Positions 1-64,000 of a stretch of DNA of 64,000 nt are shown piece by piece. Source of the DNA: an uncultured Selenomonadaceae bacterium (GTDB taxonomy: Bacteria > Bacillota > Negativicutes > Selenomonadales > Selenomonadaceae); NCBI GenBank assembly GCA_905234235.1, contig CAJOHN010000001.1:62001-126000 (forward strand), given 5' to 3'. The notes under the pieces were generated by a model, which was given only the letters and a program-made list of their open reading frames with translations, searched no databases and was not told where the DNA came from. The translations under genes were made by a program, and so were the position numbers. The first letter of the stretch is position 1; every line of letters starts with the position of its first letter.

Positions 1-1546
1 GCGGGCGTACACGTTGGCGGCGAGGCGGCGCGGTTATGACGGTTTAGTTTTGCCGATTGGCAGAGTGAAGACGCCGACGTTGGCTTTAGTCGTTCGCCGC
101 GAGCGCGAGATTAAAAATTTCAAGCCCGTTGATTACTTCAACATTCTGGTGACGTTCGCGCACGTCAACGGAAATTTTATTGCGAAGTTCAAGCCGTCAA
201 AAAAAATGTTGGAGTTGAAAGCATTCGACGTTGAGGGACGTTTGATTGATAAAAAGTTCGCCGAGTCGCTTGTCGAAAAATTTTCAGCCGCGCCGTTTGA
301 CGGGAAAATTTCTTCCTACAAGACGACGGAGAAAAAAGAAGCCGCGCCGTTGCCGTTTTCGTTGTCGAGTTTGCAAGTGGCGGCGGGCAAAGCATTCGGT
401 TACACACCTCAACAAGTCCTCGACGCCGCGCAGAGTCTCTACGAAAAAAAATTGACAACTTATCCGCGTTCCGATTGCGAATTTTTGCCGACAGTTCAAC
501 TTAAAGACGCGCAGAGGATTTTAAAAAATCTTACGGGAACGCGCAACGAGAGTTTGAAAAATTTATCCGTGCACGCCGACGCTACGATTAAAAGCCGCGC
601 TTGGAATGACTCAAAAATTTCCGCGCACCACGCGATTATCCCGACGCAAAAAATTTTGGCAACGGATTTGTCCGAAGTCGAGCTTAACGTTTACAATCTT
701 ATCGCGAAAAATTACGCCGTGCAATTTTATCCGCTCCATGTTTACGACGAAACAACTGTCGGCGTCAAGTACAAGGGCGAAAATTTTTCTGCGCGGGGCA
801 AAGTCGTTAAGCAAATTGGCTGGCGAGAATTTTATATCGCGCCCAAAGTCAAAGCCGATGATGAAAGCGATACCATTTTGCCGATTATGCAGACGGGCGA
901 CGACGTTACACAAAAAAAATCTGAGCTTAAGCAGAGCGTGACTAAGCCGCCGCAAAGATTTACTTCGTCGAGTTTGGTGCAGGGCATGAAGGACATTCAC
1001 AAGTACGTTAAAAATCCCGAATCGAAGAAGCAACTCAAGGACGTTTACGGGATTGGGACGGAGGCGACGCGTGCGGCGATTATCGATGATTTGATTCAGC
1101 GCGGTTTTCTGAAGGTCGCGAAAAAAATTTTACAGCCGACAGATAAAGCTTACCTTTTGATAGACGCGTTACCCGATGAAATGACGTATCCCGATGCGAC
1201 GGCGATTTGGGAGGATAAACTTCATTCGATGAGCGCGGGCGACGGCACGTTAGAAGATTTTTTATTGGGGCAAGTTAAATTTACAAGCGAACTCTGCGCG
1301 GCGGCGACGACTGCCAAATTTAGCGACGCAGAAAATATTTTTAAGTGCCCGCGTTGTGGAAGTGCTCTCATCAAGCGCAAAGGTAAGAACGGAGATTTTT
1401 GGGGTTGCAGTGCTTATCCGAAGTGTCGCACGACTTTTGACGATAAAAACGGCAAGCCTGACTTCGACGGTAAAAAATTTCTCCCACCAAAAACTTTTGT
1501 ACCAATGTCTTCGGAAGAATTTGTCGTAATGAGTTCGATTGAATAA
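1..1546 (+). CDS. topB: DNA topoisomerase III, 5' end outside window
   Basis: Type IA topoisomerase that cuts and passes single DNA strands and helps resolve recombination and replication intermediates. The reading frame is already open at base 2 with residues typical of the middle of the enzyme, so the N-terminal Toprim part lies outside the window. Visible are the IGRVKTPTLALVV segment and the active-site tyrosine in LTTYPRSDCEFLP, about 150 residues after the first in-window TTG codon. The C-terminus carries a four-cysteine zinc ribbon (CPRC then, 20 residues on, CSAYPKC) that binds single-stranded DNA. The class is clear; topoisomerase III rather than I is favoured by the single zinc finger and the overall layout. 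A terminator follows the stop. Confidence 0.9.
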   Translation, partial: RAYTLAARRRGYDGLVLPIGRVKTPTLALVVRREREIKNFKPVDYFNILVTFAHVNGNFIAKFKPSKKMLELKAFDVEGRLIDKKFAESLVEKFSAAPFDGKISSYKTTEKKEAAPLPFSLSSLQVAAGKAFGYTPQQVLDAAQSLYEKKLTTYPRSDCEFLPTVQLKDAQRILKNLTGTRNESLKNLSVHADATIKSRAWNDSKISAHHAIIPTQKILATDLSEVELNVYNLIAKNYAVQFYPLHVYDETTVGVKYKGENFSARGKVVKQIGWREFYIAPKVKADDESDTILPIMQTGDDVTQKKSELKQSVTKPPQRFTSSSLVQGMKDIHKYVKNPESKKQLKDVYGIGTEATRAAIIDDLIQRGFLKVAKKILQPTDKAYLLIDALPDEMTYPDATAIWEDKLHSMSAGDGTLEDFLLGQVKFTSELCAAATTAKFSDAENIFKCPRCGSALIKRKGKNGDFWGCSAYPKCRTTFDDKNGKPDFDGKKFLPPKTFVPMSSEEFVVMSSIE

Positions 1547-1549
1547 AAA

Positions 1550-1580
1550 AAAATCCCCTGCAAACTCGCAAGGGGTTTTT
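1550..1580. terminator. Rho-independent terminator
   Basis: A CCCCTGC...GCAAGGGG hairpin is flanked by an A run on the left and a T run on the right. It lies between the converging topB and the minus-strand coiled-coil gene and may serve both directions. Confidence 0.7.
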
Positions 1581-1597
1581 CGTTTAGGAAAAATTTT

Positions 1598-1852
1598 TTA
1601 CTTCATGAGGACGGCAACGACCATTGCGCCGACACCGATTATCACGGTAATAAACATGTTGCGAACGTTGCTGTTGAGACTTTGACGAATTTCCCGCATG
1701 TCTTCATCTTGTCGAGCGCGATCTGCCCGCATTTCGTTTTTGAAATCTTGCAATTCGCTAATGACAGCGTCAACCTTCGTAGCAACGACAGCCACTTGTT
1801 TTTCTAAGCTGGTAACTCTCGCGTCAAGATTGTTATCGTTATTATCCGCCAT
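1598..1852 (-). CDS. Small tail-anchored coiled-coil protein
   Basis: This is an 84-residue protein of unknown function. Residues 1-60 are charged with heptad spacing (coiled coil), and residues 66-82 form one hydrophobic helix ending in MK, so it should be anchored by its C-terminus. The layout resembles XhlA-type phage haemolysin/holin-associated proteins, but there is no phage context, so that name is only a suggestion. A second protein with the same architecture lies at 57163-57507. The gene follows the superoxide reductase gene by 15 bases on the same strand and is probably co-transcribed with it. Confidence 0.75.
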   Translation of the reverse strand: MADNNDNNLDARVTSLEKQVAVVATKVDAVISELQDFKNEMRADRARQDEDMREIRQSLNSNVRNMFITVIIGVGAMVVAVLMK

Positions 1853-1867
1853 GATAATCGCCCCCGA

Positions 1868-2248
1868 TTAAGCGATGTCAGCCTTCCACAAACCGTGAAG
1901 ATTGCAATACTCGTAAGCGGCAATGGGTTCGTCGTCGTCAGCGATGATGAATTCAGCTTCGGGCTTATCGGCGGCGGTTAAGTGGACGTACTGCCCGCCC
2001 TTTTTAGTCTGCAGATAAATCCATTGAATCAAATGCGCCTCCGTCATTGGATGCGCGACGCTACCGACTTTAACGGAAACTTTTTTACCGTCGATTGTGA
2101 CTTGCGGAACGTGTTTTTCCTGCGCGGCGTCGGTCGTGTTCGCTTTGAGGAAATTCATCGGCTTGCCGCCGCAAGAAATATCCTGTCCGCTCCCGCCAAT
2201 CAGCATGATAATCGACTTGCGGTTGTCCGAAATTAAAATTCTGCTCAC
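1868..2248 (-). CDS. Superoxide reductase (desulfoferrodoxin family)
   Basis: This non-heme iron protein reduces superoxide to hydrogen peroxide in anaerobes without making oxygen. The Fe(His)4Cys centre is complete: His46 (EKHVP), His66 (AHPM), His72 (EAHLIQW), Cys115 and His118 (EYCNLHGLW). The N-terminal rubredoxin-like iron site of full desulfoferrodoxins is absent; only one cysteine (Cys26) remains in the 45-residue N-terminal part. Start: the GTG at 2248 sits six bases after GGAGGT; an in-frame GTG at 2263 has no ribosome site. The length of 126 residues suits a one-iron enzyme. A peroxide-removing partner is not in the window. Confidence 0.9.
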   Translation of the reverse strand: MSRILISDNRKSIIMLIGGSGQDISCGGKPMNFLKANTTDAAQEKHVPQVTIDGKKVSVKVGSVAHPMTEAHLIQWIYLQTKKGGQYVHLTAADKPEAEFIIADDDEPIAAYEYCNLHGLWKADIA

Positions 2249-2276
2249 GATAAAACCTCCCACAAAATTTTTTCTT

Positions 2277-2305
2277 AGCTTAATTCAAGGCGGCGCGTTC
2301 GTCAA
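2277..2305 (-). promoter_or_regulatory. Promoter for superoxide reductase
   Basis: Reading the minus strand gives TTGACG, 17 bases, TAAGCT, about 30 bases before the GTG start. It lies back to back with the plus-strand promoter at 2307-2334. Confidence 0.45.
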
Positions 2306-2306
2306 G

Positions 2307-2334
2307 TTGTAAATCTCCGATTTTGGGTTAAAAT
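2307..2334 (+). promoter_or_regulatory. Promoter for metallo-hydrolase gene
   Basis: TTGTAA, 16 bases, TAAAAT, ending 32 bases before the ATG at 2367; a GAGGAGG ribosome site lies between. Confidence 0.5.
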
Positions 2335-2366
2335 ATATGTCGATTAAAATTTGAGGAGGAACGTTA

Positions 2367-3008
2367 ATGGTACACGAAATAAAAATTTTGTGTGTAGAAG
2401 TGACTGATATTTTGGCGACGAACGCATATTTTTACATCGACGACGAGACTCGACACGGATTTTTGATAGATCCGGGCGCGGAAGCCGACAAACTTTTGAA
2501 CATTATCGAGCGCGAGCAGTTTACGATAGAAAAGATTCTTTTGACGCACGGACACTTTGATCATATCGGCGCGGTTAATGAAATTCAATCAAAACTCGGC
2601 GTAGAAGTTTGTATGCAGAAAAACGGGCGCGATTATATTAAAAATCCTGCGTGGAATTTATCGGCGTACTTCAATTTGAACATGAAACTTGATGACGTTA
2701 CTTACATTGAGGATTTCAGCGAGATAATTTTGAACGCGAACAAAAATTTTGGCTTAAAGATGATACCGTTGGCAGGGCACACTACCGACGGAGCTATTTT
2801 TTACAGCAAAAATGATTCAGTGGCGTTCGTAGGCGATTCTATCTTCCTAAACAGCATAGGAAGGACAGATTTTCCCGGCGGCGACGAAATTACATTGCAT
2901 AAGAACTTGCGGGAAAGGATTTTTACTCTGCCGGACGACACAATTCTTTTATCGGGGCACAGCGACCTGACGACAGTTGCGAACGAAAAGAATTCCCTTA
3001 TATTTTAG
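2367..3008 (+). CDS. MBL-fold metallo-hydrolase, glyoxalase II-like
   Basis: A 213-residue metallo-beta-lactamase-fold hydrolase of the hydroxyacylglutathione hydrolase-like group. The metal-binding motif THGHFDH is at residues 60-66, followed by LAGHTTDG, VGDSIF and a final SGHSDLT histidine, which together give a binuclear metal site. The extra domain of true glyoxalase II is missing, so the substrate (perhaps a thioester) cannot be named. It is monocistronic, with its own promoter and a strong GAGGAGG site. The following gene has a separate promoter. Confidence 0.85.
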   Translation: MVHEIKILCVEVTDILATNAYFYIDDETRHGFLIDPGAEADKLLNIIEREQFTIEKILLTHGHFDHIGAVNEIQSKLGVEVCMQKNGRDYIKNPAWNLSAYFNLNMKLDDVTYIEDFSEIILNANKNFGLKMIPLAGHTTDGAIFYSKNDSVAFVGDSIFLNSIGRTDFPGGDEITLHKNLRERIFTLPDDTILLSGHSDLTTVANEKNSLIF

Positions 3009-3089
3009 CATAAATCTTGAGTAAACAAAGCCCGTCGCTTTTTGTATTTAGAGCACTCAAAAGCCCGCAAAAAAAACTTTTTCAAGGTA

Positions 3090-3115
3090 TTGACAGCCGT
3101 TTTTTTTTTTATAAT
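3090..3115 (+). promoter_or_regulatory. Promoter with short T-tract spacer
   Basis: TTGACA and TATAAT are both consensus, but the spacer is only 14 bases and mostly a T run. The related sequence at 3906-3933 has the same CAGCCG-T-tract but 16 bases. It drives the 58-residue gene at 3176. Confidence 0.4.
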
Positions 3116-3175
3116 GTTTGCGACGTTTTAAAGGTTAATTATTAACGGTTCAGTTGTTTTAAGGAGGTTTTTCTT

Positions 3176-3352
3176 ATGTATTCATATAATGTAAAATGGA
3201 AAGTTAAAAGTAATGGTTCTTCTGTAAAAGACTCTCAACATTCCGCAAATGTCACGGCAAACAGTGAAGACGAAGCGATTGAAAAAGTAAAGCAAAATAA
3301 TCCTTCCAGCCGTGACAGAATGTACGATTTTGAAGTTAGAAGAATCCGTTGA
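3176..3352 (+). CDS. Small protein of 58 residues, unknown
   Basis: A short gene with an AAGGAGG site, an ATG start, its own promoter and its own terminator, which is why I accept it despite its size. The product begins MYSYNVKWKV and ends DFEVRRIR. It is lysine- and arginine-rich, soluble, and shows an alternating pattern compatible with a small beta-alpha-beta fold (two strands around a helix at EDEAIEKVKQ). I do not recognise a family. Codon use is more A+T-rich than in the surrounding metabolic genes, as with the next two small genes. Confidence 0.65.
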   Translation: MYSYNVKWKVKSNGSSVKDSQHSANVTANSEDEAIEKVKQNNPSSRDRMYDFEVRRIR

Positions 3353-3407
3353 TTGTTAAAAATGCGGCTCGTCGATAAAAATCGATGTCTAAGTCGTAAC
3401 CTGAATC

Positions 3408-3442
3408 AAAAAGCCCTTCGGCGAGCATCGGAGGGCTTTTCG
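3408..3442 (+). terminator. Terminator of 58-residue gene
   Basis: AAAAGCCCTTCG pairs with CGGAGGGCTTTT, followed by T and A runs. A near copy of this hairpin ends the next gene (3712-3747). Confidence 0.75.
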
Positions 3443-3470
3443 TAAAAAAAAAATTTTAGGAGTGGTTTCT

Positions 3471-3686
3471 ATGAGTCCACAAGAGACAATTAGAATATGC
3501 ACGATACAGATTCAACGCAATCCGAACGATGTTGAGGGGTACAAGGTACGCGGATATGCTTATCAAGAATTAAAACAATACGATCTTGCGATTTCCGATT
3601 TTTCCAAGGCGATTCAACTTAATCCTAATTGGAATTATCCGTACACTTGTCGCAGAGAATGTTATCAAGCACTCGGCTGGGTCTAA
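3471..3686 (+). CDS. Small TPR-repeat protein
   Basis: A 71-residue protein with one clear tetratricopeptide repeat at about residues 21-54 (GYKVRGYAYQELKQYDLAIS, then a DFSKAIQLNPN end) and the start of a second (YPYTCRRECYQALG). TPRs mediate protein-protein contacts; no catalytic part is present. Start: the ATG at 3471 is eight bases after AGGAG; an in-frame GTG at 3462 overlaps that site and is rejected. It sits between two near-identical terminators, so it is a single-gene unit. No promoter of its own was recognised between 3443 and 3457. Confidence 0.75.
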   Translation: MSPQETIRICTIQIQRNPNDVEGYKVRGYAYQELKQYDLAISDFSKAIQLNPNWNYPYTCRRECYQALGWV

Positions 3687-3711
3687 AGTCTGACAACGAC
3701 TGAAACTAAAC

Positions 3712-3747
3712 AAAAGCCCTTCGGCTACGTGTCGGAGGGTTTTTCGT
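3712..3747 (+). terminator. Terminator of TPR gene
   Basis: AAAGCCCTTCGG...TCGGAGGGTTTTT hairpin and T run, nearly the same as the hairpin at 3408-3442. Confidence 0.75.
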
Positions 3748-3760
3748 TGACAGTTTTACA

Positions 3761-3791
3761 AAATTCAGTATGGCGTATTTTGCATTTTGAG
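3761..3791. repeat. 31-base repeat, copy 1
   Basis: Matches 3872-3902 at 27 of 31 positions (shared core AAATTCAG, GCG, ATTTTG, ATTTTGAG). A TTGACA box starts at 3747 just upstream, and the terminator-like hairpin at 3804-3827 follows, so this copy could start a very short RNA; that is inference only. Confidence 0.6.
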
Positions 3792-3803
3792 ACGAAAAAT
3801 CTG

Positions 3804-3827
3804 CCCCGAAAACACGGGGTATTTTTT
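3804..3827 (+). terminator. Orphan terminator hairpin
   Basis: CCCCG, six-base loop, CGGGG, then TATTTTTT. It ends no recognised gene and lies between the two 31-base repeats. Confidence 0.5.
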
Positions 3828-3871
3828 ATGCCAGAAAAAACCGCGTCATCACGCCATTTTCCCGATTGCAG

Positions 3872-3902
3872 AAATTCAGAATAGCGAATTTTGTATTTTG
3901 AG
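3872..3902. repeat. 31-base repeat, copy 2
   Basis: Second copy of the repeat at 3761-3791 with four mismatches. It directly precedes the promoter-like box at 3906-3933. Confidence 0.6.
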
Positions 3903-3905
3903 CCT

Positions 3906-3933
3906 CTCACAGCCGTTTTTTTTGTGCTATAAT
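3906..3933 (+). promoter_or_regulatory. Promoter for winged-helix gene
   Basis: CTCACA, 16 bases containing a T tract, TATAAT. The CACAGCCG-T-run block is shared with the promoter at 3090-3115. Confidence 0.45.
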
Positions 3934-3954
3934 CACTCGCGGAGGTGAAAATTT

Positions 3955-4344
3955 ATGATTTTCGACGACAGACGCACTCTCAGAACCATTAACGACGCTC
4001 CAGACGACCATATCATCAAAATTTTCTTCTATCTCGCCTTTCATCAGCCTCAAGACGGCATTCGCGGCTATATTATCGACAAAAATCAACTTCAATTCGA
4101 TTTGAAGCTCGGCAGAACCAATTTTTTAGTCGCTCTGCGCTGGTTGAAGGAAAATACTATCGTCAATGAGTTAAAAATGGTTGGTTACTCCGATTTTATG
4201 GTTAATCCATATATCTTGATGAATAATTCCAATCGTGACGAACGAATTGCCGAATGGAACCGTCGCGTTCACCTTGAAGACGCCAAAATCAGGAAAAATC
4301 GCGAGCGTAGACGCCGTGCACAGCTCAAAAAGCAAAATCAGTAA
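3955..4344 (+). CDS. Winged-helix DNA-binding protein, RepL-like
   Basis: A 129-residue protein. Residues 15-75 look like a winged helix-turn-helix: a recognition-helix region (LKLGRTNFLVALRWLKEN) is followed by a wing ending VNPYILMNN. The VNPxI ending of the wing recalls the RepL-type plasmid/phage replication proteins of Firmicutes, and single-gene chromosomal relatives exist, so this may be a remnant of a mobile element or a regulator. The last 30 residues are a very basic helix (KIRKNRERRRRAQLKKQNQ). GGAGG lies seven bases before the ATG. It has its own promoter and terminator. I am sure of neither replication nor regulation as its role. Confidence 0.6.
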   Translation: MIFDDRRTLRTINDAPDDHIIKIFFYLAFHQPQDGIRGYIIDKNQLQFDLKLGRTNFLVALRWLKENTIVNELKMVGYSDFMVNPYILMNNSNRDERIAEWNRRVHLEDAKIRKNRERRRRAQLKKQNQ

Positions 4345-4351
4345 AAAAATC

Positions 4352-4379
4352 GCCCCGACTTCGTGTCGAGGCTTTTTTT
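4352..4379. terminator. Terminator between converging genes
   Basis: GCCCCGAC-TTCGT-GTCGAGGC hairpin with an A run before and a T run after. It lies between the winged-helix gene and the minus-strand symporter and may work both ways. Confidence 0.75.
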
Positions 4380-4393
4380 ATTTCAAACAGAAA

Positions 4394-5929
4394 TTATTTC
4401 TCAGAATTGAGCGCGGTGGACAGCGGAACGGTAACTTTTTCTTCATAGCACTTAAATGCGTCGTCAACCAACTTTTTATTTGGCGAAGGAGTAATCGCGC
4501 TTATGATTGGGACGATTAAAAGCCCCGCAAGCATTGCAATCGCGCCGGAATTGATTGGCGACTGCATTATCGCAGGAAAAGCGGGACGAATTAACATATT
4601 TGCCGACATCAAGACGCTTGCGAAGATAAAACACGTCCAACAAGCCGCAGTCGAGGCCTTTTTTGAGTAAAGCGAATACATAAACGGGGCTAAAAATGCT
4701 CCAGCCATTGCTCCCCATGATATTCCCATGAGTTGTGCGATAAAATTCACCGAACTTTTGTATTGAACGAGCGCAAGAACCGCTGAAATAGCTATAAATA
4801 CCACTACAAGCCCGCGAATCATTAAAACTTGTCGCGGTTCGCTCATATTCTTAAAAAAATTGTCACGGATTAAATCTAGCGTCAAAGTTGACGCTGAAAC
4901 GATTACTAACGACGATAAAGTTGACATTGACGCCGATAAAACTAAAATAACGACTAGAGCAATCATTCCGTCGGATAAACCGCTTAACATTGTCGGAATA
5001 ATCGAATCGAATCCATTTTCAGCAATATTTATCTGGTCGGAGAATAATCTGCCGAATCCGCCCAAAAAATAACAGCCGCCCGCCACTACGAACGCAAAAA
5101 GCGTAGAAATGACCGTCCCTTTTTGAATAGCCTGTTCATTTTTAATCGCATAGAACTTTTGAACCATTTGCGGCAAGCCCCAAGTACCCAATGACGTTAA
5201 AATCACGACGAAAAGCAAATTAAGCGGGTCTGTTCCGAAAAATGAGGCAAAAATCCCCGGTGTAGAGTAATTTTGGTCTGAAATTCTTGCTAAACCGTCG
5301 AGAGCGTTAATAAAACCGCCTTTGGTCTCCAAAACGGCATAAATAACCGCCGAAATGCCGACTAACATAACGATTCCTTGAATAAAATCGTTAATAGCGG
5401 TCGCCATGTAGCCGCCGGCGATGACATAAATCGCAGTGAGCACCGCCATGAGCAAAATACAGACGGAATAATCAATATCGAACGCCATACCGAATAAACG
5501 CGATAAACCGTTGTAAAGTGAGGCGGTATAGGGTATCATAAAGATAAAAATGATGACAGCCGCGCCGATTTTGAGCGACGGAGAGCCGAAACGCTTTTCA
5601 AAGAACTGCGGCATGGTCGCGGTATCAAGATGACGGGTCATAATGCGAGTACGCCGCCCCAAAATGAACCAAGCCATAAGCGAACCGATTAAAGCGTTGC
5701 CAATGCCCGCCCACGTCGCCGCAATGCCGTATTTCCAACCGAATTGCCCCGCGTAGCCGACGAAAACGACTGCAGAGAAATAACTTGTGCCGTAAGCAAA
5801 GGCAGTGAGCCACGCGCCGACATTTCGCCCGCCGAGAACGAATCCGTCAACGTCTGTAGCGTGTTTTCGACAATAAAGCCCGATACCGATTAAAACGGCG
5901 AAATACAAAACGAGTAAAGCAATTTTCAT
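4394..5929 (-). CDS. Sodium:solute symporter (SSS family)
   Basis: A 511-residue inner-membrane carrier of the SSS family (sodium-driven uptake, as in proline and pantothenate carriers), with about 13 hydrophobic segments. Typical features are the N-terminal helix, DVDGFVLGGRNVGAWLTAFA with the conserved glycines, GTSYFSAVVFVG, and AIYVIAGGYMATAINDFIQG near the sodium site. Start: the ATG at 5929 lies eight bases after GGAGG; the frame stays open upstream but would run into the divergent gene. The substrate cannot be told. The divergent amidohydrolase is 40 bases away, so the carrier may import that enzyme's substrate (inference). Confidence 0.88.
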   Translation of the reverse strand: MKIALLVLYFAVLIGIGLYCRKHATDVDGFVLGGRNVGAWLTAFAYGTSYFSAVVFVGYAGQFGWKYGIAATWAGIGNALIGSLMAWFILGRRTRIMTRHLDTATMPQFFEKRFGSPSLKIGAAVIIFIFMIPYTASLYNGLSRLFGMAFDIDYSVCILLMAVLTAIYVIAGGYMATAINDFIQGIVMLVGISAVIYAVLETKGGFINALDGLARISDQNYSTPGIFASFFGTDPLNLLFVVILTSLGTWGLPQMVQKFYAIKNEQAIQKGTVISTLFAFVVAGGCYFLGGFGRLFSDQINIAENGFDSIIPTMLSGLSDGMIALVVILVLSASMSTLSSLVIVSASTLTLDLIRDNFFKNMSEPRQVLMIRGLVVVFIAISAVLALVQYKSSVNFIAQLMGISWGAMAGAFLAPFMYSLYSKKASTAACWTCFIFASVLMSANMLIRPAFPAIMQSPINSGAIAMLAGLLIVPIISAITPSPNKKLVDDAFKCYEEKVTVPLSTALNSEK

Positions 5930-5969
5930 ACAAAAAACCTCCAAAAAGCTGAAAAAGGAGCCTGAAACA

Positions 5970-6815
5970 ATGATAATCGACATGCACACACACATTTTCC
6001 CCGAAAAAATAGTCGCAAACGTGATAGAAAAGCTTAGTTTAACGAGTCGCACGAAATATTTCAGTGACGGGACGTTAAAAGGCTTAAAAAGTTCGATGAA
6101 CGCCGCGCAGATAGATTTTTCGGTGATATTGCCTGTGGCGACGACTGCAAAGCAGGTAGAAAAGATAAATTCGACCGCCGCCGCGCTCAATGAGGAGAAT
6201 TTTGACGACGGAATCATTTCATTCGGTTGCATTCACCCCGATTATACGAATTATCGGGAAGAATTGAGCCGCGTGAAAAATTACGGGCTAAAGGGTATCA
6301 AAATTCACCCCGTTTATCAAGATATAAATTTGGACGACGTGAAATTTTTGCGAATCCTTGACCGCGCCGCCGAATTGGATTTAATCGTGGTGACGCACGC
6401 GGGCTTAGACATAGGATTTCCGGGCGTGGTGCGCTGTTCGCCACAAATGGCTAAAAATGTTATCGACACGCTCGGCGAGTTTAAATTTGTCCTCGCGCAC
6501 ATGGGCGGCTGGAAAAATTGGGCTGAAGTCCTAAAAATATTGGGAGGCACGAAAATTTTTATCGATACATCGTTTTCAACTGGCAAAATCATTCCGCGCA
6601 GTGATTTTGTTTGGAAGGAAGAGGATTTAAAGCTTTTGGACGCCGCGCAGTTCATGGAGTTTGTAAAAGTTTTCGGCGCGGAGCGGATTTTATTCGGGAC
6701 GGACAGCCCTTGGACATCTGCGCGGACTTCGATTGAGTTTATAAGAAATTTGCCGCTCGATGACGCCGATAAAGATAAAATTTTAGGTTTGAATGCGCAA
6801 CGCTTAATGAATTGA
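5970..6815 (+). CDS. Amidohydrolase family 2 metal hydrolase
   Basis: A 281-residue TIM-barrel hydrolase or decarboxylase of the amidohydrolase-2 family. Likely metal ligands are His6 and His8 (DMHTHIF), the histidine in KGIKIHPVYQ, THAGLD, AHMGGWKNW, and the late aspartate in LFGTDSPWTS. Members act on ring amides, aromatic carboxylates and similar compounds, so no specific reaction can be assigned. AAAGGAG precedes the ATG. It diverges from the sodium symporter at 5929, with only 40 bases between the two starts and no clear promoter in that space. The rbfA promoter begins within its last codons. Confidence 0.82.
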   Translation: MIIDMHTHIFPEKIVANVIEKLSLTSRTKYFSDGTLKGLKSSMNAAQIDFSVILPVATTAKQVEKINSTAAALNEENFDDGIISFGCIHPDYTNYREELSRVKNYGLKGIKIHPVYQDINLDDVKFLRILDRAAELDLIVVTHAGLDIGFPGVVRCSPQMAKNVIDTLGEFKFVLAHMGGWKNWAEVLKILGGTKIFIDTSFSTGKIIPRSDFVWKEEDLKLLDAAQFMEFVKVFGAERILFGTDSPWTSARTSIEFIRNLPLDDADKDKILGLNAQRLMN

Positions 6816-6840
6816 TTTACGGACACGAAACTTTTATAAT
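6812..6840 (+). promoter_or_regulatory. Promoter of rbfA-nrnA-truB
   Basis: TTGATT, 17 bases, TATAAT. The -35 box overlaps the end of the amidohydrolase gene; the first base after the -10 begins a CTGCGCGG octamer. Confidence 0.65.
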
Positions 6841-6872
6841 CTGCGCGGGAAAAAATTTCAGGAGGCTTGAAC

Positions 6873-7262
6873 ATGGCTAAACAACTCAGGATAGAAAAAT
6901 TGCAGGAGCTCATCAAACAGGAAATGGGCAAAATGCTTTTGAAGGAACTCAAAGACCCGCGAATCGGCTTCGTGACGGTAACTGATGTGGAGATGACCGG
7001 CGACTTGCGCGAGGCAAAAATTTATGTCAGCGTGATGGGCGGAGAGGAACAAGTTAAAAGTTCGCTCGAAGGCTTGAATAGCGCGCTTGGATTTATCCGC
7101 AGAGAAATCGGGCAGAGGATTCGCTTGAGATTCACGCCGGAAATTTCTTTTGCACTCGATACCTCGCTGGACTACGGCGACCACATTCAAAAACTTTTAC
7201 TGCAAGTGGAAGGAGAAAATAAAAATGTTGATAACACTAACGGAAGCGGCGAACAGGATTAA
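6873..7262 (+). CDS. rbfA: Ribosome-binding factor A
   Basis: A 129-residue KH-type protein that binds the 30S subunit and helps 16S rRNA 5'-end maturation, especially in the cold. Recognisable are LRIEKLQELIKQEMGKMLL, KDPRIGFVTVTDVEMTGDL and AKIYVSVMG. Start: the ATG at 6873 follows CAGGAGG; an in-frame TTG at 6867 is too close to that site. It overlaps the next gene by 38 bases. It has its own promoter and is not linked to infB, although infB-rbfA is the usual arrangement; infB lies at 22832-25528 on the other strand. Confidence 0.95.
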   Translation: MAKQLRIEKLQELIKQEMGKMLLKELKDPRIGFVTVTDVEMTGDLREAKIYVSVMGGEEQVKSSLEGLNSALGFIRREIGQRIRLRFTPEISFALDTSLDYGDHIQKLLLQVEGENKNVDNTNGSGEQD

Positions 7263-8163
7263 AGCCGCGAATAAAATTTTGATAACGTCGCATGTTCAGC
7301 CCGACGGCGACGCTATCGGCTCGACGCTCGCAACTTTGTTAATGCTCCGCGCTCTCGGCAAACACGCGCAGGTTTTTATTGATGACAGCGTCCGAAAAAA
7401 TTTGCAAGCCCTGCCGCACTTTGAAGAAATTCGCCGCCCCGTTGACGGAGAAAAATTCGACGCAGATTTATTGCTGATTCTCGACACCTCGCCCGACCGT
7501 ATCGGTAACGTTCGCAAACTTACTGACGCGCCGGTTTTAAACGTGGATCATCACGTCACAAATAAAAATGATTCAGGCGATTTATACGTTGAACACGAGG
7601 CGGCGGCGACTTGTGAAATCGTTTACAAGCTTGCCCGCGAACTCGACGCGCCAATTTCTCCCGACGTTGCGACTTGTCTTTACACGGGGCTTGCGACTGA
7701 TACCGGCTTCTTCCAATTTTCTAACACTCGCGCCGAAACTTTAGCTGTCGCCTCCGAACTGATTAAATGCGGCGTCAAACCGAATTTTATTTCCGAACAG
7801 ATGGAGAAAAAATCTTTGGCTGAAGTAAAAGGGCTCGCCGCCGCGTTGAACTCGTTGGAAATGTTCTACGACGATAAAGTTGCCGGAATGACTATCGACT
7901 ACGCGACCGCCAAAACTTTTGACTCGACGGAAGGATTTATCGATGAGATTCGCGTTATCGATACCGTCGACGTGGCGTTTCTTATCACGGAAAGGGCTCC
8001 GAATCTTTGCCGCGTGAGTATGCGTTCAAAAGGCGTTGACGTTTCGCAAATCGCTAACAAACTCGGCGGCGGCGGACATATTCGGGCGGCAGGTTGCACG
8101 CTTAAAATGCCGCTTACAGAGGCAGAAAAAATTTTAGTTGCGGCAATCGGCGAGGCGATATGA
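7225..8163 (+). CDS. nrnA: DHH-family oligoribonuclease / pAp phosphatase
   Basis: A 312-residue NrnA-type enzyme that degrades short RNA oligomers and dephosphorylates 3'-phosphoadenosine 5'-phosphate. The DHH domain shows SHVQPDGDAIGS, LLILDTSPDRIG and the name-giving VDHHVTN; the DHHA1 domain ends with GGGGHIRAAGCTL, which binds substrate. Start: the ATG at 7225 follows AAGGAG inside the end of rbfA; longer in-frame starts lack a ribosome site. It overlaps truB by four bases (ATGA), indicating translational coupling in rbfA-nrnA-truB. Confidence 0.9.
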   Translation: MLITLTEAANRIKAANKILITSHVQPDGDAIGSTLATLLMLRALGKHAQVFIDDSVRKNLQALPHFEEIRRPVDGEKFDADLLLILDTSPDRIGNVRKLTDAPVLNVDHHVTNKNDSGDLYVEHEAAATCEIVYKLARELDAPISPDVATCLYTGLATDTGFFQFSNTRAETLAVASELIKCGVKPNFISEQMEKKSLAEVKGLAAALNSLEMFYDDKVAGMTIDYATAKTFDSTEGFIDEIRVIDTVDVAFLITERAPNLCRVSMRSKGVDVSQIANKLGGGGHIRAAGCTLKMPLTEAEKILVAAIGEAI

Positions 8164-9011
8164 GCGACGGCTTTATAAATCTCAACAAACCTTCGGGCAT
8201 GACGAGCCACGACGCAGTTAATCATGTGCGGAGGATTTTTTCTGTGCGGAAAGTCGGACACGCCGGAACTCTCGACCCGCAAGCTTCGGGCGTGTTGCCG
8301 ATTGCGATTGGACGGGCGACTAAATTTATTGAGTACCTCGCCGACCTCGATAAATCGTACCGCGCAGAAATTTTATTTGGAATTGCCACCAACAGCGGCG
8401 ACCTCGACGGCGAAATTATTTCTTGCGCCGATAATTTTTTTGTTAATTGTAATGAACTCGACGCGGCGTTAAAAAATTTTATCGGGGAGATTGAACAGAC
8501 GCCGCCTAAATTCTCCGCGATTAAAATTCACGGGCGCAAAGCTTACGACCTCGCCAGAAAAAATATTGAATTCGATATGCCGCGCAGATTGGTTAAAATT
8601 TCTCGGCTTGAACTTGTCGGCTTGGATAAAAATTCGGCGACGATTGAAATTGATTGCGGTAAAGGCACTTACATTCGGAGTTTGGCGATTGATATTGGCG
8701 AACGATTAAAAATCCCCGCGACGTTAAGAAATTTGATTCGACTTCGAGTTGGCGGTTTTGATTTGGAAAATTCCTTGACGCTTGACGACATAAAAAAATC
8801 CGGCGAGGATTGTCTCCTGCCGATTGAAAGTTGCTTGAAACATTTGCCAGCCTTTGAACTTAAAGAAAATCGAATCCGCGCCTTTATGAACGGCTTGCCG
8901 ACAAATGTTGATGTTCCCGATGAAAAATTTTTACGAATCTGCGCGGGCGGGAAATTTTTAGGTGTCGGGAGGATTGAACGCGGCGAGCTTCGTTCGTCGA
9001 AAATATTTTAA
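8160..9011 (+). CDS. truB: tRNA pseudouridine-55 synthase
   Basis: A 283-residue enzyme that converts U55 in the T-loop of tRNAs to pseudouridine. The catalytic aspartate is Asp39 in GHAGTLDPQASGVL, preceded by the KPSGMTSHDAV motif; GKGTYIRSLAIDIGE is a second conserved block. The C-terminal part (about 240-283) resembles the small RNA-binding domain of bacterial TruB. The start overlaps the nrnA stop (ATGA). The 3' end overlaps the converging recO gene by four bases, with no terminator between them. Confidence 0.95.
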   Translation: MSDGFINLNKPSGMTSHDAVNHVRRIFSVRKVGHAGTLDPQASGVLPIAIGRATKFIEYLADLDKSYRAEILFGIATNSGDLDGEIISCADNFFVNCNELDAALKNFIGEIEQTPPKFSAIKIHGRKAYDLARKNIEFDMPRRLVKISRLELVGLDKNSATIEIDCGKGTYIRSLAIDIGERLKIPATLRNLIRLRVGGFDLENSLTLDDIKKSGEDCLLPIESCLKHLPAFELKENRIRAFMNGLPTNVDVPDEKFLRICAGGKFLGVGRIERGELRSSKIF

Positions 9012-9745
9012 AGGAAGTCGCGAATAAATTGCACGGACTTTAAGCTGTTGCCCAAGACAGATTGAACGTACTCGATAAAAAATTTTTCTGCCGCGATTAG
9101 TTGCCGCGTGTTGAAAGTCAATTTGGTATCGTCGCGCCAGTTAAAGCCGAGCATCGTTTCAAAAGTTTTCCTTAGAGCTTCTGGGTAAAGGCGAGCGTCC
9201 TGCGCGGCGTCAACGCAATCCATACAAACCGCGCCGCCGTCGAGTAAGCTGATAGCCGCGTCGCCTTCAATCTCCGCTCCGCAATGAACGCATTGGACAA
9301 AATTTAATTGCACACCGCTGGTCTCCATGAATTGACAAGCTCCGATAAGCGCGGCGACTTTCGGGTTGCGTTTACTCAACGCGGGCAAAGATTTCGTCAG
9401 CAAATTAAAAGTTTCAAGCTCCTGTTGGCGCGGAAAAGTCATTCGATTAACTATCTCGAAAAGAAACGACGCATAAGCCAGCCGCTCCAAATCTTTTGTC
9501 AACGCGTCGTAGAAATGAATTATCTCCGCCTCGCGAATCGTATCGACTTTGGTGCCGCGTGCCAGCGTCGCCGATATATGATTGAACATCTGCAACGCGC
9601 CCGATAACGAACTGCGCGCCCGTCGGCAACCGTAAGCATTCACTTCAAGCTTACCAAATTCTTTGCTGAAAAGTGTAACAACCCTATTGGCGTCGCCGAA
9701 GTCGTCCGTCTTCAACACAACCGCTTCAACCGTAAACGTCTCCAT
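9008..9745 (-). CDS. recO: DNA repair protein RecO
   Basis: A 245-residue mediator that, with RecR, loads RecA on SSB-coated DNA in the RecF pathway. The N-terminal OB fold contains VEAVVLKTDDFGDANRVVTLFSKEFG. A four-cysteine zinc site lies at CVHCGAEI and CMDC, about 22 residues apart. The start ATG overlaps the stop of the DUF502 gene by one base, so the two are probably translated from one message with the aminotransferase gene further upstream. Confidence 0.92.
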   Translation of the reverse strand: METFTVEAVVLKTDDFGDANRVVTLFSKEFGKLEVNAYGCRRARSSLSGALQMFNHISATLARGTKVDTIREAEIIHFYDALTKDLERLAYASFLFEIVNRMTFPRQQELETFNLLTKSLPALSKRNPKVAALIGACQFMETSGVQLNFVQCVHCGAEIEGDAAISLLDGGAVCMDCVDAAQDARLYPEALRKTFETMLGFNWRDDTKLTFNTRQLIAAEKFFIEYVQSVLGNSLKSVQFIRDFL

Positions 9746-10371
9746 TAATTTTTATCCTTACTTTTCAAGTCGGGCAAAGGTATCGTCGGCGCGAACGTCC
9801 CCGCTGTCAAAATGAATTGGAAGGCGTCGGGCGGTGCCATGTTCAAATAAATCACAGCCGATTTTTTTACGAATAAATTCATGCCCGCCGTCATGTTCAT
9901 GCTCCAAGGCACGTAGACGCAAACATAATCATCGCCGAGTTTTTCGCGCACGGGTTGGGGTATCGTCAACATTAAAAATCCCAGCACGTAAGAATGTTGA
10001 TAAGGCACGAGCACAACATTTTTGAACGCCGAATCCGATTCAAATAAAGCCTTCGTGACTTGCTTAACCGATCCATAAATAAATTTCACGATTGGAATTT
10101 TGCCGATTATCGCGTCGAAGATTTCGATTATTTTTTGAGATAGGAAGTTGCCGCTGAGCACGCCGATTATCCAAATCGCAACCGCGACGATAAGAAGCCC
10201 CATGCCCGGAAAATGCGACGGCAAAACTTTTGTTATCATTCGTTCGGTTAAGTCGAAGAGCCACATAATCACGAAAACGGTTATCGCGGGCGGCACGATG
10301 ACTAATAAGCCGCGCAGGAAACTGCTTGAGATTTTTTCTTTGAGCGATTTTGATTTGTTATCCTCGTCCAT
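9745..10371 (-). CDS. DUF502 family membrane protein
   Basis: A 208-residue membrane protein with two hydrophobic helices (about residues 19-40 and 58-80), a KIPIVKFIYGSVKQVTKA segment conserved in the DUF502 family, and a soluble C-terminal part with VLVPYQHSYVLGFLM. The molecular role of the family is not known to me. Start: the ATG at 10371 is seven bases after GGAG; the longer in-frame extension lies inside the aminotransferase gene. It overlaps that gene by 14 bases and recO by one base. Confidence 0.85.
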   Translation of the reverse strand: MDEDNKSKSLKEKISSSFLRGLLVIVPPAITVFVIMWLFDLTERMITKVLPSHFPGMGLLIVAVAIWIIGVLSGNFLSQKIIEIFDAIIGKIPIVKFIYGSVKQVTKALFESDSAFKNVVLVPYQHSYVLGFLMLTIPQPVREKLGDDYVCVYVPWSMNMTAGMNLFVKKSAVIYLNMAPPDAFQFILTAGTFAPTIPLPDLKSKDKN

Positions 10372-11653
10372 AGCGTTTCTCCAAAATAATTTCAATGGCG
10401 TTAAGTACGTCGTCGATATTTTTTTCGGTGATGACGAGCGGCGGTTGGAACGCCAAAACATTTCTGCCGACGCCGTTTTTGCCGACGATAAATCCGCGAT
10501 TCTTAAGCTCTTCCAAAAGTTCGTCGAGCTCCTTGAACGCGGGAGATTTATCAACGTGAACAAATTCCGCGCCGACCATAAGCCCGATGCCGCGCACGTC
10601 GCCGATTATCGGGAAATTTTTTTGCAAAATTTTTAAGCCGTTCATAAGTTGTTCGCCGCGCGCCTCAGCGTTCGCCATAAGATTTTTTTCTTTGATGTAG
10701 TCGAGAACTGCCAGCCCTGCCGTCGAAGAAACGGGATTGCCGCCGAGAGTTGACGCGCCGGGGCGGGTGTAAGTGTCGGCGATTTTTTTTGTGCTTATGA
10801 ACGCGCTGATTGGTTGCCCGTTGCCCAGAGCTTTGGCGACGCTCATAATATCGGGTGCCACGTCGAAATTTTCAATCGCGAACATTTTACCCGTCCGCGC
10901 GAAACCCGTTTGAACTTCGTCGGCAATCAGCAACGCGCCGTATTTAGCGAGAATTTCTTTGACGCGTTTGAAGTAATTTTTAGGCGGCACGACAATTCCC
11001 GCGTTACCTTGAATCGGCTCGGCTATCAACGCCGCAATTTTCCCCGACGTCGCCGTCTGAATAATCGTTTCAATTTTATTGGCACATTCCAAATCGCAAG
11101 CGGGATAAGTTTTGTTAAGCGGGCAACGGTAGCAGTAAGGATTGGGCGCGAAGTTAATTCCGCCGACGGGCGTTGGGTCGGTGCGCCACATTCCAATTCC
11201 CGTCAAGCTCATAGTAAGTTTCGTCCGCCCGTGAAGTCCGCTTTGCAACGCGATGAACTCTGAGCTTTTGGTATAAATCGACGCAAGAAGAAGTGAGCCT
11301 TCATTAGCCTCAGTGCCCGTCGAGCAGAAGAAACTTTTTTGCAAATCGCCCGGCGTAATTTCCGCGAGACGTTCGGCGAGATTAACAAAGTTCTCCGTCA
11401 GATAAATATTGCAAACGTGTTGGAGCGTTTTAATCTGTTCAATCATGCGCTCGGTTATGAACGGGTTGCAATGCCCGCAATTAATCACTGAAACTCCCGC
11501 GTAGCAGTCGAGATATTTTTTACCGGTCGTGTCGAAAAGATATTGCATATCGCCGCGCACAAATTGAGGCGGGTCGCTGTAAAAATGTCCGAGACAAGGC
11601 ATAATGTATTCGCGTTTTTTATCTAAAATTTTTTTCGCGCCGATGTATTCCAA
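10358..11653 (-). CDS. Class III PLP aminotransferase
   Basis: A 431-residue PLP enzyme of the acetylornithine / 4-aminobutyrate / alanine-glyoxylate aminotransferase family. Motifs are FCSTGTEANEG (phosphate binding), LLIADEVQTGFARTG (Asp contacting PLP nitrogen), SVAKALGNGQPISAF (PLP lysine) and STLGGNPVSSTAG. A cysteine cluster, CYRCPLNKTYPACDLEC, is like that of GabT- and AGXT2-type enzymes, so I favour an omega-amino or alanine-glyoxylate activity over acetylornithine; no arginine genes are nearby. Start: a TTG at 11653, seven bases after TGGAG; a longer frame from 11689 has no ribosome site. Confidence 0.85.
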   Translation of the reverse strand: MEYIGAKKILDKKREYIMPCLGHFYSDPPQFVRGDMQYLFDTTGKKYLDCYAGVSVINCGHCNPFITERMIEQIKTLQHVCNIYLTENFVNLAERLAEITPGDLQKSFFCSTGTEANEGSLLLASIYTKSSEFIALQSGLHGRTKLTMSLTGIGMWRTDPTPVGGINFAPNPYCYRCPLNKTYPACDLECANKIETIIQTATSGKIAALIAEPIQGNAGIVVPPKNYFKRVKEILAKYGALLIADEVQTGFARTGKMFAIENFDVAPDIMSVAKALGNGQPISAFISTKKIADTYTRPGASTLGGNPVSSTAGLAVLDYIKEKNLMANAEARGEQLMNGLKILQKNFPIIGDVRGIGLMVGAEFVHVDKSPAFKELDELLEELKNRGFIVGKNGVGRNVLAFQPPLVITEKNIDDVLNAIEIILEKRYGRG

Positions 11654-11679
11654 ATCAATCACTCCACAAATTTTTTTCA

Positions 11680-11708
11680 AGCGTAGCACATTGCAGGTTA
11701 AATGGCAA
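11680..11708 (-). promoter_or_regulatory. Promoter of aminotransferase-DUF502-recO
   Basis: On the minus strand: TTGCCA, 17 bases, TACGCT, about 27 bases before the TTG start. Confidence 0.45.
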
Positions 11709-11814
11709 GTTGCACAGGCGACAGAAAATTTTTATCGCGACTAAACGGCGGCAATGGCTTTGAAAAATTTTTAACAGGGCAGGGAAAATTTATAAGGCGT
11801 CGAAGTTTGCAGGC

Positions 11815-12189
11815 ATGAGACAGGTATTAAGTACGTTCAAGGAAAGTTGGAAAATTTTTCTGGCAGTGGCGGCAGTTTTGTCGTTGCAATTAATTTCGGC
11901 GGGACAGCTCAAGTTGTGCGGAGCAGTCTTAGTCGGTGCGTTGTTAAATTTTTTTTATTTCCTGTCGACCGCCGCCCGACTCGAAGCCGCCGCTAATTCT
12001 CCCGCCGCGCAAGCCAAGAAGATTATGCTAATCGGCTTGTTGATGAGGCTTGGAATGCTTTTTGGCGTCTTGGCAGTTGCAGTGCACATTTCCACCGAAC
12101 TTTTCTTGGCGACTGCGGTCTCGTTCGGAGTATTTTATCTGACTGCGCTATTCGTCTTGGCTCGCTCCGAAGTCAAACGTAAATTCTGA
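11815..12189 (+). CDS. atpI: ATP synthase subunit I (assembly factor)
   Basis: A 124-residue protein with four hydrophobic helices at the head of the atp operon. AtpI/UncI proteins assist assembly of the c-ring. The sequence is weakly conserved, so position is the main support: it lies 17 bases before atpB, in the usual order. The ribosome site before the ATG is poor, suggesting low expression relative to the subunits. A weak promoter-like TATAAG lies at 11791-11796 without a good -35 box. Confidence 0.8.
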   Translation: MRQVLSTFKESWKIFLAVAAVLSLQLISAGQLKLCGAVLVGALLNFFYFLSTAARLEAAANSPAAQAKKIMLIGLLMRLGMLFGVLAVAVHISTELFLATAVSFGVFYLTALFVLARSEVKRKF

Positions 12190-12206
12190 ACAAAGGAGGT
12201 GAATTT

Positions 12207-12881
12207 ATGCATGACATTGGTGTCCGCGAGACGATAAATCTTTTCGGCTTGACGTTTAACATTGAGACGCTCAAGATGACGTGGCTGGCAATGGGCATTG
12301 TGATATTGATAGCGTGTTTGGCGACGCGCAACCTTAAAGTCGTTCCGCAAGGTTGGCAAAATTTTGTCGAGATGATTATCCTGTGGCTCCACGACCAAAT
12401 CGATGCAATGATGGGCAGGCGCGGCAGAATGCTTGCCCCGTTTATCGTTGGGCTGTTCATGTTTTTACTGGCGAGCAACTTAATCGGGCTTGTGCCGCTT
12501 ATGGCGTCGCCGACTAATGACTTGAACACGACGCTTGGACTTGCGCTGTTGGTCGTGACGATTGTCCACGTACTCGGCTTGTATTTCAAGGGCGGTCATT
12601 ACATCGCGCACTTCTTCCAACCGACGCCGGTTTTTGTCGTCATCAACATGATTGAAGAAATCGCTAAGCCGATAACGCTTGCCTTCCGTCTATTCGGAAA
12701 CATTCTCGCGGGCGAAATTTTAATCATCGTTTTGCTGAAGCTGATGCCGATTTGGATGCCGATACCTTCTGTTTGTTGGTTGGCGTTCAGTATTTTTATC
12801 AGCTGTGTGCAGGCGGTTATCTTCACAATGCTGAGCATGGCTTATCTTGCCAACGCGGTTAAGGAAGACCATGCCGAGTAA
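12207..12881 (+). CDS. atpB: ATP synthase Fo subunit a
   Basis: A 224-residue membrane subunit forming the half-channels for the coupling ion next to the c-ring. The essential arginine is in ITLAFRLFGNILAGEIL, and the last helices (SVCWLAFSIFISCVQAVIFTMLSMAYLANA) are typical. AAAGGAGGTGA precedes the ATG. It is on the short side compared with the E. coli subunit (271 residues), as usual for Firmicutes. Confidence 0.95.
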   Translation: MHDIGVRETINLFGLTFNIETLKMTWLAMGIVILIACLATRNLKVVPQGWQNFVEMIILWLHDQIDAMMGRRGRMLAPFIVGLFMFLLASNLIGLVPLMASPTNDLNTTLGLALLVVTIVHVLGLYFKGGHYIAHFFQPTPVFVVINMIEEIAKPITLAFRLFGNILAGEILIIVLLKLMPIWMPIPSVCWLAFSIFISCVQAVIFTMLSMAYLANAVKEDHAE

Positions 12882-12915
12882 AATTTTTTTTATTGATTAA
12901 GGAGGATTTTTTATT

Positions 12916-13164
12916 ATGGAACATGCAATTATGGTAGCAGCAGCACTTTTGGGCGCAGGTATCACTATGGGTTTGGCGGCAATCGGAGCGGGCGTCGGCG
13001 ACGGCTTAGTCACCAGCAAATTCATCGACGGCATCACTCGCCAGCCCGAAGCGAAGAATACGCTTTTCACGAACACGCTTATCTCCGTCGGCTTGATTGA
13101 GGCTATGGCGATTATCGCAACGGTCGTCGCGCTCATCATGCTCTACGCCAATCCGCTTCTTTAA
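12916..13164 (+). CDS. atpE: ATP synthase Fo subunit c
   Basis: An 82-residue hairpin of two transmembrane helices with the polar loop RQPEAKN. The ion-carrying carboxylate is Glu62 in GLIEAMAII. Helix 1 carries a second carboxylate, Asp29 in GVGDGLVTSK, at the position where sodium-dependent c subunits have glutamine (Gln32 in Ilyobacter). The serine/threonine that normally follows the glutamate in sodium types is alanine-methionine here, which argues for proton coupling (inference). AAGGAGG precedes the ATG. Confidence 0.95.
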   Translation: MEHAIMVAAALLGAGITMGLAAIGAGVGDGLVTSKFIDGITRQPEAKNTLFTNTLISVGLIEAMAIIATVVALIMLYANPLL

Positions 13165-13201
13165 TGCGCAACGTAATGCGTGATTAAAGGGGTGATTTAT
13201 C

Positions 13202-13702
13202 TTGATTGAAATTAACGCAACGATTATCGCGCAGATTCTCAACTTCCTAATCTTAGTTGTGCTGTTGCGTGCGGTTGCTTATAAACCCGTCGCCCGACTT
13301 CTGCAACAACGTTCCGATAAAATCAAGGGCGACATTGATAAGGCGGAGGCTGATAGAAAAGCCGCCGAACAAACTTTGGAACAATACAAAGTTCAGCTCG
13401 CCGACGCGCACAAGAAAGCTCAAGAGATTGTCGATAAAGCCGCTTTAACTGCCCGTCAAGAACACGACGCCGCAGTCGAAGAGACGCGCAAGGAAATCGA
13501 ACGCATGAAGCAAACCGCGCAGGCTGAAATTGAAAGTGAACGCAATCGCGCATTCGAGGATATGAAGTCGCAAATCGTCACGTTGAGCTTGGCGGCGGCG
13601 GGCAAAGTCGTTTCCAAAAATATCGATACCAAAGAAAATGATAAGCTCGTCAACGATTTTATTGCCAAACTCGATAAAGATATGTTTGCTGATTTGAAAT
13701 GA
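13202..13702 (+). CDS. atpF: ATP synthase Fo subunit b
   Basis: A 166-residue peripheral stalk subunit: one N-terminal membrane helix (about residues 9-27), then a long charged coiled coil with DKIKGDIDKAEADRKAAEQT. It dimerises and links Fo to the delta subunit. The start is TTG after AAAGGGGTG. The stop is nine bases from atpH. Confidence 0.94.
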   Translation: MIEINATIIAQILNFLILVVLLRAVAYKPVARLLQQRSDKIKGDIDKAEADRKAAEQTLEQYKVQLADAHKKAQEIVDKAALTARQEHDAAVEETRKEIERMKQTAQAEIESERNRAFEDMKSQIVTLSLAAAGKVVSKNIDTKENDKLVNDFIAKLDKDMFADLK

Positions 13703-13711
13703 GGTGCGGCG

Positions 13712-14248
13712 ATGCTTAACATTCAGCTTGCCTCCAAGTACGCTACGGCGATTTTCGAGATTGCTAACGACGAAAATAAACTTGACGCCTACGATAAAGA
13801 TTTATCCAAAGTCCGCGCAGATGTTTTCGCCATCCCCGAAGCCGTAAAGTTTTTCCAAAATCCGCTTATCCCTCAGCAGGCTAAAAAAGATTTGCTCAAG
13901 CGGGCGTTCGACAAAGAAATTTCCGCAACCGTCATGAATTTTTTAATGCTTCTCGTCGACAAAAAACGTATCGGCGTCTTCAACGAGATTTATGATATTT
14001 TTACTTCGCTGAAGAATAAGGCGCAGGGCATTCTAATCGCGGACGTTACAAGCGCATTCCCACTTAATAAGAAACAACAGGACGCGCTTATCAAAAAACT
14101 CACGTCGCTTACCGGACGCAAAATTAAAATCCGTGCGCATAAAGACGCTTCGATTTTGGGCGGACTCATTTTAAAAATCGGCGACAAAAGAATTGACGGC
14201 TCGGCGGCAGGGCGTCTGCGTGCGCTCCAAAGTTCGCTACGCAATTAA
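13712..14248 (+). CDS. atpH: ATP synthase F1 subunit delta
   Basis: A 178-residue subunit connecting the b stalk to the top of F1. The N-terminal helical domain starts LASKYATAIFEIANDE; the C-terminal domain contains GKKIKIRAHKDASILGGLILKIGDK-like residues (here GRKIKIRAHKDASILGGL) conserved in OSCP/delta proteins. GAGGTG precedes the ATG. Confidence 0.93.
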   Translation: MLNIQLASKYATAIFEIANDENKLDAYDKDLSKVRADVFAIPEAVKFFQNPLIPQQAKKDLLKRAFDKEISATVMNFLMLLVDKKRIGVFNEIYDIFTSLKNKAQGILIADVTSAFPLNKKQQDALIKKLTSLTGRKIKIRAHKDASILGGLILKIGDKRIDGSAAGRLRALQSSLRN

Positions 14249-14266
14249 AGAGGTGAAGTATCAAAC

Positions 14267-15790
14267 ATGAAAATAAATCCTGATGAAATCACTGCGATAA
14301 TCAAGGAACAGATTAAAAATTACAACGTCGATTTGAATGTAGACGAGGTCGGCACGGTCATTGAGATTGGTGACGGTATCGCGCACATTCACGGGCTCGA
14401 TAAGGCAATGTCGGGCGAGTTGCTTGACTTCGGCGACGATATTTTTGGTCTCGTCCTCAACCTTGAACAAGATAACGTCGGCGCGGTTATTCTCGGACGC
14501 GACAATGAAATCAAAGAAGGTCACACCGTCAAACGCACTGGCAGAATCATGCAAGTTCCCGTCGGCGAAAATATGATTGGGCGCGTCGTCGATGCTCTTG
14601 GTCGTCCGATTGACGGCAAAGGTCCGATTCAAACGACTATGGCGCGTCCCGTCGAGTTCAAAGCTCCCGGTATCGCTGATAGAAAATCTGTTCACGAGCC
14701 GCTCCAAACCGGTTTGAAAGCTATCGACGCACTTGTTCCTATCGGACGCGGACAGCGCGAATTGATTATCGGCGACAGAGGTATTGGTAAGTCGGCTATC
14801 GCAATCGATACGATTATCAATCAGAAGGGGCAGAATTGTATTTGCGTTTACGTCGCGATTGGGCAGAAGGCGTCGACGGTTGCCCGCGTCGTGAAAACTT
14901 TGGAAGATCATGGCGCAATGGAATATTCAATCGTTGTTGCGGCGACTGCGGCTGATTCGGCTCCGTTGCAATATCTTGCGCCTTATTCGGGCGTCAGCAT
15001 GGCGGAATATTTTATGTACGAAAAGCACGGGCATTGCCTCTGTATTTACGACGACTTAACTAAACACGCGGCGGCTTATCGTGCGATGTCGTTGTTGCTT
15101 AGGCGTCCGCCCGGTCGTGAGGCTTATCCCGGCGATGTTTTCTATCTGCATTCAAGATTGTTAGAACGCGCCGCAAAACTTTCCGACAGATTAGGCGCGG
15201 GCTCAATTACAGCTTTGCCGATTATCGAGACGCAGGCGGGCGACGTTTCCGCTTACATTCCGACGAACGTCATTTCAATCACCGACGGGCAGATAATGCT
15301 TGAGACAGATTCGTTCTACAGCGGCATTCGTCCGGCTATCAGCGTCGGCTTGAGCGTTTCACGTGTCGGCGGTTCCGCGCAGATTAAAGCTATGAAACAA
15401 GTCGCGGGCACGATGCGTTTGGATTTGGCGCAGTATCGTGAACTTGCGGCGTTCGCACAATTCGGCTCCGACCTCGACAAAGCAACTAAAGCACAACTCG
15501 ACAGAGGCGCACGCATGGTTGAGACGCTTAAGCAATCGCAATATTCGCCGTTGCCAGTCGAAGACCAAGTGTTGACGATTTTTACGGCAGTTCGCGGATT
15601 CTTAGCTGATATTCCCGTCGATAAAGTTGTTACCTTCCACAACGACTTTATCAAATTCATGCACGCCAATCATCCCGACATCGGTAAGAAAATCGCTGAG
15701 AAGAAAAAACTTGACGACGCGCTTGAGGCTGAGATTAAAGCGGCAATCAACGAGTTTAAGGAAACTGTCACCTACAAGGTTGCGGGCTGA
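14267..15790 (+). CDS. atpA: ATP synthase F1 subunit alpha
   Basis: A 507-residue nucleotide-binding but non-catalytic F1 subunit. The P-loop reads [15 protein letters not shown] rather than the usual GDRQTGKTAIAIDTI, so three P-loop residues differ while the GxxxxGK[S/T] frame is kept. The alpha signature [17 protein letters not shown] is present. AAAGAGGTGAAG precedes the ATG. It is followed after 13 bases by atpG. Confidence 0.97.
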
Positions 15791-15803
15791 GGCGGTGGCG
15801 TAA

Positions 15804-16919
15804 ATGGCAAATTTACAACACATACGCCGCAGAATTAAAAGCGTCAAGAACATTCAAAAGATAACCAACGCAATGGACATGATAGCGCGTTCGAGATTCA
15901 ATGCGGCTCGCGAGGCGTTGCTGTCGAATCTGCCCTACGTCGCCAAGACAAAAGAAATTATGCGGCGGGTAATGGGGCAAATGCGCGGGCGTGAATATGA
16001 GCACCCGTTCATAATGACACGTGACGATTTGCGGGCGAACGTCGAACGAGCCGAAGGAAAATTTTTGTTTATAGTCATAGCGTCGGATAAGGGGCTGGCG
16101 GGTTCGTTTAGCAGCAACGTCTTCAAAGAGGCGCACGATACGATTGAATACGACGGCACCGGCGACAGTACTTCAATGGACGACGACGGCGACGATGAAA
16201 ATTTCCACAAGAAAAATTTCGACGCTCTTAAAGGTGTTAAACCTGCGCCGTCAAGAACTCAAAAGCAACAACGTCAGATGAGCGCAACGGGTTCAGCGGC
16301 TAAGGCGGCAAGTCATCGTGGTGGCGGCGGAACTTCAGGCGGCGGCGAATCTCGCGAATATCACGACGCGAATTATATTGACGGCGTCGAACTTATAACC
16401 GTCGGCAGAAAGGCTACCACTCACTTCAAACAGCGCGGCTACAACGTCATAAAAAGTTATCACGGAATAAGCGAGCGTCCCGATTACAAATACGCCAAAG
16501 AAATTACGGATTTGGTTATGGAACGTTTTGCGAGCGGCGAGATTATCGACGTGACATTGATTTATACTCAGTTCAAGTCGGCGATAAGTTGTGTGCCCGA
16601 TGACGTAACGCTCCTGCCGATTATCACGGACGATTATGTTAAGTCGAGCGCGAATCTTAAGGAAGAATATATTTACGAGCCGGACGTTGTGTCGTTGTTG
16701 GATAAGTTTATGCCGCGCAGAATTGCCACGAGAATTTATGGCGCGATGTTGCACAGTGCGGCGTCGGAATTAAGTTCGCGCATGAACGCAATGAGCAATG
16801 CCACCGATAACGCTCAAGAACTCGTCGGCAGGCTCAATCTGTTTTATAACAAAGTTCGTCAAGCGGGCATCACCAACGAGATTAACGAAATTGTCGGCGG
16901 CGCCAACGCGCTTGAATGA
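15804..16919 (+). CDS. atpG: ATP synthase F1 subunit gamma with extra insertion
   Basis: Central rotor shaft of F1. Both coiled-coil ends are normal (IRRRIKSVKNIQKITNAMDMI and the C-terminal NKVRQAGITNEINEIVGGA). At 371 residues it is about 80 longer than usual. The extra stretch is residues 112-192 (bases 16137-16379), rich in Asp, Gly, Ser, Gln and His, between the first Rossmann strand/helix (VIASDKGLAGSFSSNVFKEA) and the next strand (ELITVGRKATTHFK). The chloroplast/cyanobacterial regulatory insertion is at a different, later place. The frame is uninterrupted and flanks are intact, so the insertion is real and in frame. Confidence 0.95.
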   Translation: MANLQHIRRRIKSVKNIQKITNAMDMIARSRFNAAREALLSNLPYVAKTKEIMRRVMGQMRGREYEHPFIMTRDDLRANVERAEGKFLFIVIASDKGLAGSFSSNVFKEAHDTIEYDGTGDSTSMDDDGDDENFHKKNFDALKGVKPAPSRTQKQQRQMSATGSAAKAASHRGGGGTSGGGESREYHDANYIDGVELITVGRKATTHFKQRGYNVIKSYHGISERPDYKYAKEITDLVMERFASGEIIDVTLIYTQFKSAISCVPDDVTLLPIITDDYVKSSANLKEEYIYEPDVVSLLDKFMPRRIATRIYGAMLHSAASELSSRMNAMSNATDNAQELVGRLNLFYNKVRQAGITNEINEIVGGANALE

Positions 16920-16931
16920 TAAAGGAGTTGA

Positions 16932-18347
<1,416 letters not shown>

Positions 18348-18350
18348 GCA

Positions 18351-18761
18351 ATGGCTACAATCCTGCTTGAGGTTGCTACGCCCGATAAAGGCGAAGTTTA
18401 CGCAAAAGAAATTAACATGCTGATAACCCGTTCGATTTGCGGTGAGCTTGGAATTTTGCCGAAGCATGCGAGACTTTTAACGGAGCTTATCCCGCACGCA
18501 ATGAGAATTAAAGAAGGCGTCGGCGAGACGCAACTTTTCGTCAGCGGCGGCTTTATGGAAGTCACGCCCGAAAAAATTACAATCCTCGCGGACAGTGCCG
18601 AGTTGCCCGATGATATTGACGTTGAACGGGCGAAGGCGGCATACAAACGCGCAGAAGACCGCCTCGCCAAGAAAAATCCCGAAATTGATATTGACAGAGC
18701 AGAGGCGGCACTCGCCAGAGCAAAGGCGCGGCTTTTGGTTAAAGGCGTTCATATGGGTTAA
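18351..18761 (+). CDS. atpC: ATP synthase F1 subunit epsilon
   Basis: A 136-residue subunit with an N-terminal beta sandwich (GELGILPKHARLLTELIPHAMRI) that binds gamma and the c-ring, and a C-terminal helical hairpin rich in Ala, Arg and Glu that can inhibit ATP hydrolysis. It closes the atpIBEFHAGDC operon and is followed by a terminator. Confidence 0.95.
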   Translation: MATILLEVATPDKGEVYAKEINMLITRSICGELGILPKHARLLTELIPHAMRIKEGVGETQLFVSGGFMEVTPEKITILADSAELPDDIDVERAKAAYKRAEDRLAKKNPEIDIDRAEAALARAKARLLVKGVHMG

Positions 18762-18767
18762 AAATTT

Positions 18768-18801
18768 TTCCCGTCGAAAAACTCGGCGGGATTTTTTCTT
18801 T
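18768..18801 (+). terminator. Terminator of atp operon
   Basis: CCCGTCG-AAAAACT-CGGCGGG hairpin followed by ATTTTTTCTTTTT. Confidence 0.8.
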
Positions 18802-18899
18802 TTATCGATTCGTAAATACGTCATATGTTGCAGGAAATACCATTACCGCAACGAATAATTTTTGCGACGCGAAATTATTTTTAGGAGAGGTGATTTTTT

Positions 18900-20240
18900 A
18901 TGGAGATGTTTTTAGGTTTCCTTGTGCTGTTGGCGTGTTTGATTATCGGCGTCAGACACGGCGGCATCGGGCTTGCCGTCATAAGCGGTATTGGTCTCGT
19001 TATTTACACATTCATTTTCGGTTATAAGCCCGGCACTCCGCCTATCGACGTTATGCTGACGATTTTGGCTGTCGTAACCTGCGCGGGATTTTTGCAGACT
19101 TCCGGCGGCTTAACCGTCATGCTAAAATACGCCGAAAAATTTTTACGGAACAACCCAAAGCACGTGACAATCCTCGCGCCGCTCACAACTTGGTTCTTAA
19201 CAGTTTTATGCGGCACGGGGCACGTCGTCTATACCATGTTCCCGATTATCTACGACATTGCAATTAAGCAAAACATTCGCCCCGAACGTCCGATGGCTGT
19301 TGCGTCGGTTGCGTCTCAGATGGGAATTTGCGCGTCGCCCGTCTCCGTCGCTATCGTCTCAATCGTCGGCTTCATGGCTACTGCCGGCTATCATTATTCC
19401 GTTCTCCAGATTTTAGCCGTCGCAATGCCCGCTACCGGACTCGGCGTGTTGTTCGCGGCTCTTTGGAGTTATCGGCGCGGTAAAGACCTCGACAAGGACG
19501 AACGCTTCCAAGAATTTATCAAAGACCCCACGAATCGCGATTACGTCTACGGCGACACCGAATCCCTTATGGATAAAGAGTTGCCGCCCAGTTTTTATCA
19601 CGCAATGTATATTTTCTTTGGCGGCATTATCGTTATCGCCGCGCTCGGCAATTTCCCCGACCTCCTGCCGCATTTCCCGAACGCTAAGGGCGATTTGAAA
19701 CCCATTTCAATGACTGCCGTTATCCAAATGGTTATGCTCCTCGTCGCCGCGATTATCTTGTTCGTCTGCAAAGTCAAAGCTAAAGACGTCGGCAACAGCC
19801 AAGTTTTTAAATCCGGTATCGTCGCATTGGTTTCTGTTTACGGCGTCGCTTGGATGGCTAATACTTGCTTCGGCGCGCATATGACTTTCCTTAAAGACTT
19901 TTTAGGTTCTGCAGTCGCCGAATATCCTTGGGCGTTTGCAATTATCGCGTTCCTTACGTCTAAGCTCGTCAATTCGCAGGCGGCGGCTATCGCTATCGTC
20001 TTCCCGATGGCTCTGAGCGTCGGAATGGATCCCGTTATCATCATGTCGTTTATCAGCGCGTGCTACGGTTACTTCTTCCTGCCGACTTATCCCTCCGACC
20101 TCGCTTGCATAGGTTTTGACCGTTCAGGCACAACGCGTATCGGCAAATACATTTTGAATCACTCATTCATGATTCCCGGACTTATCGGCGTCATCAGCGG
20201 TTGCTGTGTCGGCTTCGTTATGGCGCATATCGTTTTGTAA
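18900..20240 (+). CDS. dcuB: Anaerobic C4-dicarboxylate transporter, DcuA/DcuB family
   Basis: A 446-residue membrane carrier that exchanges fumarate, malate or aspartate for succinate in anaerobic respiration. It matches the Dcu family from end to end: CGTGHVVYTMFPIIYDIAIK, NIRPERPMAVASVASQMGI and SPVSVAIVSIVGFMA are hallmark blocks. Whether it corresponds to DcuA or DcuB cannot be settled by eye, so the symbol is approximate. AGGAGAGGTGA precedes the ATG. A terminator follows. Confidence 0.85.
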   Translation: MEMFLGFLVLLACLIIGVRHGGIGLAVISGIGLVIYTFIFGYKPGTPPIDVMLTILAVVTCAGFLQTSGGLTVMLKYAEKFLRNNPKHVTILAPLTTWFLTVLCGTGHVVYTMFPIIYDIAIKQNIRPERPMAVASVASQMGICASPVSVAIVSIVGFMATAGYHYSVLQILAVAMPATGLGVLFAALWSYRRGKDLDKDERFQEFIKDPTNRDYVYGDTESLMDKELPPSFYHAMYIFFGGIIVIAALGNFPDLLPHFPNAKGDLKPISMTAVIQMVMLLVAAIILFVCKVKAKDVGNSQVFKSGIVALVSVYGVAWMANTCFGAHMTFLKDFLGSAVAEYPWAFAIIAFLTSKLVNSQAAAIAIVFPMALSVGMDPVIIMSFISACYGYFFLPTYPSDLACIGFDRSGTTRIGKYILNHSFMIPGLIGVISGCCVGFVMAHIVL

Positions 20241-20251
20241 AAAAATTTTTA

Positions 20252-20278
20252 CGGCTCGCTTCGGCGGGCTTTTTTTAT
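20252..20278 (+). terminator. Terminator of dcuB
   Basis: GGCTCGC-TTCG-GCGGGCT hairpin with a T run. Confidence 0.8.
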
Positions 20279-20288
20279 GTAAAAATTC

Positions 20289-20318
20289 TTGACGGGAGTA
20301 AGCTCTAATGGTTATTAT
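20289..20318 (+). promoter_or_regulatory. Promoter of DUF362 gene
   Basis: TTGACG, 18 bases, TATTAT. The leader then forms a small CCCC-TGCGC-GGGG hairpin (20328-20340) just before the ribosome site. Confidence 0.5.
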
Positions 20319-20358
20319 AAGAAAAAACCCCTGCGCGGGGATGAGGAGGAAAATTTTC

Positions 20359-21294
20359 ATGGTTAAACAAGCACCCGTCGTCGGCTCCAAAAATGTTACC
20401 GGCGAAAATTATCAAGGCTCGGCTGCTAAAGTTTACTTCACAAAGACAATCGACGCCGAACACCTAATCAAGCTCTACAAGATGATTAACGAAAATATTT
20501 TCGGCAAAGTCGCTATCAAACTCCACACCGGCGAAAAGAACGGTCCCAACATTTTACCGCGCGATATGGTTCAAGCCTTCCAAGCTCAAGTTCCCAATTC
20601 CAGAATCGTCGAGTGCAATACTCTTTATCACGGCGACAGATTCGACACTGCAGGGCACCGCGACACGTTAAAAGTTAATGGCTGGACGTTCAGCGACGTT
20701 GACATCATGGACGAAAACGAGGAGACTGTTAATTTCCCCGTCCGCAACGGCTTTCATCTTAAGGAAGTCGCGATGGGCGCACACCTCGCCAATTACGATT
20801 CGCTGATTGTCTTGACGCATTTTAAGGGGCACGCAATGGGCGGTTTCGGCGGTTCAATGAAAAATATCGCTATCGGCTGTGCGAGCGGACATCTCGGCAA
20901 GGCGCAAGTTCACGGCGTCGACCCTAACAACGTCCCCGAAAATTATCTCGAATGGCCTATGCAAGAATATTTTATGGAACTCATGTGCGACAGCGCGAAC
21001 GCCACTTGCAATCATTTCGGCAAGCACATCGTTTTTCTTAACGTCATGCGTCGAATCAGCGTTTCATGCGACTGCGAGGGAATTTATGCCGCCGAACCGA
21101 CCATGAAAGACATCGGCATTGCCGTTTCAACTGATTTGCTCGCCGTCGACCAGGCTTGTACCGATTTAATTTATGCCGCCTCCGACAGCCACGACATGAA
21201 GGAACGCATTGAAACCCGTCACGGCTTGCGCCAACTCTCTGCTATGGCTGAAAAGGGACTCGGCAACCCGCAATACGAACTGATTGAAATTTAA
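20359..21294 (+). CDS. DUF362 domain protein
   Basis: A 311-residue protein of the DUF362 family, which is often found with iron-sulfur proteins in anaerobes. Visible blocks are KVAIKLHTGEKNGPNILP, VLTHFKGHAMGGFGGSMKNIAIGCASGHLGK-type residues (LTHFKGHAMGGFGGSMKN) and IAVSTDLLAVDQACTDL. The C-terminal 4Fe-4S ferredoxin domain seen in many relatives is absent. Scattered Cys and His may bind metal. Start: the ATG at 20359 after GAGGAGG; a longer frame from 20308 begins inside the promoter. Function unknown. Confidence 0.82.
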   Translation: MVKQAPVVGSKNVTGENYQGSAAKVYFTKTIDAEHLIKLYKMINENIFGKVAIKLHTGEKNGPNILPRDMVQAFQAQVPNSRIVECNTLYHGDRFDTAGHRDTLKVNGWTFSDVDIMDENEETVNFPVRNGFHLKEVAMGAHLANYDSLIVLTHFKGHAMGGFGGSMKNIAIGCASGHLGKAQVHGVDPNNVPENYLEWPMQEYFMELMCDSANATCNHFGKHIVFLNVMRRISVSCDCEGIYAAEPTMKDIGIAVSTDLLAVDQACTDLIYAASDSHDMKERIETRHGLRQLSAMAEKGLGNPQYELIEI

Positions 21295-21317
21295 TCCGTA
21301 AACCGGAGCAAAAAAAT

Positions 21318-21348
21318 AATCCCCTGCAAAAACGCGGGGGATTTTTTC
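21318..21348. terminator. Terminator between DUF362 gene and cstA
   Basis: ATCCCCTGC-AAAAAC-GCGGGGGAT hairpin with A run before and T run after; it may act in both directions. Confidence 0.8.
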
Positions 21349-21354
21349 GTTTAC

Positions 21355-22815
21355 TTATCGCAAGTTTCGTGACGAGCTTACACTTTTACCAAAGCGGATA
21401 ATCGCCGTCGCGTAGAGAGCCGCGCAGACCGCCGCCAAAATGTAACTGAGCGTGTAACTCAAGCCAAAGCCAATCGGCGCGTGCAAAATGTACGTCGAAA
21501 CCATGTACATGTAAAAAGTTCCGGGAATAATCGCCATAAGATACGGCATACCGTTTTTGAACATGTAAACGGCAATCATCGCGAAAGCAAACACCGCAAT
21601 AGTTTCGTTCGCCCAAGAGAAATATCTCCAAAGCAACGCGAAGCCGCTCTTATCAGTTTTGGCGTAGTAAAGCACGAACGCCACGACCGCAAAAATTATC
21701 AGCGCGAGAATCAACGTGTTGGTTTTCTTTTTATTGTCAATGTGGAGCGCGTCGGCAATCATCAGACGCAACGAACGCAACGCCGTATCGCCCGACGTGA
21801 TAGCCAAGACGATAACGCCTAAAACTGCGACCATGCCGCCGACAGAGCCGAGCATATCCTGCGCGATAATCCCGACGACAACCGCCGCTTGCTTGAAAAG
21901 ATTTTCATTCGTCGCAATGCCGGCATTAACCGCGCCCATAGCCGCGCCCGCCCAACTCATCGCGATAAAACCTTCGGCAATCATCGTGTTGTAGTAAATG
22001 AGCCGCCCGTGTTGTTCACGCGTAACCGAACGCGCAATCAACGTCGCCTGCGTCGAGTGGAAGCCCGAAGTTATTCCGCAAGCGACAGTTATAAAGAATA
22101 TCGGGATAAAGTTTTCGCCGAAAGGATGAACGTTCGCGACGCCCGCCTCCCAAAGTTCAGTCAGCGGGTAGCCGTTAATAAACAGTCCGAAAAAAATTCC
22201 TACGGCACTCAGCAACAGAATCGCGCCGAAAATCGGATAGACGCGCCCGATAATTTTATCAATCGGCAGGAGCGTCGCCAACAAATAGTAAGCAAAAATA
22301 ACGCCGTAAACCGTTATAACTTCCGTGCTCAACGTGGAAGCGTCGCCTTTGAGAATGTGCGCGACAAACAAATCGCCGGGCGTGTAGATAAAAACCGTGC
22401 CGACCAAAAGTATAAGCAAGCAGACAAAAATATTGTAGACGCTGTAAACGCCGCCGCCGAGAAATCTTTTGACGAGGGCAGGCATTTGTTCGCCGTTGTT
22501 GCGCAGGGAAATCATGCCGCTCATATAATCGTGGAACGCGCCGCCGATAACACAGCCGATTGGAATTGTGATAAAGGCAATCGGACCAAATAAAATTCCT
22601 TGAATCGGACCAAGTACCGGACCGGTTCCCGCAATGTTCAGCAGTTCAATCAGGCAATTTTTCCATTTGTTCATCGGCACGAAGTCAACGCCGTCACGAA
22701 GTTTTATCGCGGGCGTCTGCGCGGAAGAACTCGGTTTCATAACGTGTTCGCAAAACGCACCGTAAGCCGCCGCCCCGCCTATCAAAATCACTAAGCCGAT
22801 TATAAACGTAATCAA
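21355..22815 (-). CDS. cstA: CstA family carbon starvation transporter
   Basis: A 486-residue membrane protein of the CstA family, whose members take up pyruvate or peptides. Hallmarks are LLNIAGTGPVLGPIQGILFG, FITIPIGCVIGGAFHDYMSGM and the SGFHSTQATLIAR segment. It is shorter than E. coli CstA (701 residues), like the short-form CstA proteins of Firmicutes. The start is a TTG with AGGAAGTG upstream. It lies 16 bases after infB on the same strand, in the place where rbfA usually follows, so it is probably transcribed with the translation operon. Confidence 0.9.
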   Translation of the reverse strand: MITFIIGLVILIGGAAAYGAFCEHVMKPSSSAQTPAIKLRDGVDFVPMNKWKNCLIELLNIAGTGPVLGPIQGILFGPIAFITIPIGCVIGGAFHDYMSGMISLRNNGEQMPALVKRFLGGGVYSVYNIFVCLLILLVGTVFIYTPGDLFVAHILKGDASTLSTEVITVYGVIFAYYLLATLLPIDKIIGRVYPIFGAILLLSAVGIFFGLFINGYPLTELWEAGVANVHPFGENFIPIFFITVACGITSGFHSTQATLIARSVTREQHGRLIYYNTMIAEGFIAMSWAGAAMGAVNAGIATNENLFKQAAVVVGIIAQDMLGSVGGMVAVLGVIVLAITSGDTALRSLRLMIADALHIDNKKKTNTLILALIIFAVVAFVLYYAKTDKSGFALLWRYFSWANETIAVFAFAMIAVYMFKNGMPYLMAIIPGTFYMYMVSTYILHAPIGFGLSYTLSYILAAVCAALYATAIIRFGKSVSSSRNLR

Positions 22816-22831
22816 AACTTTTCACTTCCTA

Positions 22832-25528
22832 TCAATCTGCGCGGTTGACATCCTCAATCGAAGTTTCAATCTCTTCCATCTTGTACGCCTCGATTATGTC
22901 ACCCTCTTTGAAGTCGCGATAGTCAACAATCGAAATGCCGCATTCGTAACCCGCCGCAACTTCCTTGACTTCATCTTTAAATCTGCGGAGCGAATCAATT
23001 TCCCCGTCGAAAACCTCAATGTTATCGCGCAGAATGCGAATCTTGCTGTTGTTAAAAATTTTTCCTTCCAAAACGTACGAGCCCGCGACCAACGCTTTGC
23101 TGAACTTCATAACCTTACGAATCTCGACGCGCCCTTGAATAACTTCCTTGTACTTCGGAGCCAATAAGCCGCTCATTGCGTCCTGCACGTCGTGAATCGC
23201 ATCGTAGATAACGCGGTAAGTTCTTATGTCGATATTTTCTGTGACGGCGGACTTGCGAGCGTTATTATCGGGGCGCACGTTGAAGCCGAGAATCAGCGCG
23301 TTGGACGACGAGGCAAGCATAACGTCATTCTCCGTTACTGCGCCGACGCCCGAATGAACAATATTAACGCGGACTTCGTCGTTTTTGTTAAGGGCAAGCA
23401 ACGCGCCCGACAAAGCCTCAATCGAACCTTGAACGTCCGCTTTAATAACAATGTTCAAATCTTTAAGAGAGCCCGCTTGAATCTGATTGAACAAATCGTC
23501 CAACGAAACTTTCTTGGACTTAATTAAATCATTGCGTTGGCGTTCGATACGGTGTTCAGCGATTGACTTGGCAAGTTTTTCGTCGAGAGACGCAAGAATA
23601 TCGCCCGCCGCCGGAACGTCATTCAAACCTAAAACTTCAACGGGGACGCTCGGACCAGCCTTCTTGAGATTATCGCCGCGTTCGTTCATCATAGCGCGAA
23701 CTTTGCCGTAAGTGGTGCCCGCAACAATCGCGTCACCAATTCTAAGCGTGCCGTTTTGAACTAAAACCGTAGCGACCGGACCTCTGCCCTTATCCAACTG
23801 CGCCTCGATAATTACGCCGCGAGCCTCGCGATTGGGATTGGCTTTGAACTCTTGAACGTCCGCCTCGAATAAAATTTCTTCCAGCAAATCATTTATGTTG
23901 AGATTCTTTTTGGCGGAGACTTCAACCATCGTGGTATTGCCGCCGAAATCGCGACTAACTAAACCGTGTTCCAAAAGTTCCTGCTTAACGCGCATGGGAT
24001 TCGCGCCGGGCTTATCGATTTTATTAATGGCAACGATAATCGGGACGTTCGCAGCTTTGGCGTGATTAATCGCCTCAATCGTCTGCGGCATGACGCCATC
24101 ATCAGCGGCGACAACTAAAATTGCAATGTCAGTGACTTGCGCGCCGCGAGCTCTCATAGCCGTAAAAGCCTCGTGCCCGGGCGTGTCGAGGAAAACAATT
24201 TTTCTATCGTTGCAAATGACTTGATACGCGCCGATATGCTGAGTAATGCCGCCGGCTTCAGTTGAGGTGACGTGAGTTTTTCTGATGACGTCGAGGAGCG
24301 AAGTTTTACCGTGATCAACGTGCCCCATAACCGTAACGACGGGCGGACGAATTTTTAACGTAGAGGGGTCGTCTTCGATTTCGGGGATAAGCGTCGGGTC
24401 GACTTCGGGCGGGAGTTCTTCAGCAGTAACCCCGAACTCGGCGGCAACCAACGCGGCTGTGTCATAATCGATAACTTGGTTAATCGTCGCGACTACGCCC
24501 ATCATCAAAAGTTTTTTAATAATATCGACGGCGGTACAGCTCATCTTGCTAGCCAAATCCTTAACGGCAATACTTTCGCCAACTTTTATGTGAGTTGGGC
24601 GGGCGATTTCTGCTTTATGGACGGGCTGAGGGGCGGGGCGATTTTTCTTACGTGCAGGACGCGGCGGACGCGGTTTATTATCGGACGCTTGCGCGGCGGC
24701 TTGAGTTTTAGCGGCTTCCTTAGCGTTAGCGGGCTGACGATTGCGATTACGTTGGCGATTATTTTTTACGCCGTCCTCGCGCTGACGTTCGTTGCGATTT
24801 TTAGATTGACGGTCGCCGCGTTCCCCGCGAGTATCTTGTTTATCTTGCAAGCGAACATCGGACTTATCCTGTCGTTCTTGCTTACTGCGATTATCACGCC
24901 CGCGAGACTCTTGACGTTCGCCGCGAGGTTCTTGACGCTCAGGACGTTCTGCGCGGACTTCGGGCTTATCTTGACGTTCCGGACGCTGGCGATTATCGCG
25001 CCGCTGTTGTTGTGGCTGAGGCTTTGATTTTTGTTCAGGCTTTTGCTCAGTTTTTTGTTCGACTTTAGGCTGTGGTTTTTGTTCGGGCTTAGGTTCAACT
25101 TTTTGTGCGGGCTTAGATTCGATTTTAGGCGCAGGTTTAGATTGTCGCGGCTGAGGTTGCGGCTTAGCTTCGACTTTCGGCGCGGGCTTGACCGGTTTTT
25201 GTTGAGTTTGAGCCTGTGGTTTCTGTTCAGATTTAGTCGCGGGCTTAGATTGTTTTTGTTGAGGTTGAGCCTGCGGTTTTTGTTCGGATTTAACTGCGGG
25301 CTTGGCGGTTTTAGCTGGAGCCTGCGGTTTTGGTTCCGGCTTAGGTTGTTCGACGGGTTTACGCCGCCCGAATGTTGCCTTGACGAGTTGATAAGCTTCC
25401 TCTTCGACGCCTGTGAAACGATTTTTAACTTTGATCTTGCGCTTATTCAGAAAGTCGATAATTACTTGAACGTCCTGATTGAATTCGTTCGCCATGTCAT
25501 AGATTCTGTACTTAACCGGTTTTGACAT
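22832..25528 (-). CDS. infB: Translation initiation factor IF-2
   Basis: An 898-residue GTPase that places initiator tRNA on the 30S subunit. The N-terminal IF2N domain (about 1-52) is followed by a 240-residue linker (about 57-300) made of repeated Lys-Pro-Gln and Arg-Gln-Glu motifs, and then a second IF2N-like domain. The G domain starts near residue 400 with [24 protein letters not shown] and [10 protein letters not shown], followed by domains II-IV. The linker is low-complexity and would vary between strains. The upstream neighbour is ylxR; ylxQ, often between them, is missing. Confidence 0.97.
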
Positions 25529-25549
25529 AGATCCACCCCCGTTGGAATT

Positions 25550-25804
25550 TTATTTCATGAGAATTTTCTCCTTTATGCTGTCGTAAACTTCATCGGACAC
25601 TTTGACTTTGAAAACCTTATCGAAATTGCGACGCTTAAAAAGGACAGCCGCGCAGGTTGCCGATTTGCAGACGTAAGCTCCGCGCCCGCCAATCTCGTCG
25701 ACTGAAATTTTTCCCGCCGAATTTTTAGCGACGCGGATTAGTTCCGACTTGTGACGAACTTGGCGACACACGACGCAACGCCGCATGTTAATTGGTTTAC
25801 TCAT
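25550..25804 (-). CDS. ylxR: YlxR family RNA-binding protein
   Basis: An 84-residue protein between nusA and infB. It has the family motif MRRCVVCRQVRHKSELIRV and GRGAYVCKSATC; the cysteines and basic residues make an RNA-binding surface. It overlaps nusA by four bases. The family has been linked to regulation and to RNase P interaction; its role here is not shown by the sequence. Confidence 0.92.
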   Translation of the reverse strand: MSKPINMRRCVVCRQVRHKSELIRVAKNSAGKISVDEIGGRGAYVCKSATCAAVLFKRRNFDKVFKVKVSDEVYDSIKEKILMK

Positions 25805-26943
25805 TTCTTGCCTTTCTTGGGACGCGGTTTGAAGACAGCCGACGCCTCTGAGATGTCGACTTCGTGCATATCTTCGGAGAGCGGAGCGGTTTTTGCCTGC
25901 TTGACGCTTTTAATATCAATCTTGCAACCCGTGAGTTTTGCGGCGAGGCGAGCGTTTTGTCCTTCCTTACCGATTGCCAAACTGAGTTGATTATCTGGCA
26001 CGACGACGCGGCAACTTCTTGCGTCATCATCGAGCGCGACGCTCACAATTTTTGAAGGGCTGAGCGCATTGGCAACGTAGACGCCTGCCTTCGGACTCCA
26101 CGCGATAATGTCGAGTTTTTCATCGCCGAGTTCGTCGATAACGGGCTGAATTCGCGTGCCGTGTTGCCCTAAGCAAGAGCCAACCGCCTCGATATTGGGG
26201 TCTTTGGAATTGACGGCAATTTTCGCACGAGAACCGGGGTCGCGAGCTACGGCTTTGACTTCTATAATGCCTTCTTGAATTTCTGGGATTTCAATTTCAA
26301 CGAGCCGACGTAAAAAATTCGGGTGCGTCCGCGATAAATAAACTTGGGGACCTTTGCCGCCCTTTTTGACTTCGATAATGTAAGCGCGAACCCAATCGCC
26401 GATTTTATAGTTATCATTAGGCGTCATTTCTTCGGGCTCCAAAATTGCTTCGGTCTTGCCGACTTCGACGACTAAATTTCCATTCTCGACGCGAACGATT
26501 TTCCCGCGCACGAGGTCGCTTTCGCGGTTGGTAAATTCGTCGTAAATGACACCGCGCTCCGCCTCGCGCAACTTCTGCACGACAAATTGTTTGGCAGCCT
26601 GCGCGGCGATTCGTCCAAAATTTTTAGGCGTAACTTCAATCTCGACAACGTCATCAATATCGCAACCCGGACTTATCGCTTGGGCGTCTTCCTTAGAAAT
26701 TTCGATAACGGGATCCTCGACGGTTTCGACGACGCTTTTTAGCGCGTAAACGTGGAAACTACCATCATCGCGGTCAAGCATAACTTCGACGTTGTCATCT
26801 TTACTGTAATTTTTTTTGTAAGCAACTTTAAGCGCGGACTCCACCGCCTCGAACATCACTTCGGGCGCAATTTCTTTCTCTGTGCATAAATCTTTAATCG
26901 CGTCAATCAAACTGAGTTCCGTATTTTTTTTTCTGAATGCCAA
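25801..26943 (-). CDS. nusA: Transcription factor NusA
   Basis: A 380-residue RNA polymerase-binding factor acting in pausing, termination and antitermination. It has the N-terminal RNAP-binding domain, an S1 domain (ESDLVRGKIVRVENGNLVVEVG) and two KH domains (DPGSRAKIAVNS and DNQLSLAIGKEGQNARLAAKL). It lacks the C-terminal acidic repeats of proteobacterial NusA, as usual in Firmicutes. Start: TTG at 26943, ten bases after GGAGG; the in-frame TTG at 26961 overlaps that site. Confidence 0.95.
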   Translation of the reverse strand: MAFRKKNTELSLIDAIKDLCTEKEIAPEVMFEAVESALKVAYKKNYSKDDNVEVMLDRDDGSFHVYALKSVVETVEDPVIEISKEDAQAISPGCDIDDVVEIEVTPKNFGRIAAQAAKQFVVQKLREAERGVIYDEFTNRESDLVRGKIVRVENGNLVVEVGKTEAILEPEEMTPNDNYKIGDWVRAYIIEVKKGGKGPQVYLSRTHPNFLRRLVEIEIPEIQEGIIEVKAVARDPGSRAKIAVNSKDPNIEAVGSCLGQHGTRIQPVIDELGDEKLDIIAWSPKAGVYVANALSPSKIVSVALDDDARSCRVVVPDNQLSLAIGKEGQNARLAAKLTGCKIDIKSVKQAKTAPLSEDMHEVDISEASAVFKPRPKKGKK

Positions 26944-26967
26944 GTAAACTCTTCCTCCCAAAATTTT

Positions 26968-27411
26968 TTAAAAGTCTATGTGCAACCTGACTTGCGCAAT
27001 TTTTTCTCGCGGCAAAGGCTCTGCGTCTTTCAATCGCAAAAATTTTTCATCGCGACTTTCCAACTCTCCGACAAAAATTTTTTTACCGTTAAGCGGCGCG
27101 TAAAGTGTCACGTCAACGACTTTGCCCGCCTCGCGAACGAAATCTTTATCCTTCTTCAAAATGCGGTCGATACCGGGCGACGAGACTTCCAAAATGTACG
27201 CCCCGCCGATTATATCTGCCGCGTCAAGTTTCGCGCTCAACTGTTCGCTGATTGTTTGGCAGTCGTCCAAATCGATACCGCCCGCCTTGTCCACGAACAC
27301 CCGCAAATACCAATCGCGCTCCTTGACATATTCCACGTCGACGAGCTCATAATCCGTGCCCGACAAAATTTCCGACATCAAACTTTCAACCTGTGATTCA
27401 ATTTTGCTCAA
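26968..27411 (-). CDS. rimP: Ribosome maturation factor RimP
   Basis: A 147-residue factor for 30S assembly and first gene of the rimP-nusA-ylxR-infB operon. Conserved blocks are YELVDVEYVKERDWYLRVFV, GIDLDDCQTISEQLSAKLD and YILEVSSPGIDR. The start codon is TTG with a weak GGGGGTG site. A long leader with a hairpin lies upstream. Confidence 0.94.
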   Translation of the reverse strand: MSKIESQVESLMSEILSGTDYELVDVEYVKERDWYLRVFVDKAGGIDLDDCQTISEQLSAKLDAADIIGGAYILEVSSPGIDRILKKDKDFVREAGKVVDVTLYAPLNGKKIFVGELESRDEKFLRLKDAEPLPREKIAQVRLHIDF

Positions 27412-27432
27412 TCAAGCACCCCCTACAATGTG

Positions 27433-27454
27433 AAAGAGTGGACGCGAGCCCACT
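27433..27454 (-). other. Leader hairpin before rimP
   Basis: AGAGTGG pairs perfectly with CCACTCT around an eight-base loop in the transcribed leader of rimP-nusA-infB. No T run follows on the minus strand, so it is not a simple terminator. It may be a processing or control site. Confidence 0.45.
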
Positions 27455-27561
27455 CTCTCAACTAAGCTATGTCCAAAAAAATTTTCCTCCGCCCGCGCGA
27501 AGATACCAAATCCTCCTGCACTCAACGCCCTCCGAAATTTTTTCTGTCGAACTCGCAACGT

Positions 27562-27590
27562 ATTCTAACTAAAATCCTAAGCGTTTGCAA
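27562..27590 (-). promoter_or_regulatory. Promoter of rimP-nusA-ylxR-infB
   Basis: On the minus strand: TTGCAA, 17 bases, TAGAAT. It would give a leader of about 145 bases. Confidence 0.5.
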
Positions 27591-27626
27591 GTTTTTTCTT
27601 GGCACTAAAAAAATTTTTAAAAAAAC

Positions 27627-27657
27627 TTGTGTCACAAGCAAAATTTTGTGTTATAAT
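27627..27657 (+). promoter_or_regulatory. Promoter of YitT gene
   Basis: A consensus TATAAT at 27652-27657, with TTGTGT 19 bases upstream, in an inverted repeat CTTGTGTCACAAG (27626-27638) that could be an operator. Confidence 0.45.
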
Positions 27658-27694
27658 TCCCGCGCATGTATCAAAAGGAGGGAGAAACCTTCAG

Positions 27695-28630
27695 ATGAAT
27701 GTAACCTCAATGCTTTTCAAGTACTTGGGGATTATGGCGGGTTGTCTTATCGCCGCTTCTTCAATTAATCTCTTCGTGGTGCCGAGCAATCTTTTAACGG
27801 GCGGCGTCACGGGTATCGCGATAATTTTTTATTTCTTGGTGGGCTTGCCAATCGGCATTCAAACGCTCGTCTACAACGTGCCGCTGTTAATCGCGTCGTA
27901 TAAACTTCTCGGCAAAAAATATACTATCGACGTGGTTATCGGGACGGTTATGTTCTCACTTGCGCTGGACGCCACAAAATTTTTGAACGGAATGGTGCCG
28001 CTTGATGAAATGATGCTTGCGTCGATTTACGGCGGAATTTTTAACGGCATCGGTTACGGGATTGTTTTCCGCATGAACGGTTCGACCGGCGGCTTCGACA
28101 TTCTCGGCGCGATTTTTAAAAAGTATTACTCAATGGACATCGGCTCGGTTATCTTCGGCTTTAACTGTTTGATTGTCGCGATAGCGGGCGCGTTGTTCAG
28201 CATAACTTCCGCAATGTTCACGCTGATTTGTATGTATGTCACTTCGCAGATGACCAATAAAATTATCGACGGTTTCAATCAGCGCAAGGCGATTCTGATT
28301 ATTTCCGATAAGGCTAAAGATATTGCTGACGGAATTATCGCGGACATCGGGCGCGGCGTCACGTTTATTAACGGCGAGGGAGCTTACACCGGCGACCCTA
28401 AAAAAATCGTTATGGTTGTCGTCAGCATGACGCAAATCGCTAAAATAAAAATTATCGTAAAGACTGTTGATAAAAATGCTTTTATGCTTATACTAACAGC
28501 AAGCGAGGTTCAAGGGCGCGGCTTCACCGGAAGTACTCGGCAAAATGTTCGTTATCGTACCGACCAAAAGATTAATCCCGAAGTCGAACAGAAAATCCAA
28601 GACGCTCTTGCCAACCGCGCAGATGATTGA
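27695..28630 (+). CDS. YitT family membrane protein
   Basis: A 311-residue protein with five or six membrane helices (YitT/DUF161 domain, GGVTGIAIIFYFLVGLPIG and GSTGGFDILGAIFKKYY) and a soluble C-terminal DUF2179 domain (about 225-300) ending with the TASEVQGRGF motif. Transport is often presumed for the family but is unproven. Start: the ATG at 27695 follows GGAGGGAGA and lies downstream of the promoter; the frame extends further upstream but that would precede the -10 box. Confidence 0.88.
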   Translation: MNVTSMLFKYLGIMAGCLIAASSINLFVVPSNLLTGGVTGIAIIFYFLVGLPIGIQTLVYNVPLLIASYKLLGKKYTIDVVIGTVMFSLALDATKFLNGMVPLDEMMLASIYGGIFNGIGYGIVFRMNGSTGGFDILGAIFKKYYSMDIGSVIFGFNCLIVAIAGALFSITSAMFTLICMYVTSQMTNKIIDGFNQRKAILIISDKAKDIADGIIADIGRGVTFINGEGAYTGDPKKIVMVVVSMTQIAKIKIIVKTVDKNAFMLILTASEVQGRGFTGSTRQNVRYRTDQKINPEVEQKIQDALANRADD

Positions 28631-28690
28631 ATTAAAGTCGTCACTTCGACGAACAAAATAAGTTTCACGCGGAGGAGGCGATAAAAACTT

Positions 28691-28771
28691 TTGGAGCAGT
28701 ATCAAAATCGACCGATTAGCCCAAAAAATTTACTGTCGGTCGGAGGAGGAATAAACATTTTATGGAACTGA
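28691..28771 (+). CDS. Possible 26-residue leader ORF
   Basis: A TTG codon 12 bases after GGAGGAGG opens a frame (MEQYQNRPISPKN...) that ends ten bases inside the next gene. The overlap and the strong ribosome site make translational coupling possible. Size and lack of recognisable features leave this doubtful; the same GGAGGAGG may be chance. Confidence 0.25.
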   Translation: MEQYQNRPISPKNLLSVGGGINILWN

Positions 28772-29493
28772 ATTACTTGTTGAACAGCGGCTTTTTGATT
28801 CGTGACGAAAAAACTTTACTGGTGTTTGACGATTACGACGACCCCGCGAACGTTGTCAATGCCGCCTATGACAAGGGAGACTTCGACAAGCTTTATATTT
28901 TCGTCACGCACGCGCACTTCGATCATTTCAGCATGCACATTCGAGCTTATGCGCAGAGAATCACGCGCTACATTTTCTCAAGCGACATCAAGCACACCAA
29001 GCGCGTCAAAATTTTCCCGACGAACAAAATCACGTACATCAAACGCAACAGCGAATGGTACGACGACACGATTAGGGTTTGGGCGTATGACTCGACGGAC
29101 GTAGGCGTTTCGTTCTTAGTTCAGACGGCTTCCGGCGCGAGGATTTTTCATGCGGGCGATTTCAACTGGTGGCATTGGACGGACGATACTCCGGAAAATA
29201 TCGAGCTGGCGGAGAAGTCATTTAAGCGGCAATTAAAACGCATGAACGGCATGGATGCGGACGTTGCCCTGTTCCCCGTCGACGGAAGACTCGGAGCCTC
29301 GCAGGAAAAAGGCGCGATTGAATTTGTAGCCAAGACAAACATTAGAGGTTTTGTAGCAATGCACCGCGTCGATTATCCGATGTGGAAGCCTTCGCAAGAA
29401 TTTTTGGCGGCGAAGAAAAATTTGCCGATATGGGCTCCTACTATGCCGGGCGAACGCCGAATCTTCGACGGCAAGAAGTTCGTGGAGGGTTAA
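28762..29493 (+). CDS. MBL-fold metallo-hydrolase, UlaG-like
   Basis: A 243-residue metallo-beta-lactamase-fold hydrolase of the UlaG-like type. The metal motif is THAHFDHF at about residues 49-56; later ligands are in FHAGDFNWWHW and the final AMHRVDYP segment. The WHW run after the GD motif is unusual and may line the active site. It is the first gene of a tight unit with greA (one base after the stop) and purD, but the substrate cannot be told. The ribosome site GGAGGAGG is 12 bases before the ATG. Confidence 0.82.
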   Translation: MELNYLLNSGFLIRDEKTLLVFDDYDDPANVVNAAYDKGDFDKLYIFVTHAHFDHFSMHIRAYAQRITRYIFSSDIKHTKRVKIFPTNKITYIKRNSEWYDDTIRVWAYDSTDVGVSFLVQTASGARIFHAGDFNWWHWTDDTPENIELAEKSFKRQLKRMNGMDADVALFPVDGRLGASQEKGAIEFVAKTNIRGFVAMHRVDYPMWKPSQEFLAAKKNLPIWAPTMPGERRIFDGKKFVEG

Positions 29494-29494
29494 A

Positions 29495-29965
29495 ATGGCT
29501 GAAAAGAAAATCATGCTGACTCAAGACGGCTATGATAAGCTTGTCGAAAAGTTAGACTACATGAAAAGCGTTCGGCGCATTGAAATTTCTGAACGACTCA
29601 AGGCGGCGATAGCTCTCGGCGACCTCAGCGAAAATTCCGAATACGACGACGCTAAGAATGAACAAGGGCGTCTCGAAAGCGAAATCAGCGAGTTAGAGGC
29701 AAAGCTCCGCAACAGCGAGATAATCAAGTCCGCAGAAAATACGGGCAAGGTTACAATCGGCAGTACGGTTACGGTTCGCGACGTGGAGCTTGACGCTATC
29801 GAAACTTACATGATAGTTGGTTCGACGGAGGCTGACCCCGATAACAATAAAATTTCGGACGAGTCGCCGCTCGGAGCCGCTATCCTCAACAAAACTGCAG
29901 GCGTTACCGTTCAAGTTCATGCGCCGGCTGGCGTTATCGAGTTTGAACTTTTGGACGTGAAGTGA
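29495..29965 (+). CDS. greA: Transcription elongation factor GreA
   Basis: A 156-residue factor that stimulates transcript cleavage in backtracked RNA polymerase. The N-terminal coiled coil carries the conserved ALGDLSENSEYDDAK tip with its acidic residues, and the C-terminal FKBP-like domain ends SPLGAAILNKTAGVTVQV. It begins one base after the preceding stop codon. Confidence 0.96.
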   Translation: MAEKKIMLTQDGYDKLVEKLDYMKSVRRIEISERLKAAIALGDLSENSEYDDAKNEQGRLESEISELEAKLRNSEIIKSAENTGKVTIGSTVTVRDVELDAIETYMIVGSTEADPDNNKISDESPLGAAILNKTAGVTVQVHAPAGVIEFELLDVK

Positions 29966-29974
29966 GGTTTTCTT

Positions 29975-31231
29975 ATGAATGTTTTGCTTATCGGCGGCGG
30001 CGGTCGTGAACACGCGCTGGCTTGGAAAATTTCACAGAGTCCGTTGCTTGAAAAGTTCTTCGCGATACCCGGCAGTCCCGGCATAGCTGATTTTGCTGAG
30101 TGCGTTGAAATTTCTATCGCTGACAACGCCGCGCTCGTGAACTTCGCTAAGGAAAAAAATATTAATCTCGTTGTCATCGGACCGGAAGCTCCGCTGGTAA
30201 ATGGTTTGGTTGATGAATTGAATGCGGCGGGGATTAAAGCTTTCGGTTGCACGAAGGACGCCGCGCAGATTGAAGGCTCGAAAATTTTTGCCAAACGTCT
30301 CATGAAAAAATATCACATTCCGACGGCGGAGTTTGAAGTCTTTGACAATCCCGAAGCCGCGAAAAATTACATCAAAGCTAAGGGCGCGCCGATTGTGATT
30401 AAAGCTGACGGATTGGCGGCGGGCAAAGGCGTTATCGTTGCGCAGAATCTTGACGAGGCTTTGAATGCCGTTGACGAGATGAAAACTTTTGGCGCGGCGG
30501 GCAGTAAAATTGTCGTCGAAGAATTTATGGACGGCGAAGAGGCTTCTGTACTTGCGTTGACGGACGGCGAAAAAATTTTACCGCTGATTGCCGCGCAAGA
30601 CCACAAGAGAGTTTTTGACGGCGATAAAGGTTTGAACACGGGCGGCATGGGTGCTTACGCGCCTGCTCCGATTGTCGACGATAAAATTGCCGCGCAGGTT
30701 GAAGAAAAAATTCTTAAGCCAACGATTGCCGCGCTCAAAGCTGAAGGAATAACTTATCGCGGCTGTTTGTACGCGGGCTTGATGATTGTCGACGGCACGG
30801 CTAAAGTTGTCGAGTTTAATTGTCGATTCGGCGACCCAGAGACGCAAGTTGTATTGCCGCTTATGGAAAGTGATTTGTTGGAGCTTATGTACGCCTGCGC
30901 GGACGGCACGTTGTCCGATAAAAAAATTTCTTGGAGCAAAAGTTCTGCGGTTTGCGTGATTATGGCGAGCGGCGGCTATCCAAAGTCGTACAAAAAAAAT
31001 TTGCCGATTGACGGCATAACCAAAGCAAAAAGTTTAGGCGCGACGATTTTTCACGCGGGCACGAAAATTTTAAATGATGAACTTGTCACGAGCGGCGGCA
31101 GAGTTTTAGGCGTCACGATGACGGCTCCGACATTGCGCGAGGCTGTCGAAAAAGTTTATAAGTGCGTTGAGGTTATTCACTTCGACGACGTGCACTATCG
31201 CAAAGACATTGCCGCCAGAGCTTTGAAGTAA
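29975..31231 (+). CDS. purD: Phosphoribosylamine-glycine ligase
   Basis: A 418-residue ATP-grasp enzyme for the second step of purine synthesis (phosphoribosylamine + glycine + ATP). It shows IGGGGREHALAWK at the N-terminus, the ATP-grasp lid KADGLAAGKGVIVA, and CRFGDPETQVVLPLM. No other pur genes are in the window; the gene ends its unit with a terminator. Confidence 0.96.
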   Translation: MNVLLIGGGGREHALAWKISQSPLLEKFFAIPGSPGIADFAECVEISIADNAALVNFAKEKNINLVVIGPEAPLVNGLVDELNAAGIKAFGCTKDAAQIEGSKIFAKRLMKKYHIPTAEFEVFDNPEAAKNYIKAKGAPIVIKADGLAAGKGVIVAQNLDEALNAVDEMKTFGAAGSKIVVEEFMDGEEASVLALTDGEKILPLIAAQDHKRVFDGDKGLNTGGMGAYAPAPIVDDKIAAQVEEKILKPTIAALKAEGITYRGCLYAGLMIVDGTAKVVEFNCRFGDPETQVVLPLMESDLLELMYACADGTLSDKKISWSKSSAVCVIMASGGYPKSYKKNLPIDGITKAKSLGATIFHAGTKILNDELVTSGGRVLGVTMTAPTLREAVEKVYKCVEVIHFDDVHYRKDIAARALK

Positions 31232-31250
31232 TTCACAACACGCAAAAAAT

Positions 31251-31282
31251 TTCCCCGTTGAAAATCTCGGCGGGGATTTTTC
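31251..31282 (+). terminator. Terminator after purD
   Basis: TCCCCG...CGGGGA hairpin followed by TTTTTCTT. Confidence 0.7.
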
Positions 31283-31316
31283 TTGCCAATAATATTGTAT
31301 TCATGAACTGAAACCC

Positions 31317-31344
31317 TTGCAAAGCGTAACTTTTATGTTATAAT
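31317..31344 (+). promoter_or_regulatory. Promoter of ddh
   Basis: TTGCAA, 16 bases, TATAAT; the ATG is 44 bases further. Confidence 0.65.
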
Positions 31345-31388
31345 GCGCCTCGTTATTGAAAATAATTCTTCACAGGAGGAAATAAATC

Positions 31389-32369
31389 ATGAAGATAGGC
31401 ATAGTTGGATACGGCAATTTGGGACGCGGCGTTGAGTGCGCGATTAAAGAAAATCCCGATACAGAACTCGTGGCGGTTTTCACTCGTCGCAACCCCGCGA
31501 AAGTTAAAATTCAAACTCCCAACGTCCCCGTCGTTCACGTTGATGACGTTAAAGAATGGGTCGGCAAAATCGACGTTATGATTCTGTGCGGCGGCTCGGC
31601 AACCGATTTGCCCAAGCAAACGCCCGAATTCGCTAAACTCTTTAACGTCGTTGACAGCTTCGACACGCACGCCAAAATCCCCGAACACTTTGCGAACGTC
31701 GACGCGGCGGCTAAAGCTTCCAATCACGTCGCGATTATTTCTGTCGGCTGGGATCCGGGTCTGTTCAGCTTGGCTCGCGCTTATGCAAATGCGATTCTCC
31801 CCGACGGCAACGATTATACTTTCTGGGGCAAAGGCGTCAGTCAAGGGCATTCCGATGCGATTCGCCGCGTCAAGGGCGTCAAGAATGCCAAACAGTACAC
31901 CGTGCCGATTGATTCCGCGTTGGAAGCTGTTCGTAGCGGACAAAATCCCGAACTTACGACTCGCCAGAAACATCTCCGCGAATGCTTTGTAGTTTTGGAA
32001 GAGGGCGCGGATGCCGCTGAAGTCGAGAACGCAATTAAAACTATGCCGAATTATTTTGCTGATTATGATACGGTCGTCAACTTCATCAGCGAGGAAGAAC
32101 TCCTTAGCAAACACGCGGGACTTGCTCACGGCGGCTTCGTAATTCGTTCGGGCAAAACCGGCATGGCTAAGGAAAATAATCACATCATCGAATTCAATCT
32201 TAAGCTCGATTCTAATCCCGAATTCACAACGGCTGTACTCGTCGCCTATGCTCGCGCCGCTTACCGTCTGAATCAGGAAGGCAATAACGGTTGCAAAACT
32301 GTCTTCGACATCGCGCCCGCTTATTTGTCGGCTCAGGACGGCGCAGAACTTCGCGCTCACTTGCTTTGA
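31389..32369 (+). CDS. ddh: meso-Diaminopimelate dehydrogenase
   Basis: A 326-residue NADPH-dependent enzyme that makes meso-diaminopimelate in one step from tetrahydrodipicolinate and ammonia, for lysine and peptidoglycan. The N-terminal Rossmann motif is GIVGYGNLGRGVE; substrate-side blocks are SVGWDPGLFSLAR, FWGKGVSQGHSDAIRRVKGV and LAHGGFVIRSGKT. AGGAGG precedes the ATG. It is the full family length. The next gene starts nine bases after the stop. Confidence 0.95.
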   Translation: MKIGIVGYGNLGRGVECAIKENPDTELVAVFTRRNPAKVKIQTPNVPVVHVDDVKEWVGKIDVMILCGGSATDLPKQTPEFAKLFNVVDSFDTHAKIPEHFANVDAAAKASNHVAIISVGWDPGLFSLARAYANAILPDGNDYTFWGKGVSQGHSDAIRRVKGVKNAKQYTVPIDSALEAVRSGQNPELTTRQKHLRECFVVLEEGADAAEVENAIKTMPNYFADYDTVVNFISEEELLSKHAGLAHGGFVIRSGKTGMAKENNHIIEFNLKLDSNPEFTTAVLVAYARAAYRLNQEGNNGCKTVFDIAPAYLSAQDGAELRAHLL

Positions 32370-32377
32370 TATAAAAA

Positions 32378-33037
32378 ATGACAATCGAACCTCCGCAACC
32401 CCCGACGGCTCCCGCGCCCGCGATTCGTCCGACGCCACCGACTCCGCCGCGAATTGATAAAACTCCTTTCGCTAATGATTCGGCTCAGAAAGTTCAAGAC
32501 GATTCGCCGGAAACTATGGCAAGGGACGCCGTCGCTAACGGGTCGGGAGCTTTGACTAAACGGACTGTCGAAAGGGACGACGATACCCCGCCGCCTAATC
32601 AAACAGTTACAGTCATTCCGCCCGACGCGCCGTTAGTTGATACTCAATCGGATTATGACAGAGGACAAGACGTTTTGCGCGAATTTCGGGACATGGACGC
32701 TCGCGATTCGCAGTCAACGTATAATCCCCCCGCGCAGACTTCGACGGAACAACCGCGTCATACCATTCCGAAATTAAATTATCAAGAGGGACACGGCGGA
32801 GCTTATTGGATATTCACGATAATAATTGTGGCGGTCGCGTCGTTCGTCATAGTGAAAAATTTTTTGCTGACGGATAAGCCCGCGCTAACCAAATCGCAAC
32901 TCTTTGATGACTCAACAAAAAAATTAAAGGCGACAGTCGACAAAGTTAAACCGGTCGAACCGCCGCCTAAGCCCGTGAAGTTGCCGCCTAAAAAATCCGA
33001 CGACGACAAGGGTAAACATTTTGAAGTTCGCGTATGA
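32378..33037 (+). CDS. Proline-rich single-pass membrane protein
   Basis: A 219-residue protein without a recognised family. Residues 1-140 are Pro/Asp/Thr-rich and disordered, one membrane helix lies at about 142-165 (YWIFTIIIVAVASFVIV), and a short Lys-Pro-rich tail follows with KPVEPPPKPVKLPPKKS. The topology suggests a cytoplasmic disordered head with a tail in or beyond the wall region, or the reverse. No clear ribosome site precedes the ATG, eight bases after ddh, so translation may depend on ddh. The stop abuts the stop of the opposite gene. Confidence 0.7.
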   Translation: MTIEPPQPPTAPAPAIRPTPPTPPRIDKTPFANDSAQKVQDDSPETMARDAVANGSGALTKRTVERDDDTPPPNQTVTVIPPDAPLVDTQSDYDRGQDVLREFRDMDARDSQSTYNPPAQTSTEQPRHTIPKLNYQEGHGGAYWIFTIIIVAVASFVIVKNFLLTDKPALTKSQLFDDSTKKLKATVDKVKPVEPPPKPVKLPPKKSDDDKGKHFEVRV

Positions 33038-33727
33038 TTATTTCGCAGGAACTATTGAACGAATCCAACCCTCGAAACTTTCAGGGTTGCGCGTCTGAAT
33101 AAGGACAACACCGGGACCTCTGAAGCGGCAAACGAGACCTTCGCCAGAAGTGAAGCTCGAAATCCAACCGCCGGAGGCCTTTTCGATTTTATAATTCATA
33201 TAATCGGGCCAAGCAACGAGATGTCCGTTGTCGATTATAACTTCCTCGCCGTCGTCAAGATTTATCGGATGAATCACGCCGTAGCTCGAAATAAAAATCG
33301 TGCCGCGCCCTCGTGCGTTGAGAACAAAAAATCCTTCACCGCTCAAAAATCCGCGAGTAAGATTCTGCGTCTTCGTCTCTATGTTAATGCCTTGCGTGGC
33401 GGCAAGAAAACCGTCCTTTTGAATTGTTAAGCCGTAAGAGCCGTCAAGTTCAACGTCCAGAATCCCGCCCGGTAATGCGTGCCCGAATAAAATTTTACCG
33501 GCACCGCGCCGCGCAGTCAGTTCTTGGAAAAACATACTTTCGCCAGATAAAAATTTCCGCGCCAAACCGCTCAAAATCCCGCCGTCCATTTTGCCTTCAA
33601 CGTCAATCGTCGGCGACATCGCAATCATCGCGTCCGATTCGGCTTTGATACTCTCGCCGCGCTCCAAATGGCATTCGACGACCGGAAACGCTTCGGGATA
33701 TAAAATTTCGTACTTCAACAAACTCAC
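33038..33727 (-). CDS. TIGR00266/AIM24 family protein
   Basis: A 229-residue beta-rich protein of the AIM24 (TIGR00266) family, built from repeated strands forming a double-stranded beta-helix-like core. Recognisable are GGILSGLARKFLSGESMFFQ-type residues (GILSGLARKFLSGES), LSGEGFFVLNARGRGTIF and VIDNGHLVAWPDYM. The cellular role is unknown in bacteria. GAGGTGAG precedes the ATG. It lies one base downstream of the 201-residue membrane protein gene on the same strand. Confidence 0.85.
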   Translation of the reverse strand: MSLLKYEILYPEAFPVVECHLERGESIKAESDAMIAMSPTIDVEGKMDGGILSGLARKFLSGESMFFQELTARRGAGKILFGHALPGGILDVELDGSYGLTIQKDGFLAATQGINIETKTQNLTRGFLSGEGFFVLNARGRGTIFISSYGVIHPINLDDGEEVIIDNGHLVAWPDYMNYKIEKASGGWISSFTSGEGLVCRFRGPGVVLIQTRNPESFEGWIRSIVPAK

Positions 33728-33728
33728 C

Positions 33729-34316
33729 TCAAAAATTATTATCGTTGCAGTAGTATAAGCCCGCGACGATTAAAGTTACATAAAAAATTAACTCGTTGAG
33801 CTCCTCCAAAATTTGCCCGCACGCCTTGCCGATAAAAAAACCGTGTTCGCCAATGTAATTGAATGCAATCGCCAGAATCATCACGGCAAAAGCGGCTATA
33901 GGTTGTCTGCCGCGCAGAATTTTTTTTATTGGGACGAACCGAATCAGAATAAAAATCATCGCCGAGATATACACAACGAGAAATGCGTAAACGTGGACGC
34001 GATATTTATACTCCGCCATCGTAACGAAGACTGCCCCCAGCTCTTCAAAATCTATCGGGAAAAATACGCGCCCCCAACTCAGCTCGCGCAAAGCCATTAA
34101 CACAAGACCCATTGCAAAAAATATTTGGAACCACTTCATACGCGAACGAACACGCAACATCAAAATTGCTCCGGCAAGTAAAACTATGACTTGTGCGTTT
34201 TCGATAATTCCGTTCTCAAAACTTACTTCGACGGGCAAAACCAACGCTAAAGGCACGCTCAAAATTACCGCGACAAATGCGCTCCTTATATAAGTTCGAT
34301 ACGTTGTTAAGTTCAT
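33729..34316 (-). CDS. Multi-pass membrane protein, unknown
   Basis: A 195-residue protein with five or six hydrophobic helices and no family that I recognise. A charged loop (ELSWGRVFFPIDFEEL) lies between helices 3 and 4. Start: I chose the ATG at 34316 with GAGAG six bases upstream. An in-frame TTG at 34334 overlaps the flhG stop (TTGA) and would add six residues; coupling makes it a real alternative. Its place after flhG-flhF may be coincidental. Confidence 0.65.
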   Translation of the reverse strand: MNLTTYRTYIRSAFVAVILSVPLALVLPVEVSFENGIIENAQVIVLLAGAILMLRVRSRMKWFQIFFAMGLVLMALRELSWGRVFFPIDFEELGAVFVTMAEYKYRVHVYAFLVVYISAMIFILIRFVPIKKILRGRQPIAAFAVMILAIAFNYIGEHGFFIGKACGQILEELNELIFYVTLIVAGLYYCNDNNF

Positions 34317-34330
34317 TTGGGTCTCTCGAT

Positions 34331-35230
34331 TCAATATCCAAATAAGCGGTCAAGGAAGGCGCGCCAACCTTTCGACACAGACTCCATCCTACGCCCGCTT
34401 AATAAACTTTTTACAAGCTCGGAAATACAGCGCGACGCCGAAGAATCGGGATTAGCGATAAGGAACGGCTCCTGCCTTTGAACCGCGTCGCGAACAGCTT
34501 TATCGTCGTAAATGTAACCGAGACAATCAATCGATAAGCCTAAAAAATTTTTCGTCGTCTGATTAATTTTCTCGACAACCTCGTCGCATTCTTCCTCCTC
34601 GCGGATTCGGTTGACGACAAGCTTAATATTTCGGCGGTCGGTGTAAATCGTGTAAGCTTTTATAACGGCGTAGGCATCGGCAAGAGCAGTCGGTTCGGGC
34701 GTCGTGATTAAAATTACTTCTTCCGCCGCGAGGACAAATTCAATCACGTTACGATTCAAGCCCGCGCCCGTATCAATCACGATAATATCAGCCATCTCGG
34801 AACAACGTCCCAATTTTTTATGCAACCGTTTTTGTTCGGCTCGATTTAAATTCAGAGCCGCCTCGACGCCCGCCACGCCCGAAATATATTTAACGCCAGC
34901 CACGCCATTTTCTACAACGTCTTCGAGTTGCACGCCGTCCTTTAACAAATCAATCAAACTGCGATTCGTCACCGCGCCCATAAGCAAATTCACGTTCGCC
35001 ATGCCAATATCCGCGTCAATCAGCATGACTCTTTGCCCCGCTAATTGCAAACCGACGGCGAGATTCACGGCGAGATTGGTTTTACCGACGCCGCCTTTGC
35101 CGCTCGTTATCGCTATGACTCGCGTATCTTCCGCCATGTCGAAATAAAGTTCGCCTATCTCCCGTGCTTTTGCCTCCTCTTCGGCACGCGACTCAACCAA
35201 ATTTCTCAGTCTGGATGCTTGGTCAGACAT
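34331..35230 (-). CDS. flhG: Flagellar number regulator FlhG (MinD-like ATPase)
   Basis: A 299-residue ParA/MinD-type ATPase that works with FlhF to set flagellum number and place. The deviant Walker A motif is ITSGKGGVGKTNLAVNLA, followed by LIDADIGMANVNLLMG and VIDTGAGLNRNVIEF. It starts 13 bases after flhF, the usual gene order. The C-terminal amphipathic region could be the membrane-targeting part. No flagellar structural genes are in the window apart from motAB. Confidence 0.9.
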   Translation of the reverse strand: MSDQASRLRNLVESRAEEEAKAREIGELYFDMAEDTRVIAITSGKGGVGKTNLAVNLAVGLQLAGQRVMLIDADIGMANVNLLMGAVTNRSLIDLLKDGVQLEDVVENGVAGVKYISGVAGVEAALNLNRAEQKRLHKKLGRCSEMADIIVIDTGAGLNRNVIEFVLAAEEVILITTPEPTALADAYAVIKAYTIYTDRRNIKLVVNRIREEEECDEVVEKINQTTKNFLGLSIDCLGYIYDDKAVRDAVQRQEPFLIANPDSSASRCISELVKSLLSGRRMESVSKGWRAFLDRLFGY

Positions 35231-35243
35231 GTTTCATACCTCT

Positions 35244-36959
35244 TCACAACTCGTCGACTTTTCTAAGCAAGAAATTCGTTAAAACATCGGCATTCGCCCG
35301 CTCAATGTCATCGGGGACGCTCTGCCCCGTCGTTATGTATGACAGCGAGTAATTCTTATCGCGCAGGAGATTTATAATCATTCCGAGACTGCCGGTTTCG
35401 TCTATCTTAGTGAAAATTATTTTGTCGGGCGCGACCTGTGCGAACTTGTTTATAATCTGTCTGGCGTCGGTAAATTTTGTCGTCGCGCTTACTACTAAAT
35501 GTTTTTCGATTCGCGGACTGACACGCAAAAATTCTTCAAGCTCGCGCATTTGATATTCGTTATGCTGACTGCGCCCCGCCGTGTCAATCAGAATTAATTC
35601 TTTATCGCGGTGACGTTCGATAGCTGAAGCGAGTTCTTGCGGATTATAAACGATTTCAAGCGGCAATTCGAGAATGTCGGAATAAGTTTTAAGTTGTTCG
35701 ACGGCGGAGATTCTGTAAGTATCTGCGGTTATCAGCGCGACGTTGGTGCGTTGTTCGAGGACGAATTTAGCGGCGATTTTAGCGAGGGTTGTAGTTTTGC
35801 CGACGCCCGTTGTGCCGAGCAAAGCGGCTATCCTCACGCCGTGACGATTGAGCTTAACGCCGTCGGAAAATTTAATGTGTTCGTTGAGATAATTAATGAG
35901 CGTGGACTTAGCGGCGGGCGCGTGAACGTCAACGAGAGTATCGCCGGCATTTGATTGAGCCGCCATTTCCGATAAAATTTCCTCGCTGACTTCTTGGAGT
36001 TTCAAGGCTTCGTGCAAAGATATGGAGCCTTTTTTAGGTTCGCGACCGAGTACTTCGGCGAGCAAGGCTTTCATCTGCGCGATTTCGTCTTCGAGGTGTT
36101 TAATTTTTTCCTCGTTATGCGAATCGTGGACGGGTTGCGCGATTGCCGCTTGCTGAGCCTGTACCTGTTGGATTCTGATTTGTTCTTGAGCCTGTGCCTG
36201 AGCCTGCGCGATAGCCGCCTGTTGCATCATCTGCATTTGATTGAACTGCGCCATAATCATTGCTTGAGTCTGCGCGATTTGTTCCTGCGTGAAGCCGATA
36301 TTTTGTTGCGGTTGCGGCGGAGGATTCTCTTCGACGGTTGGAGGATTTTCTTCAACGGGCGGAAGATTTTCTTCAACGGGCGGAAGATTTTCTTCGACGG
36401 GCGGAGATTCTTCTTCGACGGGCTGAGGATTTTCTTCAACGGGTTGAGGATTCTCTTCAACGGGTGGAGGATTCTCTTCGACGGGTTGAGGATTCTCTTC
36501 AACGGGTGGAGGATTCTCTTCGACGGGCGGAGGATTCTCTTCGACAGTTGGAGGATTCTCTTCGACAGTTGGAGGATTCTCTTCAACGGGCGGAGATTCT
36601 TCTTCAACGGGCGGAGATTCTTCCTCGACGGGTGGAGGATTCTCTTCGACGGGTTGAGGATTCTCTTCGACGGGCGGAGATTCTTCTTCAACGTCGGGCG
36701 GAGTTTTTTCGGTTTTAATTGTTTCTGTGTAGCGTGTCAGAACAGTCGGGTGTTGAAGATTAATAGGCTCCTTTTTTTTCGGCAGAGAACTTTCCTCGAC
36801 GGCGGCGGTGATTTCTACGACCTCGCGACTGCCGATGCCGAGAAGTCCGCCTTCCTTGTATTTTTTACTGTGCAATATGACAGCATCGTCGCCGAGTTCC
36901 GCTTTCATCGCCGCCATTGCGTCCTTCATATTGCCCGCCTTAAAAACTTTTATCTGCAA
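35244..36959 (-). CDS. flhF: Flagellar SRP-type GTPase FlhF with heptad repeats
   Basis: A 571-residue GTPase of the SRP family that directs flagellar assembly. The N-terminal B domain (1-60) starts QIKVFKAGNMKDAMAAMKAE. Residues 90-215 are 18 tandem heptapeptides of the type VEENPPP/VEENPQP/VEEESPP, then a Gln-rich stretch. The NG domain has LGTTGVGKTTTLAKIAAKF, ALITADTYRISAVEQL, LIDTAGRSQHNEY and FTKIDETGSLG. The start is a TTG after GGTGGTGA. Typical FlhF is about 370-430 residues; the repeat accounts for the excess. Confidence 0.93.
   Translation of the reverse strand: MQIKVFKAGNMKDAMAAMKAELGDDAVILHSKKYKEGGLLGIGSREVVEITAAVEESSLPKKKEPINLQHPTVLTRYTETIKTEKTPPDVEEESPPVEENPQPVEENPPPVEEESPPVEEESPPVEENPPTVEENPPTVEENPPPVEENPPPVEENPQPVEENPPPVEENPQPVEENPQPVEEESPPVEENLPPVEENLPPVEENPPTVEENPPPQPQQNIGFTQEQIAQTQAMIMAQFNQMQMMQQAAIAQAQAQAQEQIRIQQVQAQQAAIAQPVHDSHNEEKIKHLEDEIAQMKALLAEVLGREPKKGSISLHEALKLQEVSEEILSEMAAQSNAGDTLVDVHAPAAKSTLINYLNEHIKFSDGVKLNRHGVRIAALLGTTGVGKTTTLAKIAAKFVLEQRTNVALITADTYRISAVEQLKTYSDILELPLEIVYNPQELASAIERHRDKELILIDTAGRSQHNEYQMRELEEFLRVSPRIEKHLVVSATTKFTDARQIINKFAQVAPDKIIFTKIDETGSLGMIINLLRDKNYSLSYITTGQSVPDDIERANADVLTNFLLRKVDEL
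36315..36692 (-). repeat. 18 tandem 21-base repeats inside flhF
   Basis: The 378 bases encode 18 in-frame heptapeptides beginning VEE. Units differ by few bases (GGAGGATTCTCTTCGACGGG-like on the plus strand). Because the unit is a multiple of three, several other frames stay open through the array and look like genes but are not. Confidence 0.95.
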
Positions 36960-36989
36960 AACAAAATCACCACCAAATTTTTTACCGAA

Positions 36990-37017
36990 ATTATATCAGA
37001 AAAAACTTTCATAGCAA
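36990..37017 (-). promoter_or_regulatory. Promoter of flhF-flhG
   Basis: On the minus strand: TTGCTA, 16 bases, TATAAT, about 30 bases before the TTG start. It looks like a housekeeping-type promoter and not a sigma-28 one. Confidence 0.55.
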
Positions 37018-37058
37018 ACCAAAATTCAACTGTCGTTGCGAGTACCCGCGAAAATTTA

Positions 37059-37087
37059 TTGGCAAAGCGTAGCGTTCGTTGTATAAT
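37059..37087 (+). promoter_or_regulatory. Promoter of ilvB
   Basis: TTGGCA, 17 bases, TATAAT. No attenuator or T-box fits in the 29 bases before the start codon. Confidence 0.7.
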
Positions 37088-37116
37088 CGGCGGCAATAAG
37101 TTAGGAGGGAAAAATT

Positions 37117-38808
37117 TTGAAAATGAATGGAGCGCGGGCACTCCTTGAGAGCCTGAAAAATGAAGGCGTCGATTTGGTATTCGGTTATCCCGGCGGCGTC
37201 GTGCTGAAACTTTACGACGAAATTTATAAGATGAACTTCCCCAATATTTTAACGGGACATGAGCAAGGCGCGGTTCATGCGGCGGACGGTTATGCGCGGG
37301 CGACGGGCAAAGTTGGTGTCGTTATCGCGACTTCGGGACCGGGCGCGGCGAATTTAATCACGGGCATTGCAACTGCTAACATGGATTCGATACCGCTGGT
37401 TTGTATCACGGGGCAAGTTGCCAACCCCGCTATCGGCAAGGACAGTTTTCAAGAAGTCGACGTTTGCGGAATCACGACGCCCATTACCAAACACAATTAC
37501 TTAGTTAAAGACGTAAACGAATTGCCTCGCGTCGTCAAAGAGGCTTTCTTCATTGCACGGACGGGCAGACCCGCTCCGGTAGTCATTGACATTGCCGCCG
37601 ACGTTTTCAACACCGAATTTGATTTTGAATATCCGGAGGAAATAAATCTGCGCGGCTACAGCGGAAAAAATCCCGTCGCGGAGTCTGAAGTTGATGAGGT
37701 TGTTAAAGCTGTTGAGGCTTGCGAACGTCCGCTAATTTTTGTTGGCGGCGGCGTGACGAGTTCAGACACTTCCGAAGACTTGAGAAAAATTTTAGCGCGG
37801 CTTGGTTGCCCGTCGACTTCAACTTTAATGGGCTTAGGCTGTATCGACGCGGACACCGACGGCTTCTTAGGCTTCGCGGGTATGCATGGCTCTTACGGCG
37901 CGAACATGGCGATTCAAAGTTGCGATTTGCTGTTGTGTATCGGAATGCGTTTCAGCGACAGAGTGACGGGGCGCGTTAAAGATTTTGCTCCGAACGCTAA
38001 GATTGTGCACTTTGAACTTGACCCCGCCGAAATGAATAAAAATGTTCAAGTCGATTTGAAAGTACTCGGCGACCTGCGCCAATCGCTCCCGATGTTCAGA
38101 GAAAAACTTGACGAATCACTCACAAACTTTGTTGAAAAATTTTCTACGTGGAAAAATCAAGCCGTCGAGAAAGGTTGGGAACACCCTTTCAGCTGGACGG
38201 AGGAAGACGACGAGATTAAACCCGGCGCGCTTATCAGCAAAGTCAGCAGTATCTGCGATGACAATACAATCGTCGTGACGGACGTCGGGCAACATCAAAT
38301 GTGGGCGGCGCAATTCTTTAAAGCTCGTAAGCCTCGCCAATTCTTGACAAGCGGCGGCTTAGGGACAATGGGCTTCGGACTTCCTGCGGCTATGGGCGCG
38401 AAGTTAGCTTGTCCCGATAAAAATGTTGTGCTGTTCACGGGCGACGGCTCAATCATGATGAATATCCAAGAACTCGCCACGCTCGCCGACAACGACATTG
38501 ACGTTAAGATTATTATCGTCCACAATTTTATTCTCGGCATGGTCGGGCAATGGCAAAGATTATTTTACAGTCATCACTATTCGGCGTCCGAACTCAAATA
38601 CAAGCGCGACTTCGTTAAGATTGCGCAGGCAATGGGATTACGCGGCTACCGTTTGACTAAGGCGGAAGAATTGGACGATGATTTGGTTGAAATTCTTTTC
38701 TCGAAGGGCGCGGCGGTTATTGATGTCTACGTCCCCGAAGAGGAAAATGTTTTGCCGATGGTACCGGGCGGCAAGCGTCTAGATCAAATGGTTTTAGGGA
38801 GCAATTAA
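37117..38808 (+). CDS. ilvB: Acetolactate synthase, catalytic subunit
   Basis: A 563-residue thiamine-diphosphate enzyme that joins two pyruvates (or pyruvate and 2-oxobutyrate) at the start of valine/isoleucine synthesis. The catalytic Glu49 is in TGHEQGAVHAADGYAR; the ThDP motif is GDGSIMMNIQEL near residue 440. The usual LGMVRQWQ segment reads LGMVGQWQ. Start: TTG at 37117, about eight bases after AGGAGGG; an ATG six bases later is less well spaced. No regulatory subunit (ilvN/ilvH) gene follows; the next gene is an MTAP-family phosphorylase one base away. Confidence 0.92.
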   Translation: MKMNGARALLESLKNEGVDLVFGYPGGVVLKLYDEIYKMNFPNILTGHEQGAVHAADGYARATGKVGVVIATSGPGAANLITGIATANMDSIPLVCITGQVANPAIGKDSFQEVDVCGITTPITKHNYLVKDVNELPRVVKEAFFIARTGRPAPVVIDIAADVFNTEFDFEYPEEINLRGYSGKNPVAESEVDEVVKAVEACERPLIFVGGGVTSSDTSEDLRKILARLGCPSTSTLMGLGCIDADTDGFLGFAGMHGSYGANMAIQSCDLLLCIGMRFSDRVTGRVKDFAPNAKIVHFELDPAEMNKNVQVDLKVLGDLRQSLPMFREKLDESLTNFVEKFSTWKNQAVEKGWEHPFSWTEEDDEIKPGALISKVSSICDDNTIVVTDVGQHQMWAAQFFKARKPRQFLTSGGLGTMGFGLPAAMGAKLACPDKNVVLFTGDGSIMMNIQELATLADNDIDVKIIIVHNFILGMVGQWQRLFYSHHYSASELKYKRDFVKIAQAMGLRGYRLTKAEELDDDLVEILFSKGAAVIDVYVPEEENVLPMVPGGKRLDQMVLGSN

Positions 38809-38809
38809 A

Positions 38810-39625
38810 ATGGATAATCAGAGCGTCGACTTCGCGATAATCGGCGGGTCGGGCACTCTTAGCAGTGACTTCCCGAAAAATTTTGCGGGCGTCGAGATTT
38901 TTGCGGAGGATTTATTTTTCGATACGCCTTACGGGCAAAGTCCCGCGTTCAGATTATGCAGTGTCGACGGGAAAATTTTTCTTACTTGTAAAATGCACGG
39001 CTGGCGGAGTGGCGTTACCCGCGCAGATTCGAGCCGACAAATTTTTTGGACATTGCGGGCGGCGGGCGTTAAAAGAATTTTATCAGAGTGTGGCGTCGGC
39101 ACTGTCAATCATCTACTCAATCCCCGCGACTTGATGATTCCCGATGATTATCTTGATTTGTCCAATCGAAAAGACGTTCAGCTTGACGGGCAATATTTGC
39201 TGATTATGCGCGACGCTCTTTGTCCGGAACTGCGCGGCAAGCTTTTGGAGTCGGCTAAAAAATTTTTCACGGGCAGAATTTTTGAACGCGGGATTTACGC
39301 CGTGACTGACGGTCGACATTTTGAAAGCCCCGCAGAAATTTCAATGCTTAACGGGCACGCCGATATTGTCGGACAAAGTTTGGCTCCCGAAGTTTATTTG
39401 GCGCGGGAAATTGGCGCGTGCTATGCTAATTTATCGTTCGTAGTTAATTACGGCGAGGGTCTCAAAGTTTGGTCGCATGAGGTCATGAAAGAAATTTTCT
39501 TCGACGACGCGCAACTTATCGGCAATATTTTACTTGACGCCATTAAAAATATTCCTGCCGAAAAATCCTGTAACTGCCTCGAACTTCGCAAGGAAACTTT
39601 GCTTAAAGAAGTTTACAACGCATAA
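38810..39625 (+). CDS. MTAP-family nucleoside phosphorylase
   Basis: A 271-residue phosphorylase of the purine nucleoside / 5'-methylthioadenosine phosphorylase family (PNP_UDP fold). It begins with FAIIGGSGTL, has LTCKMHGWRSGVTRADSSRQ and SECGVGTVNHLLNPRD, and a late VVNYGEGLKVWSHEVMKE. Family members salvage adenine from methylthioadenosine or split other purine nucleosides; substrate is not settled by eye. It begins one base after ilvB and is probably co-transcribed. A terminator follows. Confidence 0.82.
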   Translation: MDNQSVDFAIIGGSGTLSSDFPKNFAGVEIFAEDLFFDTPYGQSPAFRLCSVDGKIFLTCKMHGWRSGVTRADSSRQIFWTLRAAGVKRILSECGVGTVNHLLNPRDLMIPDDYLDLSNRKDVQLDGQYLLIMRDALCPELRGKLLESAKKFFTGRIFERGIYAVTDGRHFESPAEISMLNGHADIVGQSLAPEVYLAREIGACYANLSFVVNYGEGLKVWSHEVMKEIFFDDAQLIGNILLDAIKNIPAEKSCNCLELRKETLLKEVYNA

Positions 39626-39628
39626 AAA

Positions 39629-39668
39629 AAGCGACGGACTCAACTGAGCCTGTCGCTAATTTTTTTTT
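39629..39668. terminator. Terminator between phosphorylase and toxin gene
   Basis: AGCGAC...GTCGCT hairpin with an A run on the left and a T run on the right. It may stop transcription from both sides. Confidence 0.8.
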
Positions 39669-39945
39669 ACTTTCCAAAAATATCTGAGTGAGTGCCCGTC
39701 GCAGTCGCAAACAAAATTAATTCGCCTTTGTCGATCTGATAAACGAGTAGCCAATCGTTTTCAATATGACATTCGCGAAAATCATTTAAGCTACCTTCTA
39801 GTTGATGATCACGATATTTTTCAGGCAACGGCTCGCCTGCTTTCAATAAATCCAGAACATAAACCAGCTTTGAAATATCTTTTCCGCGCTTTTTCAGGAG
39901 TCGAACGTCTTTTTTCATGCGTTTGGTATAGATGATTCGATACAC
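39667..39945 (-). CDS. YafQ-type mRNA interferase toxin
   Basis: A 92-residue RelE/ParE-superfamily toxin most like YafQ, which cuts mRNA on the ribosome. Candidate catalytic residues match the YafQ pattern: His47 (RDHQL), His60 and Asp64 (ECHIENDW), and His86 in TGTHSDIF. The start is a GTG placed directly after the antitoxin stop (TAAGTG), so translation is coupled. The protein is basic at its N-terminus (YTKRMKKDVRLLKKRGK), as in active toxins. Confidence 0.88.
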   Translation of the reverse strand: MYRIIYTKRMKKDVRLLKKRGKDISKLVYVLDLLKAGEPLPEKYRDHQLEGSLNDFRECHIENDWLLVYQIDKGELILFATATGTHSDIFGK

Positions 39946-40215
39946 TTAATCATCATCCCTTAGCATGGACGCCACAGCCTCTTCGGCGTTGTCAAACGGA
40001 CCGTAGAGATTTCGGCGTTCGCGAACGTCTCTAATTGTCTCAAGTAGCTCGTCAGGAATTTCAGATTTTTTCACACTGAAAGGCAATGCATCTCTTTCTA
40101 ACGACACACGAAAAAAATATTTTACGGCTTCTTCCGTGTCGAGTCCAAGCTTTGCAAAAAGTTTATCGACATCGGCTTTAAAATTATCGTCCAAAGTCAT
40201 TTGAAACGTTGCCAT
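39946..40215 (-). CDS. DinJ/RelB-type antitoxin
   Basis: An 89-residue antitoxin with an N-terminal ribbon-helix-helix (ATFQMTLDDNFKADVDKLFAKLGL), the family end block FFRVSLERDALPFSV, and a flexible C-terminal tail (about 50-89) that would wrap the toxin. GAGGAAAA precedes the ATG. It lies 15 bases after leuA with no terminator or evident promoter, so the pair is probably transcribed from the leuA promoter. Confidence 0.88.
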   Translation of the reverse strand: MATFQMTLDDNFKADVDKLFAKLGLDTEEAVKYFFRVSLERDALPFSVKKSEIPDELLETIRDVRERRNLYGPFDNAEEAVASMLRDDD

Positions 40216-40230
40216 AAAAATTTTCCTCCG

Positions 40231-41898
40231 TTATTTGGCGACCATGCGATTAATCGCGCTAATTAGAGCTTGAATCGACGCCGTGATAATATCGGTATCC
40301 ATGCCCGCGCCCCAAACAATTTTGCCGTCCGCGCCCGTGATTGAAATGTAAGCTATCGCCCGCGCAGATTGTCCGATTTCAAGCGCGTGTTCGTTGTAAG
40401 TTAAGTTGCTGTAGTTTATGCCGAGATTTTTTTGCAACGCATTCGACACCGCATCTAAACGCCCGTTGCCGCGAGCCATGTAAGTTACGCGTTCGCCGTT
40501 GACTTCCAAATCGACACTGCCGACGCGTGCGCCGCCCGGCTCCTTGCGCAAATGAAATTCAATCAATCTGTAAGGCGTATCGACATTAACATACTGGTCG
40601 CAGAAAATTTGGTAAATCTCGTCGGGCAAAAGTTCTTTGTGTTTTTTATCGGAGACAGCCTTAACGCGATAACCGAAGTCCTCGCGCATTTTCTTAGGCA
40701 TTTCGACGCCGTAATTTTGTTCCATGATAAAGCCGACGCCGCCCTTGCCGCTCTGAGAATTGATTCTGATAACGTCGCCGTCATAAGTCCTGCCGACATC
40801 ATGCGGGTCAATCGGAAGGTAAGGCACAGTCCAACGTTCGGGATTTTTCTCCTCGCGCCAATGCATTCCCTTAGCGATAGCGTCTTGGTGACTGCCGCTG
40901 AATGCCGTAAACACCAACGCCCCCGCGTAAGGCTGACGGTCGTGAACTTTCATCCGAGTGACGCGCTCATACATCTCGACGAGTTCGGGCATATTGCTAA
41001 AATCAAGTTCAGGGTCGACGCCCAATGCGAACATATTCATCGCCAAAGTAACAATGTCGACGTTGCCGGTGCGTTCGCCGTTCCCGAAGAGAGTTCCCTC
41101 GATTCTATCCGCGCCCGCCAATAATCCGAGTTCACAATCAGCGACGCCACAACCTCTATCGTTGTGCGGGTGGAGACTCAGCACAACTTTATCGCGGAAC
41201 TTCAGATATTTATTGATGTAAGCAACCTGCGCGGCGTACACGTGCGGCAAACTCATTTCGACGGTGACGGGAATATTTATAATCGGGCGGCGGTCGATGA
41301 CTGGCTCCCAAACGTCGAGGACAGCGTTACAAACTTCCAAAGCGTATTCGGGTTCGGTGCCTGTGAAACTTTCAGGAGAATATTCAAAGCGATAATTCGC
41401 GCCCGCCTTATTTGTCAACTCCAATAAAAGTTTCGCGCCGTCGGTGGCGATTTTCTTAATCTCGTCCTTAGACATTTTAAAAACTTGTTCGCGTTGCGCA
41501 ACCGAAGTTGAATTGTAAACGTGGACGATAGCATTCTTCGCGCCTTCCAATGCCTCGAAAGTTTTCTTAATGATATGTTCGCGAGCCTGCGTAAGGACTT
41601 GAACGGTTACGTCGTCGGGGATAAGATTATCTTCAATCAGCTTGCGGAGGAGCGCGTACTCGGTATCGCTGGCGGCAGGGAAGCCAACTTCAATTTCCTT
41701 GAACCCAATCTTAACGAGCGTCTTATAAAACTCAATCTTCTCGTCGAGGCTCATTGGGATAATCAGCGATTGGTTACCGTCTCGCAAGTCGACACTGCAC
41801 CAGACCGGAGCCTTTTCGGGATATTCTTTGCGCGCCCAATCCAAAATTATTTCGGGCGGCATGAAGTAGCCTTTGCTGTACTTTGTATGATTCTTCAA
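40231..41898 (-). CDS. leuA: 2-Isopropylmalate synthase
   Basis: A 555-residue enzyme that condenses 2-oxoisovalerate with acetyl-CoA, the first leucine-specific step. Motifs are CSVDLRDGNQSLIIPM (metal Asp), LSLHPHNDRGCGVADCE (metal His pair) and the C-terminal LeuA regulatory dimer domain (about 430-555). The sequence belongs to the long-type (actinobacterial-like) LeuA group. Start: TTG at 41898, six bases after GAGGTG; longer open frame upstream runs past the promoter and is rejected. DinJ/YafQ-type genes follow directly. Confidence 0.94.
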   Translation of the reverse strand: MKNHTKYSKGYFMPPEIILDWARKEYPEKAPVWCSVDLRDGNQSLIIPMSLDEKIEFYKTLVKIGFKEIEVGFPAASDTEYALLRKLIEDNLIPDDVTVQVLTQAREHIIKKTFEALEGAKNAIVHVYNSTSVAQREQVFKMSKDEIKKIATDGAKLLLELTNKAGANYRFEYSPESFTGTEPEYALEVCNAVLDVWEPVIDRRPIINIPVTVEMSLPHVYAAQVAYINKYLKFRDKVVLSLHPHNDRGCGVADCELGLLAGADRIEGTLFGNGERTGNVDIVTLAMNMFALGVDPELDFSNMPELVEMYERVTRMKVHDRQPYAGALVFTAFSGSHQDAIAKGMHWREEKNPERWTVPYLPIDPHDVGRTYDGDVIRINSQSGKGGVGFIMEQNYGVEMPKKMREDFGYRVKAVSDKKHKELLPDEIYQIFCDQYVNVDTPYRLIEFHLRKEPGGARVGSVDLEVNGERVTYMARGNGRLDAVSNALQKNLGINYSNLTYNEHALEIGQSARAIAYISITGADGKIVWGAGMDTDIITASIQALISAINRMVAK

Positions 41899-41938
41899 GC
41901 TTAACACCTCATCAAAAATAAAAAAATTCATACGAGTA

Positions 41939-41967
41939 ATTATATTCGCAACGCGGGGCAATGTAAA
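41939..41967 (-). promoter_or_regulatory. Promoter of leuA
   Basis: On the minus strand: TTTACA, 17 bases, TATAAT. The leader is about 35 bases, too short for a T-box. Confidence 0.65.
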
Positions 41968-41983
41968 GCTTCCAGTTTTTTTA

Positions 41984-42011
41984 TTGCAAAAGCTTGGGAT
42001 TCGGCTATAAT
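41984..42011 (+). promoter_or_regulatory. Promoter of 42047-44639 operon
   Basis: TTGCAA, 16 bases, TATAAT, divergent from the leuA promoter 16 bases away. Confidence 0.65.
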
Positions 42012-42046
42012 ATCGCATTGTACAAATGAAAAGGGGTTGAAAAATT

Positions 42047-42592
42047 TTGGTAACGATATTTGGAGGATTAATCTGCGCGGCTTTAGCGGTCGTGTTGATT
42101 ATCCGGCTGTACTTGAAAAACCGCGTAGAGAAAGTTGTTCCGAAGTTGGAAAGTCGCACGCCGTTTAAAATTGAATCACGCGACGAAAAATCCGTAACGC
42201 TTTCGACGACGATTGAATTTCGCAACGAGGGCACACAGTCCGCGATGATTGTCGATGCGATTTGCCATCCGCTGTTACCGTTCGAGCAATACGACGGAAT
42301 GAACGTGCGCGGTAAAGCTGAGCGTGAAGGCGTCCCTCGCGAAGATGATTATTTCGAGGCGTTGGTTATCGAGCATCAGCAGAGCGCGAGACTCGTAGCG
42401 AAAGTAACTTTGACGGCGCGTAAAAATTTATCGTTGGAAGAGGCAGTCGCGCACATGGTAGATTTCCCCGTCGAATTTATTTATCGGGAAGTCGGGCGCA
42501 CGCCTATGCATTGGTCGATAGCGCGAGTGATTTTGACAGCCGAAGAACTTGCTAAACTTGTCGGCGTTGAACTTGCTAAGGAGGAGCTTTAA
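42047..42592 (+). CDS. N-terminally anchored protein, unknown
   Basis: A 181-residue protein with one N-terminal membrane helix (about residues 4-20) and a soluble beta-rich domain ([34 protein letters not shown]), reminiscent of an immunoglobulin-like fold facing outside. I do not recognise a family. The start is TTG after AAGGGG. It overlaps the next gene by one base (TAATG), so it belongs to a three-gene operon with the CofE-like ligase and the GH84 enzyme. Confidence 0.7.
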
Positions 42593-43248
42593 TGAACGTA
42601 GAAATTATTCCGATAACGACGCGAATCTTGACGCCGAAGGATGACATTGTCGACGTGATTGAAAAATATACTCGTGACAAAATCGGCGCGGATGATGTTA
42701 TAACCGTCGCGGAGAGTGTCGTGGCGATAACGCAGGGCAATATCATTCGCCCCGATGAAATGCATATCAGCGACCTCGCGAAACTTTGTTGTCGTTTCAT
42801 TCCCGATTACGGAAGTTTAGCGACGCCGCACGGCATGCAAGCTTTAATGGAGAAAGAGGGCGAGTGGCGCGTTGCGTTTGCATTAGTCGGCGGTTTTCTC
42901 GGCAAGATTATTGGTCTGCGCGGACTTTTTTATAAATGGGGCGGGCGTCAAGCGGCACTTATCGACGACGTAACGGGCACTATGCCTCCCTTTGATAAAT
43001 GCGTCGTCTACGGTCCGGAGAATCCCGATAAAGTTGTCGCTGATTTAAAAGCGCGGCTGAAATGTTTTGGCGCGATGATTGCTGATGTTAATGATTTGAA
43101 ACGCTCGCGAATCGTCGGCGCGACGCCCGGCATGAATGCGCAACTTGCTTCCGATTTGCTGATTGATAATCCGTTCGGGAACGCCTCGCAGAAACGCCCG
43201 ATTTGTATCCTTAAAAATTTCCGTCCTTATCAGGAGCAACAACGATGA
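42592..43248 (+). CDS. CofE-like (F420-0:gamma-glutamyl ligase family) protein
   Basis: A 218-residue protein of the coenzyme F420:L-glutamate ligase family (FbiB/CofE fold). Blocks are [34 protein letters not shown], and the late [20 protein letters not shown]. Canonical CofE adds glutamates to F420, but no F420 genes are nearby and the host type does not usually make F420, so a different amide-forming reaction is likely (inference). AAGGAGG precedes the ATG; it overlaps both neighbours. Confidence 0.8.
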
Positions 43249-44639
43249 GGATTTTAATCTTGTTACTTTTGCTAATGTTCAGCGGCGAGGCGGCGGCGGT
43301 ACCAATCCCGTTGCGCGGAGTCGTCGAAGGTTTTTACGGTACGCCTTGGACTTTTGAAGACCGCGCAGATATTATCGACTTCTGCCGCCAAAATAATTTG
43401 AACTCCTACATCTACGCGCCTAAGGACGATCCTTATCACCGCGAGCAATGGCGTAAGTCTTATCCCGCTGAAAAACTCGACGAAATGCGTGCGTTGGTTG
43501 CCGTCGCCAAGAAAGCCAGAGTTCGATTTATTTTCGCCGTATCGCCGGGACTCGACATTGATTATAAGAGCGACGACGATTTTAACGCGATGATTCGCAA
43601 GCTCGACGCAATGTATCAGCTCGGCGTGCGCGACTTCGCTATTTTCTTCGACGACATTAAGGATAAGGACGGCAAGGCTCAAGCGCAATTTCTTAACCGC
43701 ATCCAAAAAAATCTGCGCGGACGTTATAAGGACGTTGCGCCGCTGATAACGGTTCCGACGGAATATTTTTATTTGGATATGGTTAAGGGCGACAAAATTA
43801 AATCGTACACCCGCGACTTTGCAGAAAATCTCGACCCGCGAATCGTCGTGCTGTACACGGGGCGCGGCGTCGTTTGCGACGGCATAACCGATAAGGAGCT
43901 TGCCGAAGTTAATAAAATTTTCGGGCGCGAGGTTGGCGTGTGGTGGAATTATCCCGTCAACGATTATCCTTTGACGCCCGACGGCGAGCGCAATGTTAAA
44001 TTGGCACTCGGCGCGATTGAAAAACTCCCGACCGCTAAGATGACGGCGATTTTTTTCAATCCGATGGGGCAAGTTCAGCTGTCGAAAATTTCTTTGGCGA
44101 CGGGCGCGATTTACGCCAATAACCCAGCCGCTTACGATGAAACTCAAGCTTGGAATAAAGTTTTGAACGAACAATTTGGCGCGTTGGCTCCCGCGATGAA
44201 AATTTTCGCCGAACATTCAAGGCATATGGAAAATTCTTGGGCAAAAGTCGGCGCACCCGACGCTATTGAATTTGCTGCTGAGGCACACAATTTAATTTAC
44301 GATATGGGCAAGAAAACTTTCGTCGACTTCACGCCGCTTAAAAGAAAAATCGTCGAGATGGAAGTTGCCGCCGAATTTCTACTTAAAAATTTGCCGCAAA
44401 AATACTTAGCGGAGTGTCAGCCGCAACTCGAACAACTTCAACGAATCGCCCGCGCAGATAAAATTGCACTTGAATCGTTGGAATCGGGACGCCTCGACCC
44501 TAAACTGAAAATTTTGCGCGAGGAAATTACCGCCAACGAAAAACAGGCGATTATCTCCGAAGAGTCCGCCCGCAAGTTTATCGATGACGTTATAAAATTC
44601 TTCGACGAACAAGATAAAAGTTCGCGCAAGAAAAAATAA
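43245..44639 (+). CDS. Secreted GH84 beta-N-acetylglucosaminidase
   Basis: A 464-residue glycoside hydrolase of family 84 (O-GlcNAcase/NagJ/hyaluronidase type). A signal peptide covers about residues 1-18 ([15 protein letters not shown]). The catalytic barrel begins [17 protein letters not shown]; the aspartate pair for substrate-assisted catalysis is Asp136-Asp137 in [10 protein letters not shown]. The C-terminal 100 residues are helical. It lacks the carbohydrate-binding modules of large clostridial enzymes. It overlaps the CofE-like gene by four bases (ATGA). A role in wall or glycoprotein sugar trimming is inference. Confidence 0.9.
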
Positions 44640-44750
44640 ATCACGGCGGCAGGATTTTTTTTTGCGGCATTGAACAGGAACTTAACGATTCGGCACGTCC
44701 GAAAATCTTTTGGTGTGTAAGTTTTCAGCTTGAGGAGGAGGCTGCTTGTT

Positions 44751-45524
44751 TTGGAAAAATCTACAGTAATAGGGCTGATCGGCGGAATAATTTCCGTCTT
44801 CGTCGGCATGATTCTCAAGGGCGCGCCGCTCACCGCACTCAATAACCCCGCCGCATTCTTGATTATTATTGGCGGAACGGTCGCATGTATTTTTAACGCT
44901 TTCACTATGGAGCAAATCTCTAAGGTGCCGACGCTGTTTAAACTTTTAATCAAAGGCAACGAGGAGCAGAGTAAAGGCGAACTGGTTAAAACGTTCGTCG
45001 AGCTGTCGCAACTGGCGCGCCGCGAAGGTATCCTTGCTTTGGAGAGCCGCGTTGAGGAAATTCAAGATCCATTCTTCCGCAACGGCTTAAGCATGGTTAT
45101 CGACGGCATGGATCCCGAATTTGTCGGCGATGTTTTGGACGCGGAACTTACAATCATGGAGCAACGCCACGCCGAGATGCGTTCGATTTTCTCGCAGGCA
45201 GGAACTTATGCGCCGACGCTGGGCGTTTTGGGCGCGGTCGTTGGTCTTATCGCGGCTCTTGGCAACTTGAACGACATTGACAAGCTTGGTCACTCAATCG
45301 CGGCGGCGTTCGTCGCAACGATTCTTGGTATCTTCACCGGTTACGTGCTGTGGCTTCCCTTCGCCAATAAACTCAAAGTTAAATCCGAAAACGAAGTAAG
45401 CCATAAGCGCATGATTATGGAAGGTATCTTGTCGTTGCAGGCGGGCGATTCCCCGACGCAAATTGAATCCAAGCTGATGATTTACATTCCGCAGGGTGAA
45501 CGTGAGGGCATAAGCAAGGAGTGA
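44751..45524 (+). CDS. motA: Flagellar motor stator protein MotA
   Basis: A 257-residue stator subunit with four membrane helices; with MotB it forms the ion channel that drives the flagellum. Visible are the N-terminal STVIGLIGGIISVFVGMIL, the charged cytoplasmic loop (EEIQDPFFRNGLSMVIDGMD), and the TYAPTLGVLGAVVGLI and GYVLWLPFANKL helices with conserved prolines. Start: TTG at 44751 after GAGGAGGAG; an earlier in-frame TTG at 44730 lies before that site. motB follows after five bases. Confidence 0.95.
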   Translation: MEKSTVIGLIGGIISVFVGMILKGAPLTALNNPAAFLIIIGGTVACIFNAFTMEQISKVPTLFKLLIKGNEEQSKGELVKTFVELSQLARREGILALESRVEEIQDPFFRNGLSMVIDGMDPEFVGDVLDAELTIMEQRHAEMRSIFSQAGTYAPTLGVLGAVVGLIAALGNLNDIDKLGHSIAAAFVATILGIFTGYVLWLPFANKLKVKSENEVSHKRMIMEGILSLQAGDSPTQIESKLMIYIPQGEREGISKE

Positions 45525-45529
45525 TTTAA

Positions 45530-46324
45530 TTGGCGAAGAAAAAACACGCGAAGAAACACGAAGAAGAAGCCAGCGAGGCTTGGCTCCTTCCGTATTCCGA
45601 CTTGATGACGTTATTGTTAGCGTTGTTTATCTGCCTGTTCGCGATTTCGCAGACCGACCAAACAAAACTCCAGCAGATGGCGCAGGCATTCACGGCGGCA
45701 TTCAATTTGGGCGGACCTTCATTCTTTGATAAAATGGGACCGAGCAACAGTATGCAACGCGAAATTATCAGCGCGGAAGACGCGGGCAATGCGGCTTACG
45801 TTCAAGAAAATCAACAGCTCCAAGATTTGCAGGCGCAGTTGGAGGAATACATTAGGGAAAACAATTTAGAGGAAGAATTATCGACGGAATTACAGGAAGA
45901 GGGCTTGATGATTCGGATAAAAGAACGGGCGTTGTTCCCGTCCGGCTCGGCAGATTTAGTTCCCGAATCGCAACGTATCGGACCGTTAGTCGCAGGGTTA
46001 TTGGCGCAAGTGCCCGAACGAGTTTTAATCAGCGGACACACCGACACCGACCCGATTAACACTGCGCAATTCCCTTCGAACTGGGAACTCAGCTCCGTGC
46101 GTGCGATGACGTTCATGAAATATTTGCTGTCTATTAATCAGAACCTCAATCCCGCCAGATTCTCCGCGATTGGCTACGGAGAGTATCGCCCGATTGCCAT
46201 GAACGACACGCCCGATAATAAGCAGAAAAATCGCCGCGTCGAAATATTAATTGCGCGTTCGCTGACGTTCAATCCCAATGAAGGCTTCCGCGCTCAGACA
46301 GATACTGATTTAGTCGCGAAATGA
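45530..46324 (+). CDS. motB: Flagellar motor stator protein MotB
   Basis: A 264-residue stator subunit. The single membrane helix contains the ion-binding Asp24 in PYSDLMTLLLALF. A linker and a C-terminal OmpA-like peptidoglycan-binding domain follow (ISGHTDTDPINT, NWELSSVRAMTFMKYL, NRRVEILI). The start is TTG after AAGGAGTG. The stop overlaps acpS by four bases (ATGA), so motility and acyl-carrier genes share a message. Confidence 0.95.
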   Translation: MAKKKHAKKHEEEASEAWLLPYSDLMTLLLALFICLFAISQTDQTKLQQMAQAFTAAFNLGGPSFFDKMGPSNSMQREIISAEDAGNAAYVQENQQLQDLQAQLEEYIRENNLEEELSTELQEEGLMIRIKERALFPSGSADLVPESQRIGPLVAGLLAQVPERVLISGHTDTDPINTAQFPSNWELSSVRAMTFMKYLLSINQNLNPARFSAIGYGEYRPIAMNDTPDNKQKNRRVEILIARSLTFNPNEGFRAQTDTDLVAK

Positions 46325-46677
46325 TTAGCGGGCTCGGCACGGACATAATCGAAATTGAACGCATAAAAAAAGCCGTCGGCAAGAAACATTTCAGAGATAA
46401 CGTTTACACAGAAATTGAACAAGCTTATTGCGAAAGTCGCGGAAATCATTCCGCCGCCTCCTATGCCGCAAGATTTGCCGCTAAGGAGGCTTTTTTCAAG
46501 GCATTGGGCACGGGGATTGTTACGCGCCTCACCGACGTTGAAATTATTAACGACGGGAGCGGTGCTCCGAAAATAAATCTGCGCGGGAAAGCGGCGACGT
46601 TAGCGGGCGGAAAAAAAATTTTTATCAGCATGAGCCACTCGCGAGAATTCGCAACGGCGGTTTGTATCTTGGAATAA
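46321..46677 (+). CDS. acpS: Holo-[acyl-carrier-protein] synthase
   Basis: A 118-residue enzyme transferring phosphopantetheine from CoA to acyl carrier protein. The metal-binding Asp8 is in GLGTDIIEIERI and the second acidic site is in ARFAAKEAFFKALGTG. It is the standard length and is translationally coupled to motB. acpS next to nnr is a common pairing. Confidence 0.94.
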   Translation: MISGLGTDIIEIERIKKAVGKKHFRDNVYTEIEQAYCESRGNHSAASYAARFAAKEAFFKALGTGIVTRLTDVEIINDGSGAPKINLRGKAATLAGGKKIFISMSHSREFATAVCILE

Positions 46678-46695
46678 AATTTTGGAGGAAAGTTT

Positions 46696-48252
46696 ATGAA
46701 AGTTGCATTGGCGAAACAAATGCACGACATAGATAAGAGCGCGGTCGAAGAATACGGCTTGCCGGAGTTGTCGCTTATGGAGAGCGCGGGGCATCGGGTT
46801 TTCGAGGCGACTAGAAATATTTTGGGCGGCGTCAACAAGAAAAGCATTTGCATATTGGCGGGTAGCGGCAACAACGGCGGTGATGCATTGGCGGCGGCGC
46901 GGTATCTGTCGAATGCGGGAGCTCGCGTGAAAATTTTTTTGCTCGGCGATAAAGACCACCGCACTGAATCTTTGAACGTCCAGATGAAAATTCTGCGCGG
47001 GATGGGCGTTGAACTTCAGCAACTTGAAAGCGACAGAGCTTGGGAACGTTTGCAAGTGACGTTGAGATTTTCTGATGCGGTTGTCGACGGGCTTTTGGGC
47101 ACGGGTTTCAGCGGGCAAATTCGTCCCGCCGCGTTGAGGCTGATTCGTTTGGTTAATGCCGCAAAAAAAGTTACAGTGTCAATCGATATTCCGTCGGGCG
47201 TCGAGTCGGATACGGGGGCGGTCGGCGAGGCGGCTATGCAAGCTGATTGTACCGTCGCGTTGGGCTTGCCGAAGATTGGGCATTACATTTGTCCCGGCGC
47301 GTCGCACGTCGGAAAAATTATCGTTGACAATATCGGGTTGCCTGCCGAACTTTTGAACGAGGATATTCATCAAACTTTAGTCGACGATGAACTTGCGCTG
47401 ACATTCTTACCTGCTCGCCCTAAAGATTCGCACAAAGGAACTTGCGGGAAAATTTTAATCGTAGCGGGTTCGCGAGGCATGACGGGCGCGGCAAGTTTGG
47501 CGGCGATGAGCGCAATGAAAGTCGGCGCGGGGCTTGTGACGTTAGCGACGCCCGAAAGCCTCAATCCGATTTACGAAACGAAACTTACCGAAGTTATGAC
47601 GGCTCCGCTTGACGAGGTTAAAGTCGGGATAATCGGCGGCGATAAGGCGGCTGAAAAAATTTTAGACTTGGCTGATAAGGTCGACGCAATTTTAATCGGC
47701 TCCGGACTCGGTCGCGAACGTGAAACTCAAGCGTTGGTAAAAAAAATCGTCGCGGAGGTTGATAAGCCGTTGATACTCGACGCCGACGCAATTTATCCAT
47801 TCAACGGCAAGGCAGACGAACTTAAAGCTTGCAAACAAATCCCGATACTCACGCCGCATTTGGGAGAACTTTCCGCGCTATTGGATATTCCCGTCGAAAA
47901 ATTACGTCCCGCACTGATTCCCGAAGTCAGACGCGCCGCGCAGGCTTATCGGGCGATAATCGTTGCAAAGTGCGAGGTAACAGTTATCGGCTACCCAAAC
48001 GGAGAAATTTTTATTTCGCCGCTTGGCAACAGTTCAATGGCTACCGGCGGTTGCGGAGACGTTTTGGCGGGCGCGATTGCTGGACTGATGAAACAAACTC
48101 CGTTCGCGCCGCTGACGGGCGTTTGGCTTCACGGTATCGCCGGAAACTTAGCCGCGCAGGACAAAGCCGAAGGTCTTATCGCCTCCGACGTTATGAATCA
48201 CTTGCCCGACGCTATAAAAAAACTCCGCGCTATCGGCTATCAAAATACGTAA
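46696..48252 (+). CDS. nnr: Bifunctional NAD(P)H-hydrate repair enzyme
   Basis: A 518-residue fusion that repairs hydrated NAD(P)H. The N-terminal epimerase domain (1-215; LAGSGNNGGDALAAARYL, SIDIPSGVESDTG) swaps hydrate epimers, and the C-terminal ADP-dependent dehydratase domain (about 225-515; ILTPHLGELSALL, MATGGCGDVLAGAIAGL) restores NAD(P)H. GGAGG precedes the ATG. A terminator follows. Confidence 0.94.
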   Translation: MKVALAKQMHDIDKSAVEEYGLPELSLMESAGHRVFEATRNILGGVNKKSICILAGSGNNGGDALAAARYLSNAGARVKIFLLGDKDHRTESLNVQMKILRGMGVELQQLESDRAWERLQVTLRFSDAVVDGLLGTGFSGQIRPAALRLIRLVNAAKKVTVSIDIPSGVESDTGAVGEAAMQADCTVALGLPKIGHYICPGASHVGKIIVDNIGLPAELLNEDIHQTLVDDELALTFLPARPKDSHKGTCGKILIVAGSRGMTGAASLAAMSAMKVGAGLVTLATPESLNPIYETKLTEVMTAPLDEVKVGIIGGDKAAEKILDLADKVDAILIGSGLGRERETQALVKKIVAEVDKPLILDADAIYPFNGKADELKACKQIPILTPHLGELSALLDIPVEKLRPALIPEVRRAAQAYRAIIVAKCEVTVIGYPNGEIFISPLGNSSMATGGCGDVLAGAIAGLMKQTPFAPLTGVWLHGIAGNLAAQDKAEGLIASDVMNHLPDAIKKLRAIGYQNT

Positions 48253-48257
48253 AAAAA

Positions 48258-48289
48258 GAACGCCTTCCGATTTGGGAGGCATTTTTTTA
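48258..48289 (+). terminator. Terminator after nnr
   Basis: GCCTTCC-GATTT-GGGAGGC hairpin followed by a T run. Confidence 0.8.
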
Positions 48290-48352
48290 CTGAATCGGAA
48301 TAATTCCCTGTCAAACACGACCAATTTCAGCATGAAACACTAATGAATGCCC

Positions 48353-48381
48353 GTTGCCCGAAGCCGCAAGCTTTGCTACAA
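48353..48381 (+). promoter_or_regulatory. Promoter of HPr-like gene
   Basis: TTGCCC, 17 bases, TACAAT; the leader of about 55 bases before the ATG contains no obvious structure. Confidence 0.55.
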
Positions 48382-48443
48382 TACAATCGACGCAGGGAGG
48401 CGCAGAGGGATTTAAGGGAAGTACTTAAAAGGAGTTGTTCAAA

Positions 48444-48782
48444 ATGAAAAACGCATACAAAACTAAAACTGACAATAAAATCGCAGCGACTGCCGAAGTT
48501 AAACCGGCGGCGCGTCCGGAAGTATCGTTCATCATGGTAAGCAAAGGCGTGCTTGGTTTCAGAGAGAGCGCGCACCTCGTGAAAATCGCTGAGGATACCG
48601 ATTGTGCAATAAGCATTGCGTCCGGTAAAAAATACGGCTCGACTGAAAGTATCTTGTCGCTTGTAAATCTTGGTATCAATAAGGGTAAAAGCCTTGTCCT
48701 CAACATTAAGGGCGAACGTAACGAGGAGGCTTTCCGCGAGATTTCAAAAATTATCGGCGGCGAAACCGACGGTAACAGCTAA
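48444..48782 (+). CDS. HPr-like protein without phospho-histidine (Crh-like)
   Basis: A 112-residue protein with a basic 27-residue extension and an HPr fold. The region of the phosphorylated histidine (GLHARPA in HPr) reads GFRESA here, so Arg40 replaces His15 and the protein cannot carry PTS phosphate. The Ser46 region is kept: TESILSLVNLGINKGKSL puts Ser69 at that place. The combination resembles Bacillus Crh, which lost His15 and acts through Ser46 with CcpA; that role is inference. Start: the ATG at 48444 is nine bases after GGAG. It is monocistronic. Confidence 0.78.
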   Translation: MKNAYKTKTDNKIAATAEVKPAARPEVSFIMVSKGVLGFRESAHLVKIAEDTDCAISIASGKKYGSTESILSLVNLGINKGKSLVLNIKGERNEEAFREISKIIGGETDGNS

Positions 48783-48827
48783 TTTGCCATCTACTTTAAC
48801 CCACCCACTCATATAAATACCCACTAG

Positions 48828-48867
48828 AGTCTCCGACTTAAAAATTTCGGAGGCAACTTTTTTTTAT
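48828..48867. terminator. Terminator between HPr-like gene and gdpP
   Basis: GTCTCCGA...TCGGAGGC hairpin, followed by a T run that reaches the gdpP stop codon. Confidence 0.75.
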
Positions 48868-50939
48868 CTGTTGACGGGTTTATCAGTTTCGGCAATGTAA
48901 TTTCTCGCCGCCTCAACGACAGAATCTTTTAAATCCAAAAGCGGCACGTTTTTAACTTGCGCGCCCGCTACGTTTTGATGTCCGCCGCCGCCAAATTTCT
49001 CCATAATAACTTGAACATTTAAATCGCCGCTGGAACGTGCACTTATTCCGACGGTGTCATTTTTCATTTGGAAAAGTATAATCGTCATGCGCACGCCCTC
49101 GACTCTCAACAACGAATCAGCCGCTTGCCCCGCGATTGCTTGGACGTTCGGGATTATGTGGTCGATATAAGAGACGACAAGCCCGCCCTCGTAATACTCG
49201 GATTGTGCTTTCGTCTTGGCAAGCGATACCGTCGTTTCGTAATCAGATTTGAAAAGATAATTCACAGCCACAGGGTCGGCTCCGCTCCGCCGCAGATAAG
49301 CCGCCGCCTCGAACGTCCTCGCGCCCGTTTGTATTGAAAAATTTTTCGTGTCAACGACAATGCCGGAATAAATCGCCGTCGCCGCAGACTTCCCAATCCG
49401 CATTTTTTCATCGAAGTACATTAAAAGTTCCGTAACCATCTCACAAGTTGAACTCGCGCTCGGCTCCAAATAAGTTATCGCGGGATTTTTAATCGTAGTT
49501 TCACTGCGGCGGTGATGATCAATCACGATAACTTTTTTTATGCGGTCGAGGAGAATCGGCGCGGCGACGAGTTTCGGAATAAAAGTATCGACGACGACAA
49601 GCACAGGGTCAAGCGCGGTTGATATGGTAACTTCATTTGTGCTGACGAATAAATCTTTGTAGTTGTCATCCTTGTCAAGGAGCTCGATAATTTTTTCGAC
49701 GCTGTCCAGCCAGTTGCTGAGGACGATATGAACAGGTTTATTCAAACTCCGCGCCATAAGCGCAACGCCAACCGCCGCCCCGAACGCATCATAATCCTCG
49801 CGGGCGTGCCCCATGATAAAAATTTCGTCCGCCGCTTCCATATGGTCGCGAATCGAATGGCTCATGACGCGGGCTTTGACGCGAGTATTTTTTTCAACAG
49901 CTTTAGCGCGTCCGCCGAAAAATTGCATTTTGTCGCTTATGTTCACGGCAACTTGATCTCCGCCGCGTGCCAATGCCAGTTGAAGTCCCGCCTGCGCCTT
50001 ATCGCCGAGTTCATTCATTGATTGTTCGTCGGAAGATTTTTCAGCGACTGCCGCGCCCATCGATAACGTGACTTGCAGTTGATGTTTGTTGACGAGTTGG
50101 CGAACTTTGTCCAGCACGATAAATTTTTCTTCAATAGCCCGTTCAAGGGCGCAACGTTCCAAAATTACCAGATATAAATCGCTTGACACGCGCCGTATGA
50201 AGCCCGCAAGCCCCGCGACCCATTCCTCTAAAATTTCGCTGACCGATAACATTAGCGAAGTTTTTTCAGCCTCGTTGAGCCCTTGCATTATCTCATCGTA
50301 ATTGTCGACTTGCACATAAATTAACGCCGTCCGACTCCGCGAATATTCAATCTTTAAATCTTCGTAAAGTGTTATTTCGTGCGCGAACAATACTATCATC
50401 CGCGAATAATCTTCATTGGCTTGCAAGTGCCGATACCTAATCAGAAAGTAGCGATAAAATTTTTCAACCCCGCCGCTCTCCAAAGCTTTGTGACGTAGCG
50501 ATTTAACTTTATACTCTCCTTCTTGCGGCGCGGGTTCCGTACCGTTTGGCGCGAGCGATAAAATTTCTTTGGGAAGAAGCCCCTCCCAAAATTCCTCAAC
50601 GTCCATGCCTTGTTGCGGAATAACTTCGGAGAAATCTTGCATGATTGAATTGCACCATTGAAGCTGCCCTTCCTCGTCGACGACGATTATCCCTTCCGGT
50701 AACTTCGTCATCGCGTAATACATCATGTCGTTGAAATTCCCAATGACATTCTCGGCGTACTCTTTGAATCTTTTTTCTCTGTGCTTGCGGCGCACGCAGG
50801 CAAACCAAACCAGTAACGCCCACACCAAAAAAGCCATCGCGCCCAAAATTTTATTGTATTGAACGACGACCGCCACCATAACCAACATGACCGCCAAGTT
50901 TATCATTGCATCGGGCCACGCGGATAAAATTCTCGGCAC
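48864..50939 (-). CDS. gdpP: Cyclic-di-AMP phosphodiesterase GdpP
   Basis: A 691-residue membrane enzyme that hydrolyses c-di-AMP. It has two N-terminal helices, a PAS-like domain (LPEGIIVVDEEGQLQWCNSIM), a degenerate GGDEF domain and a DHH-DHHA1 module with GHAREDYDAFGAAVG, VVVDTFIP, VIDHHRRSE and GGGGHQNVAGAQV. Start: GTG at 50939, seven bases after GGAAG and four bases past the yybS stop; a TTG at 50957 has no site. The yybS-gdpP order is that of other Firmicutes. Confidence 0.93.
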   Translation of the reverse strand: MPRILSAWPDAMINLAVMLVMVAVVVQYNKILGAMAFLVWALLVWFACVRRKHREKRFKEYAENVIGNFNDMMYYAMTKLPEGIIVVDEEGQLQWCNSIMQDFSEVIPQQGMDVEEFWEGLLPKEILSLAPNGTEPAPQEGEYKVKSLRHKALESGGVEKFYRYFLIRYRHLQANEDYSRMIVLFAHEITLYEDLKIEYSRSRTALIYVQVDNYDEIMQGLNEAEKTSLMLSVSEILEEWVAGLAGFIRRVSSDLYLVILERCALERAIEEKFIVLDKVRQLVNKHQLQVTLSMGAAVAEKSSDEQSMNELGDKAQAGLQLALARGGDQVAVNISDKMQFFGGRAKAVEKNTRVKARVMSHSIRDHMEAADEIFIMGHAREDYDAFGAAVGVALMARSLNKPVHIVLSNWLDSVEKIIELLDKDDNYKDLFVSTNEVTISTALDPVLVVVDTFIPKLVAAPILLDRIKKVIVIDHHRRSETTIKNPAITYLEPSASSTCEMVTELLMYFDEKMRIGKSAATAIYSGIVVDTKNFSIQTGARTFEAAAYLRRSGADPVAVNYLFKSDYETTVSLAKTKAQSEYYEGGLVVSYIDHIIPNVQAIAGQAADSLLRVEGVRMTIILFQMKNDTVGISARSSGDLNVQVIMEKFGGGGHQNVAGAQVKNVPLLDLKDSVVEAARNYIAETDKPVNR

Positions 50940-50943
50940 TTGA

Positions 50944-51897
50944 TCACTTCCCGTCAAAAAATCTTTTCCGATAATCCAAGAGCATATCGATTAAGCCGGT
51001 TATCGCTACCAGTTGCAAAAAAAGCATGTTCACCAAAATTAAAACGTAAATCACTCGCCGCAAAAATTTCGAGACTTTGTAGCGGTCAAAGATAAACGAC
51101 AGCAACGACAGCCCTTGAATCGCGCCGACTGCCGTCGATATGATTAAAATGTTCAGCGAAATTTCTTCAATCATCGTCCAGCCACGCGTCACGCCCCAAT
51201 AAATTCCCAACGCTCCGAACGCCGCCAGATATAAAAATACCGCAGGGAATTTCCATTCGGCAAACGACGGGAACAGCGGTAATTTCATCTGCAACTTCGG
51301 GAAAATCCATTTCGACGTAAACCAAACCGCTAATGTATTCGTCAGCGAAGTCAGCAAAACCAACGTCGGCATTAACAGGGCTAACGTTTGCAACGCGGGT
51401 TCGACTTGTTTTTTAGCGTCGGCGATTCGCGTTTGTTCAACGCCCATTGATTCATACATTGCAAAAGATTCGTTAAAAGACTCGCGTACCATTTCGATTT
51501 GCGTTTCGATAAAGTTCACGTCCAGCATCGCCATGAGAATTCCCAGCGATAAAATCTGCGCGGCGGAGGCGACGATTAATGTTGTGATGAAAATTCTAAC
51601 CGCGCCGAAATTTTTTCTGACACTCCAACCGAGCGCAACGCCACAAATTCCAAAACTCAACGCGAGACGGACGGCAGGTAACGGGCTGATTAAAATCGTC
51701 AGCAAAATAAACGTGACGACCAACGCGATTAAACCTTTATCGGCTCCTTGACGTACCGTTAAAATCGCAAGCGGTACCGCGCAGAAAAATTCAACTAACA
51801 TGCCGAAGAGCGGGACGTAAACCGCGACGAGCCCCATGATTACAGTTATCGCCACGAGCAAGCCGCCCTCTACCGTCGGCGTGATACTTTTACTCAT
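50944..51897 (-). CDS. yybS: YybS family (DUF2232) membrane protein
   Basis: A 317-residue membrane protein with eight or so hydrophobic helices, upstream of gdpP as in Bacillus. The family is described as DUF2232; a role is not established. Features are the N-terminal PTVEGGLLVAITVIMGLVA and a 50-residue soluble loop (about 130-170). Start: the second of two adjacent ATGs (51897) is best spaced from GGAGG. Confidence 0.85.
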   Translation of the reverse strand: MSKSITPTVEGGLLVAITVIMGLVAVYVPLFGMLVEFFCAVPLAILTVRQGADKGLIALVVTFILLTILISPLPAVRLALSFGICGVALGWSVRKNFGAVRIFITTLIVASAAQILSLGILMAMLDVNFIETQIEMVRESFNESFAMYESMGVEQTRIADAKKQVEPALQTLALLMPTLVLLTSLTNTLAVWFTSKWIFPKLQMKLPLFPSFAEWKFPAVFLYLAAFGALGIYWGVTRGWTMIEEISLNILIISTAVGAIQGLSLLSFIFDRYKVSKFLRRVIYVLILVNMLFLQLVAITGLIDMLLDYRKRFFDGK

Positions 51898-51923
51898 CAT
51901 TTTCCTCCGAAAAAATTTTACGC

Positions 51924-51952
51924 ATTATATCAAACCGCGCAGGCTTTTACCA
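51924..51952 (-). promoter_or_regulatory. Promoter of yybS-gdpP
   Basis: On the minus strand a consensus TATAAT with TGGTAA 17 bases upstream. A CTGCGCGG octamer sits in the spacer. Confidence 0.5.
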
Positions 51953-51980
51953 GAATCTAACTCTGCAAAAATTTTCTCGT

Positions 51981-52009
51981 TTGCATAGCGGGCGCGATTG
52001 TGTTATCGT
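51981..52009 (+). promoter_or_regulatory. Promoter of 52038-53840 operon
   Basis: TTGCAT, 17 bases, TATCGT, divergent from the yybS promoter. Confidence 0.4.
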
Positions 52010-52037
52010 TGCCGTAAATTTTAAAGGGGCGATTGAT

Positions 52038-52400
52038 TTGGCTGATAAAAAATTTTACGGAGCCGCGCAGGAACTTCGCACGACGCTTACGGATTCGATA
52101 AACGCAGGTAAGCCGCCGCTTGAAATAATTTTGGAATTGGCAAAGGCGGTCGGCGAATTATCGGGCGAGGATTCTTATTACGAAACGACGCGTGAACAAA
52201 TTTTGGCGGTGTACGGACTTGCGCTCGGCGATAAATTTATTTTGGATGACGAACTCGCGGCGGTTAAAACTCGGCTCGAAAAAATTTGCGCGGCTTACGA
52301 AAATCCCGACTTCACGGAGGAGGAACATATTCGTATCGGCTACGCGCTTGAAAATCATAAAAAAGAAATCGCACGGCTCGAACGTTTAAAAAATGCTTGA
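52038..52400 (+). CDS. Small helical protein, unknown
   Basis: A 120-residue, mostly helical, acidic protein with no family that I recognise. The N-terminal part has AAQELRTTLTDSINAGKPP and the C-terminal part is a charged helix pair (EEEHIRIGYALENHKKEIA). Start: TTG at 52038, after AAAGGGGC; an upstream frame from 51981 begins inside the promoter. It overlaps the ABC permease gene by eight bases and probably belongs to the same exporter operon. Confidence 0.7.
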   Translation: MADKKFYGAAQELRTTLTDSINAGKPPLEIILELAKAVGELSGEDSYYETTREQILAVYGLALGDKFILDDELAAVKTRLEKICAAYENPDFTEEEHIRIGYALENHKKEIARLERLKNA

Positions 52401-53118
52401 AGATATTCTAACGATAATGTGGCGCGATTGGCTTGTCTTACGGCGGCGGCTGAAGAAATTTATTTTATCGCGGCTCGTGACGCCGGTTTTATATCTGGTC
52501 GCATTCGGCTGGGGATTAGGGAAAAATATTAATCTTGCGTCGGGCAGTTACTTAGATTTTCTTGTGCCGGGGATTATCGCGCTCAATACAATGAACGTCA
52601 GCTATATGAGTGTCACGACGGTTCACGCCGAGCGCGTCTATCATAAAAGTTTGGAAGAATATCTGAGCGCACCGATTGAACCGGCGGCGTTTGTTATCGG
52701 GAAAATTTTATCGGCAGTCGTGCGGGCGTTAATCTCAACCACTTTGATTTTGAGCGTGGCGATAATTTTTGGCGCGAGTTTAAATTTTGCGCCGCTGAAT
52801 TTTTTAATCGTCATCGTGCTGAACTCGATAATTTTCGCGAGCGTATGTTTCTGCGCGGCGTTGAAGGTTCAAACTTACGAGGAGCTTGCGCAAGTCAACA
52901 CGTATCTTTTAATGCCGATGAGTTTTTTATGCGGGACGTTCTTCAACACAGCAGAATTGCCGCCCGCCGTCCGAATCGTGATTGAAATTTTGCCGCTCAC
53001 TCACACCAGCCAATTACTCCGCGCAGGTTTCAACTTGTCGTCGTTTTTGATACTGCTAATTTACGCGGTAGTTTTATTATGGTTGGCGACGCGATTTTTT
53101 AAGAGGTTATCAACGTGA
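52393..53118 (+). CDS. ABC-2 type exporter permease
   Basis: A 241-residue membrane permease of the ABC-2 type with six helices (NodJ/drug-export class). A conserved stretch, NTYLLMPMSFLCGTFFNTAELPP, precedes the last helices. It overlaps the 120-residue gene and the ATPase gene (ATGA-like overlap, GTGA), so the three are coupled. The cargo is unknown. Confidence 0.85.
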   Translation: MLEDILTIMWRDWLVLRRRLKKFILSRLVTPVLYLVAFGWGLGKNINLASGSYLDFLVPGIIALNTMNVSYMSVTTVHAERVYHKSLEEYLSAPIEPAAFVIGKILSAVVRALISTTLILSVAIIFGASLNFAPLNFLIVIVLNSIIFASVCFCAALKVQTYEELAQVNTYLLMPMSFLCGTFFNTAELPPAVRIVIEILPLTHTSQLLRAGFNLSSFLILLIYAVVLLWLATRFFKRLST

Positions 53119-53840
53119 AACATACTCAATCGAAACTTTGCACGACGCAGATAGAAAATTTTGGCGTCAAAGTCGGCGAGCTGATTATTTTCGAGGACGT
53201 GAACTTTACGATTCATTGCGGCGAACTGACGGCTTTAATCGGACCGAACGGCGCGGGCAAGTCGACGCTTTTAAAATCGATTCTCGGCGAAGTTAAGCAC
53301 GTGGGCAAGTTGAATTACTTCGACGCGAAAGGCGAACACCTCAGCCCGATTATCGGCTACGTCCCGCAAACTTTGAAATTCGACGCGACGAGCCCCACGA
53401 CCGTTTTAGATTTATTTATGGCGTGCCTGACGTGGCGACCGGTTTGGCTGTGCAGTTCCAAATTTATCCGCAAGCGTGTAACAAAAAATCTCCGGCGCGT
53501 CAAAGCTGAACATTTAATCGACCGAAGATTAGGAGCGTTATCGGGTGGAGAATTGCAAAGAATTTTATTAGCCCTCGCGCTTGATCCGTTACCCGACTTG
53601 CTTTTATTGGACGAACCGATTAGCGGCGTCGACAAAATCGGCATGAGAATTTTTTATGAACTTGTCGCCGAACTCAAAGCGGCGGAGGATATGGCGATAC
53701 TTTTAATCTCGCACGATTTGGAGATGATTGAACGTTTCGCCGACAAAGTGATTCTGCTGAATAAAAAAGTTTTAAAAATCGGCAAGGCGCACGAAGTCTT
53801 TAACTCCGACGAAATGCACGAAGTCTTTACAAAAAAATAA
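53115..53840 (+). CDS. ABC transporter ATPase, ZnuC-like sequence
   Basis: A 241-residue ATPase with Walker A GPNGAGKSTLL, signature LSGGELQRILLALAL, Walker B LLLLDEPISGVD and the H-loop ISHDLEM. The body resembles metal-uptake ATPases (ZnuC/MntB type; GYVPQ and SPTTVLDLFMA), yet its partner is an ABC-2 exporter permease and no metal permease or binding protein is near. Start: GTG at 53115 overlapping the permease stop. Pairing is by position. Confidence 0.85.
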   Translation: MKHTQSKLCTTQIENFGVKVGELIIFEDVNFTIHCGELTALIGPNGAGKSTLLKSILGEVKHVGKLNYFDAKGEHLSPIIGYVPQTLKFDATSPTTVLDLFMACLTWRPVWLCSSKFIRKRVTKNLRRVKAEHLIDRRLGALSGGELQRILLALALDPLPDLLLLDEPISGVDKIGMRIFYELVAELKAAEDMAILLISHDLEMIERFADKVILLNKKVLKIGKAHEVFNSDEMHEVFTKK

Positions 53841-53883
53841 TCGCCGAGCAATCCAAGCCCAGCAATTTTTATTACAGACAAAT

Positions 53884-55167
53884 TTATAAGTACCATAAGT
53901 AAACGTAGACGGTTGAAATAATTATCGACAGAATCATCAGCGGGAAGGCAACTTTCATAAAGCCGATAAACGAAATCGCACGCCCGCGTTGAGCCGCCAT
54001 CGAAGCAACAACGACATTAGCCGACGCGCCGATTAAAGTTCCGTTGCCGCCCAAGCACGCGCCCAGTGCCAAGCTCCACCACATCGGGTCAAGATTCGTT
54101 AAGCCCATTTGCCCCATGTCTTTTATCAACGGAATCATCGTCGCGACAAACGGAATATTATCGATAAACGCCGACGCAATCGCGCTCATCCACAGGATTA
54201 TCATCGCCGTCAACGTAACGTCGCCCTGCGTGATTTTAATTGCCTCTTCCGCCAGCATTTTTATTACGCCCGTCTCAACCAACGCGCCGACTAAAATAAA
54301 CAGCCCGCCAAAGAAAAATATCGCAAGCCATTCAACTTTGCTCAGCATTTTGGCAATCATTTCTTCGTTGTGCGAATAGGTTATCAGCAGTAACAAGCTC
54401 GCGCCCGTCAAAGCCGCCGTCGCAGATTCAAGCCCAAGCATTCCGTGAAATGCGAACAAGCTTATCGTTATCGCGAGGACAAACAAACATTTTTTCAGCA
54501 GGAGATGGTCGGTAATTTGTTCGTGTTCGTTGAGCCGCATAACTTTATCTTGAAGTTCGGGCTTGGTGTGCAAATCATTTTTATAAATCATAACCAGCAA
54601 GCCGACTGTCACGAGGAAAATTAAAATTGATACCGCCGTCATGTTGAGGATAAAATCGCCGAAGCTCAATCCGACAGCCGAGCCAATCATAATGTTAGGC
54701 GGGTCGCCGATAAGCGTTGCGGTGCCGCCGATATTCGAGCTGATAATCTGCGCCATCAGGAACGGCTTAACGTCAACTTTCAACTGTGCGGCGATATTAA
54801 AAGTTATCGGCACGGTTAAAAGAACAGTCGTAACGTTGTCGAGGAGCGCGGAACAAACAGCAGTCAAAGTACTCAGCGCGACGAGCAACGCCACCGGTTG
54901 AGCCTTAACTTTTTTCGCAGACCATATCGCCAAAAAATTGAACAGCCCCGTTTCGCTGGTTATGTTTACAACAATCATCATGCCCATAAGCAAACCGATT
55001 GTGTTAAAGTCGATGTGATGAACTGCGGTTTCTTGGTCGAGGATGCCGAGTAAAATCATCAACATCGCGCCGAAAAGCCCGACAACTGTTCGGTGAACTT
55101 TCTCCGAAATTATCAGCGCGTAGGCGGTTATGAATATCGCAATCGCCACGTAAGTCATAGTGTCCAT
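53884..55167 (-). CDS. ArsB/NhaD-type ion transporter
   Basis: A 427-residue membrane protein of the ion transporter superfamily (ArsB, NhaD, P-protein). Hallmarks are LLDNVTTVLLTVPITF, IGGTATLIGDPPNIMIGSAVG and the mirrored AFIDNIPFVATMIPLI and GGNGTLIGASANVVVAS, showing the internal two-fold repeat. It may exchange sodium, arsenite or organic anions; not resolved. The GGGAG site precedes the ATG, and it ends a minus-strand cluster beginning with the HD gene. Confidence 0.87.
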   Translation of the reverse strand: MDTMTYVAIAIFITAYALIISEKVHRTVVGLFGAMLMILLGILDQETAVHHIDFNTIGLLMGMMIVVNITSETGLFNFLAIWSAKKVKAQPVALLVALSTLTAVCSALLDNVTTVLLTVPITFNIAAQLKVDVKPFLMAQIISSNIGGTATLIGDPPNIMIGSAVGLSFGDFILNMTAVSILIFLVTVGLLVMIYKNDLHTKPELQDKVMRLNEHEQITDHLLLKKCLFVLAITISLFAFHGMLGLESATAALTGASLLLLITYSHNEEMIAKMLSKVEWLAIFFFGGLFILVGALVETGVIKMLAEEAIKITQGDVTLTAMIILWMSAIASAFIDNIPFVATMIPLIKDMGQMGLTNLDPMWWSLALGACLGGNGTLIGASANVVVASMAAQRGRAISFIGFMKVAFPLMILSIIISTVYVYLWYL

Positions 55168-55179
55168 TGAGTAATCTCC

Positions 55180-55491
55180 CTAGAAAATTTTTTTGTCAAC
55201 GACGGTTAAGGTTATGCGTTCGCCGTCGCGTTTTATTTTGAAGTTGTAACTCTTGACGCCCGCATTAGACAGCTCAATCCTAAGCGCGAGTAATTCTTTG
55301 CCGAGTTTGTCGGTAAGTTCGGGCGTGAATCCTGCCTTTGCAAGCGGCGCGGGCGGAGCTTCTGCCTCTTCGAGAGCACGGAGTTTTTCTGCTTTCTTTG
55401 CGGCGGTTAAAAGTTGCTGTTCAATCGTCTCTTCCTCGATGTAATTTTTAACCATATCTTTATCGGTCAATCCACGCGGAATTTTCGGCAT
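55180..55491 (-). CDS. Small hypothetical protein
   Basis: A 103-residue protein of unknown function. The N-terminal half is helical and acidic (EEETIEQQLLTAAKKAEKLR), a Pro-Ala linker follows, and the C-terminal 30 residues form strands (YNFKIKRDGERITLTVVDKK). GAGGTG precedes the ATG. It starts six bases after glnS and lies 12 bases before the transporter gene on the same strand. Confidence 0.7.
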   Translation of the reverse strand: MPKIPRGLTDKDMVKNYIEEETIEQQLLTAAKKAEKLRALEEAEAPPAPLAKAGFTPELTDKLGKELLALRIELSNAGVKSYNFKIKRDGERITLTVVDKKIF

Positions 55492-55497
55492 AATCTA

Positions 55498-57150
55498 TCA
55501 CCTCGCTTTGACTTTTGCCCAAGTATCTTTTAAACCGACGACGCGATTAAAAACTAATTTATCGGGCGTGGTGTCGGGGTCGACGACGAAATATCCCAGC
55601 CGTAAAAATTGATAATGCGTGCCGTAATTTGTCCAACGAACGCTCGGCTCAATCAACGCCTGCTTGACAATCAACGAATCGGGATTAAGCGCGGCGATAA
55701 AATCTTCCGGCAATGTACCGTTTGCGTCGGTCGTCAAAAGATAATCGTAGAGTCTGACTTCGGCGGGCAATGCAAACTTCGCGCTAACCCAATGAATCGT
55801 GCCCTTGATTTTACGATTGGCAGTCGCGCCGCCCGATTTTGAAGTCGGGTCGATTGTGCAACGCAACTCGACAACCTCGCCCGCAGAATTTTTAATGACT
55901 TCCTCGCATTTGATGATGTAAGCGTATTTTAAACGAACCTCGCCGCCGGGCTTGAGACGGAAAAATTTCTTGGGCGCGTCCTCCATAAAATCTTCGCGCT
56001 CGATAAAAATTTCCTTCGTGAACGGTACAAAGCGATTGCCGCCGCGTTTTGGATGCTTATCCGCCGTCAAATACTCAACGGAATTCTCATCAACGTTAGT
56101 CAGCACAACCTTAAGAGGGTCGAGGACTGCCATAACTCTATCGGCGTTTTCGTTCAAATCCTCGCGGACGCAATGCTCCAACATCGCAATATCAACGACG
56201 CTGTTACTTTTAGCGACGCCAATACGTTCGCAAAAATCTTTAATAGCCGCCGGAGTAAATCCTCTGCGCCTCAGTCCGCACAACGTCGGCATACGAGGAT
56301 CGTCCCAGCCGCGAACATAACCCTCCTCGACAAGCTGACGAAGTTTTCTTTTACTGGTAATGGTGTTCGTCAAATCGAGGCGGGCAAATTCAATCTGGCG
56401 CGGGCGCGTGTTCACGTCGAAGCCTAACGAATCCAACAGCCAATCATAAAACGGGCGATGATCTTCAAATTCCAACGTGCAAACCGAGTGCGTAATATTT
56501 TCAATCGCATCTTCAAGCGGGTGCGCGAAGTCGTACATGGGATAAATCAGCCAATCGTCGCCGGTGTGATGATGTGTCGAGCGCGTGATTCGATAGATGA
56601 CGGGGTCGCGCATGTTTATATTTGGGCTTGCCATGTCAATTTTCGCACGCAAAACTTTAGAGCCGTCTGGGAATTCGCCCGTCTTCATACGAGTAAACAA
56701 ATCCAAATTTTCTTCGACGCTACGGTTGCGATATGGACTTTCCTTACCCGCCTCCGTCAACGTGCCGCGATAGTTGCGAATTTCTTCCGCGCTTAAATCG
56801 TCAACGTAAGCAAGCCCGCGCCTTATCAACTCAACCGCATAATCATAGAGCTTGCCGAAATAATCCGACGCAAAAAATTTTCTGTCGCCCCAATCAAAGC
56901 CCAGCCACTTAATATCCTCTTGAATCGAATCGACAAACTCAACGTCCTCTTTAGTCGGGTTGGTGTCGTCGAAACGCAAATTGCACAAGCCGCCGTTATG
57001 GAGCGCAAGCCCGAAGTTCAAGCAAACCGATTTGGCGTGCCCGATGTGCAAGTAGCCGTTCGGTTCGGGTGGAAAACGCGTATGAATCCCTTCAGTGTAC
57101 TTGCCTGCTTTTAAATCGTTTTCAATCTCCTGCTGTACAAAATTTATCAT
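55498..57150 (-). CDS. glnS: Glutaminyl-tRNA synthetase
   Basis: A 550-residue class I synthetase attaching glutamine to tRNA-Gln. HIGH is at residues 35-38 ([16 protein letters not shown]), the KMSKS-like motif is ITSKRKL, and the C-terminal beta-barrel anticodon domain covers about 340-550. Sequence blocks such as [20 protein letters not shown] mark GlnRS and not GluRS. Its presence implies direct Gln-tRNA charging. It lies 12 bases after a coiled-coil gene and six before a hypothetical gene. Confidence 0.96.
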
Positions 57151-57162
57151 ATCAAAACTCCT

Positions 57163-57507
57163 TTACTTAAACGCCGCAACGACAAGTCCGCCGACTGCAA
57201 GCGCGATTGCTCCGAAGCCGACGACTGCCGCGATTGTGAGGTTGTGAATCTGATTCGACAGTGTTTTAAAATTCTCATCAATCTTGTTGTAAAATCGCTC
57301 ATTCATCTCGTGCATTTCGGAATCGTGCTTGCGTCTGTCTTCGTCTTGTCTGTCTTGCAAACGGCGCATATCTTCGCGTTGCTGACGAATTTCTTCCATC
57401 ATCATGTTAAATTTGGTATCAAAATTACTTAAAGCTTTATCCAATCGTGCATTTTGTGAATCGATTTGTCTTTGAAGTGATGTGTTTATTTGTTCTTGCT
57501 CGGTCAT
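57163..57507 (-). CDS. Tail-anchored coiled-coil protein
   Basis: A 114-residue protein with a long charged coiled coil (about 5-85, with REDMRRLQDRQDEDRRKHDS) and a C-terminal membrane helix (about 93-113). The same architecture, including a RQDEDMR-like stretch, occurs in the protein at 1598-1852. The function is unknown. Start: the ATG at 57507 follows GGAGG by eight bases; a longer frame from 57546 lacks a site. Confidence 0.75.
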   Translation of the reverse strand: MTEQEQINTSLQRQIDSQNARLDKALSNFDTKFNMMMEEIRQQREDMRRLQDRQDEDRRKHDSEMHEMNERFYNKIDENFKTLSNQIHNLTIAAVVGFGAIALAVGGLVVAAFK

Positions 57508-57520
57508 TTTAAAAACCTCC

Positions 57521-58300
57521 CTACGTCTGGAGTTTCTCCGCGACATGAAGTTTCAAGCGGCGAACACCCTCAGCAATGCGTTCGTCCATCGGCAAGTTGG
57601 AAATGATTTTGTCAATGTAGCCGCGCTCAACAATTTTTTGCATCGTCCACGAAAAATTAACGTCGTAAACCCACATCAACCGAACAATTTTTCTATCGCC
57701 GTTCGTGCGAATCAATCTGTAATCTGCTTGCTTGCCCGTCACAAAATTTTCTACGAAGTCGGGACTTATATCGGGGCGCGCCTTCCCCTTGATAAAGTTT
57801 GGCATTTTATCAGCGTTCTCCTGCGCAAGGAACGGTTCCAACACGCGATAAATATCTAACTTATCGGCGTCGCGAATTATCTTAGCGAATAAAATTTTCC
57901 TGTCATCGTTAGTCGGCGCGACGGTTTTTTTATTGTGATTCTGAATCGCGAACTTCACGAGTTCATAATCCTGCGCGGCGAGCTCCTTAAAAAATTCCAA
58001 TTCGGCAATGACTTTCAGCGCGAGGTCAGCGTGGTCTTCAGAATCGGCGTCGTTGAAAGTTTTGTAAATGCTGTATTGGCGGAAACGTCCCACGTCGTGA
58101 AACAATCCGATAATCTCCGCCAGTTCAGTATCATGCTTCGACAACTTTAAAAACTTCGCAAGCTCCACAGAATTTGCCGTAACATAACCCGTATGTTTTT
58201 CCTTAATCAAAATTCCTTGCTGGACTTCCGCGTCATCCGAATAAAAACTTTTCATGTAAGCCGCCATCCACTCGTGCATTCGGCTAAGCAATTCCCGCAT
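57521..58300 (-). CDS. HD-domain phosphohydrolase
   Basis: A 259-residue metal-dependent phosphohydrolase of the HD superfamily. The motif is IGLFHDVGRFRQYS, with a histidine upstream in the first helix (KEKHTGYVTANS) and KIIRDADKLDIYRV as the late aspartate site. Nucleotide substrates are usual. GAAGGTG precedes the ATG. It is the first gene of a five-gene minus-strand cluster ending with the ion transporter. Confidence 0.85.
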   Translation of the reverse strand: MRELLSRMHEWMAAYMKSFYSDDAEVQQGILIKEKHTGYVTANSVELAKFLKLSKHDTELAEIIGLFHDVGRFRQYSIYKTFNDADSEDHADLALKVIAELEFFKELAAQDYELVKFAIQNHNKKTVAPTNDDRKILFAKIIRDADKLDIYRVLEPFLAQENADKMPNFIKGKARPDISPDFVENFVTGKQADYRLIRTNGDRKIVRLMWVYDVNFSWTMQKIVERGYIDKIISNLPMDERIAEGVRRLKLHVAEKLQT

Positions 58301-58336
58301 TCAATCACCTTCAAAGATTAAAAAATCATTAGCGCG

Positions 58337-58365
58337 ATTATACAACTGAATCAGGCTTTAGGCAA
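58337..58365 (-). promoter_or_regulatory. Promoter of HD-glnS cluster
   Basis: On the minus strand: TTGCCT, 17 bases, TATAAT. Confidence 0.65.
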
Positions 58366-58382
58366 TTTAAATCGCAAATTTA

Positions 58383-58411
58383 TTGACGGGCAAAAGCCGC
58401 TGTGTTAATAT
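58383..58411 (+). promoter_or_regulatory. Promoter of flavodoxin gene
   Basis: TTGACG, 17 bases, TAATAT, divergent from the HD-cluster promoter. Confidence 0.55.
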
Positions 58412-58451
58412 GTGCGCGGTTTGCAGTAAAATTTTTTGGAGGCGATTCCTA

Positions 58452-58880
58452 ATGAGTAAAATCGCGGTCGTTTTTTGGAGCGGCACCGGCAATACAGAGG
58501 CAATGGCTGAGGCGGTAGCTGAAGGCGCAAAAGCGGCGGGCGCGGATGTCGAAGTTTTTCAGGTCGACGACTTCAACGCAACTGACATGGCAGATTATAA
58601 CGGATTCTTATTCGGTTGCCCGGCTATGGGCGACGAAGTTTTAGAGGAAGATTCCTTCGAGCCTTTCTTCACGGAAGCGGAAGCTAAACTTAACGGCGTA
58701 CCGGTCGGACTTTTCGGCTCCTACGGTTGGGGCGGCGGCATATGGATGGAAAATTGGAGCGAACGTACCAAAGAAGCGGGCGCGAAGTTCGTTGGCAGTG
58801 CCATTGCTGAGAATGCTCCCGACGATACCGCGCTTGACGAATGCCGCAAACTCGGCGAGGATTTGGCTAAGGCTGTGTAA
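58452..58880 (+). CDS. Flavodoxin
   Basis: A 142-residue short-chain flavodoxin, an FMN electron carrier replacing ferredoxin. The FMN phosphate loop is WSGTGNTEAMA; the isoalloxazine loops are CPAMGDEVLEED and SYGWGGGIWMENW. Start: the ATG at 58452 after GGAGGCG; the open frame upstream begins before the promoter. It is a single-gene unit with a terminator. Confidence 0.93.
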   Translation: MSKIAVVFWSGTGNTEAMAEAVAEGAKAAGADVEVFQVDDFNATDMADYNGFLFGCPAMGDEVLEEDSFEPFFTEAEAKLNGVPVGLFGSYGWGGGIWMENWSERTKEAGAKFVGSAIAENAPDDTALDECRKLGEDLAKAV

Positions 58881-58902
58881 AAATTTTTCAACGCAATAAA
58901 AA

Positions 58903-58933
58903 AATCCCTCGCGGGTTGCGGGGGAAATTTTTT
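58903..58933. terminator. Terminator between flavodoxin and acetyltransferase genes
   Basis: TCCCTCGC-GGGTT-GCGGGGGA hairpin with an A run before and T run after. Confidence 0.7.
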
Positions 58934-58938
58934 TCGGC

Positions 58939-59469
58939 TCAGTAATTGGAGAGAAAATTTTTAGCAAAATATTCGCGGTCGAGTATTCCCAACACGATTA
59001 AATTTTCGTAGGTGCCATTAGTCAAGATTATTTCTCGCAGGACGCCCTCGCGCACGAAGCCTAAACTTTCGTACAGGTGGAGCGCGATTGAATTGTATTC
59101 TTTGCAGTCAATCCATACGCGATGATATTTTTTGAGCTTGAAAGTCCAACGCATTAAAAGTTGCAGAGATTCGCGCCCGTAGCCGACGCCTTTTTTGTCG
59201 ATGATAACGTGCGTATATTCCGCGCAACGAGAATCCAATTCGCGGAGCATGAAGTAGCCGACGGCTTGTCCCGTTTTAACTTCCTCGATAATCACGTCCG
59301 ATTTCTCCGAGCCGTCCGAATAAATAATTTTGCGATGATAATCCGCATCGAATGGCACGATAAATTTCCGATTTTCAGGCGCGGCTTGCAACGTCATGAT
59401 GTAATCCAACTCGTCAACGTTCGCCCGCCGCAAGCGCAATTTCTTTCCTTCGATTAAAACTTCGTTCAT
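58939..59469 (-). CDS. GNAT acetyltransferase, RimJ/RimL-like
   Basis: A 176-residue GCN5-type N-acetyltransferase. The acetyl-CoA loop is IIDKKGVGYGRESLQLL and the C-terminal block is IALHLYESLGFVREGVLRE, as in ribosomal-protein or spermidine acetyltransferases. The substrate is not evident. Start: the ATG at 59469 is nine bases after GGAG; an ATG nine bases earlier touches the site and is rejected. Confidence 0.85.
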   Translation of the reverse strand: MNEVLIEGKKLRLRRANVDELDYIMTLQAAPENRKFIVPFDADYHRKIIYSDGSEKSDVIIEEVKTGQAVGYFMLRELDSRCAEYTHVIIDKKGVGYGRESLQLLMRWTFKLKKYHRVWIDCKEYNSIALHLYESLGFVREGVLREIILTNGTYENLIVLGILDREYFAKNFLSNY

Positions 59470-59471
59470 TG

Positions 59472-59500
59472 CTGTCATCTCCTTTTGGAGCGGCTATAAT
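59472..59500 (+). promoter_or_regulatory. Promoter of mscS unit
   Basis: A consensus TATAAT at 59495-59500 with a weak CTGTCA 17 bases upstream. Its -10 overlaps the -10 of the opposite promoter. Confidence 0.45.
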
Positions 59501-59524
59501 ATATCAACCGTAAATTTTTTTCAA
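59496..59524 (-). promoter_or_regulatory. Promoter of acetyltransferase gene
   Basis: On the minus strand: TTGAAA, 17 bases, TATTAT. Its -10 box shares five bases with the mscS -10 box. Confidence 0.55.
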
Positions 59525-59540
59525 GTAAGAGGTGTTTTGT

Positions 59541-60641
59541 TTGGAGTATTTACAAAATATTGATTGGCTGGCGTTAGGGCAAAAGCTTATCGTGCCCGCG
59601 TGTATCTTAGCGTTTTCGCTCTTTGTGGGCGTAGTGCTGAATCAAATGCTGACGCGCAAGCTTGAACAAAAAGCTAAGGCTCATGAATCGGAGATACGCG
59701 GGATTTTTTTCCGAGCTCTGCGCGGCGTCCCGATTTCGTTATGCTTAGTTACGGGTCTTTATTGGAGCGTCACAACTTCCAATTTGCCGCCCGGTCTCGA
59801 AAGAATTTTTTCCTACGTTTTGTTTGCGGTTATCGTCTTTTCAATCACGCGTGTCTTTGAACGGACGCTTTCGGGCTTCATCAGATTGAAGTTTTCCGGC
59901 TCAAGCGACATGACGCAATCGACATTGCTCGATACGATTTTCCGCGTTGCCATTTACGCTTCGGGCGCGTTGATTGTCTTGGATTATTTCAACATTTCAA
60001 TCGCGCCGATTATGGCGGCTATGGGTGTTGGTGGTATGGCGGTTGCCTTTGGTGTTCGCGAGACTTTGGAAAATATTTTTTCGGGCTTGCAGCTTATCAT
60101 CTCTAAACAACTGCGCGTCAATGACTACATCAAACTTTCTACGGGCGACGAGGGGCGCGTTATCGATATTAACTGGCGATACATTACGGTCATGCCGCCG
60201 ACGGAGAGCAATGTTGTAGTCATCCCGAATAAAGTTATTGCCAGTGCCGTCACGACAAATTTTTCTCAGCCGCGTGATGATATTATCGTCGTCGTGCCGA
60301 TTGGCGTTTCTTATGACAGCGACCTTGAGAAAGTCGAGGAAGTTACCGTTGACGTTGCCCGCGAGTTGATGATTAAAGTTGACGGCTACGAACCTGAATT
60401 TGATTCTGACGGCGTTGACAGAAATAAACTCGCGCCGGTTGTTCGTTTCCAAGCTTTTAACGATTCGTCGATTGATTTCAATGCGGTTATGCACGTCCAA
60501 GTTTTTACCAATCAATATCTCCTTAAACACGAATTCATTAAGGCGATTACAAAGCGTTATCGCGAGGAGGGCATTAATATTCCGTTCCCGATTCGCACGC
60601 TCGATTTGCCTGATGATAAAAAAATTGAGTTGAGGAAGTGA
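59541..60641 (+). CDS. MscS family mechanosensitive channel
   Basis: A 366-residue small-conductance mechanosensitive channel homologue. It has N-terminal membrane helices (about 12-30, 58-76, 85-110), a pore helix with AAMGVGGMAVAFGVRETLENIF, and the beta domain starting RVNDYIKLSTGDEGRVIDINWRYI-like residues (NDYIKLSTGDEGRV). It releases solutes on osmotic downshift. Start: TTG at 59541, six bases after AGAGGTG. The intron-split gene follows six bases after the stop. Confidence 0.93.
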   Translation: MEYLQNIDWLALGQKLIVPACILAFSLFVGVVLNQMLTRKLEQKAKAHESEIRGIFFRALRGVPISLCLVTGLYWSVTTSNLPPGLERIFSYVLFAVIVFSITRVFERTLSGFIRLKFSGSSDMTQSTLLDTIFRVAIYASGALIVLDYFNISIAPIMAAMGVGGMAVAFGVRETLENIFSGLQLIISKQLRVNDYIKLSTGDEGRVIDINWRYITVMPPTESNVVVIPNKVIASAVTTNFSQPRDDIIVVVPIGVSYDSDLEKVEEVTVDVARELMIKVDGYEPEFDSDGVDRNKLAPVVRFQAFNDSSIDFNAVMHVQVFTNQYLLKHEFIKAITKRYREEGINIPFPIRTLDLPDDKKIELRK

Positions 60642-60647
60642 TTGCTT

Positions 60648-61658
60648 ATGATTATTGACGGCGTTAAGGTTAATTTCATCGGCATTGACGACGCCACACG
60701 CGAGGAAGCCGCTAATTATGTCGCTTACGTGCGCGGACGCGTGAATTCGCCCGTCAAAAACATTAACGTCAAACTCTGCGACGACGGCTTGGTTGATGTC
60801 AGCTACACGGCTCGCGGAGAAAAGTTTGAACGTATCAGAAGAGTGACGGGTCGTCCATATTAGAGATAGCCCGCAAAGTGACACTGTGGCAGAAATGCCG
60901 CTTTATACGCCGGACTTCTTAAGAGGTCGGAAGCAAAAAAATAGCGTATAAGGTTTCGGGGGAGGTCATTTTTATGACTAATCGCGAGTTCAGAAAGATT
61001 CCGTCATTAAAATTTTTGTATGAAGTTAGCGAGGACGGGCGTATTTTCCGCAATGTTAAATCCAAGAAACAAAACAAAATTATCGTTGACTATCACCACG
61101 CGTCCGCCGGATATTGTTTCACGTTTATTCACCGAGATAAAATTTGCCAACGAATTCCTATCGCGCGTGTTGTCGCTGAATGTTGGTTGGGGGCAAAGCC
61201 TGAAGGTTACGAGATTGACCATATCGACCGCAACAGCCAAAATAATCACTGGACAAATTTGCGTTACGTCACTAAGAGCGAACAGATGAAAAATCGCGAC
61301 CATAGCGGTATTAGCAGAATTGGCGCGGCGAACCTTGACGCTGCCAGAAGACGGAGGATGAAGCCTCTTGCGCTGATTAAAGGTGACGAACGCCATGATT
61401 TTGAATCGCAGACTGCCGCTGCTCGTTGGCTTACCGTTGAGGTTTGCAAAGACGTTGAACATATCCGTAGCAAATTCAAGAAACATCGCTCGCACGTTTA
61501 CGGTTATGACGTTATCTATCTGGATTTAGAGACTGTACGTGTCCGCCCTACGGGGCAAGAAACAGTCCATTAAGTATCTCGTTGGCTCGCTTGACCGTTG
61601 GAATGACGCTAAACAAGCTGAGGAACGCGACAGAGTTAAACACAACATTTTTGAATAA
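60648..61658 (+). CDS. NrdD C-terminus-like small protein, split by a group I intron
   Basis: Exon 1 is 60648-60851 (68 codons, ending FERIRRVTG) and exon 2 is 61575-61658 (27 codons, starting YLVGSLDRWNDAKQAEERD). Joined, they give an in-frame 95-residue protein. RVTGYLVG...RWN.AK..E..DRVKH matches the C-terminal signature that I know from class III anaerobic ribonucleotide reductases (NrdD), though no cysteines or full glycyl-radical domain are present, so a stand-alone small domain is likely. Unspliced, translation would end three codons into the intron (RPY, 71 residues). GAGGAAGTG precedes the ATG, six bases after mscS. A terminator follows exon 2. Family name is moderately sure; the split is very clear. 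Confidence 0.85.
60852..61574 (+). ncRNA. Group I self-splicing intron with HNH endonuclease
   Basis: A 723-base intron. P1: exon CGGGU (60847-60851) pairs with guide GCCCG (60869-60873), giving the required U-G pair at the 5' splice site. P10: GAGAUA (60863-60868), next to that guide, pairs perfectly with exon 2 UAUCUC (61575-61580). P3: GACAC-u-GU (60880-60887) with ACGUGUC (61537-61543). P7: GACUGU (61531-61536) with ACAGUC (61562-61567), inside the classic R (AGAGACU) and S (AAGAAACAGUCC) elements. P8: GCCC-UACG-GGGC (61545-61556). The last base is G (61574). Two more hairpins lie at 60888-60899 (GAAA loop) and 60901-60953. P4-P6 could not be assigned by eye, so the subgroup is open. Confidence 0.92.
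60974..61573 (+). CDS. HNH homing endonuclease (NUMOD4-HNH) in intron
   Basis: A 199-residue endonuclease that would cut intron-less copies of the target gene and so spread the intron. The NUMOD4-like segment is about 7-30 (FLYEVSEDGRIFRNV), the HNH domain about 60-105 (GYEIDHIDRNSQNNHWTNLR with His83 and Asn residues), and a NUMOD1-like DNA-binding segment follows (FESQTAAARWLTV). GGGGGAGG precedes the ATG. Residues 186-199 are encoded by the P7-P8-P7' core and the stop codon ends one base before the 3' splice site, so coding and ribozyme sequence overlap. Confidence 0.92.
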   Translation: MTNREFRKIPSLKFLYEVSEDGRIFRNVKSKKQNKIIVDYHHASAGYCFTFIHRDKICQRIPIARVVAECWLGAKPEGYEIDHIDRNSQNNHWTNLRYVTKSEQMKNRDHSGISRIGAANLDAARRRRMKPLALIKGDERHDFESQTAAARWLTVEVCKDVEHIRSKFKKHRSHVYGYDVIYLDLETVRVRPTGQETVH

Positions 61659-61659
61659 A

Positions 61660-61700
61660 AAAAAATCGGAGCCGCTCAATCGAAGGCGGCTCTTTTTGTT
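61660..61700 (+). terminator. Terminator after intron-split gene
   Basis: Perfect GAGCCGC/GCGGCTC stem with a ten-base loop and a TTTTTG tail, directly after the exon 2 stop. It supports exon 2 as the true gene end. Confidence 0.85.
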
Positions 61701-61771
61701 TATCGGCTAAAAAAATTTTGTCGACGCGGAGGATTTTTTTTGCTATCATGAATCAAAAACGAGGCAGGGCA

Positions 61772-63409
61772 ATGATTCAACTTGATAAAGTTACAAAATA
61801 CTACGGCGAACGTTTAATCTTCCGCGACGTGAGTTTTAAAGTTGTTGACGGCGAGAAACTCGGTATCGTCGGCAAGAATGGCGCGGGCAAGTCGACGTTG
61901 ATAAAAATTATGACGGGCGCGGAAAATTTTGACGGCGGCACAATCGGCGGGCTTCGTTCGGAGGATATTGGATTCGTCGAACAGACGCCGAAATTTACAG
62001 CTGAAACTCTTCTTGACGAAATGTTGACGATTAAAGGCGCGGAAAAATTTATGGCGCGGAAAATTTTATTTGGCTTGGGATTTACGGAGGCTGAACTCAA
62101 TAAAAATCCTAACCACTTCAGCGGCGGCGAATCGGCTAAAATTTCATTGGCTAAGGCGTTGTTGAACGAGCCGCGAATTTTAATCCTCGACGAGCCGACG
62201 AATCATCTTGATATTTATTCGATTGATTTTCTGGAGGAGTTCGTCAAAAATTATCGCGGTACAGTTATCGCCGTCACTCACGACAGACATTTTCTGCAGA
62301 ATTGCGTCGGGAAAATTTTGGACATGGAAAGTTTCCGCGCCACGCTCTATCCCGGTAACTATGAAAAATTTATTCAGCTTAAAAAGGAACGCCGCGAGGC
62401 TGAACTTAAAGCTTACGAACGTCAGCAGGAAGAAATTGCCAAGTTGGAGGAGTTCGTTCGGCGGAATAAGGCGGGCGTCAAAGCTAAACAGGCTCGCGGG
62501 CGTCAAACACTCCTCGATAGAATGGAACGCCTCGAAAAACCTCCGTCAACAGAAAAATCTGCTATTAATCTCGGCGACGCAACCGAATCCGCTAATCGCA
62601 TTTTGATTCTGGAAAAAATCTTCTTCAAGAATATCATCAAAGACTTCAGCGCGGAGATTTTTAAGGGAGAAAAGGTCGGGTTAATCGGTCGCAACGGTGT
62701 CGGCAAGTCTACATTGCTAAAAATTATCGTCGGCGAGCTTAAAGCTGATTCGGGCGAAATAAAAATTGGCAACCGCGTTAAAATCGGCTACCTGTCGCAA
62801 GGACACGAGGAACTTAATGAAAATCGCACGCCGCTGGAGGAATTAAATTACGAGTTCGGCTTAACGGAGGGTCAAGCGCGTTCGGAACTGGCTAAATTGA
62901 ATTTATTCGCGCAAGTGGTCGAAAAGCCGATTAAAGATTTATCCGGCGGAGAAAAAACGCGCGTCGCACTTACGAAATTAATTTTGACGGGCGCAAATTT
63001 CCTAATTCTCGACGAGCCGACGAATCATTTAGATTTACCTGCGCGGGAGGCAATAGAATCGGCGTTACAAAGTTTCGACGGGACAATTTTAATCGTGACG
63101 CACGACAGATATTTACTTGACAAAGTGGCGACGCGAATAATAGAATTCGCTGGGGTTGAGATGAAAAGATTAAAAGATGAAAAGATTAAAAGTGATAAGA
63201 AAAAGCCGTCCGCGCCAAAATTCAATGAACAGGCAGTCGAAAAAATCGAGGCGCAAATAAAAATGGCGGAGATGGAATTAAAAATGATAGAACACGAGAT
63301 AAACGGAGCTACGGAGCCGCAAAAATTATCAGAGTTAGCGGCGGCGCACGAGGAAAAAATTGCAGAGATAGACGAACTTTATACGCGGTGGGAGGAGTTG
63401 CAATGTTGA
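61772..63409 (+). CDS. ABC-F family ATPase
   Basis: A 545-residue soluble twin ABC protein of the ABC-F type, which acts on ribosomes (translation factor or antibiotic protection). Domain 1: GKNGAGKSTLIKIM, FSGGESAKISLAKALL, LILDEPTNHLD. The interdomain linker is about 225-290 with a long charged helix. Domain 2: GRNGVGKSTLLKII, LSGGEKTRVALTKLIL, LILDEPTNHLD. A C-terminal coiled coil (about 480-545) is like that of YdiF/Uup. No membrane partner is near. Start: ATG at 61772, seven bases after GAGG; an ATG at 61748 overlaps a likely -10 box. Confidence 0.92.
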   Translation: MIQLDKVTKYYGERLIFRDVSFKVVDGEKLGIVGKNGAGKSTLIKIMTGAENFDGGTIGGLRSEDIGFVEQTPKFTAETLLDEMLTIKGAEKFMARKILFGLGFTEAELNKNPNHFSGGESAKISLAKALLNEPRILILDEPTNHLDIYSIDFLEEFVKNYRGTVIAVTHDRHFLQNCVGKILDMESFRATLYPGNYEKFIQLKKERREAELKAYERQQEEIAKLEEFVRRNKAGVKAKQARGRQTLLDRMERLEKPPSTEKSAINLGDATESANRILILEKIFFKNIIKDFSAEIFKGEKVGLIGRNGVGKSTLLKIIVGELKADSGEIKIGNRVKIGYLSQGHEELNENRTPLEELNYEFGLTEGQARSELAKLNLFAQVVEKPIKDLSGGEKTRVALTKLILTGANFLILDEPTNHLDLPAREAIESALQSFDGTILIVTHDRYLLDKVATRIIEFAGVEMKRLKDEKIKSDKKKPSAPKFNEQAVEKIEAQIKMAEMELKMIEHEINGATEPQKLSELAAAHEEKIAEIDELYTRWEELQC

Positions 63410-64000
63410 AAGTTGTGCCGATTGTCATCGCCATTGCACTTTGTTTTTCAAATCTCGGCTTTATCGAACTCGGCGGGCGTGTAAAAGACGTTCCGGCTCC
63501 GCATAATCATTTGACACAAGATAAAAATGCGCAAGCCGCCACGATTAGCGAACTTTATGATTTTGACGACGCTACAAACGCCCCCGCGCAGAGTATTCCC
63601 GAAGAAATTATCCCTAACGAGCAAAATATCTTGCGACTTTTCTGGGACATCGTGCCTAACGCGGTTAAATATGAGATTTTAATTGACGGCGCGTCGATTT
63701 TTTCGTACACAAACGGAATTGAGCTTCCTGTTGATGATGTGCATAAAAAATTCCAAGTAAATGCGGTTTCGCTGGAAGGAACGACGCTTGAAAATAAAAT
63801 TCCAATTCGAGACATAGAAACTAACCCGAATGCGCCGCGCACGACGACAGAATTTGATAAAATGAATTACCCGCCGATTTATCCCGTGTACTCTTGGATA
63901 CCGACGAACGGCGCGGATCATTATGAAATTGAACTTATAAAAGACGGGAAAATAATTCGCAGATACTTTACGCAGACGCAGCCGCAGGAAGATAATTTTG
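63403..64000 (+). CDS. Secreted protein, 3' end outside window
   Basis: The frame opens with an ATG (63403) after GGAGGAG, overlapping the ABC-F stop, and remains open to the window end (199 residues seen). The N-terminus is a signal peptide or anchor (VVPIVIAIALCFSNLGFIELG). The rest has repeated FWDIVPNAVKYEILIDG and YSWIPTNGADHYEIELIKDG blocks, which look like fibronectin type III-like domains (W..V..A..YEI.I). Function is not identifiable; it may be an extracellular adhesive or sugar-binding protein. Confidence 0.75.
   Translation, partial: MLKVVPIVIAIALCFSNLGFIELGGRVKDVPAPHNHLTQDKNAQAATISELYDFDDATNAPAQSIPEEIIPNEQNILRLFWDIVPNAVKYEILIDGASIFSYTNGIELPVDDVHKKFQVNAVSLEGTTLENKIPIRDIETNPNAPRTTTEFDKMNYPPIYPVYSWIPTNGADHYEIELIKDGKIIRRYFTQTQPQEDNF

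Follow-up and report, generated by a model that had tools for sequence, protein, structure and literature searches.

Introns in phage ribonucleotide reductase genes are in print (PMC3653736, PMC2988022, PMC12363816), and more than 100 curated group I introns are held in RNRdb (PMC2795772). A close counterpart of the locus analyzed here is the nrdD (sunY) gene of phage T4, in which a group IA intron with the endonuclease I-TevII likewise interrupts the gene for a class III reductase; I-TevII belongs to the GIY-YIG type, whereas the endonuclease of our locus is of the HNH type. In the Jug phages of the gut, nrdD is fragmented in 95 of 104 genomes, with group I introns and HNH genes, and metatranscriptome reads back the splicing of 37 of 76 introns, with nrdD as an example and with one nrdD region that lacks splicing evidence (PMC12363816). 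These introns differ from ours in that they lie in phage genes, and the available text of that paper names neither the glycyl-radical codon nor a split enzyme.

At the protein level, two other systems are comparable. YfiD/GrcA is a small stand-alone glycyl-radical-domain protein, like the product of the gene described below, but it repairs a pyruvate formate-lyase that keeps its own domain (PMC8683613), whereas the NrdD considered here is without one. The NrdJa/NrdJb reductase is also split over two genes, but it belongs to class II (PMC9669993). Searches of the open-access literature turned up neither a split reductase of class III nor an intron placed at the glycine codon, and no insertion hot spot; the words "intron", "intein", "nrd" and "ribonucleotide" are absent from the genome paper on Quinella (PMC9585023). 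The suggestion of a preliminary description of this DNA that the intron may be undescribed is consistent with this literature, which sets the scope of that check.

Here, we report the analysis of a window of 64,000 nt from a genome of the rumen genus Quinella. Our reading, to which we assign a probability of about 0.87, is that the NrdD of this organism is split, that the small gene carrying the radical site is cut between its Gly and Tyr codons by a self-splicing group I intron spread by its HNH gene, and that a phage source of this intron is likely.

The interrupted small gene and its partner NrdD

Positions 60648-61658 of the window form a single small gene that is cut by a phase-0 interval of 723 nt (Table 1). 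The translation of exon 1 ends in ...RRVTG, and the unspliced frame continues with RPY and then reaches a stop; exon 2 is YLVGSLDRWNDAKQAEERDRVKHNIFE, with the translation YLVG...NIFE. Re-reading the sequence bore out the frame, coordinates and pairings given in the preliminary description, including the 723-base gap, the RPY ending and the terminal G at 61574. The comparison with intron-less relatives that it had called for was also favourable: among 44 copies first scripted (43 from the genus and one class relative), 19 read uncut through RRITG-YL, 23 are interrupted at the exact site and 2 have no exon 2 in reach. Joining the exons keeps the frame, as had been claimed, and a Tyr codon, which the pattern of the script itself demanded, opens exon 2 in 39 interrupted genus copies. 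As for the terminator placed after exon 2, the hairpin is present, but the number of such sites is close to that expected by shuffling.

Table 1. Features of the interrupted gene and of its intron, by position in the window
Feature	Position	Strand	Basis or remark
mscS-like channel gene, neighbour outside the intron system	59532..60641	+	Pfam MS_channel_2nd/3rd/1st
Exon 1, stand-alone glycyl-radical protein gene, 68 residues	60648..60851	+	3' end is the radical-glycine codon GGT
P1 exon strand CGGGU, U.G at splice site	60847..60851	+	sequence
Group I intron, HNH type (type B), 723 nt	60852..61574	+	pairings, 18 homologues
P10 strand GAGAUA, partner UAUCUC at 61575-61580	60863..60868	+	sequence
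P1 intron strand, internal guide GCCCG	60869..60873	+	sequence
P3 5' strand GACAC	60880..60884	+	covariation
Extra hairpin, P3-P4 interval	60886..60901	+	59/66 cells paired, 3/4 pairs two-sided
P4/P5-like hairpin domain	60901..60953	+	P4 154/180 cells, P5 102/107 cells; covaries
HNH homing-endonuclease-like ORF, 199 aa	60974..61573	+	PF13392, PHROG HNH families
P7 5' strand GACUGU, bulged A ahead (by eye)	61531..61536	+	conserved
P3 3' strand GUGUC	61539..61543	+	covariation
P8 hairpin	61545..61556	+	70/72 cells, 2/4 pairs two-sided
P7 3' strand ACAGUC	61562..61567	+	conserved
Exon 2, first codon is the Tyr after the radical glycine	61575..61658	+	sequence, intron-less relatives
Terminator-like hairpin	61668..61693	+	2 such sites found vs 1.6 expected in shuffles

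Homologues of exon 1 occur in 37 of 60 genomes, the own genome counted. The window exons alone matched nothing fitting in NCBIfam and Pfam; a stray trehalose_OtsA row on them (E 0.032) is far under the cut-off. The HNH ORF, the 3' end of which overlaps the catalytic core of the intron, matches PF13392 (HNH_3) with 48.5 bits and E 6.6e-13 (cut-off 24.8), and it reaches 17.4 bits, under the cut-off, with NUMOD4.

The identity of the small protein follows from its intron-less relatives and from the NrdD protein encoded elsewhere in the same genomes. NrdD of the own genome stops at profile position 534 of 562, just ahead of the glycyl-radical domain, and in the genus, 34 of 37 genomes show an NrdD end at positions 531-541 (the exceptions are G009, G025 and G027); G015, G016 and G021 encode an additional full-length, unsplit NrdD. 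Intron-less small proteins match positions 531-562 of PF13597 above the cut-off in five of five cases, and a phmmer alignment places one of them on residues 704-738 of the Prevotella copri NrdD chain 8p23, through RITGYLVG. In the P. copri enzyme, Gly711 is the radical residue and Tyr712 comes next (PMC11226230); the 8p23 numbering runs 4 above that of the paper, a shift that we take to be a tag. The intron thus parts the radical-glycine codon from the following Tyr codon. Both hallmarks of the domain are present, namely the Gly-Tyr pair of RITGY, with the radical on Gly, and the RVKH tail. The preliminary description had called the gene "NrdD-like", which is right but too weak: the gene encodes the glycyl-radical module of a class III reductase, separated from the rest of the enzyme. 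That description also overlooked the position of the cut at the radical-glycine codon, the sharing of this position with other intron families and the two further HNH-bearing interruptions in nrdD.

Throughout the family, the same arrangement prevails. Among 61 genomes (the own one and 60 with a completeness of 95% or more), a separate domain was found in 57, in 56 by PF13597 beside an early-ending NrdD and in the own genome in interrupted form; G150 and G186 have an unsplit NrdD and no small gene, and in G318 and G344 the glycyl-radical domain was not found with PF13597. A second NrdD reaching the end of the profile is encoded by G094, G322 and G326. In 22 family genomes, both genes are adjacent on one strand, with 78-365 nt between the matches, and follow each other as the corresponding parts do in the unsplit protein. 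The class I/II reductase family PF02867 was found in 0 of 60 genus genomes, own counted, with positive results in 11 of 14 controls, and the own genome encodes the activase NrdG (148 bits, cut-off 126.1). No intact copy of the small gene was found in the own assembly, which at 85.7% completeness may lack such a copy or a further reductase.

For an intron-less relative, AlphaFold predicts an N-terminal strand-helix-strand-strand domain (mean pLDDT 80-88, residues 1-50), followed by a glycyl tail with pLDDT of 38-46; a Foldseek search with the predicted fold gave no match at E<=0.001. In other families of the class, NrdD of G044, G048 and G056 ends at positions 530-538 with the glycyl domain elsewhere, perhaps as a second, independent split.

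Group I anatomy of the HNH-type intron

The interval in the window has 18 homologues with an HNH gene, including itself, referred to as type B, and their alignment carries the evidence for a catalytic RNA. The P3 pairing, which spans the ORF, is formed in 88 of 90 cells across all 18 introns, with two-sided changes in 5 of 5 pairs; none of 200 shuffles was equally good, and slid alignments gave 15-46 of 90. The first five pairs of P7 are formed in 90 of 90 cells and are identical in 18 of 18 introns, and therefore P7 itself shows no covariation. In P1, the GGU/GCC core is paired in 51 of 54 cells, conserved and not covarying, and the U.G pair is found in 16 of the 18, the remaining two having C. 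The four-pair core of P10 is formed in 63 of 72 cells, a value equalled by 10 of 200 shuffles, and a P6 candidate scored no better than shuffles. The terminal G is present in 39 of 39 introns of types A and B (type A is described below).

Absence of a match to the Rfam group I model had been named beforehand as counting against the intron. Indeed, Intron_gpI (RF00028) gave no match to the window, even at E values up to 10, and none to its relatives or on the whole own genome, while the same search recovered the T4 nrdD intron with 105 bits. We do not take this result as refuting, since RF00028 is a detection model and not a defining structure; the miss probably results from the ORF inside the core in type B and from an altered P7 in type A. 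The claim of a group I intron with an HNH gene is upheld by the covariation over 18 homologues, the intron-less relatives and the conserved exons. Within the group I assignment, P1, P3, P7, P8 and the terminal G hold; in the P4-P6 region, which is not canonical, the P4/P5-like hairpin covaries, P6 is unsupported and an extra hairpin follows P3.

Introns at the radical-site codons and their probable mobility

A search of 66 genus genomes (own counted) gave matches in 61, from which 76 copies of the small gene were scripted on DNA: 33 uninterrupted, 21 of type A, 18 of type B and four others, of which L042 and L212 have the type A start but are truncated by a contig end and L207 and L038 are group II introns. 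In total, 43 of 76 copies are interrupted, 23 by ORF-less group IA-like introns, 18 by the HNH type and 2 by group II introns. The intervals measure 203-393 nt in type A, which is ORF-less, and 663-746 nt in type B, which has the HNH gene; the lengths of the 39 introns of both types fall in all three phases (17, 12 and 10 copies). Left out of the 76 were eight copies uncut by query range (G081:C2, G075:C169, G067:C87, G067:C39, G087:C11, G080:C42, G076:C36 and G082:C135) and eight loci without the motif by script (L214-L221), among which L215 holds the 3' portion of a copy with a type A intron. The last exon base is C or G instead of U in 10 of the 39 introns (L014, L016, L019, L037, L197, L199, L204, L210, L213 and L030), and the guide base pairs with the non-U base in the four counted of these ten.

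The named genome collection gave 62 loci, of which 7 carry an interruption, those of Quinella sp. 1Q5, 1Q7 and 2Q5 among them. Of 300 class genomes searched, 84 that belong to the family but to another genus gave a match; among the matches listed, 81 of these 84 are uncut at the site, and G150, G186 and G320 match only inside long NrdD frames. Among the matches listed, interruption has so far been seen only in Quinella. An uninterrupted copy was not found in 25 of 31 intron-bearing genomes, all counted on incomplete assemblies; six of these (G015, G016, G021, G084, G085 and G088) have another candidate, which leaves 19 incomplete assemblies, the own one among them, without a detected alternative.

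A predicted structure of the type A introns with P1-P9 elements has 98.7% of cells paired, as compared with 30.0-40.4% in slid alignments, and 17 pairs are changed on both sides; this alignment covers 10 of 21 copies and omits L025 and L040, which have core deletions, and nine copies found later. Their P7 reads GCAUA/UAUGC, and the usual P7 of such introns is GACUA/UAGUC. By eye, they share the P4-P5 and P9 landmarks of the T4 nrdD intron, but the latter is matched by Rfam, whereas types A and B are not. T4 nrdD was also considered as a case of the same insertion site and rejected, as the T4 exon 2 keeps ...RRTCGYLG uncut. A model of the type A core built from seven sequences (R1) matched 22 of the 66 genus genomes, 27 times in total, with 24 matches at the glycine codon and 3 elsewhere. 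The 24 are the 21 known copies, two matches of which the 3' side alone is visible (G084:C24 and G085:C58) and G007:C116, a type A intron in an unsplit NrdD with a contig end falling inside the intron. Genome G034 carries both L025 and L040, the core deletions of which are complementary; decay, misassembly and help in trans are all possible. The group II introns L207 (G083:C17) and L038 (G026:C27) start 4 nt downstream, as judged by eye, and match Rfam group-II-D1D4-5 (RF02004) with E values of 7.8e-37 and 8.7e-10, respectively; L207 encodes a reverse transcriptase (RVT_1, 141 bits), and L038 is cut by a contig end.

The partner gene is interrupted as well. In the own genome, nrdD (G000:C3:160000-171500, minus strand, L058) lies in three pieces separated by two intervals with HNH ORFs; both have group I-like 3' ends by eye and no Rfam match, and the second sits, also by eye, in the Met codon of SCVATMGCRT. 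The VATMGC loop should, by comparison with the enzyme of PMC11226230, hold the thiyl cysteine. In L229 (G031:C122) and L230 (G015:C67), a stop-free in-frame insert of 360 residues lies between Gly and Cys of this loop; the L229 insert matches LAGLIDADG_3 and Hom_end, and intein splicing models gave no match to the inserts at E<=0.001. We read these inserts as putative inteins.

With a threshold of E<=1e-15, homologues of the HNH protein are encoded by 11 of 60 genomes (own counted), and 11 of their 12 loci are at the glycine-codon site (own counted, with two G007 pieces taken as one); L165 in G015 is the sole free-standing one, by eye. The own genome also has distant HNH homologues at G000:C11:5336-5683 (L002) and G000:C9:46965-47402 (L003), with 25-26% identity. 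Related HNH proteins with 55-60% identity are encoded on seven IMG/VR viral contigs (L352-L358), in 7 of 7 cases with a frame immediately upstream that ends in R[VI]TG, the motif also found upstream of the window intron; the two of these frames that were scanned are NrdD by Pfam. The viral introns differ in lying one nt further, inside the Tyr codon (by eye), and in having a full-size nrdD as host gene, and a search of the viral contigs for the type B 3' core pattern found nothing. The type A signature was found in at least 120 viral stretches, and R1 gave 97 matches in the 80 viral loci searched (L232-L311), where, in 25 matches viewed by eye, the frames resemble genes for terminase, tail proteins and other phage functions. 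Judged by these matches, the group IA-like family with the unusual P7 (GCAUA/UAUGC) is common in phage contigs.

The exons of interrupted copies remain under purifying selection. For exon 2, pN/pS is 0.14 in type A (21 copies), 0.18 in type B (18 copies) and 0.26 in uninterrupted genes (33 copies), ratios that are rough because the synonymous differences are large (0.63-0.76), and the 72 copies contain no stop. An exon tree implies at least 25 state changes, with a shuffled mean of 32.3 and an equally low number in 1 of 200 shuffles. By this rough tree, obtained by a quick method with 13 of 69 inner branches starred and 28 open, the intron seems to have been repeatedly gained and lost, gain and loss being indistinguishable.

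Proposed mechanism, alternatives and implications

In the proposed mechanism, the intron RNA would fold, a guanosine would attack at the U.G pair of P1, and self-excision would join GGU to UAU, giving a message for a protein of about 95 residues. NrdG would then charge this small protein with the radical, and the small protein would insert into the truncated NrdD. Acting as a homing endonuclease, the HNH protein would spread the intron to alleles that lack it, and the HNH type likely came from phage nrdD genes. Because the codons of the radical site hardly vary and cannot be dispensed with, they would offer introns a safe landing pad, at which two other intron families may have arrived independently.

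If the gene were instead broken by a non-splicing HNH element, the organism would do without the small protein. The lack of an Rfam match and the incompleteness of the genome would allow this, but the 39 interrupted copies keep their exons open and in register, with purifying selection acting on them, and the own genome shows neither an intact copy nor a class I/II reductase, which makes a broken gene highly improbable. That the frame is restored in some other way, by an intein, translational bypass or frameshifting, is brought to mind by the intein-like inserts in nrdD of two relatives; it is hardly credible for the small gene, where a stop follows soon after the site, intron lengths fall in all three phases and RNA pairing is conserved across the ORF. 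It is also very unlikely that type B is a different, merely group I-like ribozyme: the missing Rfam match, the covarying extra hairpin between P3 and P4 and the weakness of P6 point that way, but covarying P3 and P8 and an invariant P7 stand in pseudoknot order, and the P1 U.G pair (16 of 18) and the terminal G are those of a group I intron.

Another alternative concerns the protein, which might be a spare part for oxygen-damaged NrdD, similar to YfiD, and not an obligatory subunit. Spare parts of this kind have been suggested for other such enzymes besides the YfiD precedent (PMC8683613), and some genomes outside the family have a full NrdD plus a small protein. Yet NrdD of the own genome, like that of the 34 genus genomes with the early end, lacks the domain, and the neighbouring genes of the 22 family genomes keep the order of the unsplit protein; we consider a spare part quite unlikely and reject it for Quinella, where NrdD itself is without the radical domain.

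A more far-reaching idea, which we put forward as doubtful speculation, is that, in this family, the radical enzyme of class III consists of two proteins and keeps its storage radical on the small, separately made subunit, and that in Quinella a ribozyme in need of guanosine or GTP, a substrate of the enzyme, could gate all detected de novo deoxynucleotide synthesis, and so be more than a mere parasite.

If the reading of a split NrdD with a self-splicing intron in its small radical gene is true, a rumen genus would have to remove an intron exactly at the radical-bearing residue for its sole detected pathway to DNA precursors to operate. Group II introns as well as two group I families that are unrelated to each other would have converged on a stretch of 4 nt, and an intein-like insert and another HNH interval would have hit the predicted thiyl-cysteine loop of the partner protein, so that a single gene would allow a test of why mobile introns choose catalytic codons. 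With its stand-alone glycyl-radical subunit, the enzyme would represent a new class III architecture, in which the storage radical sits on a protein of its own, as it does in class I.
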